In this document: positions 1 through 39,271 of the stretch, piece after piece | Layout of the letters: every line of letters begins with the position of its first letter | Position numbering within the stretch: the first letter of the stretch is position 1 | DNA from: a bacterium | Lineage (GTDB): Bacteria > Bdellovibrionota_C > UBA2361 > SZUA-149 | DNA: 39,271 bases | Assembly: GCA_030433295.1 (NCBI GenBank) | Contig: JAUIMJ010000005.1 | Coordinates: forward strand, 1-39,271 | Reading direction: 5' to 3' | Notes under the pieces: generated by a model | The model's database searches: none | What the model was told of the DNA's origin: nothing | Seen by the model: only the letters and a program-made list of their open reading frames with translations | Position numbers and translations under genes: made by a program

Positions 1-133
1 TCAATTCGTCGCATCGTTGCACTGGCACACCATCTCAGATGGCTAATCTGTGTATGGGATATTCAGAGTTCGTAAACAACCTGATACCAATGAGGGGTGG
101 GGGGGGGCATTCGAAAGCACTGCTTCCACGGCA

Positions 134-820
134 CTATGATTGCTTTTCCTGCTCCCTATGTTCAGAAGCGAAGGATCCTTCATTCTCCGTGTTCCTGAAG
201 ATTTCGGTGCTCAATGCGCTGACTGCCATTCCAAGATCCCGGTGGTTTTGCGCATCAAGATGCACTCCGTCGATATCGGTCGTAATGTTGTGACGATTGG
301 GATCTAGAAAGTACGCCTGATGTGCCTTAGCGACTATTTGATATTCCTCGAGCAAGAGCGGAAATTTTTCATGTGCTCCGGCAAACCTTTCGCTTGTTCT
401 TGCTGAGAACGTTCCGAACACAACGGGTGCTATCACGAGAATTTCCGGAGCCCTGCTGCCCGGTCCCGCGGTACTTCTATTGATGATTCGTAGTATTGAT
501 TCGAGACCCTGCGCCGAATCATAAGCCGACGCATTGTAGATAGGCTTCATATCATTCGCACCGAGCGCTACGATAAAAAGGTCTATCGGGTCGTGAGACT
601 CCAATAGCCACTGAACCGGAGCAAGACCATTGCGTCCTCGCCGAAATGGTTCATCAAAGGCAGTCGTTCTACCGTTTAAGCCCTCTTCGATAATATGTGC
701 GTCTTTGTCAAGCTGGCTACGGAGGACCCCGGGCCATCGAACATCGATAGGATGCCGACTTCCGGTCGTAGCATCATAGCCCCAGGTATTTGAATCTCCG
801 TAGCAGACTATCGTTTTCAT
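134..820 (-). CDS. SGNH/GDSL-family hydrolase (arylesterase/lysophospholipase-like)
   Basis: Predicted 228-aa serine hydrolase of the SGNH superfamily. The four family blocks are visible. Block I is GDSN at residues 8-11 with Ser10 as nucleophile. Block II has the oxyanion-hole glycine in GLNGRTT. Block III is GAND. Block V is DGVHLD, holding the catalytic Asp and His. The length is normal for single-domain cytosolic members and no signal peptide is seen. The closest known group is the arylesterase/lysophospholipase type, but the substrate cannot be read from sequence. It is the last minus-strand gene of the block; about 130 bases separate it from the PPC gene, so cotranscription is uncertain. 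The start is ATG at 820 with only a weak purine-rich site upstream. Confidence 0.9.
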   Translation of the reverse strand: MKTIVCYGDSNTWGYDATTGSRHPIDVRWPGVLRSQLDKDAHIIEEGLNGRTTAFDEPFRRGRNGLAPVQWLLESHDPIDLFIVALGANDMKPIYNASAYDSAQGLESILRIINRSTAGPGSRAPEILVIAPVVFGTFSARTSERFAGAHEKFPLLLEEYQIVAKAHQAYFLDPNRHNITTDIDGVHLDAQNHRDLGMAVSALSTEIFRNTENEGSFASEHREQEKQS

Positions 821-954
821 GTAATACTCTCAGCACTGTAAGGATTTCATGTTAGCCCGCTTACCCGCAGTAATACGCCGAGACATAGCATATCTTATCG
901 CCACTAAAAACGAGCAGGGATATTTGGGAATTAGATATGAGTTACTAAAGATGT

Positions 955-1293
955 TTACTCCAGTGCAATGACATACGCGCTCACATACCACGTTTGCACT
1001 CTTGCCCAATGAAGATGCCCGCAAAGTGCAGCATCACCTTCGCGTCCAAGTACACAGTGAATGTGCGGCTTCCCATCTCGAATTTCCCCAGTTCCTGACA
1101 ACTCCATGGGCTCATAATACTCAGTTAGTAGATCCCTTCCTGCATCAGACCTTGGCATATTGCTTATTTCGCAGGAATCGACTGCACCGATTAGAGAGAC
1201 TATAGCGCCCCGCTCTATTCCGAGTGTTTGGATTTGCTGGGTCAAGGTTTCCATCACCTCCTGACCCGGTTCGACTCGTACTTCGTGCAGCAT
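955..1293 (-). CDS. PPC/DUF296-domain protein
   Basis: Predicted 112-aa single-domain protein of the PPC (DUF296) family, which in bacteria is a small trimeric fold resembling the plant AT-hook protein domain. Diagnostic features are the N-terminal MLHEVRVEPGQE strand, the central GAIVSLIGAVDSCEIS segment, and the histidine-bearing PHIHCVLG followed by GHLHWARVQ near the C terminus. The clustered His residues are those proposed to bind metal in bacterial members. The bacterial role is unknown. A strong GAGG site lies 7 bases before ATG 1293. It follows a hairpin terminator after rdgB, so it probably has its own promoter in 1294-1434. Confidence 0.85.
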   Translation of the reverse strand: MLHEVRVEPGQEVMETLTQQIQTLGIERGAIVSLIGAVDSCEISNMPRSDAGRDLLTEYYEPMELSGTGEIRDGKPHIHCVLGREGDAALCGHLHWARVQTWYVSAYVIALE

Positions 1294-1434
1294 CTGAAAT
1301 CCTCAATCCAGTGGACGCAAACAATCCGCGACTCCGTTACCCCCCCGGGTATCGCGAAAACTCACTCTCTCGATCCTAATCACTCACTCAACATCTTCAG
1401 TAGAGCAAAATCCGCAGAACACAAAAATCGAAAG

Positions 1435-1454
1435 AAGCAGTAAAGATACTGCTT
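1435..1454 (-). terminator. Hairpin terminator after rdgB
   Basis: An 8-bp perfect stem, AAGCAGTA paired with TACTGCTT, with a 4-base loop. Read on the minus strand it is followed by a pyrimidine-rich stretch containing a run of five T. It begins 8 bases past the rdgB stop, as expected for intrinsic termination of the rph-rdgB transcript. Confidence 0.6.
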
Positions 1455-1461
1455 AAGCATT

Positions 1462-2082
1462 CTACCCTGCTGATAATTGCGCAAAAAGCTGACGGGCAGC
1501 GACCGCACGAAAACCCAGACTACAGGTTTCTTCAAAATCCAGCTCCGCAAGGGTTCGTCCCAAGGAGGGGATATACACTATGGGATCATACCCGAATCCC
1601 CCATCGCCTTGCCTCTTTTCGAGTATTTCGCCCTCGAGCATACTCTCGCTGCTAACAATTGTACCATCACGAGAGCAGAGTACGAGACTGCATCGAAAGG
1701 CGGCTTCCCGTCCCGCGTGGGGATCGTCTTTCAGTGCGGCGCTGAGTTCGTCGAGTAAAAACTCCATTTTCCGAAGATGTGGCGTTTCCACCCCGGCATA
1801 GCGCGCAGAGTGAATGCCCGGGCGCTTACCAAGAGCATTGACTTCCAGGCCGGAATCATCACCCAGCGCTGGAAGGCCGGACCATTCGGAGAATGCCCTG
1901 GCTTTGAGCAGAGCATTGCCGTAATACGTATCTTCGGTTTCATCCACCTCAGGAATAGCACGTCCATTCGCTACTTCCGCCGGGCTCAATAAGGTACGAC
2001 CGAACTCTCTGGCTACAGCCTGTAATTCTTCAATCTTGTAGGCATTTGTACTTGCTACAAGGATGGGCGAGGTGTCGTGCAT
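1462..2082 (-). CDS. rdgB: RdgB/HAM1-family non-canonical purine NTP pyrophosphatase
   Basis: 206-aa member of the RdgB/HAM1 (Maf/ITPase) family, which hydrolyses dITP, ITP and XTP to monophosphates and keeps deaminated purines out of nucleic acids. Family marks are the N-terminal ASTNAYKIEEL (the usual TxNxxKxxE nucleotide-binding motif), the central LGDDSGLEVNALGKRPGIHS block with catalytic acidic residues, and the GGFGYDPIVYIP motif toward the C terminus. The length matches the usual 195-205 aa. It lies 28 bases downstream of RNase PH on the same strand, a common rph-rdgB pairing. The start at ATG 2082 puts the first beta strand right after the N terminus. Confidence 0.97.
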   Translation of the reverse strand: MHDTSPILVASTNAYKIEELQAVAREFGRTLLSPAEVANGRAIPEVDETEDTYYGNALLKARAFSEWSGLPALGDDSGLEVNALGKRPGIHSARYAGVETPHLRKMEFLLDELSAALKDDPHAGREAAFRCSLVLCSRDGTIVSSESMLEGEILEKRQGDGGFGYDPIVYIPSLGRTLAELDFEETCSLGFRAVAARQLFAQLSAG

Positions 2083-2110
2083 CGGAATACAAATCCAGCG
2101 AGAACGCTTG

Positions 2111-2830
2111 CTACTTCGCTTCTATCGCTTGTCGCTGCAATTCAAACAATTCTTCAGCAGCGGTTCTGCCGAGCGTCAACAATTCAGAAAGTTGCTCAAC
2201 GGGTAAGCCTCGCTTCTCACCTGTTCCCTGAATTTCGATAAGCTCGTCACGATCATTAAATACAAGGTTCAGATCTACATCGGCGTTACTGTCTTCCGCA
2301 TAACAAAGGTCCACCAGGCTTTCTCCTGCCACATACCCAAGGGAAACTGCGGCGATCTGATGCAACTCGGTGGTTTCGGCCACCAGCCCCTGATTCTTGG
2401 CCCAATCAATAGCTCGCACAAGTGCGACCCAGGCACCAGTAATAGAAGCCGTTCTCGTACCACCATCGGCCACGATAACATCGCAGTCCAACTTGATTGT
2501 GAGGCCTTCAATTGCACGCAGATCAATCGCCGCTCTCAGTGAACGACCAATAAGGCGCTGAATCTCCTGCGTTCTACTGCTTTGCTTACCTGCAGACGCC
2601 TCTCGCCTCATTCGCTCATGAGTCGAGCGTGGAAGCATTCCATATTCGGCCGTAATCCAGCCTCCCTCCCCGGGGGGAATCCAACGAGGGGTCTCGCGCT
2701 CAACACTTGCGGTTATGAGCACTTTGGTCTTACCGAATGAAATCTCCGCAGAGCCTTCGGCATAAGGACTTACATCAGGACGTATGCTTACCGTCCGCAA
2801 CTCGCTTTTTTTTCGTCCGTCTGAACGCAT
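2111..2830 (-). CDS. rph: Ribonuclease PH
   Basis: 239-aa RNase PH, the phosphorolytic 3'-5' exonuclease that trims tRNA 3' ends, normally a hexamer. It begins MRSDGRKKSELR, the canonical family N terminus. The core carries GKTKVLITASVE, AEYGMLPRSTHER and the long conserved segment around KLDCDVIVADGGTRTASITG, with the catalytic Asp residues and the phosphate-binding Arg. An open frame extends 23 codons further upstream from 2899. The start at 2830 is preferred because GGAG lies 8 bases before it and the length then equals the family norm. First gene of the rph-rdgB operon. Confidence 0.97.
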   Translation of the reverse strand: MRSDGRKKSELRTVSIRPDVSPYAEGSAEISFGKTKVLITASVERETPRWIPPGEGGWITAEYGMLPRSTHERMRREASAGKQSSRTQEIQRLIGRSLRAAIDLRAIEGLTIKLDCDVIVADGGTRTASITGAWVALVRAIDWAKNQGLVAETTELHQIAAVSLGYVAGESLVDLCYAEDSNADVDLNLVFNDRDELIEIQGTGEKRGLPVEQLSELLTLGRTAAEELFELQRQAIEAK

Positions 2831-3273
2831 ATAGAACTCCAAAGGCACTGGTTGAGTATGAGGGCTATCCGCACATGAAGGTGGCAACAAAGCACTCATT
2901 ACGTTATCGCTTCGCTCTGCGCAAATACCACAAATCTCATCCCGTTGCGCAATCTCTCGACCCTATGATCGCCAGACCCCTCTTAAGGCGCCTCATTCTT
3001 TCAGGGTTTTCATGATAAAACCCGGATTGCCGGGGCAATAGCCATCTGTTAGTTTTTACGGAGATTTTTTACGGTAGTGGTCTGTTGCAGACTGAGCAAT
3101 GCTGACCTGCGTCGCAATGCGCTTTTAAAAACGGAAGCAGTATGACTTGTTCGGGATTACGTGCCGCACGAAGAACCCGATTCCCGCTCTGCTTCTCCCG
3201 ATGAAGTAATATACTTATGACAACTCTTCGCTGGCCCACAGAATCTTCATCCTCATCCTTGTCATTTGAACGA
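2831..3273. other. Intergenic region between divergent rph and DUF4124-like genes
   Basis: About 440 bases without a convincing gene, holding the 5' regions of two divergent genes. A G/C-rich inverted stretch (CCCGGATTGCCGGGG) near 3020-3036 could fold. Weak start-like sites give only frames of about 20 codons. No tRNA, riboswitch or clear promoter pair was recognised. Confidence 0.4.
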
Positions 3274-3927
3274 ATGTCATTTCAAAAAAAGCCCATTAGA
3301 AACTTTGTCCGCTCCGGATGCCTAGTCGGTCTATTCTCCGGTGTTTTCGTTCTTGCGCTCATCACAACCGCCGTCGCTGAGCCCGCGTATAGCTGGGTCG
3401 GTGCAGACGGAAGGACCTACTTCGGAAGTAAACCTGCAAAAAACGCAAAGTCAGTCAAAAAGCTAAACACAAAGCCCCTTTCCCGTTACTCGACGGACAA
3501 AATGCTGAAGCGCCTCGGATGGGATGAACAAAGGAGAGAGGCACAAGGGGCAGTAAGAAACGAAGCGGGCACGCAGCTTGGCTCACTCGGGACACCTGAG
3601 CCTGAAGTAAGCGACGCTGACGCAACAACTGAATTGGAGCATGACGAGGTCCAGATCTCTACGACGGCAGAAGGGGCTATCGCTTCGTGTTCGGTCAGTA
3701 TCAAAAACAACTCCGCAACTCCTTACTCCGGAATCAGCGTAGCCTTCGAGCTGATAGACGGCACATTGGTACCTGGGGAGGGTCCAGACTCTCTGGGAGC
3801 TTCCGCTAGTGCCGAATATGTAATGCCCGCCGACTTACTTCCGTTAACCCTGGAGCCGGCAAAGGACAGAGGTGAGGCCGATCCCCTCGTAAGCAAGGTT
3901 CTTATCCACGCTAACCCCGTTAAATAA
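3274..3927 (+). CDS. Exported protein with DUF4124-like N-terminal domain
   Basis: 217-aa predicted exported protein. The N terminus from ATG 3274 reads as a signal peptide: basic MSFQKKPIRNFVR, then a hydrophobic core, then cleavage near AVAEP. The mature start, YSWVGADGRTYFGSKP, resembles DUF4124, a short beta-rich domain found at the N terminus of many proteobacterial periplasmic proteins. The C-terminal half looks like a beta sandwich with no recognised family (SCSVSIKNNSATPYSG and following). The frame is open from ATG 3217, but those 19 extra residues are Ser-rich and would put polar sequence ahead of the signal peptide, so 3274 is preferred. Neither start has a strong ribosome site. 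Function unknown. Confidence 0.75.
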   Translation: MSFQKKPIRNFVRSGCLVGLFSGVFVLALITTAVAEPAYSWVGADGRTYFGSKPAKNAKSVKKLNTKPLSRYSTDKMLKRLGWDEQRREAQGAVRNEAGTQLGSLGTPEPEVSDADATTELEHDEVQISTTAEGAIASCSVSIKNNSATPYSGISVAFELIDGTLVPGEGPDSLGASASAEYVMPADLLPLTLEPAKDRGEADPLVSKVLIHANPVK

Positions 3928-3967
3928 CACTATCGAGAATTTGATTTAGTAGCACGAGACAAGGGAT

Positions 3968-3987
3968 GTCGAATGCGGCGATTCGAC
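3968..3987. terminator. Possible bidirectional hairpin between convergent genes
   Basis: Perfect 7-bp stem (GTCGAAT/ATTCGAC) with a 6-base loop, between the stop of the DUF4124-like gene and the end of the glycosyltransferase gene. There is no T tract on either strand, so termination is only suggested by position. Confidence 0.35.
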
Positions 3988-4002
3988 TTAGGGATTGCTC
4001 GT

Positions 4003-5790
4003 TCACCGAAGCTTGAATAAGACCAGCTCTTCCCCATCCTCATCTACATCTCGACCACCCTCAAGGAAAACATCGACATGGTTTTTCCATTTCTCCTGCC
4101 CGAACATCTTCTGGAGATACTGAACTCTCGTTACATAGCGTTGTTCAGGAAAAAGCGGTCGCTTCGGATTATGGAGCAAAAATAGCCGTGGGAAATAGTA
4201 GAAGAGTGACTCATATGACTCGTCGTTTGCGGTCTTAACGAAAACTGCGTCTCCATGATACTGCGTCGACAAAGTCTGAGCAAAATCCTTGTAGGAGTGG
4301 GTTGTCGCTTTGGTCGAAAGAGAAGCGTTCACCACTACCCAGAAAACAAACTGCATCCCACTGGCACAAGCGAGCAACAAAAACTGCAGACTTCTGCGAC
4401 GGATACCCAAAAACCAGAAGGCAAAAAATCCTATATTTAAAACGACACTCAGCGCAACCAGGGCAAGAGGCGCGGAATTGATTACTGAAACAATCGAGCG
4501 AAACGTTACTTCGCAGTTGGGACAGCTATCCCCAAACAACTCTGTAAGAAACTCCAGCCTAAAAACGAGTACAGCCAAAGCAAGTAAGAGGCCCGTCCAA
4601 ACAAGGGGAACGAATATACGAATGCTCTTTCGCGAGAATCCCCGGAAGATATGTATACGAAAAAACTCAAAACGATCCCAGCAGTCAACCACCGCCAGCG
4701 CAAGCAAGGCAGAGAATGCGGGCAGCACGGGAAGCAAATAGGCTCGACGCTTGCCACTCGACAAACTGATGAATATAAAAACTGAAACAAACCAGGCTAA
4801 AAAAGAGGCGTAGGCAAATCTGCGCTCCCTCGATAGCGGTGAAAACTTTTCAACCAGCGATTGCAGCCTCCGGGTGCCAATCAGATACAGCAGAACAAAG
4901 AAAGCAATACAAGACCAGGGAGCGGCCTGCGAGAATATGTGTCCGATGTAAAACCAGGGTGGTTTTCGCGCGATTCCACTCTCCCCAAAAAAACGAGAAA
5001 AGTTTTCAAAGACTATCTGCCGGGCAAAAAAAGAATCTTTACCGGAGAGCGTCGCCAACAGATACCAGGGAAGGGCCACGGCAAGGGCCACAAGCCAATC
5101 GATACGAAACACAGACAAGCACGCCCTCCCCCCCTCCAGGCGGTATAGGCATGCAAGAAGTACGAGACCGGGCAGCACAAGACCCAATGGCCCTTTTGTC
5201 AGCACTGCCAAACCAGAAAGAAATGCTACGACCCGATAATCACGTCCGGAAAGCAATCGCAATGACTTTCCCTCACAATACTCTCGCTGCGCCGCCACGA
5301 TCCAGTAACAGATGGCCGCCACAACAAGGGACGAGAAAAGCATATCAACCCGGGCGTCAGAGGAGAGTCTGAAAAATCCATATGAACTGCTGAGGATTCC
5401 CACCGCGATTGAAGCGACACGAACATCAGCGACACGACGCAGTGTTCCAAAAAGAACGAGCAGCATCGCGATACCGGAAAGCGCCGAAGGCAAACGCGTG
5501 ACAAAGACGCTGTATTCACCGATCAGTTTGGCCAGGAGGGCAGAGACCCAATGGAAGAGAATTGGCTTTGACGGCACGAGTTGGTCGTGTCGCAGAGGGA
5601 GGGTGTAGTTACCCGTTTCAAGCATAGTCCGGACGACTACTGCCTCCCGGGCCTCAGAGACCTGAAACACCTCTGACAGAGAAAGAAGCGGCAGAAATAC
5701 TAACAGAGCACAAAGGCAAATAGCGATTTCCCATCGGTAGACGGAGAAGAAGGTACGGAGAGGCTGCGACACAGGTATTGCTTCAGACAC
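4003..5790 (-). CDS. GT39/ArnT-like polyprenyl-phosphate-sugar glycosyltransferase
   Basis: 595-aa polytopic membrane protein of the PMT/ArnT (GT-C, GT39/GT83) type, which transfers a sugar from a polyprenyl phosphate carrier to lipid A, protein or polymer on the periplasmic face. After the first membrane helix (about residues 20-40) comes the first periplasmic loop with SEAREA (about 45-50), carrying the acidic catalytic residue, then SKPILFHW (about 74-81), equivalent to the KPPLxYW signature. Roughly ten further hydrophobic helices follow, then a soluble C-terminal domain of about 120 residues. The start is GTG at 5790. Last gene of the four-gene operon, 40 bases after the ATP-grasp gene. 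Acceptor unknown; the context suggests a surface structure. Confidence 0.85.
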   Translation of the reverse strand: MSEAIPVSQPLRTFFSVYRWEIAICLCALLVFLPLLSLSEVFQVSEAREAVVVRTMLETGNYTLPLRHDQLVPSKPILFHWVSALLAKLIGEYSVFVTRLPSALSGIAMLLVLFGTLRRVADVRVASIAVGILSSSYGFFRLSSDARVDMLFSSLVVAAICYWIVAAQREYCEGKSLRLLSGRDYRVVAFLSGLAVLTKGPLGLVLPGLVLLACLYRLEGGRACLSVFRIDWLVALAVALPWYLLATLSGKDSFFARQIVFENFSRFFGESGIARKPPWFYIGHIFSQAAPWSCIAFFVLLYLIGTRRLQSLVEKFSPLSRERRFAYASFLAWFVSVFIFISLSSGKRRAYLLPVLPAFSALLALAVVDCWDRFEFFRIHIFRGFSRKSIRIFVPLVWTGLLLALAVLVFRLEFLTELFGDSCPNCEVTFRSIVSVINSAPLALVALSVVLNIGFFAFWFLGIRRRSLQFLLLACASGMQFVFWVVVNASLSTKATTHSYKDFAQTLSTQYHGDAVFVKTANDESYESLFYYFPRLFLLHNPKRPLFPEQRYVTRVQYLQKMFGQEKWKNHVDVFLEGGRDVDEDGEELVLFKLR

Positions 5791-5830
5791 GGGGTTCTAT
5801 CTCTCTGCAAAATCGCATACGCCATGACAT

Positions 5831-6856
5831 TTACTGTTTCCAGGCGGGCTCATAGCTCAGACCTAATGTAAGAATTTTATGAACAAGACGATCGTACCCA
5901 TACCCGAGCACCTCCCCCGCAGACGCAAATTCGTCGTAAAGGGAGAGATCGCAATTAGGGTTTGCCTCCAGACAAAACAAGGTGCCATCTTCCCTCAGCC
6001 GACAATCCAATCGGGCATACCCGGTCAAGAAGAGTGTTCGATAAATCTTTTTCGCAAGGGTTTCACATCGCTTCGATACACCTTCCGGTAAGGACTTGGC
6101 TAACTCAGATCGTATATCATTCTGTTCCCGATAGGACTCATTCCACTTAGCCTGATGAGTAGCAATCGGCATTGAACCGTCTGCCATGTCGGCAAAGACT
6201 GTCTCCCAGGGAGGAACAGAATCCAATCGGGTATTCCCTAAAACACCCAGATAGAGTTCACGACCATCGATGTACTCTTCTACCAGGGCCCCGCCTCCGG
6301 TATGCTCATGAATAAACTCGACTCTCTCTTTGAGCTTTTCCGCATCATATACGACCGATCGCTGCGACAAACCGGTCGACGCCTCCTCTATTGCCGATTT
6401 CACTAACACCGGATACCTGAGCTTTTTCGGAATCCGTGGCTGTTTACCAAATGGGACAAAGAAAAAATCAGGTGTTGGAATTCGATGATAACACATCAGC
6501 TTCTTTGCGAGCACTTTATCCCGAGACAACATCAAACCCCGCGGATTGCATCCTGTGTAGGGCTGGCGCAAGAGCTCAAGATAGGCGGCGATATGATGAT
6601 CATACACCGCTACGCCGTGGAACTCCTGCAACAGATTAAAAACGATATCCGGTGCGTAATCGACAATCGACTTCTTCAGCGACCCCAGATCGTCATACAC
6701 CTCGACGATTTCAAACTCATGTCCCAGTCGTGTCAGCGCACCTGAGACATCGTATTCCATTTTCCAACTTGAATTCTGGATGTCGTCACGCTCCGATGCG
6801 TCTTCGGGCGGCTTTAGTCCTTTGGCGGTTACCACAAGTACGCGAAGCTGTTTCAA
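5831..6856 (-). CDS. D-Ala-D-Ala-ligase-like ATP-grasp ligase
   Basis: 341-aa ATP-grasp enzyme resembling D-alanine-D-alanine ligase, which forms an amide bond through an acyl-phosphate. Visible are the N-terminal Rossmann-like domain, the signature PYTGCN (about 100-104), SRDKVLAKKL (111-120) with ATP-contacting lysines, PVLVKSAIEEASTGLS (149-164), the hinge VEEYIDGRELYLG (192-204) and the metal site with Asp284, Glu297 and Asn299 in CLEANPNCDLS. The usual Gly-rich loop and C terminus differ from true Ddl, and no mur or fts genes are nearby, so it probably ligates another substrate. The start TTG overlaps the stop of the upstream metallopeptidase gene (TTGA), with GGAG 9 bases before it, indicating translational coupling. 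Confidence 0.85.
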   Translation of the reverse strand: MKQLRVLVVTAKGLKPPEDASERDDIQNSSWKMEYDVSGALTRLGHEFEIVEVYDDLGSLKKSIVDYAPDIVFNLLQEFHGVAVYDHHIAAYLELLRQPYTGCNPRGLMLSRDKVLAKKLMCYHRIPTPDFFFVPFGKQPRIPKKLRYPVLVKSAIEEASTGLSQRSVVYDAEKLKERVEFIHEHTGGGALVEEYIDGRELYLGVLGNTRLDSVPPWETVFADMADGSMPIATHQAKWNESYREQNDIRSELAKSLPEGVSKRCETLAKKIYRTLFLTGYARLDCRLREDGTLFCLEANPNCDLSLYDEFASAGEVLGYGYDRLVHKILTLGLSYEPAWKQ

Positions 6857-7881
6857 ACCGGTATACTCCGACGATCGGACAAAAGGCTATTTGTCACTTG
6901 CACAGAAACCATTGAGAGCACGTCCAGTAACTGGCTTTCAGAATCAGACGATGCCCTGAGTTTAAGCTGACGTGAGCGTTCTATCAACTCCTGTATTATC
7001 TGATCGATTATGAAAGCCTGCTGACCGGTCCACTTGCTCACCAGAGTTCGCAGAACGCGTCGGTGCCGCCGCAGGAAAGACGCCGCCGTCACTGAGCCCT
7101 CATACGGAATTTCGGGAAACAATCGCATCAACTCCTGATCGTAAAAACCCTTGTTGTCCAAGCCATAGCGCTCACGCTTCAACTGATAGTGCTCCCGCAG
7201 AGTCATCGAGCAGCCAGACAAAGGTTCGACCTTTTTACGCGCGCGGTTCCTGGGTTTTTGGGAGGCGATCTCCTCCATGAGCTCGTTCACATATTCGAGT
7301 TTCTTCAGAGCTGGCCAGCCCTTGTAGCGGTTGCGCCAACGACGCTCACCAGACATCCAAACGGCAAAGGTCTCCGCAAAATCTTCCACCGGGTGCACCT
7401 GAGCATACCAGAGGTCAAGGTGTAGCACGTACTTATTGCTGTAGGGTTTTGGCGTGTAGTGAGTAGGATACTCTCTACTGGCCGGGCCGAATATGCTTCG
7501 ATATTTTTTGCGACGAAACAGTTCGTAAGCGGTATCAATGGCATGGCCCGTCTCATGCCGCAAAAGCTTCATACAAGAGGCCTCATTTCCACCTTCAACC
7601 TCAAAAACCTCGCGTCGTTCCAAAGTCATGAGTCGGGGGTGGGCCAAATAGAACGGTATGGCAACTCCCGGCGAATCCTCAGGGGCAAACCACTCTCGCG
7701 AAAGCCAGAAATGGGGCCTGAAAATCAGATTTTTCTCATTGAGTTCTTGGTAGAGACGAGCAATCCTCCGCTCGAGAGGAGTCCCCTCTATCGTCAACGA
7801 TAGATCTTTAAGCCGAAGGTCGAGCAGTTGCTCATCGCTATAGTTCTGCCAATTAAACGTTTTCTTTACTTTCTTCGGCAT
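6853..7881 (-). CDS. Putative zinc metallopeptidase (HETGH)
   Basis: 342-aa protein with a zincin-type HExxH site, HETGHAID (residues 109-116 from this start), and a downstream HPVEDFAETFAVW segment (about 163-175) whose acidic residues could supply the third zinc ligand. It resembles the group annotated as putative zinc-binding metallopeptidases. No signal peptide is visible, so it is probably cytoplasmic. The C-terminal 110 residues are helical and charged. The frame is open upstream to TTG 7980 and ATG 7962, both inside the VWA gene. ATG 7881 is preferred because AAGG precedes it at good spacing and the protein then starts MPKKVKKTFNW. It overlaps the ATP-grasp gene by 4 bases. Substrate unknown. 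Confidence 0.8.
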   Translation of the reverse strand: MPKKVKKTFNWQNYSDEQLLDLRLKDLSLTIEGTPLERRIARLYQELNEKNLIFRPHFWLSREWFAPEDSPGVAIPFYLAHPRLMTLERREVFEVEGGNEASCMKLLRHETGHAIDTAYELFRRKKYRSIFGPASREYPTHYTPKPYSNKYVLHLDLWYAQVHPVEDFAETFAVWMSGERRWRNRYKGWPALKKLEYVNELMEEIASQKPRNRARKKVEPLSGCSMTLREHYQLKRERYGLDNKGFYDQELMRLFPEIPYEGSVTAASFLRRHRRVLRTLVSKWTGQQAFIIDQIIQELIERSRQLKLRASSDSESQLLDVLSMVSVQVTNSLLSDRRSIPV

Positions 7882-7951
7882 CCCCGTACCTTGAGCCGGA
7901 ACTTTTTCACACAAGCGTGAAGCGTTCGCCCTTCCTTCGATTGAGGGATGC

Positions 7952-10207
7952 CTATCCGGCATCCTCAGCAGGTAGCTCAACCTGATTCAACTTCTCAGGC
8001 TCTACTACGACAGTCTCTATTGATGTTGGTGGAGCACTGAGTACTTTCAGGGTGTATGTGCCCGGCAAGAGACTTAGAGCTTCCCCGTTGACCACCCCAG
8101 AGCTTACAAACTCGTCCTTTGCATTAAAGACCTCGTACGGAAGGCGAACTGCTTCTTCCAGACTTCTCTTTAGTTGCTCAGAATTCTGAGCATCGAAGTA
8201 GGTACCTTTTCCAATACGCGCCCAGGACCGAAAGGTTTCCTTCAGCATGTACTCATCGATGGCGAAACCAACAATATTCACGGTCGTATCAAATCCTGAC
8301 TCAGCTAGTTTCTTGATTGCGGCTTCCGGGTCCCCATCACAGGTCTCCTCACCATCTGTAACAAGAATCACGACACGCTTACCCTCGGCTGACTCCATAT
8401 CCTGCTGGACGAGTTCCAGAGATTTGGCAATCGGAGTCTTGGCGAAGTTCATCGCCACAACACCATCGACGGTCTTCCCTGCAGCACTTTTTTTAAGGGG
8501 CGAAAGGGGAATCTCGAGATCCGTTCTACAGGAGTCCTTCTCCTTATGTCCGAAAACCCGCATAGCAAAGGGCGTTCCTTCAGGTAAGGACCCTTTAATA
8601 AGCTGCTGCACAGCGTCCTTGGCGACTTCAATACGTCGCTGCTTTCCCTGATCTCGCTTCAGCATACTTCCTGAGGCATCTAAAATCAGAGCCACGTTCA
8701 TCTTCTGTGCACCCAGGCCAGAGCCCGACTCCCCGGCCTCTGCTGAGACAACACGAAGCGAACCGGGAACCTTTGAAGGCACAATGACGATAGGTCTGCT
8801 GGCCAAAACGCGTTTCTTGCCACCCGTGATATACCTCACTTCATAATTGCCTGCCTCTTTGGGAGTGTTGATCTTAAGTGTTTTCCCTCGTCTGACATAG
8901 GCGTAGCTCTCACTAATCGGTTCATCGTCTCCCGCTTTCTGGAGCGCAATGTAATCGTTGCTGTTCCCGGGCCCTTCCCAGCTAACGGAGATCACATCTC
9001 TGGCGGCGGCTTCGTCCGGCGCCGTTACGGATGCGCTCACCGGGACAACTTTTATCGGACGCGAGCCAAGCGTTAATCGTTTTTGACCGCTGAGGTAGCG
9101 GATTTCGTAGTCACCGGATTTCTCAGGTGCAGTTAATGAAAGCTTGTTGAGTTTGCGCGGCCCAAATTTCGATCGCGTGTAGGTGTAATCACCGTACTTC
9201 CCTTCATCCGCTCCGGCCTCCACGATAGTTATGAAATCTTTAGGATTGTCAGGGCCGGTCCACTCGACAAAAAACGAAGAGCCCTCAGAAACACTCTCAT
9301 CAGCTGTCAGAGTTGCATCGGTACCACCGACAACAATTGGTGCAGAGCCCAGCGTGTATCTTTTACTTCCGCTTAGATATCGAACTTCATACGAACCAGG
9401 AAGATCGGGAGCAGTTAACTTCATCGGCTTTCGCGGCGTTACGTTTCTCACGTATGCGTAGGGGCCGTATTTCCCCTCCTCAGCGTCGGCCTCAACTATG
9501 GTGATAAAATCCTTGTCATTGCGCGGTCCCTCAAAGCTCACCTCGAAGGAGGTACCAGCCTCGATCTTTTCCGGAACCGTAACTGATGCCAGGACCTCTT
9601 TCACGGTAATCGGCTCACTGGCTAGCGTCAGCCTTTCACCACCAAGAAGGTAACGCACCTCGTACTCGCCCGGATCCTCGGGTGCAACGAGTGTCATGCG
9701 CTTTTTCCGCGCATACTTGGGCTTTCCGGGGTAGGCATAGCCAGGGCCATAGGACCCCTCTTTTGCATCCTTCTTTACGATGGTGATGAAGTCTTTCGGA
9801 TATTCGGGGCCCTGCCACTCGATATCGACCTTGGCCCCCGCTACTACCTCCTTCGGCGCAGTGAGTTGAGCCGATACGGGAGTAACCTCTAAGTCAGCTT
9901 TGGCCATTGTGGGATATCCACGGTCCCCTTTGAGGAAACGCAATTCGTATTTACCCACCTGAGCAGGTACGCGAATTTTTATAGAAGTCTTTCCCTTTGT
10001 GTACACGTAACCGGGTGAGTATTTCCCCTCGCGTGCATCGGGCGAAACAATCGTCACAAAATCTTTTCCGCTCTCTTCCCCGCTTACCGTGACTTCGATT
10101 TCAGAAGCCGCAGGCGCGGAAGCTACGCTCTGGATACTTGATTCGGCATGTGCCAGCGAAGCACACAGCAGGAACGCCAGCAAAGTGAACAGAGATTCTC
10201 TTTTCAT
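7952..10207 (-). CDS. Secreted VWA-domain protein with five Ig-like repeats
   Basis: 751-aa exported protein. Residues 1-21 form a signal peptide ending AHA. Five tandem repeats of about 75-90 residues follow (about 36-108, 112-202, 206-293, 297-386, 390-476). Each contains a variant of GPxxxKDFITIV, an EGKYGxYAY-like strand and GxYEVRYLxGxKRxTL, consistent with beta-sandwich modules. A von Willebrand A domain spans about 503-690 with a complete MIDAS: DASGS (510-514), Thr591 and Asp618 in VTDGEE. A short beta-rich tail follows. VWA domains of this kind bind ligands through a divalent metal. A strong GGAGG lies 7 bases before ATG 10207. It is the first gene of the operon with the peptidase, ligase and glycosyltransferase. 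Likely a surface or periplasmic binding protein. Confidence 0.9.
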   Translation of the reverse strand: MKRESLFTLLAFLLCASLAHAESSIQSVASAPAASEIEVTVSGEESGKDFVTIVSPDAREGKYSPGYVYTKGKTSIKIRVPAQVGKYELRFLKGDRGYPTMAKADLEVTPVSAQLTAPKEVVAGAKVDIEWQGPEYPKDFITIVKKDAKEGSYGPGYAYPGKPKYARKKRMTLVAPEDPGEYEVRYLLGGERLTLASEPITVKEVLASVTVPEKIEAGTSFEVSFEGPRNDKDFITIVEADAEEGKYGPYAYVRNVTPRKPMKLTAPDLPGSYEVRYLSGSKRYTLGSAPIVVGGTDATLTADESVSEGSSFFVEWTGPDNPKDFITIVEAGADEGKYGDYTYTRSKFGPRKLNKLSLTAPEKSGDYEIRYLSGQKRLTLGSRPIKVVPVSASVTAPDEAAARDVISVSWEGPGNSNDYIALQKAGDDEPISESYAYVRRGKTLKINTPKEAGNYEVRYITGGKKRVLASRPIVIVPSKVPGSLRVVSAEAGESGSGLGAQKMNVALILDASGSMLKRDQGKQRRIEVAKDAVQQLIKGSLPEGTPFAMRVFGHKEKDSCRTDLEIPLSPLKKSAAGKTVDGVVAMNFAKTPIAKSLELVQQDMESAEGKRVVILVTDGEETCDGDPEAAIKKLAESGFDTTVNIVGFAIDEYMLKETFRSWARIGKGTYFDAQNSEQLKRSLEEAVRLPYEVFNAKDEFVSSGVVNGEALSLLPGTYTLKVLSAPPTSIETVVVEPEKLNQVELPAEDAG

Positions 10208-10482
10208 GAATTATCCTCCATATGAATGCTGAAAACCTATATCAAGGGAGGAAGAAGCTCAAACCCGAGGGCAGCGAAATCGTCTTTTATTGCACACAAA
10301 ACAAGACGGTTTACTCAGGACACGCTGAAAAAGAGAAAGCAACAGGATGGGGACGTAGGGGGCGTAATCAGACGATCATCAGAGAGACGGTAATGCAGGA
10401 GTAAGGTAGCGTAAGTAGATGGGGTAGAGGAAAGCATCCGAAAATGGGAATGCATTACATCGGAATGGATTAAGGGATTGGA

Positions 10483-10563
10483 TTACGAAGTCCAGTCACC
10501 AAAAACCATCGAAAGAACCAGAACACTGATACAGAGAAATGATGTAACTTCGACAAAACTCAC
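10483..10563 (-). CDS. Possible 26-aa hydrophobic small protein
   Basis: Short frame beginning at GTG 10563 with GGGAGGA placed 6 bases upstream. The product (MSFVEVTSFLCISVLVLSMV, then FGDWTS) is largely hydrophobic and could be a single membrane helix. It starts 20 bases after the stop of another small hydrophobic frame on the same strand. Both lie between the basic-tailed sigma gene and the VWA gene. The strong ribosome site and membrane-like composition are the only support; no homology is recognised. Confidence 0.35.
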   Translation of the reverse strand: MSFVEVTSFLCISVLVLSMVFGDWTS

Positions 10564-10583
10564 TGGAGTTCCTCCCATGTTTT

Positions 10584-10706
10584 CTAAAACACACACCCAT
10601 GTTGCGTTCGGAAACGCTCGACCTCCGCAAGGGCTGCACTAGAGCAAGAATCTAAAGCAAGAATCAAGAATACAGACCAGGCTTTCGCAAAAGACAGAGA
10701 AACCAT
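10584..10706 (-). CDS. Possible 40-aa small membrane or exported protein
   Basis: Frame from ATG 10706 with GGAGG 7 bases upstream, a near-ideal ribosome site. The product has a short N terminus (MVSLSFAKAW), a hydrophobic stretch (SVFLILAL), an Ala-rich segment that could be a signal-peptidase site (SSAALAEV) and a short polar tail with Cys. It resembles a small secreted or membrane peptide. It lies 20 bases upstream of a second such frame. Coding status is unproven. Confidence 0.4.
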   Translation of the reverse strand: MVSLSFAKAWSVFLILALDSCSSAALAEVERFRTQHGCVF

Positions 10707-10805
10707 CGGAAAACCTCCACGCCCCATGTTAGGTTGTGGAAGTTTAAGCCGCAAGAAGAATTAGCCCGCAAGAGAAACATGCCACGGCCGTTTGTTCCCG
10801 GACTC

Positions 10806-10876
10806 AGCGAAAGGAGGGCAATGGGGTATCACGAAAGGAGGGAATGATCCAGATTGATTGGATACTAAAATGGTAG
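10806..10876 (+). other. Two overlapping mini-frames with strong ribosome sites
   Basis: On the plus strand AAAGGAGGG occurs twice 24 bases apart. The first precedes an 8-codon frame (ATG 10821, stop 10845-10847). The second lies within that frame and precedes a 10-codon frame (ATG 10844, stop 10874-10876) whose start overlaps the first stop as ATGA. There is no plus-strand gene immediately downstream, so a leader-peptide role is not supported. It may be chance in purine-rich DNA. Confidence 0.2.
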
Positions 10877-10936
10877 GCTTCTCTCGGAAACGGGGCCGGA
10901 CATATGCCCGAACCCGTGCATCGAGATCACTGCCTG

Positions 10937-11800
10937 CTACGCAGCTTTTGTCTTTGAGGAAGACAACTCAGTTTTTATCACTCTGCGCCTGCTTCTTCTC
11001 TTGGTGCGTCGACCAGCGCTTCCGCGTTTGCGCTCTGCTGGCTTACTTTCCTTCTCCTCAGCAGATGTCTGTTGTTCCCCGATGATATTTCTCAGTCGGG
11101 AAAGGGCACTCTTTTTCACTCGAGAGATATGGCAACGGCTATAGCCAAGCGTCTTGGCAATATCGACCAGTGCCTGTTCACCACCGAATGAGCGAAGAAT
11201 AATTTCTTTCTCCAAATCATCAAGCTGACGAACCGCCTGTCGACACTCCTCTATCTTCTCCTTGCGAATCACCGCATTCTCGGGCGTCTCAATATCAGTC
11301 TGACCGAAAACCAGGTGCTCCGGAGCATTACCCCAAAGGGCCTCGCTACTCACATAGCGCCATTCCGAAGTATCCGTTCCTGCAGTCTGTCCGAACGCCA
11401 GGAAGACATTGCTCGCCTGTGCCGCACGGGCAACCGAGCGAACCAAATGACCACGCAGATGATAGAAGTAAAAGGTCATGAACGAAGCACCACGCTCCGG
11501 GGAATATCGCTTGGCAGCCTCACAAAGAGCCAGGTCGACAATACTATCAACCTCATCGCCCGACATGCGCACTCTCCATCGGCGAAGAATACTTCTGGCT
11601 AACTTTCTGCCATTTTCCCGGTGATCTAAAATAAGCGATTCGATGTTCGCTTCGTTCTCTTGTTGCTCCTCTTCGGAAACAACTCTCAACTCAGGAGTCT
11701 TAGCGCTCCTTTTTTTTGACTTTCTCTTGGCTGACTTTCTCGTTGCACTCTTTTTCTGAACCTTAGCTTTTTCCTTAACGCTAACCACTTCTTGCTCCAT
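10937..11800 (-). CDS. Sigma-70-like factor with lysine/arginine-rich tails
   Basis: 287-aa protein with a sigma-70 region 2 (about residues 50-125, including DEVDSIVDLALCEAAKRYSP and ASFMTFYFYHLRGHLVRSVA) and a region 4 helix-turn-helix (about 190-240; LDDLEKEIILRSFGGEQALV, then YSRCHISRVKKSALSRLR). Region 3 is poorly conserved. Unusually, both ends are basic and low-complexity: KSATRKSAKRKSKKRSAK near the N terminus and RKRGSAGRRTKRRSRRR near the C terminus, like histone-type tails that contact DNA. ATG 11800 is chosen, with GGAG about 10 bases upstream. ATG 11824 and GTG 11872 are in frame and possible. It is divergent from the membrane-anchored sigma gene and close to type III export genes, so it may control them. 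Confidence 0.75.
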   Translation of the reverse strand: MEQEVVSVKEKAKVQKKSATRKSAKRKSKKRSAKTPELRVVSEEEQQENEANIESLILDHRENGRKLARSILRRWRVRMSGDEVDSIVDLALCEAAKRYSPERGASFMTFYFYHLRGHLVRSVARAAQASNVFLAFGQTAGTDTSEWRYVSSEALWGNAPEHLVFGQTDIETPENAVIRKEKIEECRQAVRQLDDLEKEIILRSFGGEQALVDIAKTLGYSRCHISRVKKSALSRLRNIIGEQQTSAEEKESKPAERKRGSAGRRTKRRSRRRVIKTELSSSKTKAA

Positions 11801-12020
11801 GCTTCCCCAGCTCCGCTTAAACATAACCGCACAGATCCGTTGCCTCGGATCGGCATATTCCCTGTCAACCACGCCTTTCGCCGCGGTATGCGCCCTAGTA
11901 ACTCAGGCGCCCAATGTGATGTATTTGACCAACAACACTCACTATTCAGCCCCCCGAAGCATTACACTTCTGCAAAAAATCTAAGTATCTATAAACACTA
12001 GCTTTTAATAGAGGGCCGCT
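11801..12020. promoter_or_regulatory. Divergent promoter region between two sigma genes
   Basis: The space between divergent sigma genes (10937-11800 and 12227-13132) must hold promoters for both. The segment near 11970-12000 is AT-rich (AAAAAATCTAAG, then TATCTATAAACACTAG), but no pair of -35/-10 boxes at standard spacing could be assigned with confidence. Confidence 0.35.
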
Positions 12021-12212
12021 GTGGGCCTTACAGGAAGGCAGGCGGTAGAAAAGGGAGAAATCGCAGGAAGTAAGTATCAAAACTCATTGCGTATTTTGCT
12101 GATTAACGCTCAACTATGGCCGATTAAAGTTTTTCAAGAGATCATGCCGAAGTCTCTAGAAACGGATGTCTTCCCGTCCGAAAGGAGAAGGGGGGGCGAA
12201 AAAGCAAGCTAA
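12021..12212 (+). CDS. Possible 63-aa protein upstream of membrane-anchored sigma gene
   Basis: Frame from GTG 12021 with GAGGG 5 bases upstream, ending 14 bases before the ATG of the sigma-like gene. The product is basic and mixed in character (MGLTGRQAVEKGEIAGSKYQ at the N terminus, ERRRGGEKAS at the C terminus) with one moderately hydrophobic stretch (LRILLINAQLWPI). The position and ribosome site fit an operon partner. However, it matches no known family and contains a FliA-type promoter-like sequence, so the stretch could simply be the 5' leader. Confidence 0.3.
   Translation: MGLTGRQAVEKGEIAGSKYQNSLRILLINAQLWPIKVFQEIMPKSLETDVFPSERRRGGEKAS
12125..12153 (+). promoter_or_regulatory. FliA (sigma-28)-type promoter-like sequence
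   Basis: TAAAGTTT at 12125-12132 matches the sigma-28 -35 element exactly. GCCGAAGT at 12146-12153 matches the first five bases of the -10 element GCCGATAA. The spacer is 13 bases, whereas 11 is usual. It lies about 75 bases before the ATG of the membrane-anchored sigma gene, and a FliA-like sigma gene is in the same island. Suggestive only. Confidence 0.25.
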
Positions 12213-12226
12213 GGAAAAAGATCTGC

Positions 12227-13132
12227 ATGACGACCAGCGAAGAAACCACCGCTGAACACACTCCAGGTAGCGAGGAGTTTGTTGCTAAACTCGTCGAGGA
12301 AAACATGGGTTGGGCGACGAGTATCGCAAAATCCGTTGCTCGGGCCTGGAATATGGACTGGCAGCTGGATGGTCTCGACGGCGGAGCCTATGAAGGACTC
12401 CTGTTTTGTGCCAGACGTTTTGACCCCGCCCGAGGAGTTCCATTTCGCGGGTATGCGCGACGCCGTATTCACGAGGCGTGCACCGAGGAAGCAAGGAAAT
12501 CAAAGTCCTGGCAGCGCGGCACGGGCGCAAACACTCAAGTCGAGCAGGATGCCCGAGAATTGAGTGCCAAGTTATTTAATGTTTTCCCTGAACTTCGCAG
12601 CGGATATCTGCCGAGCAATGACTCAAGTGGTGGCGACCCCGTTCGCAGCTCCGTTCGTCAATTGCTGACCAGCGCGAGCCTGATGGCTGCCTTTGAAGAA
12701 AGCGGCAGCGAAAATCCAGAAATTGCGTTCGAATACAAACAACTCATCGGAGTCCTCGCGGAACTAGAACCCGTGCATCAGGAAATTCTTTACGCGGTGT
12801 ACTACAAAGGCCAGTCGATGAGAAAACTGGCGGAGGAATGGAAGATCGACGACCTCTCGGTCATCCGTGAACACAAAGAAATACTGCGATTCTTATCTGC
12901 AAGAATAGAAGCTCCAAATTCAAGGGCGGGATTGCGAAAGCTTAAAATCAGACGAGGACTTCGAACCGTTGCGCAGCAGCTTAGGAAAGCTCAGCATGAA
13001 GGGTCATTTAGTAAGTTCCTTTCTGCTGCCATTATTCTTCTCATCCTTACTGCCTTATTCTCAGTTACCGCTCCGCTCAATCAGCATATGGCAGCAAACT
13101 CAACAGAAACCTCGCGAGGCATTCTATGGTAA
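12227..13132 (+). CDS. Membrane-anchored sigma-70-like protein
   Basis: 301-aa protein. Residues about 20-95 match sigma-70 region 2 (GGAYEGLLFCARRFDPARGV, then FRGYARRRIHEA). Residues about 172-225 form a region 4-like helix-turn-helix (LEPVHQEILYAVYYKGQSMR, then IREHKEILRFL). The linker between them is not recognisable as region 3. The C terminus has one strong transmembrane helix (about 265-284, FLSAAIILLILTALF) after a basic stretch, predicting a cytoplasmic sigma body and a 17-residue periplasmic tail. Sigma factors are normally soluble, so this tether is notable. AAGGA lies 11 bases before ATG 12227. The stop overlaps the next gene (ATGGTAA), indicating coupling. Confidence 0.75.
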   Translation: MTTSEETTAEHTPGSEEFVAKLVEENMGWATSIAKSVARAWNMDWQLDGLDGGAYEGLLFCARRFDPARGVPFRGYARRRIHEACTEEARKSKSWQRGTGANTQVEQDARELSAKLFNVFPELRSGYLPSNDSSGGDPVRSSVRQLLTSASLMAAFEESGSENPEIAFEYKQLIGVLAELEPVHQEILYAVYYKGQSMRKLAEEWKIDDLSVIREHKEILRFLSARIEAPNSRAGLRKLKIRRGLRTVAQQLRKAQHEGSFSKFLSAAIILLILTALFSVTAPLNQHMAANSTETSRGILW

Positions 13133-13446
13133 AGAAAATCCAAGGCAAGAAAACCGGACGCACCAGCGGCACCTCACCGGTGCAGGCGACAAAAACCGTA
13201 GAGAGCTCCAAAGTTGGCCAGGTCGATCAGGTAAAGGGCGGTGAGGCCACTGACCGTGCAGGGAGTGTGGGCACGGCCGGCACACCAATTACCCCGGAAC
13301 TTCGCGAACAATTGTTCCAGATGATCGATGAAGAAGCGGACAAACTCTTTGGTGATGATAATGAGGCCGCTGAGAAGAGAAAGAAGACGGTCAAGGGTGC
13401 AGTTAAAATGGCACTGGAGTCAGGGGTTCTACCGGAAGAGGAATAA
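13126..13446 (+). CDS. Small protein coupled to the membrane-anchored sigma
   Basis: 106-aa protein whose ATG lies 7 bases inside the end of the sigma-like gene. The first 50 residues are low-complexity and rich in Thr, Ser, Gly, Val and Lys, probably disordered. The second half (PITPELREQLFQMIDEEADK, then KKTVKGAVKMALESG) is predicted helical. This disordered-then-helical plan resembles the FlgM anti-sigma factor and some type III export substrates or chaperones, but there is no sequence match I can claim. By position it could be a regulator or ligand of the upstream sigma-like protein. It is convergent with the TPR gene, 27 bases away. Confidence 0.7.
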   Translation: MVKKIQGKKTGRTSGTSPVQATKTVESSKVGQVDQVKGGEATDRAGSVGTAGTPITPELREQLFQMIDEEADKLFGDDNEAAEKRKKTVKGAVKMALESGVLPEEE

Positions 13447-13473
13447 AGAAATCCTCTGAGGAGCCAATGGATT

Positions 13474-13890
13474 TTATCCTGCCACTCGACAACGCAGAAC
13501 GAGTGCCTCGAACAGGCGTTGCTGATCGGGATCGATCATCTGCAAACGATCCGGTTCATTTGATATCTCTGCCAGAATAGATTGCGCCCGGGACATCTCT
13601 TTCATCGCAACAAAGGCTGCGCAAAGTCCCAACTTAGCCAGAACCGGGTAATTTCCTATCTGCAGAGCCTGACGAAAATGAGTGGTTGCTTCCTGATACA
13701 ATCCTCGCTCCAACTTTACGAGGCCAAGCCCAATCCGACATGGGGTTCGCTCGCCGTCAACCACAGCAAGTCCGGAAAAAATCCGCTCTGCAGGCGCAAA
13801 GTATCCCATCTCGAAATAGAGGCGACCCAGTTCAAAAATCGCAACCAACTCCTCATTTGAGTATTCACTTACCACGAGACCATTCCCCAA
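13474..13890 (-). CDS. TPR protein, possible type III secretion chaperone
   Basis: 138-aa all-helical protein with about three tetratricopeptide-like repeats: ELGRLYFEMGYFAPAERIFS, GLVKLERGLYQEATTHFRQA and GLCAAFVAMKEMSRAQSILA. Its size and repeat plan resemble LcrH/SycD- or SctG-type type III secretion chaperones, and it is the last gene of the sctRSTU operon, supporting that idea. The frame opens at TTG 13890, 6 bases after the upstream stop. GTG 13875 is an alternative with GGGGA 8 bases upstream. Confidence 0.75.
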   Translation of the reverse strand: MGNGLVVSEYSNEELVAIFELGRLYFEMGYFAPAERIFSGLAVVDGERTPCRIGLGLVKLERGLYQEATTHFRQALQIGNYPVLAKLGLCAAFVAMKEMSRAQSILAEISNEPDRLQMIDPDQQRLFEALVLRCRVAG

Positions 13891-13896
13891 ATAGGA

Positions 13897-14211
13897 TCAC
13901 TCTTTATCCAGGCCCACAGTCAGCCACTGCACTACCTGAGAAAGCATTGACTCCTCGGCCGCACGCCTATACTGCGCCTCTGAATCAGCCAGATCGGCGA
14001 CATTCTCAGCACTCTGCAAATCGAGCAGTCGACGCTCAAGCTGATCTCCCAATCGGGCCAGATCAGAAACCTCACCAGCCGAAGGAAGCAGAACGGCGAG
14101 GGGCATAACCGGTAACCTGCTTCGCTTCGCTGCTGCCTCATTTCGCGCAGAGCTTCGAGCTGGCGGGGCCGTCCCTTGTCGAGCCGCTGGTATATTTTCT
14201 TCGTCACTCAT
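13897..14211 (-). CDS. Unrecognised 104-aa protein in type III export operon
   Basis: 104-aa protein with a Pro/Ala/Arg-rich N-terminal third (probably disordered, about residues 1-33) and a helical remainder (EVSDLARLGDQLERRLLDLQ, then SEAQYRRAAEESMLSQVVQW). No family was recognised. Its size and mostly helical C-terminal half would suit a small type III needle, rod or gatekeeper-associated protein, but no diagnostic motif is present. It lies 7 bases after the 42-codon frame and 6 bases before the TPR gene, so it belongs to the operon. Confidence 0.65.
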   Translation of the reverse strand: MSDEENIPAARQGTAPPARSSARNEAAAKRSRLPVMPLAVLLPSAGEVSDLARLGDQLERRLLDLQSAENVADLADSEAQYRRAAEESMLSQVVQWLTVGLDKE

Positions 14212-14218
14212 CGTATTT

Positions 14219-14347
14219 TCATAGCATTAATGGGCGTGTCAAAAAACTATCGTTTTTCCTCAGGCCCGAAAGGGTTCGCTTCAGCAACGCAAGTTGAACG
14301 CTTTGCTCAAGCCCTTTGTCGGCGTTCGGAACAATGAGAAGACTCAT
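14219..14347 (-). CDS. Possible 42-aa protein after truncated sctU
   Basis: Frame from ATG 14347, 8 bases after the sctU stop, ending 7 bases before the next gene. It begins MSLLIVPNADKGLEQSVQLA and ends LTRPLML. GGAG lies only one base before the ATG, which is poor spacing. It occupies the place where the SctU cytoplasmic domain would be expected, but lacks NPTH and the rest of that domain. It could be a tiny operon gene or non-coding. Confidence 0.4.
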   Translation of the reverse strand: MSLLIVPNADKGLEQSVQLALLKRTLSGLRKNDSFLTRPLML

Positions 14348-14355
14348 TCTCCGAC

Positions 14356-15138
14356 CTATGACTCCTCGAGAAGCTCCCGCCTGCTGGCATCGAAATCGCC
14401 ACTGGTTTCCATCTCTCGATACTCCTCTTCCAACTCACTGCGCGTCATACGCTGCGCACGATGAAAAGAGAAGTAATCAATCAGATAACAGCCCAGTCCC
14501 AGAAAAAAGAGCATGAACAGCAGGCTCATGAAGAAAAAGCGGGCCCAGGACGTGACAAACAGCAGCGGGGTCTCGAATGCCTTTTCTAACGCCACTCTAC
14601 TGATATCATCACTCAGCCCCAGGGCCGACAGGGATCCTACGACCTGCTGATTGTAGTCGTAGAACAGCTGGGTCAGAAACCAAGAAAGAAACAAGAGAAC
14701 CACGGCAATCAGAAGGATACTGCGACCTGCCCTTTTCAGTCCTGCTACCGGCGCAAAAGAAAAGCTCGGGGCCATTCTCCCAAGACTTGGAACTGCCTGC
14801 TTAACTACGATTAGAAAACGCGTCTGCAGGAGTCCGAAGAGTGCAACTGCCAGTGCCGTGCATCCGCAGATAGCGAGCACACCGACGGCAAGAAACATCT
14901 GAACCCGCTCGAACAACTTGGGTAGATCAGGACTGGCTACAGAACGCTTTCGCACAAGCTCTGCCGCAAATAACTCAAAATCCGGCAGACAAACAGCAAG
15001 AGCAATCGACACCCCCATCCCGACTCCAATAAAGGCAGCAAAGAGCAGAACCTCTTTGCTTTGCGGCACGATGCCCTCTGAGCGAAGACGCTCAAGCTTC
15101 AGTTCCGTAGCCGGAAATCTTTTTGCTTCATCGCTCAT
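14356..15138 (-). CDS. sctU: SctU/FlhB-type export protein lacking the cytoplasmic domain
   Basis: 260-aa homologue of SctU/FlhB. The N-terminal KRFPATELKLERLRSEGIVP and four hydrophobic segments fit the family's membrane part. The cytoplasmic linker (RAQRMTRSELEEEYREMETS) matches the normal sequence just after the fourth helix. The protein then ends at ...RRELLEES, about 10-15 residues before the position of the NPTH autocleavage site. Family members are usually about 340-370 aa and carry a roughly 90-residue C-terminal domain that switches substrate class. None of the three minus-strand frames after the stop encodes NPTH. It overlaps sctT by 11 bases. Function as part of the export gate is likely; substrate switching must differ or be supplied elsewhere. 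Confidence 0.85.
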   Translation of the reverse strand: MSDEAKRFPATELKLERLRSEGIVPQSKEVLLFAAFIGVGMGVSIALAVCLPDFELFAAELVRKRSVASPDLPKLFERVQMFLAVGVLAICGCTALAVALFGLLQTRFLIVVKQAVPSLGRMAPSFSFAPVAGLKRAGRSILLIAVVLLFLSWFLTQLFYDYNQQVVGSLSALGLSDDISRVALEKAFETPLLFVTSWARFFFMSLLFMLFFLGLGCYLIDYFSFHRAQRMTRSELEEEYREMETSGDFDASRRELLEES

Positions 15139-15970
15139 GTACGTGGAAGAGATTCGTTATGGTTTTCGATGCCTGGGGACCATTTGATGAGACGAAGAAT
15201 GCCCCGAGCTGCTCACTGAAAGGATACAGACTCAACACTAAAAACAAACTGAGCAAGGGTATTCGCAGGCCCTTAAAAAACCAATGGGCTTCTAGTTCTC
15301 GAAAAACTCTGTAGGAAAAAATACAGCTCAGATCACAAACAAAAAACAAGAGTGCAAGTGGTAGGAACAGATAGGTAGCAAGCATCAAAGCCGTAGCGCC
15401 AGCTCTCAATACGACTTCGCATACCGCAACAAATCCTCCTGCGGGAAGCTCCGTGAATCCCAGAGGAAGACTGGCGTAGGAGTCGGCAACCTGAGCAAAA
15501 ACAGTTGCGTATGCTCCTGAGCCTAGAATCAGCGAAAAACAAATCAGCACGGGAAGGACGGACAATTGTGGGTGGGGTCTGATTTCGACTCGAGTAAGGG
15601 GAAACCCCGTTCTCTGTATAATGGATGCGCTGAGCATGTGCCCAAAGATCGAGGCCAGCAATAGCGAAGCGCCAAATGAAATTCCAAGTAGTACACCAAT
15701 TCCCGACTCAAGGAGTATCGCTGTATAGGGAAGAAAAGAACCCCGAACAATTTCGCTTACACTAGAATCCAGACCAACCAGCAGACCTCCGAATCCAATA
15801 TCAATGGTTTTGAAAGGGGTGCACATCAGAGCCGCTGACCACACCGCAACCTTCGCGATACCGGGTAGCGAGCCGCGCGGCACGAGAAAGAAAGCAATAG
15901 TCAGGCCGATGGCACGAAAGCCGGAAGCGGATACTTCATGGAGGGTCGCTGCATCCAGAGTCCAATCCAT
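15128..15970 (-). CDS. sctT: SctT/FliR-type export-gate protein
   Basis: 280-aa polytopic membrane protein of the SctT/FliR family, the single-copy subunit that closes the SctR5-SctS4-SctT1 export pore in the inner membrane. About seven hydrophobic segments are visible with family-type loops, such as ESGIGVLLGISFGASLLLAS and GATALMLATYLFLPLALLFF. ATG 15970 is preferred, with GGTGA 5 bases upstream. GTG 15979, three codons earlier, overlaps the sctS stop (GTGA) and is an alternative. Order sctR-S-T-U. Confidence 0.88.
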   Translation of the reverse strand: MDWTLDAATLHEVSASGFRAIGLTIAFFLVPRGSLPGIAKVAVWSAALMCTPFKTIDIGFGGLLVGLDSSVSEIVRGSFLPYTAILLESGIGVLLGISFGASLLLASIFGHMLSASIIQRTGFPLTRVEIRPHPQLSVLPVLICFSLILGSGAYATVFAQVADSYASLPLGFTELPAGGFVAVCEVVLRAGATALMLATYLFLPLALLFFVCDLSCIFSYRVFRELEAHWFFKGLRIPLLSLFLVLSLYPFSEQLGAFFVSSNGPQASKTITNLFHVHER

Positions 15971-15975
15971 AAGAA

Positions 15976-16230
15976 TCACCGATAGAAGTCAGCGCCGCCC
16001 CAGACGCGAACGGTAAAATCCAGGATTTCCGAAGACAAATAGCCCGAGCTTATCCAGAGCAACAAGGCAAGACCCGCGGCTCGACCGAGAAACCCTATCG
16101 AGGGATCGTCTATCTGAGTTACGACTCGGAGGATCGCCGTAACACCTCCGCCGAGTGCAATGCTGCCAAGCAGGAGAAATCCGAGGTACGCAACCAACTG
16201 GAGTGCTGAAATCACTAAGGAAGGAGTCAT
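15976..16230 (-). CDS. sctS: SctS/FliQ-type export-gate protein
   Basis: 84-aa protein with two membrane helices (LVAYLGFLLLGSIALGGGVT and LGRAAGLALLLWISSGYL) separated by a short polar loop containing TQIDD, the plan of SctS/FliQ (usually 85-90 aa), which forms the lower ring of the export pore. GGAG lies 7 bases before ATG 16230. It directly precedes sctT. Confidence 0.88.
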   Translation of the reverse strand: MTPSLVISALQLVAYLGFLLLGSIALGGGVTAILRVVTQIDDPSIGFLGRAAGLALLLWISSGYLSSEILDFTVRVWGGADFYR

Positions 16231-16315
16231 GGAAATCTCCGAAATTATCCGTTTTTACTGCCCCCGGCCGCACATCTCGGTTCGAGCAAGGTGGAATCCA
16301 AAAATACCCGAGACC

Positions 16316-17110
16316 TCACGAGTACGATGCGACCAAATTCGTAGTAATGATTGCCCAACCATCGACCATGACAAATAGCAGTACCTTGAATGGAAACGAT
16401 ACCAGCGCGCTGTTGAGGTGCTCTGAGCCCAGTGCAGCCAACACACTGGCAACCAGTAAATCGATAACGAGAAACGGAAGGAATAAACTAAGTCCTGTCG
16501 CGAAGGCCTCTTTTAATTCAGATACCATGAACGCCGGAGCAAGCACGCGCCACGAATCTTCTGCCTCTTGTACCTCCGTACCCTTGCCACGATTGGCTAT
16601 CTCAAGGAATCGCTTGCGATCCTCTTCCTCCGCATGCCGCTCAACAAACTGCTTCCACTCGAGAAGGCCCGCATTAAGCGCTCTGGCACGCAGCTGATCA
16701 TCGACCACACCGCTCCTCAATACACGGTCCATACTTTCGCAGGACTGGGAAATAGTTGGCCACATAACAAAAAACGATAAGACGAGGGCTAAGCCCCCCG
16801 TAATAAGTGTAGATGGCAGGCTATCAACGCCAAAGCCGATGCGCACAATCCCTAAGACGGTGGCGAGCTTGATGTAGGAGCTCAACACCAGAACCAGAAG
16901 GAACAAAAAGAAAACAGAGAATGCAGACAGACCAAGTTGTCCGATAGTTGAGATGGGATCCACGCGTACGAATCTCAGGCTATGATTTATGTTATCCAGA
17001 TAAGGAGGAGGATAGTACGGGCACACCAATTCTATCAAGAAGGATCGAATACCAGAGAAAGAAATCCCCAAGGTATCCTTCCGAGAGCGAGTACGTCGCT
17101 TCGGATTCAT
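16316..17110 (-). CDS. sctR: SctR/FliP-type export-gate protein
   Basis: 264-aa membrane protein of the SctR/FliP family, which forms the pentameric core of the type III export pore. Matches include SSYIKLATVLGIVRIGFGVD, the SFFVMWPTISQ segment, a polar mid-region of about 80 residues, and the C-terminal family block LFLPFLVIDLLVASVLAALG followed by SFPFKVLLFVMVDGW. It is slightly longer than usual because of a polar N-terminal extension (MNPKRRTRSRKD). ATG 17110 has only a weak ribosome site, and no later ATG precedes the conserved region. First gene of the export operon, 85 bases ahead of sctS. Confidence 0.9.
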   Translation of the reverse strand: MNPKRRTRSRKDTLGISFSGIRSFLIELVCPYYPPPYLDNINHSLRFVRVDPISTIGQLGLSAFSVFFLFLLVLVLSSYIKLATVLGIVRIGFGVDSLPSTLITGGLALVLSFFVMWPTISQSCESMDRVLRSGVVDDQLRARALNAGLLEWKQFVERHAEEEDRKRFLEIANRGKGTEVQEAEDSWRVLAPAFMVSELKEAFATGLSLFLPFLVIDLLVASVLAALGSEHLNSALVSFPFKVLLFVMVDGWAIITTNLVASYS

Positions 17111-17361
17111 CCTGATAAAAAGACAAGTCCGGTCGAGGTCCAGGGATCGCTTCCTGGCTGAACCCGCTCACATCGGGTGGTATCTGCCACAGTGGCGCGG
17201 CTCTCTTGAGGCCTTTTCGAGAAGAAAACGCACTCGAAGCAAAAATAAAATCTCATTGTTATCAGCCGCTTAGCTTAAAGTGACAAAAATGTTACCTCCA
17301 GCACTAAAACATAGCGAAATCCCCTGAATCTTTGTGGCTACGTACATATTCTAAATGGGGT
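17111..17361. promoter_or_regulatory. Divergent promoter region of sctR and small membrane gene
   Basis: 250 bases between sctR (minus) and the small membrane protein/FliA-like operon (plus). On the minus strand GCTGATAA resembles a sigma-28 -10 box, but no TAAA lies at the right distance. No firm promoter was assigned. Confidence 0.3.
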
Positions 17362-17598
17362 ATGGGCAAAGAAACTACCGTTTACAGCTCCTATGAAGGG
17401 CTTCACCGTTTTCTCTCGGGGATAACGGTTCTTTGCGTAGCGATCGTGCTCGTTGGGTCCCTCCTGAGCGGAACCTCGGCAACATGGACCGCCATATACG
17501 CAGGTTTGGTTTACTTTGGGTTGTTGTTAGCGACTAAGCTCATTATTCGACTCTGGGCTACCTGGGAAATGGTCAAAACAGGGTCGGGAAGAAGCTAG
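17362..17598 (+). CDS. Small two-helix membrane protein upstream of FliA-like sigma
   Basis: 78-aa protein with two predicted membrane helices (GITVLCVAIVLVGSLLSG and AIYAGLVYFGLLLATKLIIR) and a short polar tail ending MVKTGSGRS. No family was recognised. The frame opens at TTG 17332, but ATG 17362 is a more usual start. It ends 34 bases before the FliA-like sigma gene, which has a strong ribosome site, so both are likely in one transcript divergent from sctRSTU. Confidence 0.65.
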   Translation: MGKETTVYSSYEGLHRFLSGITVLCVAIVLVGSLLSGTSATWTAIYAGLVYFGLLLATKLIIRLWATWEMVKTGSGRS

Positions 17599-17632
17599 TA
17601 CACGATAAGATTTTTTTAAGGAGCCTAAGCTG

Positions 17633-18382
17633 GTGAAAGCGAAGAAAAAGCCAAGCGTCGAATCTTTCCGCACGATAGGAGAGGATGAGCGTGAGGAGTT
17701 AATTCGTAGTTTCCTCCCCCTGGTCAAAAGGGTAGTGCACAGGCTTGCCGGACGTCTACCTGCTGAGGTCGACGTAAAAGAGATGCTTAACTCCGGAATC
17801 ATCGGATTGGTTGATGCTCTCGAAAAGTACGATCCCCGTCATGAAACAAATTTTTCCACCTACGCTCAGTTTCGTATTCGCGGAACGATCCTCGACAGTT
17901 TTCGAGTACAGGATTGGGTTCCCCGTTCCCTGCGCCACAAGGCACATAAACTCGAGAATACGTATCAAAAACTTGAACAGGAGCTGGGACGCCCTGCTGA
18001 GGAAACAGAAGTTGCAACCGAACTCGGCGTAGATCTGAACACTCTTCACAAAATGCTGGGAGAGGTTACCGGCGTCGTCATGCTCAGCCTTGAAGAGCTG
18101 GGGTTTGGCCATGGTGAGGAACGCTTCAGAGCAGATGAAACACTTCCGACTACAAAGCCTGATCCTCTTTCGAGTTTGCTCGACGGGGAACGGGTCGAGA
18201 TAGTAGCCAGAGCGTTGGACCGACTGCCTGAGAAGGAGCGTCTGGTGATTACCCTGTATTTCTACGAGGAGCTAAACCTCAAAGAAATCGGTGAAATCAT
18301 AGGCGTAACCGAATCACGTGCTTCTCAAATTCGCTCAAGAGCACTGTTGCGATTACGTACCTACCTGAAACGCGCCCTTTAG
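17633..18382 (+). CDS. FliA/WhiG-type sigma factor
   Basis: 249-aa sigma-70 factor with the FliA/WhiG plan. Region 2 is at about 20-95 (EELIRSFLPLVKRVVHRLAG, then FSTYAQFRIRGTILDSFRVQ, then DWVPRS, a FliA hallmark). Region 3 is at about 100-165 (LENTYQKLEQELGRPAEETE). Region 4 is at about 195-245 (LPEKERLVITLYFYEELNLK, then SRASQIRSRALLRLR). FliA directs late flagellar genes in most bacteria, but here the neighbours are sctRSTU. Start GTG 17633 with AAGGAG 9 bases upstream. It is convergent with the O-antigen ligase gene, 26 bases away. Confidence 0.88.
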   Translation: MKAKKKPSVESFRTIGEDEREELIRSFLPLVKRVVHRLAGRLPAEVDVKEMLNSGIIGLVDALEKYDPRHETNFSTYAQFRIRGTILDSFRVQDWVPRSLRHKAHKLENTYQKLEQELGRPAEETEVATELGVDLNTLHKMLGEVTGVVMLSLEELGFGHGEERFRADETLPTTKPDPLSSLLDGERVEIVARALDRLPEKERLVITLYFYEELNLKEIGEIIGVTESRASQIRSRALLRLRTYLKRAL

Positions 18383-18408
18383 TTGCATATTTTCAATACA
18401 ACTAATAG

Positions 18409-20004
18409 CTACGCTCCTTCCTCGTCATCCGTAAAGATGTGGCGAAAAGAGTCGCTTGCCCGAAGTTCTGAATAATCAGCCTCTAGCAAATCAAGGACCC
18501 GACCGGAGTAACGTGAGCTGCGGGACCAATACACTGCAAATGTCGCAGAAAGACATCCCAACAACCATACGGGAGGGTAATAGGCGACCGATATACCAAG
18601 ACCTGCGACAAGAACCCCGAGAAAGGACACTGAAACCATCGGCACCGCCGTCTCAATGTACTGAGCATCTCCCGCAATGCGCTGCGCCATCTTCATTTTC
18701 TCAACTATCCGCTCGAGGAGATTCTGATCATCGGGTCCCTCGACCACATTCACGTCGTCTATCCGCGAACGAAGCTCAAAACGGATCCGTTCAAATCCAG
18801 CTGCTGCTGCGGACGCCCGATCCTTCGTTCTCCTCGCCTGTTTTTCAAGCCGCTGATTTCCCATGAGAGAAAAGTAAATAAAGGCACCACAGACGAGCAC
18901 TCCATAGAGTCCAAGGTCACCCAATACCTGAAAATACACGGAGTGCGTCTGACGGCCGGATAGGCTTCGTTTCTGCACTTTCAGGAGACCCTTCTCGTAA
19001 TGTTTGAACCAATACGGTGAGTTGGTGAGCCCCACGCCAAAAAGCGTATGTCGCGGGTCCTTCCACATTTTGATAACTACGTGCCAGGTCTCAATCCGCT
19101 TCTGTATTGTACCCTCACCCTCACTATAGTCCGACGAAATGGAACTCATCTCGCCGTAGTACTTCTTTGGCACAAACGGCATGATGAGCAGGAACACAAA
19201 CAAGCCGCTGGCAATGAGCGCAAACTTGCGCCGGGACTTCAGAAACTGAGTTCCCAACACAGCGATTAAACCAAGAAATCCTCCGCGAGACAGTGTGGCC
19301 AGAATACCCACCAGGGTGAAAAAGACACTCGCAAGCGCCACCAGGCGCAAGACCCCCTGTCGCTTCTGCTGGGTGAAATAAATCGAAAATGGCAAGCACA
19401 TGAGCAGGACCAGACAGAGATCGTTTTCATCTCCGACGAAACCACCCGGGCCCTTTCCCGAATGAGTAAGGGAATACAGCCCCAAGAAGAACCCGATTCC
19501 CGCAGCCGTTAAAAATAGAGTTCGTATCCTTTTTGTAGAGGCCATAAAACCAATCATCGGAATACTTAATCCGAAGAAATGAAGCATCAGGTCTTTCCAG
19601 GTATGGAAATGCCAGAAATCGTTTCGAACGATGTCATCACCAAGATGATACCCTGCGACGCCGCGAAGGCCCTCAAAGCCAATGACAAAAAACATCAGAT
19701 AGGTTTGGGGAGTGAGCACACGACCGAGCCGCGACAAGGTCATCACTCCAACAGCAATGGACAAGAGCATTGGGAAGCGAATCGTCCCTATAAAAGACAA
19801 TCCGGGAAGATCCTGCGGACGGCAAAAAAGAGTGACAAAGGCAAGAACGATGAGGATCGAAGCGAACTGGCTGTCAGCACTACCCCGTGCGAGCCGATTG
19901 AAGGCGGCTGCCAGATCATGAACGTCGGCCTTTTCCTCCGAGGAAGCGCCTTCGTGTTCATCTATACCAAGTTCGGCCTTACCAAACTCTCCTACCTCTT
20001 CCAT
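18409..20004 (-). CDS. O-antigen ligase/polymerase (Wzy_C-like) membrane protein
   Basis: 531-aa polytopic membrane protein with about ten to twelve helices, resembling the O-antigen ligase / O-glycosylation ligase superfamily. The N-terminal 45 residues are acidic and cytoplasmic. RPQDLPGLSFIG follows the first helix. The large periplasmic loop carries RIETWHVVIKMWKDPRHTLF and GVGLTNSPYW, then GRQTHSVYFQVLGDLGLYGV, the His-containing block typical of these transferases. A charged cytoplasmic C-terminal part (about 390-460) precedes two more helices. ATG 20004 is used; GTG 20010 lies two codons upstream. Likely role: transferring or polymerising glycan on an undecaprenyl carrier. Divergent from a tyrosine phosphatase gene. 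Confidence 0.85.
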   Translation of the reverse strand: MEEVGEFGKAELGIDEHEGASSEEKADVHDLAAAFNRLARGSADSQFASILIVLAFVTLFCRPQDLPGLSFIGTIRFPMLLSIAVGVMTLSRLGRVLTPQTYLMFFVIGFEGLRGVAGYHLGDDIVRNDFWHFHTWKDLMLHFFGLSIPMIGFMASTKRIRTLFLTAAGIGFFLGLYSLTHSGKGPGGFVGDENDLCLVLLMCLPFSIYFTQQKRQGVLRLVALASVFFTLVGILATLSRGGFLGLIAVLGTQFLKSRRKFALIASGLFVFLLIMPFVPKKYYGEMSSISSDYSEGEGTIQKRIETWHVVIKMWKDPRHTLFGVGLTNSPYWFKHYEKGLLKVQKRSLSGRQTHSVYFQVLGDLGLYGVLVCGAFIYFSLMGNQRLEKQARRTKDRASAAAAGFERIRFELRSRIDDVNVVEGPDDQNLLERIVEKMKMAQRIAGDAQYIETAVPMVSVSFLGVLVAGLGISVAYYPPVWLLGCLSATFAVYWSRSSRYSGRVLDLLEADYSELRASDSFRHIFTDDEEGA

Positions 20005-20252
20005 GTACACTCGCTTGTAAGCTGATTAAATGCGCTCTCCCTTGCCCGAAGCCTGCCTTCTAATAAGTTCGACGAACAGGTCTATTCCCTTAACAAATTA
20101 CTTCTGAAAACACCGGAAAAAACGGGGAGTTAGTGCTATCTTTTCTGATTCACTGATGTGATTCATAATAGACGAAGCGGTTTTACCTGGGTACTGCAAA
20201 AAGTGCGGACTCACAGGTACCCGAACCACCACAATGCGCAGAGAGGATTATC

Positions 20253-20888
20253 ATGTACCGCCTTCGTAAACTTATGATTTCCATAGAAAATCTTTACGGC
20301 GGGCTTTTGTTCTCCTACGCACCTTCTCGCTTTAGGACGTCTTTTCAGCGAGGCCTACAGTCCCTCCGCGTATCTGATGAAAAGTCCTTCTCCGAAGAAA
20401 GCCCTTTGTCGATCGTCTTCGTTTGCCGGGGGAATATTTGCCGAAGCCCCTACGCAGAAAAGCGGCTGGCCGAATACTGGCAGGAAGATGAAAGACTCAG
20501 AACCATTCCCATGAAGACGTCGTCAGTGGGCTTGGACACGAGAAACGGCAAACCGGCAAATGAGCGGGCGACAACGGTGGCACTCACGCGAAACGTGGAC
20601 CTGAACTCTCATCAGGCAACCGCGGCAGATGGGTACTCTCTCTCCGAGGCCGATCTTATCTTCGTCATGGAGCGAAAGCACCTTCGCGGGATTGTTAAAC
20701 TGTATCGCTATTCGTTTCGAAAAGCTGTTTTTTTGGGAAGCCTTGCGGTGCCGGAATATCCGCTCGTCGTTGAAGATCCCTACGGACGACCGGAAGAGGA
20801 ATTTCAGGAGTGCTTCTCGCAGATCGATGCTGCCCTTAAGAACTTTATTGCGCTCGCCAGAGAACGCTTAAGGGAACGCTTAAGGTAA
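20253..20888 (+). CDS. Low-molecular-weight protein-tyrosine phosphatase
   Basis: 211-aa protein whose residues about 52-205 match the low-molecular-weight PTP family. The P-loop is VCRGNICRSPYAE with Cys58 and Arg64 (CX5R). A downstream VEDPYGRPEEEF supplies the general-acid Asp. A 50-residue N-terminal extension precedes the domain. Such enzymes (Wzb/Etp type) dephosphorylate bacterial tyrosine kinases that control polysaccharide export, which suits the divergent O-antigen ligase neighbour. GAGG lies about 7 bases before ATG 20253. The C terminus has a 12-base tandem duplication giving RERLRERLR. Confidence 0.88.
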   Translation: MYRLRKLMISIENLYGGLLFSYAPSRFRTSFQRGLQSLRVSDEKSFSEESPLSIVFVCRGNICRSPYAEKRLAEYWQEDERLRTIPMKTSSVGLDTRNGKPANERATTVALTRNVDLNSHQATAADGYSLSEADLIFVMERKHLRGIVKLYRYSFRKAVFLGSLAVPEYPLVVEDPYGRPEEEFQECFSQIDAALKNFIALARERLRERLR

Positions 20889-20917
20889 CAGCGCGTTGCT
20901 GCAAGACGGTGTCGCGT

Positions 20918-20947
20918 GCAGGGTGCGATCAAAAGAGCGCACCCTGC
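20918..20947. terminator. Bidirectional hairpin terminator
   Basis: Perfect 10-bp stem (GCAGGGTGCG/CGCACCCTGC) with a 10-base loop, between the convergent phosphatase and superoxide dismutase genes. The plus-strand side is followed by a modest T-containing stretch. Position and stem strength support termination in both directions. Confidence 0.6.
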
Positions 20948-20955
20948 CAGCTCAT

Positions 20956-21567
20956 TTAGCCTTTTGCTTCGGCGTAGCGACGCGCAACTTCATCCCAGGA
21001 GACAACGTTAAAAAATGCCGAGATGTAGTCGGGACGACGATTCTGATAATTCAGGTAGTAGGCGTGCTCCCATACATCAAGTCCGAGGATAGGAGTCTTT
21101 CCGGACATCAGAGGCGAGTCCTGGTTAGCGGTACTTTCGACGACGAGCGTACCCGCCGCATCGACACAAAGCCAGGCCCAGCCACTGCCGAAGCGGGTAG
21201 CTGCCGCATTGGAAAACTTCTCCTTGAACGCCTCAAATCCACCCAACTCACTATCGATGGCCGCAGCGAGATCGCCACTAGGCGAACCACCAGCCTGGGG
21301 AGCGATCACTTTCCAGAACAAAGAGTGATTTGCGTGGCCTCCTCCGTTATTTTGCACAGCAGAGCGCTTATCCTCCGGGATATCTGAAATGCTTCTTAGG
21401 ACTTCTTCAATCGGCTTACCCTCGAACGCAGTACCCTCCAGAGCAGCGTTGACCTTTGTCACGTATCCCTGGTGATGCTTAGTGTGATGAATCTCCATCG
21501 TACGAGCGTCAATATGTGGCTCAAGGGCGGCGTAGTCATAATCAAGGGCCGGAAGTTCGTAAGCCAT
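20956..21567 (-). CDS. sodA: Mn/Fe superoxide dismutase
   Basis: 203-aa superoxide dismutase of the Mn/Fe family, converting superoxide to oxygen and peroxide in the cytoplasm. The metal ligands are visible: His27 in [11 protein letters not shown], the His in [10 protein letters not shown], and Asp and His in [26 protein letters not shown] and ANQDSPL are present; the Gln in the latter segment favours Mn or cambialistic over Fe type. The frame is open to 21597, but ATG 21567 has AGGAG 8 bases upstream and gives the usual [12 protein letters not shown] start. Monocistronic. Confidence 0.95.
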
Positions 21568-21842
21568 GCGGAAATCTCCTGAAGTTTTGTGCAACAAATA
21601 AACAATCGTAAGCGAAGCAAAATTCTTTGACGCCAGGCAGCCGCTTACCGCCGACAGACGTTCGTCTTAGTGCCGGTAAGTATGGACTAAACCGCGCCCA
21701 TCAACAAAATTAAATGCTGAATACTAAATAAACAGCTCTCGCGCAGGCGCAAATGGCCCGGCAAACATTATTTCATTAGTCGGAAATTGGGAGTTTTGTG
21801 TTCTTGTTAGCAGGTAAGAGCCTTATTCCTGAGCGTTTAATC

Positions 21843-23039
21843 TCAGCTTTTCTTCGAGGACACCAGAGGGATGGTTAGAACAGCTTCAAGCCCGGGTCCC
21901 TCTTCCGGTGCACGGAAGGAAAGCGCCGCACCATTAATACGAGAAAAGTAGCGAGCAATAGTAAGCCCCAGGCCACAGCCCTGTTGCTCAAAGGTTTCTC
22001 GGTCTATCTGAGAAAATGCGGTAGACGCCTCTTCAAGAATTGCCTCACTTCCCTGCAGACCGGGACCTCTGTCACGAACAACGACCTCAGCCAGGTCACC
22101 GACACGTCCGATGCACACGCTTATTCGGTTGTCGCTCCCGCCAAACTTTTGTGCGTTGCTGAGAAGTCGCTGTAACACATTGTGTATCTGCACGTCGTAG
22201 ACCTGCACATACATGTCCTCACTTTCGGATTGCTCCGCAATGACAACTTCCATCTGAGCCGAAGCTCCCCTAAGGGTGGGATCCGCAAATCCGTCCACCG
22301 CTGAGCGGACCAGTTGAACAAGGGGATAGCGCTGTTTGTAGAGTTCGTAGGTATGCGCCGCGTGACCAAGGTCGATTTGCTGCAACAACATAAAGTCGTC
22401 AACGAGACGCTCAAGTCTCTGACCACCCCGCCATATCGATTCCAGCAAACGCACAACCTGAGACTGGTTGAGTGCGTCATGCTGCTCGATGAGCAACTCT
22501 GTCCCTGTGTTGATAGACACTAGAGGCGTTCTGAATTCGTGAGAAAGGGTATGAATAATTCGGCGACGATAGCCCTCCATCTTGATGCTCGACATTTTCC
22601 GGCGCCGCTTTGCCAGAGAAACTTTTCCCTTAACGATCGCAACCAGATCATCGGGGTCGAAGGGCTTTGTCAGATACTCGTCACACCCAAGAGATTTCCC
22701 GTCCCGCACAGCCTCATCACCACTCACCGCAGTAAGGAAAATGAACGGCAGTTCACACCAGTCGGGATTGCGACAGATTTCCTGATGCAAGGCGAAGCCA
22801 TCTCGCTCGGGCATGAGCACATCACAAACTATCAAATCGGGGGTAGAAGCAGTCAGGGAAGCTATTGCTTCATTGACGGAGCAGACGGTCGTCACCGCAA
22901 AACCGCTCAGGGTGAGAACGTGTGAAATCACCTCGAGAATTTCAGGACTATCATCAACAACGAGGATCTGGGCGACATCCTTTGACACGCCAACCTCATC
23001 TTCTGACTCAAGTCGTTCGCTTTGATACTGCAGCGACAT
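21843..23039 (-). CDS. Response regulator-histidine kinase hybrid (REC-HisKA-HATPase)
   Basis: 398-aa soluble signalling protein. An N-terminal REC domain (about 25-145) has acidic VVDD, phospho-acceptor Asp73 in VCDVLMPERDG and Lys125 in YLTKPF. A HisKA domain follows with the H-box LSHEFRTPLVS (His167), and then a HATPase_c domain with NAQKFGG (N-box), RDRGPG (G1) and GCGLGLTIARYF (G2). There is no membrane helix or sensor domain, so it probably takes input by phosphotransfer to its REC domain. ATG 23039 with AAGG 7 bases upstream is preferred over the open extension to 23069. Divergent from fabD. Confidence 0.92.
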   Translation of the reverse strand: MSLQYQSERLESEDEVGVSKDVAQILVVDDSPEILEVISHVLTLSGFAVTTVCSVNEAIASLTASTPDLIVCDVLMPERDGFALHQEICRNPDWCELPFIFLTAVSGDEAVRDGKSLGCDEYLTKPFDPDDLVAIVKGKVSLAKRRRKMSSIKMEGYRRRIIHTLSHEFRTPLVSINTGTELLIEQHDALNQSQVVRLLESIWRGGQRLERLVDDFMLLQQIDLGHAAHTYELYKQRYPLVQLVRSAVDGFADPTLRGASAQMEVVIAEQSESEDMYVQVYDVQIHNVLQRLLSNAQKFGGSDNRISVCIGRVGDLAEVVVRDRGPGLQGSEAILEEASTAFSQIDRETFEQQGCGLGLTIARYFSRINGAALSFRAPEEGPGLEAVLTIPLVSSKKS

Positions 23040-23388
23040 AATACAACCTTGGAAAGAACAACATTCCATCTCAGTCTGCGCAGCTCCATGCGCAGACGGG
23101 GTGCCGGGTAAATGGATTTTCAGCTAGATCCCTCCCGACTTAACGATTATCGGCGTTCCTCACAAGATTCTTGAATACATTACTGATGCGATGCGATTAC
23201 TGGTGATCGGGGGCATGCTTTTCGATAGTGGCCTCCAGAGCCCAAAAGAGGTAACCCAATAATATAACTATATAAACCTCAATACCTCGAAGCCGTAGGC
23301 CGCTTCGCTTGTCATCTTGCTGAAAATGCGATTAACCTTCCCGGCTCGGGGCCGAAAGCCCATGATTTCAACAACATCGGATATTGGT
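23040..23388. promoter_or_regulatory. Divergent promoter region of kinase and fabD
   Basis: About 350 bases between divergent genes. An AT-rich stretch near 23255-23285 (CCCAATAATATAACTATATA) is a likely promoter zone, but no spaced -35/-10 pair was assigned. No other gene is seen. Confidence 0.35.
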
Positions 23389-24318
23389 ATGAGTGAGCAA
23401 GTATTAGCAGGTGTGTTTCCGGGACAGGGTTCTCAGTCAGTGGGTATGGGCCTTGCTTTTGCGGAGCAGAGTGCGAACGCAAAAGAACTTTTTGAACGGG
23501 CAGACAAAGCCCTGGGATACTCCATTTCGAGTCTTTGCTTTGAGGGGCCGATCGAAGAGCTTACCCTGACGCAGAATGCGCAGCCCGCCCTTCTCGCTCT
23601 TGGCTACCTCGCATTCCGTGAATCAAACATTACTGTGCATGCCCTGGCCGGCCACAGTCTGGGAGAATACACCGCACTGGTTGCCGCAGAGAGTCTTTCT
23701 TTCGAAGACGCCCTGCAGCTCGTCCACAAACGCGGCCGCTACATGCAGGAAGCCGTGCCAAGCGGACAAGGAAAAATGCTCGCTGTTATTAAGTCGAGTG
23801 TAGAGGATATCGAGAACGCGATATCAGAAGTGAGTTCAGGCATTGTCGAAGTGGCAAACTTTAACTCCCCCGGTCAGACGGTCGTTGCCGGTGACGTTGC
23901 AGGCATAGATGCCTTCGCCACCGTGATTGCTGATAAAGGCGGTAAAGTCATTCCTCTCCAGGTAAGCGCGCCTTTTCATTGTAGCCTGATGCAGCCTGCC
24001 GCAGACAAGCTGAGCAAAGATCTTGATGCGATTACCTTTGAAAAGCCAAAGCTACCGGTTTACGCAAACGTCACCGCAGCAAAGATAGAAAGTGGTGACG
24101 AAGCTCGTGACTTGCTCAAGCAACAGGTTTGCTCAAGCGTTCGTTGGACCGAGTCCATGCAGAATATGTGTGCCGAAATGAATGTTCAGGCAATTGTTGA
24201 GTTTGGTCCGGGAGGAGTTTTGTCAAAGCTCATGAAGAGAATTGATTCCTCCGTGAAAGGATTTTCCATCGACTCCCCGGAGTCCTGCGCAAAAACCACA
24301 GAACAGCTGGCTGCATAG
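23389..24318 (+). CDS. fabD: Malonyl-CoA:ACP transacylase
   Basis: 309-aa FabD, which transfers malonyl from CoA to acyl carrier protein for fatty acid synthesis. The N-terminal GVFPGQGSQSVGMG, the nucleophile elbow ALAGHSLGEYTALVAA (Ser90), the Gln in TQNAQPALLA, the catalytic His in SAPFHCSLM and the GPGGVLSKL C-terminal motif are present. The frame opens 24 codons earlier at 23317; ATG 23389 gives the usual start and exactly the common 309-aa length. It stands alone here without other fab genes. Followed by a palindromic repeat array. Confidence 0.95.
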   Translation: MSEQVLAGVFPGQGSQSVGMGLAFAEQSANAKELFERADKALGYSISSLCFEGPIEELTLTQNAQPALLALGYLAFRESNITVHALAGHSLGEYTALVAAESLSFEDALQLVHKRGRYMQEAVPSGQGKMLAVIKSSVEDIENAISEVSSGIVEVANFNSPGQTVVAGDVAGIDAFATVIADKGGKVIPLQVSAPFHCSLMQPAADKLSKDLDAITFEKPKLPVYANVTAAKIESGDEARDLLKQQVCSSVRWTESMQNMCAEMNVQAIVEFGPGGVLSKLMKRIDSSVKGFSIDSPESCAKTTEQLAA

Positions 24319-24348
24319 GAACACTCAGGGTCTGAAGACTGCTTTTGA

Positions 24349-24545
24349 GTGCGGACGCAAGTCCGCACGGGAAAAGAGGGTCGTAGGATAAAATCGTACT
24401 ATGTTTATCCGAAGGCCGCTCTGGAGCATTTTTCAAAAAGCGGAGCGAAAAATGCTTGAGAACGCGGACGCAAGTCCGCGCGGGAAAAGAGAAGCTAGAG
24501 CGGTCGCAGGATAAAATCGTACTATATTTATCCGAAGGCCGCTCT
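24349..24545. repeat. Two-copy intergenic palindromic repeat element
   Basis: Two similar units (24349-24422 and 24463-24545) lie between convergent fabD and a lipoprotein gene. Each has a hairpin closed by a GCAA loop (GTGCGGAC/GTCCGCAC in unit 1; CGCGGAC/GTCCGCG in unit 2), then GGGAAAAGAG, then an inner stem GGATAAA/TTTATCC. In unit 2 that inner stem sits inside a 10-bp outer stem GCTAGAGCGG/CCGCTCTAGC (24494-24503 and 24539-24548). Unit 1 lacks about 10 bases of the outer arm. A third hairpin with a 10-bp stem (AGCATTTTTC/GAAAAATGCT, 24425-24456) separates the units. It resembles REP/BIME-type elements and probably terminates both genes. Confidence 0.75.
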
Positions 24546-25356
24546 AGCGCGGACGAAAAACGCCCGGCCTTCTGCTTCCCCGTAGTGCCCGCTCCGTTCC
24601 CTCTTCGGCCTCTACCTCGTAATCGGGTGAGGGACTCAGGGGATCATCTTCCAGTATATGCTTGGTCGTGCACTCTGCGAGACGTTCGGCTCGCTCGGGG
24701 AAAGCAAAGAGATCCGGCCGGTCTTCGTACGTGGAGAAGGGTATATCTGCAAGAATTCGCCTTCGCTTTCTGTCGTTATTGAAGGAAACCGTCTTGGCAA
24801 ACCACAGCGTGGCACTATTCTCTGTGTCAATGAGTCGGGTATACACCGTCAAATCGCTAGCATTGGTAATCTCATCCATGTATCCGACGAGGATGAGGTC
24901 ATAACCCGCATCCCGGGCAAAGCGTATTGCCCCGTAATTACCGGAATTGAACTCTGCCCGTTTTCCCGGCCAGGATTCGCGATTAAACAACTCAACAATA
25001 GCCAGCTCTCCAGTTCTCAGTAGCTCCCTCTGAAAGAGACCCGCCAGCTCTCGACCAAAGTGGCGAGACTCTTCCCCCCCAGGGGCAAATGTTTCCGGCA
25101 CGCTAAAAGGGATAACCGCCATTCTCGGCAAATGTTCTGAGTGATAGCGGCTACTTAGATACTCCAAAAGGCCCGCATTAATGTAGGTCCGCATCTTGCA
25201 TCCCTCTCGCACGTGGGGAAGTTGTGCCACCCCAAGGAAACTGCACCCCTGGAGAAACAGTGGTGCCAAAATTGTGACAAGGAACAGGGATTTAGAAGAT
25301 GGAAACAAGCCCAATACATTCTCGAAGAACGCTGCGTTTAAAGCTCTTTTGTTCAT
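24544..25356 (-). CDS. FlgO-like lipoprotein (first copy)
   Basis: About 270-aa lipoprotein. The signal peptide ends LAPLFLQGCS, a clear lipobox. The mature part, with INAGLLEYLSSRYHSEHLPR, MAVIPFSVPETFAPGGEE and DAGYDLILVGYMDEI, has the plan of FlgO/CsgG-like outer-membrane-associated lipoproteins. A charged tail is probably disordered. ATG 25356 has GAGG 6 bases upstream. TTG 25314 would give a more typical 22-residue signal peptide, and the frame is open to 25440. All three starts overlap the 5' end of the divergent lipoprotein gene at 25299. The stop codon lies inside the palindromic repeat. Confidence 0.75.
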   Translation of the reverse strand: MNKRALNAAFFENVLGLFPSSKSLFLVTILAPLFLQGCSFLGVAQLPHVREGCKMRTYINAGLLEYLSSRYHSEHLPRMAVIPFSVPETFAPGGEESRHFGRELAGLFQRELLRTGELAIVELFNRESWPGKRAEFNSGNYGAIRFARDAGYDLILVGYMDEITNASDLTVYTRLIDTENSATLWFAKTVSFNNDRKRRRILADIPFSTYEDRPDLFAFPERAERLAECTTKHILEDDPLSPSPDYEVEAEEGTERALRGSRRPGVFRPR

Positions 25357-26162
25357 TGGGGGCCTCATTATTGTTGATCGCCATCTTCTCTGGTTGTAGC
25401 AAGCGCTATCACAACCTGCCGGTTTTTTCCGCTTTTCCAATCTCAGACTCCGTAAATCACTCGGTCGGTCGTTTTAAGACAAGCTATCTCGCTGACCAAA
25501 TTCATGCATATTTTCGGGGACATGCCAACGCTCCAATCGCGGTCACGACTTTCGTTGACGTCGACAACCTCTATCAGTCCTCCACGTTTGGCCGCATTCT
25601 CGCCGAGCAACTCATGAGTGAACTAGCCATGAGGGGGTATCGGGTCGTTGAGATGCGCCTGTCTGATTCAATGCAAATCATGTTCCAATCCGGTGAATTC
25701 AGCCTATCCCGCGAAACGGGAATTATTCGTGATAATCAGGAGATATCAGCGATTGTGGTCGGAACCTATGCGGCTTCTCCCGAGCGAGTGTATCTGAATT
25801 CCAGAATGATCGACCCCACCAGCTCAATGATACTGTCTGCGGGGACGGTCGAGATGAGAAAAACAAGAGAGATTGCGCGACTGCTCAGAACGAGCTCTCA
25901 GCCCACTTCGCTGGAGAGAATTCCTGTCCGCCATCTCGGCTATCGCTCAGCTCCGGCCCCTCACTACTGGCCGCCATACGCCTACAACGCACCCACCATG
26001 CCTCAGGGGCAGATGTGGGCACCTCAGGCACCGGCCTGGGAGGATGCCTGGACAGCAGAAGAGAAGGAAATGCTCGCACCTGAGCCAAGCCTTCCGGAGC
26101 AGTCCCCCAAGGCGGCCTCGAGCAAAATAATGGAAAAAGACGAGATAATGGCGGAGAAGTAA
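25299..26162 (+). CDS. FlgO-family lipoprotein (second copy)
   Basis: 287-aa lipoprotein. The signal peptide is METSPIHSRRTLRLKLF, a hydrophobic core, then the lipobox IFSGCSK. Residues about 55-190 match the FlgO domain (VTTFVDVDNLYQSSTFGRIL, AEQLMSELAMRGYRVVEMRL, ISAIVVGTYAASPERVYLNS). In Vibrio, FlgO is an outer-membrane lipoprotein needed for normal flagella, but no flagellar structural gene is in this window. The C terminus is Pro-, Tyr- and Ala-rich (about 200-287). Start ATG 25299 has a weak site. Divergent from, and overlapping, a second FlgO-like lipoprotein gene. Confidence 0.85.
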   Translation: METSPIHSRRTLRLKLFCSLGASLLLIAIFSGCSKRYHNLPVFSAFPISDSVNHSVGRFKTSYLADQIHAYFRGHANAPIAVTTFVDVDNLYQSSTFGRILAEQLMSELAMRGYRVVEMRLSDSMQIMFQSGEFSLSRETGIIRDNQEISAIVVGTYAASPERVYLNSRMIDPTSSMILSAGTVEMRKTREIARLLRTSSQPTSLERIPVRHLGYRSAPAPHYWPPYAYNAPTMPQGQMWAPQAPAWEDAWTAEEKEMLAPEPSLPEQSPKAASSKIMEKDEIMAEK

Positions 26163-26178
26163 GTCGTTTTGGAACTCC

Positions 26179-26202
26179 CCGGCAGGTACGCGCACCTGCC
26201 GG
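26179..26202 (+). terminator. Hairpin after FlgO-like gene
   Basis: Perfect 9-bp GC-rich stem (CCGGCAGGT/ACCTGCCGG) with a 6-base loop, 17 bases past the stop. No T tract follows directly, so it may be a terminator or a 3'-end stabilising hairpin. Confidence 0.5.
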
Positions 26203-26358
26203 CCTCCACCCCGCAGGCTGCGCACTCCATTCCATAAGAGTTTCTTATTGAACTTATTTGCATTATTTATTTTGTCTATTCGCTTACTTCCCCTACTATC
26301 CTTTCATCAGACGCCTTTGTATTGAGAGCGCATCAGGTCTAAGGGAGAGCGAAACACC

Positions 26359-26601
26359 ATGATAAACGTAAAAGCGTATACGATACGAGACAGAGTATTT
26401 GTTCAGTATTACGACACCGGAAACAAACACGAGCTTCGCTGCCCGGACTGCACGTGGACCGGCAACACGAGCGATGAAATTCAGAAAAGCGCAGAGAAGT
26501 TGAATTTTAGCTGCCCCTGCTGCGCAAACCAGCTCGGGATGCTCTCTCCCTCACTCAGCGAACAAATTGCCGAATCGTATGAAGAGGTCAGCTTTTTCTA
26601 G
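26359..26601 (+). CDS. Small zinc-ribbon-like protein
   Basis: 80-aa protein with two CxxC-type pairs, CPDC (about residues 29-32) and CPCC (about 52-55), spaced like a zinc ribbon, and an acidic C terminus (SEQIAESYEEVSFF). No family was recognised. The ATG has a purine-rich GGGAG about 12 bases upstream, longer than usual. It is monocistronic, between a hairpin and a gap. The Cys arrangement and composition favour a real gene. Confidence 0.65.
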   Translation: MINVKAYTIRDRVFVQYYDTGNKHELRCPDCTWTGNTSDEIQKSAEKLNFSCPCCANQLGMLSPSLSEQIAESYEEVSFF

Positions 26602-26973
26602 TCCGACTATCTCGACGACGTCTAGCCTTCTCCGCTCACCACTCCTCCTTAGGGACATTTCACTTCGCGGCTCCTCGCTCACCTAGAGCAGGGCCCCTGG
26701 AAGCCGCCAGAAATCTGAAAAAGCGGCTAAAGCCCCACAGCTCTGCCAAGGAATCAATAAAATTAATCTCCTGTAAGGATGCGGTATTCCACAGCGGCTG
26801 CAGTTTCTCTATTTTCGTGCACACTTACCTGAGCACTCACAGGCGTTTTAATTGAATAAATCCGGTTTAGCTATGCTAATGCCAGCGGTATTGGTAATAG
26901 ATCACAAGATGACTTTCGGAATTTAGAGCTATCGAGATCATGACGTCGAAACACACAAGGAGCATTCTCTTTT
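26602..26973. other. Intergenic region upstream of AGCS symporter
   Basis: About 370 bases with no convincing gene on either strand. The AT-rich part near 26755-26775 and 26850-26880 may carry the symporter promoter. An imperfect repeat of TAATGCCAGCGGTATTGG character occurs near 26878-26897. No glycine riboswitch fold, sometimes found before AGCS genes, was recognised. Confidence 0.35.
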
Positions 26974-28632
26974 ATGAGCAGGCACGGTAAGACACGCACA
27001 ATCACTCTCCTTCTTTCCTTTGTTTGTTCCCTGCTGCTGTTGGCATCTCTTCCCGGAGCCTCATTCGGCGAAGAAAAGGCTGAGGCACCGCCTGCCGAGT
27101 CTGCTTCCTGGTTAAAAGACTTTAACTCCGCTTTCGCCGAACTGCTTTTCTTTGACATCTCGCAGGGCGCGATTGAAGTTGAAGAAGTTGATGTCCACGG
27201 ACAGGCCGTTCTCGACGAACAGGGGAATGTTAAACAAAAGCAAATCGCGATCCCCTTTTTACTTGCCTTCCTGCTCGCGGGATCGATTTTCTTCACCTTT
27301 TGGTTTGGCTTCATTAATGTTCGGGGACTGCGCCATTCCATCAATGTCATACGCGGCAAATTCGACAGAGAACAGGATAAGGGAGAGATTTCTCACTTTC
27401 GCGCCCTGACCAGTTCGCTTTCGGCTACGGTGGGATTGGGAAACATTGCCGGTGTTGCACTAGCAATACAACTCGGAGGACCAGGAGCCGTATTCTGGAT
27501 GCTCTTCACCGCGGTGTTTAGCATGACCGCAAAATTTTCCAGCTGTACGCTCGCTCAGATGTATCGGAAGGAAAACGAAGATGGTTCGATTTCCGGTGGT
27601 CCCATGTATTACCTCGACATCGGACTCAAGCATATTGGACTTGGGCCTTTCGGAAAAATTCTTGGGTTCACCTACGCGACTCTGGTCATGATGGCTTCGA
27701 TTGGTGGGGGAAATATGTTCCAGGCAAACCAGACTACCGCGGCTGTCCTGTCGACGCTGTCACTTCCCAAGTCCTACTCACTGACGGTTGGTGCCGTTAT
27801 GGCCGCCTTCGTTGCCTTGGTAATTCTCGGCGGCATCAAGCGAATCGGGCTGGCAACCTCCCGGATCGTTCCTCTGATGTGCGGCGTTTACGTTCTCGCA
27901 TCGCTTGTGGTTATTCTAGGTAATGCCAGTAAGATCCCCGAAGCTATAGGGTTGATCTTCACCATGGCCTTCACCAACAATGCGTTCTTCGGAGGACTTG
28001 TGGGCGTGTTGGTCATGGGAGTGCGGCGGGCCGCTTTCTCAAATGAGGGTGGACTTGGAAGTGCCGCCATCGCACACGCCGCAGCAAAAACAGACGAACC
28101 GGTCCGAGAGGGGATCGTGGGTATGATTGGCCCGGTGATCGATACTATGATCGTCTGTATGATGACAGCCCTCGTGGTTATCATCACTGGAGTCTGGGAT
28201 AACCCGGAAGTACTTCAGGGGGCGGCCGATCTGGATAACACAAAGAAGGGAGTACTCCTCACGTCTGCTGCTTTTGCGACCGTCATTCCCTGGTTCCCCT
28301 ATGTGCTCACTGTCTGTGTCAGCCTTTTTGCCTACTCGACAATGATTTCCTGGTGCTACTACGGAGAGCGAGGCTGGATATATATCTTTGATCACTTTGG
28401 CAATAGTGGCTTGAAGACAGTCGTTATTTTCCGACTTCTGTTTGTTGGCTTTGTCATTGTAGGTGCGACTGAAACGCTCAACAATGTCCTCGACTTTTCC
28501 GACCTGATGATTCTGAGCCTCGCCTTTCCGAACATAATCGGCAGCGTATTACTGGCACCAAAAGTAAAAGAACTGCTCACGGACTACTGGACCCGATACA
28601 AATCAGGTGCGATGCATCCCGAGAGGGACTAG
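26974..28632 (+). CDS. AGCS-family alanine/glycine:cation symporter
   Basis: 552-aa sodium-coupled amino-acid transporter of the AGCS family. Family blocks include TSSLSATVGLGNIAGVALAI, QLGGPGAVFWM, SGGPMYYLDIGLKH, RRAAFSNEGGLGSAAIAHAA and SWCYYGERGWIYIF, with about ten to eleven membrane helices. It is about 80-100 residues longer than typical members because of an N-terminal extension. That extension has a signal-peptide-like segment (about 8-31, ending ASFGEEK) and an acidic linker before the first transport helix. AAGGAG lies 11 bases before ATG 26974. Amino-acid specificity is inferred from the family only. Confidence 0.93.
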   Translation: MSRHGKTRTITLLLSFVCSLLLLASLPGASFGEEKAEAPPAESASWLKDFNSAFAELLFFDISQGAIEVEEVDVHGQAVLDEQGNVKQKQIAIPFLLAFLLAGSIFFTFWFGFINVRGLRHSINVIRGKFDREQDKGEISHFRALTSSLSATVGLGNIAGVALAIQLGGPGAVFWMLFTAVFSMTAKFSSCTLAQMYRKENEDGSISGGPMYYLDIGLKHIGLGPFGKILGFTYATLVMMASIGGGNMFQANQTTAAVLSTLSLPKSYSLTVGAVMAAFVALVILGGIKRIGLATSRIVPLMCGVYVLASLVVILGNASKIPEAIGLIFTMAFTNNAFFGGLVGVLVMGVRRAAFSNEGGLGSAAIAHAAAKTDEPVREGIVGMIGPVIDTMIVCMMTALVVIITGVWDNPEVLQGAADLDNTKKGVLLTSAAFATVIPWFPYVLTVCVSLFAYSTMISWCYYGERGWIYIFDHFGNSGLKTVVIFRLLFVGFVIVGATETLNNVLDFSDLMILSLAFPNIIGSVLLAPKVKELLTDYWTRYKSGAMHPERD

Positions 28633-28667
28633 AGCATTTCTCAAATGAGTGTGGAGAAGAACGCTTT

Positions 28668-29267
28668 CTAGCGGATCATTTTCAGGTCGTCGACGAGGTT
28701 TGGATCTTCCTCAAGAAACATCATGCCGAATTCACCGTCGCCTTTGCCACGAAGCACTTTTGGAATCTCAACCTCATCCCGAAGCTTTTCTTCTTTAATC
28801 CGCTTGCGCAGTTTTGCAATGGCTTCCTCAATCTCCGGCGTCGTAAAATGCCAGCTGGGTGCCACCGGCTTTCCCGGGTTCCCATAGAGATGACCATCTT
28901 TGTAAAACAGGCTAACCCAGGGAAGAGGTCTGGTCGCAGGCCAACCCTTATACGGCACACCGTCCATACCGAATCGCGTCTTACAGCATGGACAAAGAAG
29001 CACGGGCTCCTGCAGAGTCAAATCACAGCCGCGATAACTACACCGTGCACTTAGTCCTCGCCAACCATCAGCACTTCGAAAAAGAATAATACCCGCGTTC
29101 CTGCGATACACCTGTCGATAGAGGAGTTCACTGACGGGCCCGAGGTCCAGATCCTTATTTTGTGGTATATACCGATGTCTCTCGCACCCAGTGAGCAAAA
29201 GAGGAGCAGCGCCAAGAGCGGCAAGTCCGGTGAGTATTTCACGTCTCTTCAAAGAAAAATCACCCAT
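28668..29267 (-). CDS. Rieske-like lipoprotein with altered cluster ligands
   Basis: 199-aa exported protein. The N terminus has a twin-arginine (KRREIL), a hydrophobic stretch and the lipobox LLLTGC (Cys28), so it is probably a Tat-exported lipoprotein. Residues about 60-120 resemble a Rieske fold. The normal C-x-H is here C76-S-Y78 in ARCSYRGC, and the normal CPCH is C92-P-C-C95 in CPCCKTRFG. The two cysteines that form the Rieske disulfide (C81, C94) and the two Cys ligands (C76, C92) are kept, but both His ligands are replaced by Tyr and Cys. A GVPYKGWPATRPLPW segment follows, then a charged helical C-terminal region. It may bind a non-standard cluster or none. Confidence 0.75.
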   Translation of the reverse strand: MGDFSLKRREILTGLAALGAAPLLLTGCERHRYIPQNKDLDLGPVSELLYRQVYRRNAGIILFRSADGWRGLSARCSYRGCDLTLQEPVLLCPCCKTRFGMDGVPYKGWPATRPLPWVSLFYKDGHLYGNPGKPVAPSWHFTTPEIEEAIAKLRKRIKEEKLRDEVEIPKVLRGKGDGEFGMMFLEEDPNLVDDLKMIR

Positions 29268-29567
29268 AGTATATTACATTCTAGATAGTTAGTACCAACA
29301 AGGAGCCTGCTAACCCACGGTCAGCAACGAAAAACGGCTTCAACTAGAGACTCCAGCCCCGCTGGAGCTTGAAGCGAGTACCCTTTGTTATGAAGGAGTT
29401 TAGCGCAGAAGGTACCTCATGGCACTGCCTCAAATCACCGCCTTAGCTAGATAACAGGTTTCTAACTCCCTGAATTCACTGTCCGCAAGCGACCGTTTCC
29501 TACCCCGACAACAGGGACCACGCGGTGGGAGGGGGTAAAGAGAATTTCATTCGGTAAACCCGTGTAA
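29268..29567. other. Intergenic region with nested hairpin
   Basis: 300 bases between two minus-strand genes. A nested palindrome at 29337-29375 has an outer stem GCTTCAA/TTGAAGC and an inner stem CTCCAGC/GCTGGAG with a CCC loop. It could end the upstream transcript, but no T tract follows on the minus strand. A GGTACC site and a GGGAGGGGG run lie downstream. No gene was recognised. Confidence 0.4.
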
Positions 29568-30491
29568 TCAGGCGGCGCGACGAGATGATGGGCCTTTCTC
29601 GTCTGTAAGCGACAGACTCCGACCCAGCGCTACAAAGTCAGCTGACCTTTGATCCGGGACAATAATTGGGTTTTGAGACGCATGCAATTCTGGACTACGA
29701 AAAGGCAATCCTTGAATCGAAAACTGCAGGTCATGGTACTCGGGTGAACTGGCCAGAAACTGCGCCAGGCTCTCCTCCGCCTCCACGAAAAGTGAGCCAA
29801 AACGACCAACGCAAAAATGCGTACAAGACGTCACTCCCTGCTGCACGAGTTCATTAAAAAAGTTAAACATCAAACCGCCTCTTCGCAGGCCTTCGAGAAA
29901 AATCCTTCTTCGGGGGTCTTGGGAAGGTAAATCCGAGGAGACACGAAACGCAGACTGCTGGATACCTCGCTGAGAGAAGACTCTCACCCGCTTGAGTGAG
30001 GCACCGTACTCAGAGAGACGTCGGCGCACCAGGGAAGGCACCACCTTAGTACGAACAAAGGATTCAAAACGACGGCGCGTATGCTGCGATGCCGGATGTC
30101 GTCCATTCCAGTCCAGACCAGAAACAAGCTCAAGTAAGGCGGGATCAATCATCCGCAGCATCGACACACCATGCTCATAATCGCGAGAATCGAAGCCATC
30201 GAGATCTTCGAAGAATACTTCAAGTACGTCCGTATCAGGAGCACTTGGAAGTAAACGATCATCAAGATTTCCACGAATGTATGCGTGGAGTTTTTCGCAA
30301 AAGTGCGCGTCGGCAACCAGAAATATAGAGGGAGCAATAACCTCGTCAGCGAGAGAGAAGATCAGCTTTTGAATAGCAGTGGGTTTCCTGCCAAGGGTGA
30401 AAAATCCTGCAAAGACCGCACGTGGAAAAACAACAGGCTGTTGCCGGGTACTGATTACTTCCTGATCTCTATTTTGCCGCGCTTCTGTCAA
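29568..30491 (-). CDS. Unrecognised 307-aa soluble protein
   Basis: 307-aa protein with no signal peptide or membrane helix. It starts at TTG 30491 with AGG 7 bases upstream; the next ATG is far inside. It contains FLVADAHFCEKLHAYIRGNL, an acidic EVFFEDLDGFDSRDYEHGVS, a basic RRRFESFVRTKVVPSLVRRR and a C-terminal ESLAQFLASSPEYHDLQFSI. No catalytic signature was recognised. It has the composition and coding character of a real protein. The genes on either side (Rieske-like lipoprotein, orphan ABC permease) give no clear hint of function. Confidence 0.7.
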   Translation of the reverse strand: MTEARQNRDQEVISTRQQPVVFPRAVFAGFFTLGRKPTAIQKLIFSLADEVIAPSIFLVADAHFCEKLHAYIRGNLDDRLLPSAPDTDVLEVFFEDLDGFDSRDYEHGVSMLRMIDPALLELVSGLDWNGRHPASQHTRRRFESFVRTKVVPSLVRRRLSEYGASLKRVRVFSQRGIQQSAFRVSSDLPSQDPRRRIFLEGLRRGGLMFNFFNELVQQGVTSCTHFCVGRFGSLFVEAEESLAQFLASSPEYHDLQFSIQGLPFRSPELHASQNPIIVPDQRSADFVALGRSLSLTDEKGPSSRRAA

Positions 30492-30950
30492 TTTCTGGCC
30501 TGGTTCTTAGACAATTTGTAAAAGGGCTGGATAGCATAGAACAGACAGTGGAAAAGTCAAGATCTCGACATTCACAAGGCGATGTACGTCCCGCTTTGCC
30601 CCTCAGACAGCAGCTCTTCCCGCCCACCGTGCCGCAAAGCGTTTTTGAAACACAGCCAGCTTCTCCTAGGCTGACTTCACTCTCCTAAACTATGACGTTC
30701 GTCTAGGCAAAATTTCGAGACAGCGACAGTAGCTTTCTCCTCAAAACACCTCTGCCCGCTGAAGCACGCTCCTTGATAATTTTCTTCTGCGCGTTCCCCC
30801 GCTTGCCTGCAGCATATCCCTTGGAAAACGCATCAAATATCCTATCTGCAAGTAGCCTGTCGATCGGGGCTGGAGGGTTTCAATTTCTCCTGTACGCTCA
30901 GGTTATTCGAGAATGAAATCCAGGAGTGTCAATTAAAATGCACAGGGATC
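30492..30950. other. Gap with a start-less minus-strand open frame
   Basis: About 460 bases between divergent genes. On the minus strand a 58-codon open frame (30703-30879) reads as plausible basic protein (RIFDAFSKGYAAGKRGNAQK, then LLSLSRNFA) but contains no ATG, GTG or TTG near its beginning. It may be a remnant of a degraded gene or chance. The plus-strand end should hold the promoter of the ABC permease gene. Confidence 0.3.
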
Positions 30951-32675
30951 ATGCCGCATACAATTTTATACCCCTACGTTCTGACCTTTAAGAAGCGATT
31001 CGATGGCTCAAGAAGTAGTCAGTATGTAAAACGCGACATACTACTTGCAATTACAACCCTAATCATAATGGGCTGTATCTTCGCTTGCTTTCACATCGTG
31101 TTCTCCACGATCAAAGGCCTGCCAACAATCTCGGCAATTCTCAGCACAAAAATCATCGAACTGCTGTTCTACTCCTTCTTTATACTTCTGCTCATATCGA
31201 ACTCGGTCGCCCACATCGGTAATATCTACACTGCAGACAATATGAATCTGTTTCTTTCAACACCAATCTCCAGCAGCCGATTGTTCTTCGCTAAATTTTT
31301 GGAGTCGCTTTTTGAAACGGCAATAATGTACTTTGTTTTCATTTCTCCGGTTCTGCTCGCACTGAGCTATTCACTAAAACTACCGGCTGCATTTTTGCTC
31401 GAGGCTCTTCTGCTTTCAGTCCCTTTTCTGATAATCCCGGCCTCCCTCGCATTTGTTTTTTCCACCTTCTTCGTTCGCCTCGCTGCGCGAGTCTGGAAAC
31501 GGGGCGCCTTCTTTTTTATCTTCGTATCCGGAATACTCGTATGGCTGCTGTTCTCGCTTCTCGGTAGCTTGAAGGGGGAAAAAATACATGGCTCCGGAAC
31601 AGAAGCTATTGTCAGGATGATTGGACTGTTCGATAACCCCAATCCGATCTGGCTTCCCTCCCGCTGGATCTCGGAGATATTGTCAACCTACATCAGCGGT
31701 CCGATACAGGAGCAGCAGGCCTTTCAATTGCTGCTGGTCTCTTCCGCCTTCGGCTCCCTGGCACTGGCGTTCCTGCTGTTTGATTTTTTTGCCTTCAGTA
31801 CGCGCTCTCGAGCAGCAACTCAATCACGAGCCCAGGGAAGCAAGAAACAACATGTCGACACCCCTCGACGAATTGTAGAAGCCATCTATTTAAATCTTCC
31901 GATACCGCCGCAGATACGAGCAATAATCCTCAAGGATATTACCTGCCTTCTCCGCGACAGAGCGCAGTCAATGCAGCTCCTTCTCTATACCGGTATCGCA
32001 TTTGCCTACCTGGTGGTGACTGACTTTATGAGTCTGGCACTGGATCTTGCCCCGCGAGAGCTACGCGTCTGGTGGTGTTTTCTGGGAACCGTGAACATAC
32101 TCTTCTCCGGCTTCATCATCTCGGCATTAATGACCAGACTGATATTCCCATCCATAAGTATGGAGGGACGCGCGTTTTGGATTCTTAACTCAGGACCAAT
32201 TCGACTTTCCTCTCTGCTGAATGCGAAATTTTGGTGCTGGTTCCCTCTGGTACTGACAATCGCTCTCGCTCTTACCGTTTCCGGTGCCTGCGCGATTAAG
32301 ATAGATATTCCCCTGCTTCTTGTTTCGGCCTTCGTAAGCGGCAATATCGCGGTCGGGGCCACCGGTCTTGCACTCGGAACAGGGTCAATGTTTGCAAGTT
32401 TTGATTGGGAAACTCCAAGCCAGATATCTTCTGGTTTTGGAACACTCGCCCTGCTTCTCTCCAGTCTGACGCTGGTCGCGGTCAATACCGTTCCGGCTTC
32501 AATAATGATATTTATCGTCCTGATGGAAGAAGTAAGAATAATCCTGGGACCGTACGGATGGCCATCAATGCTGGCCCTTTGCTGTTTTTGTGTCTTTGCA
32601 ATTAATAGAATTGTTGCCCGGAAGGCATCCAGCAAGGGTGTAGCTGCGCTAACGCTGAGGTATCGCTCAGAGTAG
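30951..32675 (+). CDS. ABC-2-like exporter permease (orphan)
   Basis: 574-aa polytopic membrane protein with about twelve hydrophobic segments in two halves, joined by a basic cytoplasmic linker (about 280-320, RSRAATQSRAQGSKKQHVDT). The plan and motifs such as FLSTPISSSRLFFAKFLESL and the second-half ILKDITCLLRDRAQSMQLLL match the large putative ABC exporter permease group. No ATP-binding subunit is next to it, so the ATPase must be elsewhere or the gene has been separated from its partner. AGGG lies 4 bases before ATG 30951. Substrate unknown. Confidence 0.8.
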   Translation: MPHTILYPYVLTFKKRFDGSRSSQYVKRDILLAITTLIIMGCIFACFHIVFSTIKGLPTISAILSTKIIELLFYSFFILLLISNSVAHIGNIYTADNMNLFLSTPISSSRLFFAKFLESLFETAIMYFVFISPVLLALSYSLKLPAAFLLEALLLSVPFLIIPASLAFVFSTFFVRLAARVWKRGAFFFIFVSGILVWLLFSLLGSLKGEKIHGSGTEAIVRMIGLFDNPNPIWLPSRWISEILSTYISGPIQEQQAFQLLLVSSAFGSLALAFLLFDFFAFSTRSRAATQSRAQGSKKQHVDTPRRIVEAIYLNLPIPPQIRAIILKDITCLLRDRAQSMQLLLYTGIAFAYLVVTDFMSLALDLAPRELRVWWCFLGTVNILFSGFIISALMTRLIFPSISMEGRAFWILNSGPIRLSSLLNAKFWCWFPLVLTIALALTVSGACAIKIDIPLLLVSAFVSGNIAVGATGLALGTGSMFASFDWETPSQISSGFGTLALLLSSLTLVAVNTVPASIMIFIVLMEEVRIILGPYGWPSMLALCCFCVFAINRIVARKASSKGVAALTLRYRSE

Positions 32676-32721
32676 TATTCGGAAGCGTATTACCAGTTCT
32701 AGCTTCTACTTGCCTACGGAC

Positions 32722-33903
32722 CTACCCTCGCTCGACTACCAGAGCAGTGGCCTCACCTCCGCCATTACATATGCCACAGGCCCCGCGCTTCACATCAAGT
32801 CGCTCCATCGCATGGAGCAAGGTAACAAGAATACGAGCACCTGAGGCTCCAACCGGGTGCCCCAGCGCTACCGCTCCACCATTGACGTTTAACTTTTCCG
32901 AAGGAATTGAGAGATCACGCTGGCAGGCCAAGGAGACAGCCGAGAAAGCCTCATTGATTTCGAAAAGATCGATATCATCAACAGCCATATCGGCTTTAGA
33001 GAGGGCACTCTTTACCGCTGACACCGGAGCCGTAGTAAACCATTCCGGTGCCTGCGCACTCCAGCCCTGCGAAACAATTTTCGCCATCGGCTTCAGCCCC
33101 TGCTCCTTCGCAAAGGTTTCAGAGCAAAGCAGCAGGACAGCAGCACCGTCATTTATCGAGCTTGCGTTAGCGGCTGTCACTGTGCCGGATTTGTCAAACA
33201 CTGCCCGAAGACTTGGAATCTTTTCTGGTTTTCCCCGACCCGGCTCTTCATCGGTATCGAAGGTAACTTCTGCTTTTCCTTGCTTCACGCTGAGCGAACA
33301 AATTTCATTTTTAAAGTAACCCGCAGCGATGGCGTCATTCGCACGTCGGTAACTCTCAATTGCATACTCATCCTGTTGTTCGCGGCTTAAGGTATATTCG
33401 CGAGCACAAAGCTCAGCGGCATTACCCATATGATAGTCGTTGTAGACGTCCCACAGGGCATCGCGAATAATGCTATCCTCAGCCGCCGAGTGTCCAAGTC
33501 GGGCTCCCCCACGCATTGAGGGGAGCAAATAAGGGGCGAGCGACATATTTTCCATACCACCGGCAATGATGCATGAAGCCTGACCCAATCGAATTGCATT
33601 ATCGGCCAGCATCACGGCCTTCAGTCCTGAACTGCAGACTTTGTTTATGGTCATTGCCTGAGTTCGTTCAGGCAAGCCTGCAAATAGTGCAGCCTGTCGT
33701 GCCGGCGCCTGTCCGATACCCGCAGCCAGCACACAGCCAAGAAGTACTTCCTCTACGAGTTCCGGAGAAAGTCCCGTCGTCGACAACAGTTCCTTCATGA
33801 GCGGCGCTGCGAGTTGCGGGGCCGCCACACCACTTAGCGCACCACTAAAACTTCCAATGGCGGTTCTCTTTGCGGCACATATAACTGTTGATGACAAAGG
33901 CAT
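32722..33903 (-). CDS. Acetyl-CoA C-acyltransferase (thiolase)
   Basis: 393-aa thiolase of the biosynthetic acetyl-CoA acetyltransferase type, which condenses or cleaves acyl-CoA in the cytoplasm. Visible are the nucleophile INKVCSSGLKAV (Cys90), the NEAF motif in FEINEAFSAVSLA, the catalytic His in ALGHPVGASGARI, and the second Cys in GICNGGGEAT. The frame extends to 33981, but ATG 33903 has GGAG 8 bases upstream and gives the normal length. No beta-oxidation or polyhydroxybutyrate genes are adjacent, so direction of use is unclear. Confidence 0.93.
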   Translation of the reverse strand: MPLSSTVICAAKRTAIGSFSGALSGVAAPQLAAPLMKELLSTTGLSPELVEEVLLGCVLAAGIGQAPARQAALFAGLPERTQAMTINKVCSSGLKAVMLADNAIRLGQASCIIAGGMENMSLAPYLLPSMRGGARLGHSAAEDSIIRDALWDVYNDYHMGNAAELCAREYTLSREQQDEYAIESYRRANDAIAAGYFKNEICSLSVKQGKAEVTFDTDEEPGRGKPEKIPSLRAVFDKSGTVTAANASSINDGAAVLLLCSETFAKEQGLKPMAKIVSQGWSAQAPEWFTTAPVSAVKSALSKADMAVDDIDLFEINEAFSAVSLACQRDLSIPSEKLNVNGGAVALGHPVGASGARILVTLLHAMERLDVKRGACGICNGGGEATALVVERG

Positions 33904-34352
33904 GCATCTTCTCCCATTCGTTAGAATCAATACGCGGCCGGGCAAACGTACCATGAAGAGCAGGGCAGAGCCTGCCCGCAAAGGCCTTCTTCCAGAATAT
34001 CAGCCGCGCTCAGGCCCGAGCAACACTGTGAGGGTCCCTCTGAAGACTACACTGATTCTTATCCGCTTAGGTAGTTTTCAGTTACCCCCATGAGGTCTGT
34101 CGCATGAGTTCTCGGAAGTCGAGAACCGCGAACTGCTTGGCCTCCGGAACTGCTAAGAATCCCTATTTATTGGGATTTTGTCGAGCCCCTCTCTCCGCGA
34201 TGCGCAAAGCAGTGGGGCTCTAAAGTAGATACTGCCAGAGGTCGACTTATTAGGTAGCGGGGTGAACAGCCGGAACGCGGACACTATTTAGACTTGTCCG
34301 GTGAGGTATTTTCCCATCGTCGCTGGAATCAAACATTTTCGGAGATAGAATT
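33904..34352. promoter_or_regulatory. Divergent promoter region of thiolase and response regulator
   Basis: 450 bases without a credible gene. A hairpin-forming inverted repeat (CGGACA/TGTCCG with an 11-base loop, 34278-34300) sits about 50 bases before the regulator start and could be an operator. GGAG lies 8 bases before ATG 34353. No standard promoter pair was assigned. Confidence 0.35.
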
Positions 34353-34727
34353 ATGGCGCGGGTGTTACTTGTAGATGATGACGATCAGCTTCGGTCTATG
34401 GTCACGCAAATGCTCGAAAGGGAAGGATTTGAAGTCACCGAGGCCTCAAATGGCGTCGAGGGCTTAGAGAGCTATGCCGACCTCGAAACCGACATCATAC
34501 TTCTGGATATGGTAATGCCGAGACGAGATGGTCTGATGACATTGCAGGACCTGCTTGCCTCCTATCCACGTGCGCGGGTGATTGCTATGTCCGGAGGTTC
34601 ACGTGGAAGGGCTTCATGGTTGCCAATTGCTAAGCGTGCGGGCGCAGTCGGTGTCCTCAAGAAACCATTCACTAAAGACCAGCTTATGGATAGTCTCGCC
34701 GCGGCACTGGCTAATCCCTGGAAATAA
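34353..34727 (+). CDS. CheY-like single-domain response regulator
   Basis: 124-aa stand-alone receiver domain. VLLVDDDDQLR supplies the acidic pocket, Asp52 in ILLDMVMPRRDG is the phospho-acceptor, and the switch Thr/Ser (IAMSGGSRG) and Lys (GVLKKPFTKDQL) are present. There is no output domain, so it acts by protein contact, like CheY or a phosphorelay intermediate. A GGAG site precedes it. A REC-kinase protein follows 26 bases downstream and is likely its partner. Confidence 0.92.
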   Translation: MARVLLVDDDDQLRSMVTQMLEREGFEVTEASNGVEGLESYADLETDIILLDMVMPRRDGLMTLQDLLASYPRARVIAMSGGSRGRASWLPIAKRAGAVGVLKKPFTKDQLMDSLAAALANPWK

Positions 34728-34753
34728 TTTCTTTCCGGAAATCTCTGAGTGGC

Positions 34754-35920
34754 ATGATGATTAATTCCCAACAGAACAGGCGAACCCCGAAGTCGTACGA
34801 CCGCCTCCGGGACCTCTTTTTCCGCGACATTGAAATATTACTGATCGAGGACAGCGCGGTAGATCAGGTCGTGTTTTGCAGATACGTCGAGCGTTCACAG
34901 ATGCCGTTTGTCGTCACGGCGGTCGGTAGCCTTGCCGAGGCTCGGGAGAAGCTGGCGAACAAACATTTCGATATTATAGTTGCCGACTACTACCTTCCCG
35001 ACGGAGTATGTCTTGAGCTCGGCATTATCTTTTACGAATATCCTGTCGTCGTAATGACCGGCGGTGGTGACGAAAAAATCGCCGTCGGTGTTATGAAAGC
35101 AGGAGCCAAGGACTACCTGATAAAGGGAACCGGGAGTGGGGCACTGAAGATGCTACCCCTTACCCTTGAAAATGTGCTTATTCGACATCACGCCGAAAGG
35201 GAGCGAGAGGAGCTTGAGGCGCGTGCTGACGAAATGCAAAAAATGGAATCCCTTGGTCGTCTTGCCGGCGGTATCGCCCACGATTTCAACAACATTCTGG
35301 GTTCCATAATCGGTTACACGGAACTCGCCGTTGAGGACGTTGAAGAAGATTCAATTACCAGGCGAAACTTACAGGAAGTTTTGATTGCCGCACAGCGAGC
35401 GTCTCATCTCGTTGAACAAATTCTTGCCTACACAAGAGATAGCGCCGAAGAGAGGGTTCGCGTTGACCTGGTTGAAGTCCTCGATGAGGTGATGAACATG
35501 CTTGCTCACAGCATTCCAAAAAATGTGGAGATCGAGATAATACGTCAGGTCGACTACGCCTACGTACATGGAAATGAAACAAACCTGTACCAGGTTGTTA
35601 TGAACCTCATAACAAACGGCATTCAGGCAATGGAAGCTGAGGGGGGAATACTAAAGATACGAATGATGGAAATCATCCAGGGTCGCAAGCCCATGATCTG
35701 CGTGGAAATCAGTGATCAGGGATGTGGCATCAATCGGGACCACCTTGAGCGCATATTCGAACCGTTCTTCACAACGAAGGCCCCGGGCAAAGGAACCGGC
35801 ATGGGTCTGGCGGCAGTTCAGGGAATCGTGGAGTACCACAACGGAAGAATTGATGTGAGTAGCCAGGTCGGAGTCGGCTCCGTGTTTACCTTACAGCTCC
35901 CCTCTGATCTAAACGACTGA
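34754..35920 (+). CDS. REC-histidine kinase hybrid
   Basis: 388-aa soluble kinase. An N-terminal REC domain (about 25-140) has IEDS and Asp78 in [10 protein letters not shown] short coiled-coil linker ([20 protein letters not shown]) leads to a HisKA domain with [12 protein letters not shown] (His176), the subtype with HDFNN instead of HE. A HATPase_c domain follows with [10 protein letters not shown] (N-box), SDQGCGI (G1), [19 protein letters not shown] (F/G2) and a final QLPSD. No membrane helix. It probably forms a phosphorelay with the regulator just upstream. Start ATG 34754; ATG 34757 is equivalent. Confidence 0.92.
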
Positions 35921-35966
35921 AGCGGTCCGAGATACGAGGCCACCAGCCATATCCACAGACCGCTTC
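35919..35966. terminator. Long-loop hairpin at kinase 3' end
   Basis: Perfect 9-bp stem (GAAGCGGTC/GACCGCTTC) with a 30-base loop, starting within the kinase stop codon and lying 30 bases before the end of the convergent secreted-protein gene. No T tract, so termination is tentative. Confidence 0.4.
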
Positions 35967-35995
35967 GTCGAACTATCCGAAAACGAGCACTTTCC

Positions 35996-36763
35996 TTACA
36001 GCTGCTGCTCTCGTCCCGACATACTGGTCTGACCAACGAGAGACAAACCACCACTCGCCGAGGATGAATAACTCGAAACACGACCACTCAGACCACCAAA
36101 TGGCGCTGTGTTGGAAACGATAATCGAGCCAAACTGATTCGCACCAGCAACACTGTGAACATCAAAGTCCGTCCTGGAGTTTGGAGCGACGTTGACGAGC
36201 ACGCCATCAGCAACCACGGTACCGTCATTCTGGCGAATGGTAATGCTGGCAGTTACATTTCCGGAAGTTCTGTTTTCCAACTCGAGAAAGACAAAAGAGG
36301 CGACGTTGGTGTTATAGCCACCAAACAGAGTCGTTTCCAGACACTCTATCGAAGCCAGGATGAAACTTCCTCCTTCAATAGCACCGACCCCCATTGACAT
36401 TTCGCCGCTGGTAGGAGCGATGAAGCACAGTCGATTGTCGTCCTTGGTGTTGTCATCAACGGTGGAAACAATTGGTTCGGAATCTCCACAAAGGACCGCC
36501 GTGATTGGATCACCGTTTGCATCAATCACCGTACTCAGCATGTCTACCTTACTGTCGTCCTCAGGTAGAAAACTGCAGGCGTAACTGCGATTCTTCACGG
36601 TGTTGATGACAACGCTGTCACCAGCGACCAGACTCTCTAGTCCGTTATTGTTGTTGTTTGCAACACGAGATCCAACCGTTACGTAGGCCGTGTCAGCAAA
36701 TGCAGAAGTCGGGACAACAACAAGCGCCAGCATTGCAAATATCTTTGAAAGTCTTGTTTTCAT
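35996..36763 (-). CDS. Secreted protein of unknown function
   Basis: 255-aa exported protein. The signal peptide MKTRLSKIFAMLALVVVPTS ends SAFA before DTAYVTVG. The mature part has a poly-Asn stretch (ANNNNNGLES), four Cys that could form two disulfides, and beta-rich segments (ASFVFLELENRTSGNVTASI). The C terminus is Ser/Gly-rich (SSYSSSASGGLSLVGQ). No family was recognised. ATG 36763 with GGGAG 7 bases upstream is preferred over the open extension to 36796. It may be a periplasmic or surface beta protein. Confidence 0.75.
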   Translation of the reverse strand: MKTRLSKIFAMLALVVVPTSAFADTAYVTVGSRVANNNNNGLESLVAGDSVVINTVKNRSYACSFLPEDDSKVDMLSTVIDANGDPITAVLCGDSEPIVSTVDDNTKDDNRLCFIAPTSGEMSMGVGAIEGGSFILASIECLETTLFGGYNTNVASFVFLELENRTSGNVTASITIRQNDGTVVADGVLVNVAPNSRTDFDVHSVAGANQFGSIIVSNTAPFGGLSGRVSSYSSSASGGLSLVGQTSMSGREQQL

Positions 36764-36953
36764 TTTCAGGCTCCCTTCGTGATTTTCCTCAATCACCGTT
36801 ACTGATGAACAAAGCAGTTACTTCATATCATCAGCGAGCCTGCTAAAGAAGAACTTAAAAAAATATTCGGTTTAGGTCAGCAAAAACAAAAAACAGCTTG
36901 TATTAAATAAATAATCCCGGGCACGACCTCATCAAAACGACTTATTTTATCGG

Positions 36954-38576
36954 CTATTCTTCTCCTTCTATTCGACTACCTTTAAAGTCGGCCCACGTGT
37001 AAACGGCAACCGCAGTAACGAAGTTAGGTATCGTGTATTCAAACCAGGACTTATTTCGCAAATCGCGATGGCGCTGCTGCCACCAGTGCTCCCAGGAATC
37101 GCGATATTTAGGTACACGTAGGCCCTCAGGGGTGACCCTATACGTATACGGCTCTTTGGATTCCGGTAGGACACCGTTGCTCCGATACCTGCTCACTGCA
37201 GAAAGCACATCTGTCGACAGCATTTGCATCTCCGACAATCGAATCCGCGATCCGTCCTGTTTCGCGAGAATGAGATTGCTTTCCAGAATGAAGCGCTCCG
37301 TTGGAAAAACGCTGACTATTCCAAACATCCAGATGAGCAGGCCAAATCCTATGCGAACCGGTTCGTGGCGTTTGGGAGAAAAAGCAACAAGCACGAGTAT
37401 ACCCAACAAAATTGCACAATACAAAACCGTGTACAGAGCATAAAACTTTTCGTAGCTAAAACCGTAATAGTAGACATACATCAACATCCTGTGCGCCGCG
37501 GAGGCGAGTATCAGCAGAGATGCGGAGGCGAAGACGCGCAAGAGGTATTCAACTGTTTGATTGGTTTTTCTATACATGAAGACAAACAAACTGACGTTGA
37601 TAGCGGAGACAAAGAACAACTGCCAGAAGCCGCTTTTCACCAATGATTCCGTCTTAAGAAATTCCATTGGCAACTCACTGACAAAGAGGCGCTCAAGCTG
37701 AACAGAAAGAAAGAGGAGATAGACCGCAAGGAGTCCGGCTACGACAATACCTGCAACCAGAGAATCCAGTGAGGACACGCGGGCCTCTCCCGGGACCGCT
37801 ATCTTTCCCGCCCAGAGGATAGCAAAGGCCATGGTGAACGACGCAATAAGCAAGGCGACGAAAAGCTTCATGACAAAGCTGAGACTGATGAACGTCTCCA
37901 GATATAAAAGCACCGACTCAATGCGTTCTCCAAACACACTATCTGCTGCCATCAGGAGGGGAATAACGACCGCAGCGACCACTGCGAAGCTGGCAACGCC
38001 CAGAAGGATTCTTCCCGCGAGCTGCACTTCGATGCGCATTTTTTCTGCGCAGTACATTCGAATCTGATAGGACGCTACTCCCAGCCACTGGAATGAGCCG
38101 CAGAACGCCAGCAAAAAGACCTGCATCACATAGAGAAAGCCCCACGACTCTCTTGGATGATCCTCGGTCATCCAGAGCGTCTTGTAGAAGAGCAGTGCCG
38201 TAGGAAAGACAAAAAGCGCAATAAGCTTAAAGAAGGGGTTCTCGTATAGTGCAAAACTAAGCGCTATCAGTGCCAGGGGAATCAACCACTCGGTTTTCCC
38301 CCGCCAGGAGAACGTCGAGGTATCGGAGTCTCGACACACAAGCAGAAGGAGCGAGAAACAAAACGCGCTGGCGTTAAGTCCCAGGGCATAAATACCTCGG
38401 GTCCAGAACCCCCAGTGCGTAAGTACCCAGTAGGCCCCAAGTATCAGGGCCACCGGCGCAAAGAAGTTGCGGAAGCGCTCAATGCGAGTGTCATCACCGA
38501 GCGCGGTGGCTAAGTCCTGTGCTTCAATCGATTCATGCTGGGTCTTGTTATCTTCATGCTGTTTTTCGTCCGACAT
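36954..38576 (-). CDS. DUF4173-like polytopic membrane protein
   Basis: 540-aa integral membrane protein with about twelve to thirteen helices, an acidic polar N terminus of about 40 residues and a soluble C-terminal part of about 110 residues (from SNLILAKQDGSRIRLSEMQM). The block VKSGFWQLFFVSAINVSLFV and the following ASAAHRMLMYVYYYGFSYEK resemble the DUF4173/DUF4153 group. No biochemical role is established for that group. Start ATG 38576. It is upstream of the secreted-protein gene on the same strand but separated by about 190 AT-rich bases, so cotranscription is uncertain. Confidence 0.8.
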   Translation of the reverse strand: MSDEKQHEDNKTQHESIEAQDLATALGDDTRIERFRNFFAPVALILGAYWVLTHWGFWTRGIYALGLNASAFCFSLLLLVCRDSDTSTFSWRGKTEWLIPLALIALSFALYENPFFKLIALFVFPTALLFYKTLWMTEDHPRESWGFLYVMQVFLLAFCGSFQWLGVASYQIRMYCAEKMRIEVQLAGRILLGVASFAVVAAVVIPLLMAADSVFGERIESVLLYLETFISLSFVMKLFVALLIASFTMAFAILWAGKIAVPGEARVSSLDSLVAGIVVAGLLAVYLLFLSVQLERLFVSELPMEFLKTESLVKSGFWQLFFVSAINVSLFVFMYRKTNQTVEYLLRVFASASLLILASAAHRMLMYVYYYGFSYEKFYALYTVLYCAILLGILVLVAFSPKRHEPVRIGFGLLIWMFGIVSVFPTERFILESNLILAKQDGSRIRLSEMQMLSTDVLSAVSRYRSNGVLPESKEPYTYRVTPEGLRVPKYRDSWEHWWQQRHRDLRNKSWFEYTIPNFVTAVAVYTWADFKGSRIEGEE

Positions 38577-38853
38577 CAGTTCTCTCCATTGTCCATACTA
38601 CTGTGCTTAGTATAGCGAGGGAGATTGAAGGGGCATTGATCGCAATGTGAAATTTGTATGAAATCTTACCCCGGCAGAGGGAAGTATCTGGTCGAATTCG
38701 TTTAGATCTGAGCAGCGGCGAGTGGCCGAAGAAAACGCTGGTAGCCCAGGATACGCCGGGGAGATACGGGAAGCGATGGTCCCGGGCCACATCTGCGTTC
38801 CGGAGAAGGCGCGGCGTGACGTGACCCGGGAGGAGGAAATTTTCGAAAGGAAG
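38577..38853. other. Gap with GC-rich 3' flank of yceI
   Basis: About 277 bases between the YceI gene end and the DUF4173-like gene start. The part at 38700-38850 is GC-rich and contains an inverted repeat built on CCCGGG (TCCCGGG/CCCGGGA, near 38778-38832), which could fold downstream of yceI. Open frames on both strands cross it, but none has a ribosome site and family support. Confidence 0.35.
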
Positions 38854-39271
38854 TTACTTCTTCTTGATAGCTTCAACTTCCAGAATTATCTTTACGTCTT
38901 CACCAACAACCAGGCCTCCGGACTCCAGCAATTTGTTCCACGTCAGTCCGAAGTCTTTTCGGTTAATTTTTGCGGTCGCCTCAAAAGCCACACGATCGTT
39001 ACCCCAGGGATCAGTCGCCTGGCCGAGAAACTCTGTATCCAGTTCTACTGCACGCGTCACACCATTGATCGTAAGATCACCAACGACCGTAAAGGAATCT
39101 GCTTTTGCATTTTTGATACTCTTGGATACGAACTTCATGGTCGGAGACTTCTCGACATTGAAAAAATCCCCACTGCGCAAATGATCGTCACGTTTTTCAT
39201 TCTGCGTGTCTACGCTTGCCGTTTTCACCTCGGCTTCGACACTGGATGAAGCAACGGCCTTGGGGTCAAAC
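38854..39271 (-). CDS. YceI-family protein (5' end beyond window)
   Basis: C-terminal part of a YceI family protein; the frame stays open to the window edge, so the start and any signal peptide are outside. The visible sequence carries the family pattern FDPKAVASSSVEAEVKTA, then DTQNEKRDDHLRSGDFFNVE, MKFVSK, FTVVGDLTINGVTRAVELDT, and a typical ending KIILEVEAIKKK. YceI proteins are lipocalin-like beta barrels that bind isoprenoid-type lipids in the periplasm; the specific ligand is unknown. Confidence 0.9.
   Translation of the reverse strand, partial: FDPKAVASSSVEAEVKTASVDTQNEKRDDHLRSGDFFNVEKSPTMKFVSKSIKNAKADSFTVVGDLTINGVTRAVELDTEFLGQATDPWGNDRVAFEATAKINRKDFGLTWNKLLESGGLVVGEDVKIILEVEAIKKK

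What the first reader, a model, noticed from the sequence alone, without database searches (positions are those of the whole stretch)
10937..18382. Export-gate operon embedded between three sigma-70-like genes
sctRSTU are flanked by a basic-tailed sigma, a membrane-anchored sigma and a FliA/WhiG-like sigma, with small proteins of unknown family among them. Three sigma-like genes within 7.5 kb of one export-gate operon is unusual. No ATPase, SctV, ring or filament gene is present in the window. This may be a compact or distributed type III system with its own transcription cascade and unrecognised substrates or chaperones.
Basis: partly seen in the sequence, partly recalled or inferred. Interest (0 to 1): 0.75.

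Follow-up and report, generated by a model that had tools for sequence, protein, structure and literature searches.

The report
Pilus-linked needleless type III system
The window carries one half of a stripped-down bacterial protein exporter that, across a whole class of uncultured bacteria, is encoded together with a Tad pilus and its own pair of transcription (sigma) factors, much like the Tad-plus-needleless-type-III machinery Myxococcus uses to kill prey by contact; the third sigma gene next to it is simply the flagellar one.

Summary
In detail: sctRSTU (14356-17110, -) and three genuine sigma-70 genes lie at the stated coordinates. Relatives show what it is. In the same class of uncultured bacteria (46 genomes held) the genes belong to one non-flagellar type III cluster: [PP2C - FHA - kinase - Flp/Tad pilus genes - sctV - kinase/HEAT - FHA - FHA - sctJ - SctO-like - sctQ] - sctRSTU - small protein - TPR chaperone-like gene, beside the sigma pair sig1/sig2. 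The other half lies on contig C78 of the same genome. The SctV tree puts it outside the flagellum. No secretin, needle or ATPase gene is in the cluster, and its SctU lacks the self-cleaving domain. sig2 is single-copy in 41/46 class genomes and 0/337 others; it is linked to this cluster in 23 genomes of 11 families, with sig1 beside it. The third sigma (17633-18382) is flagellar FliA and not part of the system. Closest known kind: the Myxococcus needle-less T3SS* that works with the Kil/Tad pilus. This is a variant: pilus and T3SS genes are contiguous, a dedicated sigma pair is present, the ATPase is elsewhere or absent. Function in contact-dependent attack is inferred, not shown.

The parts
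10937..11872 (-). sig1: sigma-70 family protein with lysine/arginine-rich N- and C-terminal tails
   Evidence: Pfam r4 9.8e-9, r2 0.026; NCBIfam sigma70-ECF 50 bits; next to sig2 in 23 of 26 class loci, the other three at contig ends
12227..13132 (+). sig2: sigma-70 family protein (regions 2 and 4) with a C-terminal membrane helix in this order of the class
   Evidence: single-copy orthologue in 41 of 46 class genomes and 0 of 337 others; AlphaFold pLDDT 82, all 50 listed PDB fold matches are sigma factors, best E 1.6e-3; membrane helix missing in the other orders
13126..13446 (+). 106-aa partner of sig2: disordered N-terminus plus two C-terminal helices; start overlaps the sig2 stop by 7 bases
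   Evidence: follows sig2 at -80 to +56 bases in 21 class loci; no Pfam/NCBIfam/PDB relative; not FlgM by hhalign; model pLDDT 57
13474..13890 (-). TPR protein resembling type III secretion chaperones
   Evidence: TPR_19 4e-9; LcrH_SycD 5e-8, SctY 5e-6, CdsG 7e-6, all below curated cut-offs; fused to the next gene in L127 and L188
13897..14211 (-). small helical protein, always beside (sometimes fused to) the TPR gene; possible co-chaperone
   Evidence: 18 orthologues in class loci, natural fusions; no family match
14356..15138 (-). sctU: membrane part only; lacks the C-terminal self-cleaving (NPTH) domain
   Evidence: Pfam matches profile 3-235 of 335; all 18 SctU of this type are 163-311 aa without NPTH (the shortest ones may be cut by contig ends); the genome's own FlhB (L001) has it
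15128..15979 (-). sctT export-gate subunit
   Evidence: Bac_export_1 0.0016; position in the conserved operon
15976..16230 (-). sctS export-gate subunit
   Evidence: Bac_export_3 1.7e-6; SctS 24.7 bits vs FliQ 23.1
16316..17110 (-). sctR export-gate subunit
   Evidence: FliP 3e-49; SctR subfamily 172 bits vs FliP 153; 44-55% identical orthologues next to sctQ/sctJ/sctV in relatives
17633..18382 (+). flagellar sigma factor FliA (neighbour, NOT part of the system)
   Evidence: FliA_WhiG 245 bits, above cut-off; near-universal in the class and close to flagellar fliP in many relatives

Best explanation
The window holds the export gate (SctRSTU), a chaperone pair and the regulator genes of a needle-less, non-flagellar type III system that is encoded as one unit with a Tad/Flp pilus. 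Proposed working: the inner-membrane gate (SctRSTUV in an SctJ lipoprotein ring, with an SctQ ring and an FHA-domain membrane protein in place of SctD) moves substrates into the periplasm. TPR-type chaperones hold these substrates beforehand. The Tad pilus of the same cluster takes the place of the missing needle and outer-membrane pore. Two Ser/Thr kinases, a PP2C phosphatase and three FHA proteins switch assembly on after contact, as the PpkA/PppA/Fha pathway does for the type VI system. The sig1/sig2 pair directs transcription of these genes; in this order sig2 is tethered to the membrane and translated together with a 106-aa partner. The likely use is contact-dependent attack on other cells. 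Shown here: gene content, order, conservation, non-flagellar ancestry, linkage of pilus, gate and sigma pair. Inferred: export into the periplasm, hand-over to the pilus, control by phosphorylation, promoter targets of the sigma pair, and attack as the purpose.
For: One contiguous order Tad - sctV - kinase/HEAT - FHA2 - FHA1 - sctJ - sctQ - sctRSTU - small - TPR in relatives, with the Tad genes directly beside sctV in G000, G004, G010 and G045. Both Flp pilins of the window's genome lie in that cluster on contig C78. SctV tree: this type 100/99, flagellar 100/100, canonical non-flagellar plus a second in-class system 89/84. SctJ is YscJ-type. SctQ orthologue in 42/46 class genomes and 0/337 others; sig2 in 41/46 and 0/337. 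sig1/sig2 pair within about 15 kb of cluster genes in 23 of 41 genomes from 11 families. TPR protein matches T3S chaperone models. The functional precedent is in M. xanthus: needle-less T3SS* plus Kil/Tad at the prey contact site, with LcrH-like chaperones and FHA proteins (PMC10433427, PMC12075869, PMC8460266).
Against: No expression, interaction or phenotype data exist. In the window's own genome the halves lie on different contigs; C78 ends inside sctJ, and SctQ is not found there, which fits an assembly gap but is not proven. In G002 of the same family they are on two long contigs, so the cluster can split. G006 keeps sig1/sig2 and the 106-aa gene but shows no SctQ of this type, so the sigma pair may have other targets. 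No shared promoter motif was found. Phylogenetic grouping with the Myxococcus system could not be tested. No Tad secretin lies in the fetched cluster; the genome's two secretins are on C11 and C288.
Confidence: 0.7

Rival explanations
1. The sigma pair is a general stress or developmental regulator that happens to sit beside the type III/Tad cluster by old synteny; the secretion system itself is transcribed by housekeeping sigma.
For: sig1/sig2 lie far from the cluster in some well-assembled genomes (for example G004: contigs C95 and C51; G018, G005, G009, G016); G006 keeps the pair without this SctQ; no shared promoter motif.
Against: sig2 and SctQ occur together in nearly every sufficiently complete class genome and nowhere else (0 of 337), and are neighbours in 11 families.
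Confidence: 0.25
2. A degenerate type III relic: a gate without ATPase, secretin, needle or SctU cleavage domain that no longer exports anything.
For: Missing parts are consistent: no ATPase, secretin or needle in the cluster, SctU without NPTH in 18 of 18, SctD-like protein without a periplasmic domain in all 11 sequences.
Against: Orthologues are kept in 42 of 46 genomes with the same order and open reading frames; the losses are shared by all members, as expected of a remodelled machine. M. xanthus T3SS*, with similar gaps, is functional (PMC12075869).
Confidence: 0.08
3. The gate serves the flagellum or the second non-flagellar system of the same genome as a spare or shared export gate.
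For: The only T3S ATPase in many class genomes is the flagellar FliI, so some sharing of the motor is likely.
Against: Each of the three systems has its own SctV and SctR; SctV of this type is a separate clade; FliP and FlhA of the flagellum sit near fliA in their own operon in relatives.
Confidence: 0.06
4. All three sigma genes form a cascade for the type III system, as first proposed.
For: Three sigma genes within 7.5 kb in this one genome.
Against: The third is FliA: above the FliA/WhiG cut-off, 63-91% identical to orthologues near flagellar fliP in many class genomes and not beside this cluster in the relatives examined; the genome has its FlgM in a flagellar operon (contig C377).
Confidence: 0.03

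Closest known systems
Myxococcus xanthus needle-less T3SS* (MXAN_2434-2464) with the Kil/Tad apparatus (MXAN_3102-3108, MXAN_4648-4661)
   Same: Non-flagellar gate SctRSTUV, SctJ, SctQ, LcrH-type TPR chaperone, no secretin/needle/translocon in the cluster, work (there shown, here implied) with a Tad pilus and FHA proteins (PMC10433427, PMC12075869)
   Different: Here Tad and T3SS genes are contiguous, with kinases and a phosphatase in the cluster; no SctN/SctL in the cluster; SctU lacks the cleavage domain; a conserved sigma pair accompanies it. The two T3SS* papers searched for the word mention no sigma gene. Sequence grouping with the Myxococcus proteins not tested
'Myxo' long and short non-flagellar T3SS of Abby and Rocha 2012
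   Same: Secretin- and needle-less, outside both flagellar and classical injectisome clades; several systems per genome
   Different: Those loci include the ATPase and inner rod (PMC3459982); here neither was found in the cluster
Classical injectisome (SctC secretin, SctF needle, translocon)
   Same: SctV, SctJ, SctQ, SctR-U core, TPR chaperone likeness
   Different: No secretin, needle or translocon; SctD-like protein is a tail-anchored FHA protein with no periplasmic ring domain
Type VI secretion threonine-phosphorylation pathway (PpkA/PppA/Fha)
   Same: Ser/Thr kinase, PP2C phosphatase and FHA proteins encoded with a contact-dependent machine (cluster genes)
   Different: No type VI genes; an analogy of control logic only

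Membership tests
[quoted passage not shown]
   SctV tree: flagellar clade 100/100, this type separate 100/99; hrcV 499 vs FlhA 446 bits, SctR 172 vs FliP 153 bits
[quoted passage not shown]
   YscJ 109 bits vs FliF 19; about 300-aa SctJ in the cluster
Needle-less T3SS* (Myxococcus type) | No secretin, needle or translocon genes in the cluster | tested here: met
   Pfam scans of the G004 cluster; the genome's two secretins lie elsewhere. Very divergent needle proteins cannot be excluded
Needle-less T3SS* (Myxococcus type) | SctQ C-ring protein and LcrH-like chaperone | tested here: met
   FliMN_C 2.3e-12; LcrH_SycD best model for the TPR protein but below cut-off
Needle-less T3SS* (Myxococcus type) | SctN/SctL ATPase complex in the cluster | tested here: not met
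   No ATPase in the cluster in any fetched locus. An SctL+SctN pair lies on another contig in the window's order (C356); in the other orders mostly only one T3S ATPase is found, and it is FliI beside fliF where examined
Needle-less T3SS* (Myxococcus type) | SctD inner-ring protein | tested here: inconclusive
   FHA2 matches Yop-YscD_cpl (2.6e-14) but has only a C-terminal membrane helix and no periplasmic domain
Needle-less T3SS* (Myxococcus type) | Functional partnership with a Tad/Kil pilus in predation | not testable with these tools
   Gene linkage with Tad shown; function needs experiments
Needle-less T3SS* (Myxococcus type) | Groups with the Myxococcus proteins in a tree | not tested
   No Myxococcus T3SS* sequence was obtainable with the tools left
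Flagellar export apparatus | FliPQR/FlhBA beside hook, rod or motor genes | tested here: not met
   The genome's flagellar genes are on C114, C283, C315, C377; none beside this cluster except fliA in the window
FlgM-type exported anti-sigma (for 13126-13446) | FlgM family sequence match | tested here: not met
   hhalign probability 0.4%, no HMM hit; true FlgM of this genome is on C377
FliA flagellar sigma (for 17633-18382) | Family score above cut-off and linkage to flagellar genes in relatives | tested here: met
   245 bits vs cut-off 190; linkage in many relatives

The most novel reading that the evidence does not exclude
A hybrid machine in which a type III gate feeds substrates to a Tad pilus that replaces the needle, controlled by its own membrane-tethered sigma factor whose co-translated 106-aa disordered partner works as an exported anti-sigma, a flagellum-like assembly checkpoint evolved independently of FlgM.
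Probability: 0.12. Interest if true: 0.85.

Novelty: new variant of a known kind. Interest (0 to 1): 0.62.

Why it matters
In Myxococcus, why a needle-less type III system and a Tad pilus act together at the prey contact site is open, because their genes are far apart and no route to the outside is known. Here, in another large uncultured lineage, the two are encoded as one unit together with kinase, phosphatase and FHA genes and a conserved sigma pair. That is independent genetic support that gate and pilus form one machine, and it gives compact marker genes (SctQ-type, sig2) for finding it. It also shows that the self-cleaving domain of SctU and an in-cluster ATPase can be absent across a whole class, which bears on what a type III gate minimally needs.

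Tried and rejected
(1) A FlgM-like identity for the 106-aa sig2 partner: rejected by hhalign and HMM against 20 FlgM of the class (a first attempt used a wrong FlgM set and is void). (2) Its fold: low-confidence model, so no fold search was made. (3) A promoter motif shared by sig1, sig2 and sct/Tad upstream regions: dyad and k-mer enrichment in 98 upstream regions against 237 gave nothing convincing. (4) The 76-aa protein between sctJ and the SctO-like gene as a mini-FliG: no Pfam or PDB match. (5) Solved-structure search with the TPR profile returns generic TPR proteins and does not discriminate. (6) The genome-contig scan with sctR returned mostly ordinary flagellar FliP and no close relative, so the lineage could not be named. 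(8) The literature search for this combination found only Myxococcus and Bradymonas work. (9) The three-sigma cascade: rejected, see rivals.

Full report
1. The observation. The window is contig C352 of a 4.45 Mb draft genome (86% complete, 425 contigs). Pfam confirms sctR, sctS and sctU and three sigma-70 proteins, with sctT below threshold. The operon sctR-S-T-U runs on the minus strand with two further genes (13897-14211 and a TPR protein, 13474-13890). sig2 and a 106-aa gene (13126-13446) run towards it; sig1 is divergent from sig2.

2. The rest of the system. The genome has three FlhA/SctV genes (C114, C78, C77), three FliP/SctR (window, C249, C315) and three FliF/SctJ (C283, C78, C77). 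C114/C283/C315/C377 carry an ordinary flagellum. In relatives of the same class the window's genes are contiguous with the C78 type: sctV - kinase/HEAT - FHA2 - FHA1 - sctJ - 76-aa - FliJ/SctO-like - SctQ - sctR - sctS - sctT - sctU - small - TPR (loci L124, L125, L126, L127). Upstream of sctV the same strand carries PP2C, an FHA-type protein, a PknB-type kinase, a TadZ-like AAA protein, CpaB/RcpC, TadA, TadB and TadC, in G000, G004, G010 and, for the TadA-to-sctV part, also G045 from another order. Both Flp pilins of the window's genome are in this cluster on C78. C77 and C249 carry a second, different non-flagellar system with its own sigma gene and, in relatives, a split SctU.

3. Flagellar or not. 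The SctV tree (28 sequences, IQ-TREE) separates flagellar FlhA (100/100), this type (100/99) and a group of canonical SctV plus the second in-class system (89/84). SctJ is the YscJ lipoprotein type.

4. The sigma genes. sig2 is single-copy in 41 of 46 class genomes and absent from 337 other genomes. The SctQ of this system shows the same distribution (42 of 46, 0 of 337). Most of the missing cases are incomplete genomes; G006 (91% complete) has sig1/sig2 but no such SctQ. sig1 stands beside sig2 in 23 of 26 loci, the other three being cut by contig ends. The pair lies within about 15 kb of cluster genes in 23 of 41 genomes from 11 families, usually next to the TPR gene. A rough binomial estimate gives 2e-9 at family level, which ignores common descent. 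The membrane helix of sig2 occurs in the window's order only. The sig2 model (pLDDT 82) matches only sigma factors among the 50 PDB entries listed. The third sigma is FliA.

5. Small genes. The TPR protein is closest to T3S chaperones (LcrH/SycD, SctY, CdsG), below cut-offs. Gene 13897-14211 is fused to it in two genomes, so the two probably act together. The 106-aa gene is tightly coupled to sig2 (gap -80 to +56 bases in 21 loci), with a disordered start and two helices. It is not FlgM and matches no family. A sigma partner or an exported substrate are both open.

6. What is missing. No ATPase, secretin or needle gene is in the cluster. SctU stops before the self-cleaving domain in 18 of 18 sequences. 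The SctD-like FHA2 ends in one membrane helix. The window's order has an SctL/SctN pair at another locus (C356); in other orders most genomes have one T3S ATPase, and where examined it is FliI beside fliF.

7. How it may work. By analogy with M. xanthus, where a needle-less T3SS* and the Kil/Tad pilus meet at the prey contact site, the pilus being needed for killing and T3SS* for lysis (PMC12075869, PMC10433427), the gate would deliver chaperoned substrates to the periplasm and the pilus would carry them out. Kinases, phosphatase and FHA proteins would switch assembly on at contact, as suggested for Kil by its many FHA proteins (PMC8460266). These steps are inference.

8. Comparison and novelty. 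It works like the Myxococcus pair but is not filed as a member: one feature given for that system (SctN/SctL in the cluster) was tested and not met, and a tree with Myxococcus was not possible. The new points are the contiguous Tad-T3SS cluster, the conserved sigma pair, and the SctU without a cleavage domain. The organism's lineage could not be named, because genome handles are anonymous.

Noticed in passing
G000:C77 (L006:12635-18689) and G000:C249 (L132:4910-7690): A second non-flagellar type III system with its own sigma gene, SctJ, two small SctI/SctF-sized genes, SctV and TPR; in relatives (L139, L140, L141) its SctU is split and the FlhB-type C-terminal domain is a separate 97-116 aa gene beyond a hybrid histidine kinase-like gene.
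   Followed up: partly
46 class genomes: Most genomes of this class encode three type III export apparatuses (flagellum plus two non-flagellar systems), an unusually constant triple.
   Followed up: partly
G006:C27 (L187:7752-10221): sig1, sig2 and the 106-aa gene are kept although no SctQ of the cluster type is found in this 91% complete genome.
   Followed up: no
L127:12154-12879 and L188:6573-7211: The small gene and the TPR chaperone-like gene are fused into one reading frame.
   Followed up: partly
window 7952-10207: 751-aa protein with a signal-like start, about five similar repeats and a von Willebrand A-like region, followed by a protease-like gene and an ATP-grasp-like gene (read from the sequence only).
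   Followed up: no
window 17332-17598: Small membrane-protein reading frame directly upstream of fliA.
   Followed up: no
L124:7979-8209 and orthologues: 76-aa protein between sctJ and the SctO-like gene, conserved (16 copies found) and without any family match; it sits where fliG lies in flagellar operons.
   Followed up: partly

Follow-up and report, generated by a model that had tools for sequence, protein, structure and literature searches.

A short SctU without the NPTH switch domain, conserved across a bacterial class and linked to Tad pilus genes

The window analysed here is a stretch of 39,271 nucleotides, contig JAUIMJ010000005.1 of a draft genome from the Bdellovibrionota_C (GCA_030433295.1). 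It carries the genes sctR, sctS, sctT and sctU of a type III secretion system (T3SS), followed by a gene for a small protein and one for a TPR protein (Table 1). We call this system B, and its loci and its SctU type B, to keep it apart from a sister T3SS of the same genome, system A. The same six genes are common to the type-B loci, with two sigma factors and a 106-aa protein nearby, and the order sctU, small protein, TPR protein is kept in nearly all of them. The small protein, which we will call the hairpin protein, is conserved in 15 loci and has two helices in its AF2 model, 45-70 and 77-102. Foldseek found no significant match for it; YscE (2p58_A) came at rank 12 with a probability of 0.66 and an E-value of 2.8. 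It has no detectable relation to the protein of about 158 aa found at the same place in the Myxococcaceae.

Table 1. Features of the window around the short sctU, in order of position

Feature	Position	Strand	Remarks
751-aa protein	7952..10207		about five DFITIV...EGKYG..Y.Y repeats, then a von Willebrand A-like stretch (by sequence only)
second sigma-70 family factor, Sig1	10937..11872	minus	several relatives have a phmmer match beside a type-B locus
sigma-70 family factor, Sig2	12227..13132	plus	phmmer matches adjoining type-B sctRSTU in 10 relatives
106-aa protein, family unassigned, partner gene of Sig2	13126..13446	plus	conserved next to Sig2 at type-B loci
TPR protein, candidate SctG/LcrH/CdsG-like chaperone	13474..13890	minus	LcrH_SycD E 5e-8 and CdsG E 7e-6, both below cut-off
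small conserved protein after sctU (hairpin protein)	13897..14211	minus	104 aa; predicted helical hairpin, possibly an SctE/YscE-like co-chaperone
42-codon open frame	14219..14347	minus	in the gap after sctU; not a conserved gene
sctU, short form (type B)	14356..15138	minus	260 aa; membrane domain and start of linker; no NPTH, no C-terminal domain
sctT (FliR family)	15128..15979	minus	283 aa; PF01311 E 0.0016, below cut-off; conserved R-S-T-U position
sctS (FliQ family)	15976..16230	minus	84 aa; PF01313 E 1.7e-6, over cut-off
sctR (FliP family)	16316..17110	minus	264 aa; PF00813 E 3e-49; aligned with 13 class relatives

Two details of these loci are worth recording on their own. Sig2 ends in a hydrophobic stretch that may span the membrane; this tail is found in the window and in two loci of the same order (L039 and L040), and not in other families. 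One relative (G038, L052:7412-12360) has an insert of about 5 kb between its type-B sctU and the hairpin gene, with pilin-like ORFs and an 883-aa protein.

A preliminary description of the locus claimed that the membrane half and linker of SctU are intact and that the cytoplasmic domain with NPTH is missing. The absence of this domain is confirmed. In a Pfam search, PF01312 matches residues 6-256 of the window protein with positions 3-235 of a profile of 335 (E 7e-20), and the matches to the NCBIfam SctU/FlhB models stop at 231-243 of about 341-348. We built a further FlhB HMM from 30 full-length proteins; NPTH occupies its positions 271-274. The window protein, whose C-terminal end is ...MTRSELEEEYREMETSGDFDASRRELLEES, aligns to this HMM up to 239 and has 14 residues beyond, and it stops about 30 residues ahead of the NPTH position. 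The four-helix N-terminal membrane domain is present (PF01312; long helices in the AF2 model, mean pLDDT 81), and the cytoplasmic domain with the N-PTH autocleavage site is absent. Of the linker, only the start is kept. Comparisons of the AF2 model using Foldseek and VIA-align return common helical matches only; FlhB (6s3l_K) is present among them, with Z 5.7 over 162 residues, and is not outstanding. Judged by its sequence, the window protein is a homologue of SctU but not the canonical SctU switch protein.

The missing domain is not hidden behind the gene. The gap between sctU and the next gene is 144 bp, which is too small for a domain of about 90 residues, so there is no C-domain concealed 3' of sctU, and a PF01312 search of the whole genome found none anywhere in the window. 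The range first given for the feature, 14219-15138, also takes in the 42-codon frame, which lies outside the sctU gene and was said to sit exactly where the domain should be. We reject this frame as a remnant or a replacement of the domain: in relatives sctU is followed by a gap of mostly 0-70 bp, in most of them too small to hold such a frame, so it is not conserved and we read it as chance. The hairpin protein was likewise considered as a hidden FlhB C-domain and rejected, since a comparison by hhalign gave a probability of 0.1 and the predicted fold is all-helical.

The short form of SctU is conserved across the whole bacterial class. A model of the window-type SctU has strong matches in 18 of the 45 class genomes, and several others hold copies that are divergent or in fragments. 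The C-domain is absent from every type-B copy with a readable C-terminus (22 of 22, from genomes across the class, with the window copy and the divergent ones included). The ends of these proteins lie at a conserved ...HRM(S/T)RxELExE... motif or just past it, in some cases inside it or a little ahead of it, and so around FlhB-HMM 218-250, compared with 271 for NPTH. Stop codons occur in some of the matches, at the true stop or directly after it, since the match runs on for a few codons. No relative has a full-length SctU at a window-type locus, which is what the preliminary description had named as a refuting result. We found no paper on an SctU without its C-domain in the open-access literature.

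The genome that holds the window has five PF01312 loci: a full FlhB on contig C114, followed by flhA; a 280-aa SctU on C249, which stops immediately ahead of the NPTH position; the window SctU; and, on C173 and on C408, a C-domain standing alone. The pattern is seen again in 57 relatives. The system of the window is one of two non-flagellar T3SS that exist beside a flagellum in this class.

The sister system also has a short SctU, of another kind. The type-A locus is one run of sctR-S-T-U, the gene for a PAS/GAF histidine kinase and the gene for the C-domain, and sctU and the C-domain gene share a contig in at least 23 relatives. In the genome of the window the two are at L006:6848-7690 (C249) and L007:1609-1878 (C173), and the ends of these two contigs match successive portions of one histidine kinase in a relative. 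Type-A SctU ends at FlhB-HMM 269-272 in all 20 cases measured, and the C-domain proteins start at 274-276 in all 17 that were aligned (16 from system A plus the C408 copy), so the break between the two genes falls at the self-cleavage point of the canonical protein. It has the appearance of a genuine SctU made from two genes. One more peculiarity, seen in nearly all genomes of the class, is that the SctV of the second system (L087:10063-12078, on C77, and its homologues) is missing a piece from the middle of the FHIPEP profile, with a gap at about 403-454.

In three genomes of the same order (G004, G008 and G012) the type-B sctRSTU genes form the end of an operon that also holds Tad-pilus genes. 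The order is FHA-kinase-CpaE-CpaB-CpaF-TadC-TadB-sctV-kinase-FHA-FHA-sctJ-sctO-sctQ-sctR-S-T-U and then the TPR gene; the kinases are Ser/Thr kinases, and genes for Flp-type pilins lie between CpaE and CpaB. We read this operon on contig C51 of G004 and contig C7 of G008, each across two stretches of one contig, while contig C73 of G012 begins inside sctV. SctJ, FliJ/SctO, SctQ, SctT, and the FHA and Tad proteins were confirmed using Pfam and NCBIfam. In the genome of the window the front of the operon is on contig C78 (L088), which ends inside sctJ, and the back part is the window itself; the two are joined by homology, not by assembly. The core export and basal-body genes of a non-flagellar T3SS are present, with R, S, T and U in the window, V and J on C78, and O, Q and the full operon in the order-mates. 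Tad genes, Ser/Thr kinases, FHA proteins and the T3SS core lie on one strand in L088, and in L089, L090, L044 and L045 of relatives. In distant families the type-B sctRSTU genes and the Tad genes are not on the same stretch.

The SctV of the window-type system forms a single class-wide clade (100/100), apart from the SctV of the sister system, flagellar FlhA and the SctV of the Myxococcota, in a tree whose root is unknown. Three ATPases of the FliI/SctN type are encoded in the genome, which has three systems; one falls below the family cut-off, and none is linked to the window locus. A search for the needle subunit SctF using PF09392, run without a positive control, had no match in 42 genomes. 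No T3SS secretin exceeded the TIGR02516 cut-off in 20 genomes, where only generic secretin domains match.

How should the missing domain be explained? The class genomes are all drafts and the one with the window is in 425 contigs, and nothing else speaks for a sequencing or assembly error at the TAG. Since 22 class copies stop at or near the same place, such an error is excluded as the explanation, and with no C-domain in the downstream DNA we give it practically no weight. One could also see sctU as the remnant of a dying secretion system. The type-B proteins are shortened relative to the family and the others are only 17-32% identical to the window copy, as decay might leave them, but their open frames and gene order are kept in many families of the class, flagella-free genomes included, and SctV, SctJ, SctO, SctQ and SctR are all intact in the order-mates. 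We think decay very improbable. Another protein may have taken over switching, for example the hairpin or the TPR protein, whose conserved places behind sctU would fit such a role. However, the hairpin protein is unrelated to the C-domain in the profile comparison described above and is predicted to be all-helical. A similar TPR gene is also found 3' of a full-length SctU in the Myxococcaceae, so the TPR protein is not a replacement. The idea of a substitute switch seems to us a poor one, if better than decay.

A less remote alternative, which we still consider unlikely, is that the domain is supplied in trans by a stand-alone FlhB C-domain and switching is kept. The preliminary description left a choice between a split or alternative switch protein and a loss of switching. 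A split does exist in this genome, in the paralogous system A (C249 and C173), and a genome-wide search for separate C-domains finds two candidates, C173 and the FlhX-like C408, neither of them at the window locus. Split SctU is thus in use in these organisms, and the well-assembled genomes with system B all carry system A as well, which is compatible with supply by the system-A domain. The objection concerns how such a domain would dock. In known FlhB/SctU structures the strand before the cleavage site packs or pairs with the C-domain. Type-A SctU keeps this segment up to the cut, whereas in the FlhB HMM the entire segment ahead of NPTH is missing from type-B SctU, that last strand and most of the linker with it. 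No C-domain gene lies on the contigs with type-B sctU among the matches listed, and the C23-type loci of G009 have none either. In several genomes the FlhX-like gene sits on a flagellar contig, and it is missing from G008 and G029; these two lack flagellar FlhB, FlhA and FliK but retain both T3SS, and their single C-domain gene is that of system A. Because no checked contig has a C-domain gene and the docking strand is missing too, the evidence at the window locus favours loss over a split.

We believe, then, that the system of the window is probably a T3SS export gate with an SctU that stably lacks the NPTH switch domain, a gate that opens, does not switch substrates and works with the Tad pilus of the same operon. 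What remains of SctU would be the portion that wraps around the SctRST channel and opens it, together with the first stretch of the linker. The gate would open and let through the substrates that SctV and the ATPase complex select, without a step from early to late ones. We propose that the machine can dispense with this step because it does not itself make a hook or needle of measured length; it would work with the pilus instead. We infer from the genes that the system secretes, that it does not switch and that the pilus is its partner. Some caution is due about a needleless reading, since the two genes after sctU have a YscE/YscG-like look, and in Yersinia the YscE/YscG pair chaperones the needle subunit. 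The window system may have a divergent needle-like subunit.

A broader statement can be made only tentatively. It may be that throughout the class a switch-less T3SS gate delivers into a Tad pilus of the same operon or is coupled with it, while the sister T3SS uses an SctU whose gene is divided exactly where autocleavage would occur, the part for the C-domain standing behind a sensor kinase gene; nature would then have two ways to do without SctU autocleavage.

The importance of this lies in what the missing domain does elsewhere. In flagella and injectisomes the C-domain of SctU, together with FliK/SctP, switches export from early to late substrates, and autocleavage of FlhB/SctU at NPTH is described as essential for the flagellar substrate switch and as a key regulator in injectisomes (PMC3708937, PMC3504009). 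The class described here offers natural counter-examples, one machine with an SctU that has no switch domain at all and another with an SctU that is made already cut. They make it possible to test which part of SctU serves gate opening and which serves only switching.

Compared with canonical YscU/FlhB, the window SctU shares the membrane domain, the linker motif (M-S/T-R-x-E-x-E-x-E) and the position after sctT, but it lacks NPTH, the autocleavage site and the cytoplasmic C-domain. The FlhX/YlqH-type domains (TIGR00789), of which C408 is one, show that the C-domain can be a gene of its own. Such domains normally accompany a full-length FlhB, and unlike that arrangement the window system has no such partner at its own locus.

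The closest described system is the 'needleless' T3SS* of M. xanthus, which acts with the Tad-like Kil pilus at contact with prey (PMC12075869; PMC10849154; the 'Myxo' group of PMC3459982). Both have a T3SS core in which a needle and a T3SS-type secretin are undetected, here in the searches of 42 and 20 genomes given above, and both have a tie to a Tad pilus, here one of gene linkage alone. They also agree in the order R-S-T-U ... TPR, and the TPR protein of the window is related to the one at the same place in the Myxococcaceae T3SS* locus (30% identity, E 3e-8). The window-type SctV, however, falls in its own clade and not with that of T3SS* or other Myxococcota, again with the root unknown. 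SctU differs as well. Among eight myxobacterial and deltaproteobacterial genomes with a match, all 13 SctU/FlhB proteins with the membrane domain are full length, and complete loss of the domain is seen only in the window's class. In four of these eight genomes a C-domain gene stands directly behind one full-length SctU/FlhB. Two Myxococcaceae loci (L123:11759-13135 and L138:9865-11243) have NPDH in SctU instead of NPTH, with an extra stand-alone C-domain gene directly 3'; this suggests that T3SS of the needleless type may repeatedly lose the cleavage site or have it weakened. The co-occurrence of T3SS* and Tad has been described as restricted to the Cystobacterineae (PMC10849154). Here the Tad and T3SS genes stand in one operon in the order to which the window belongs, and this extends the association of T3SS with Tad beyond the myxobacteria.
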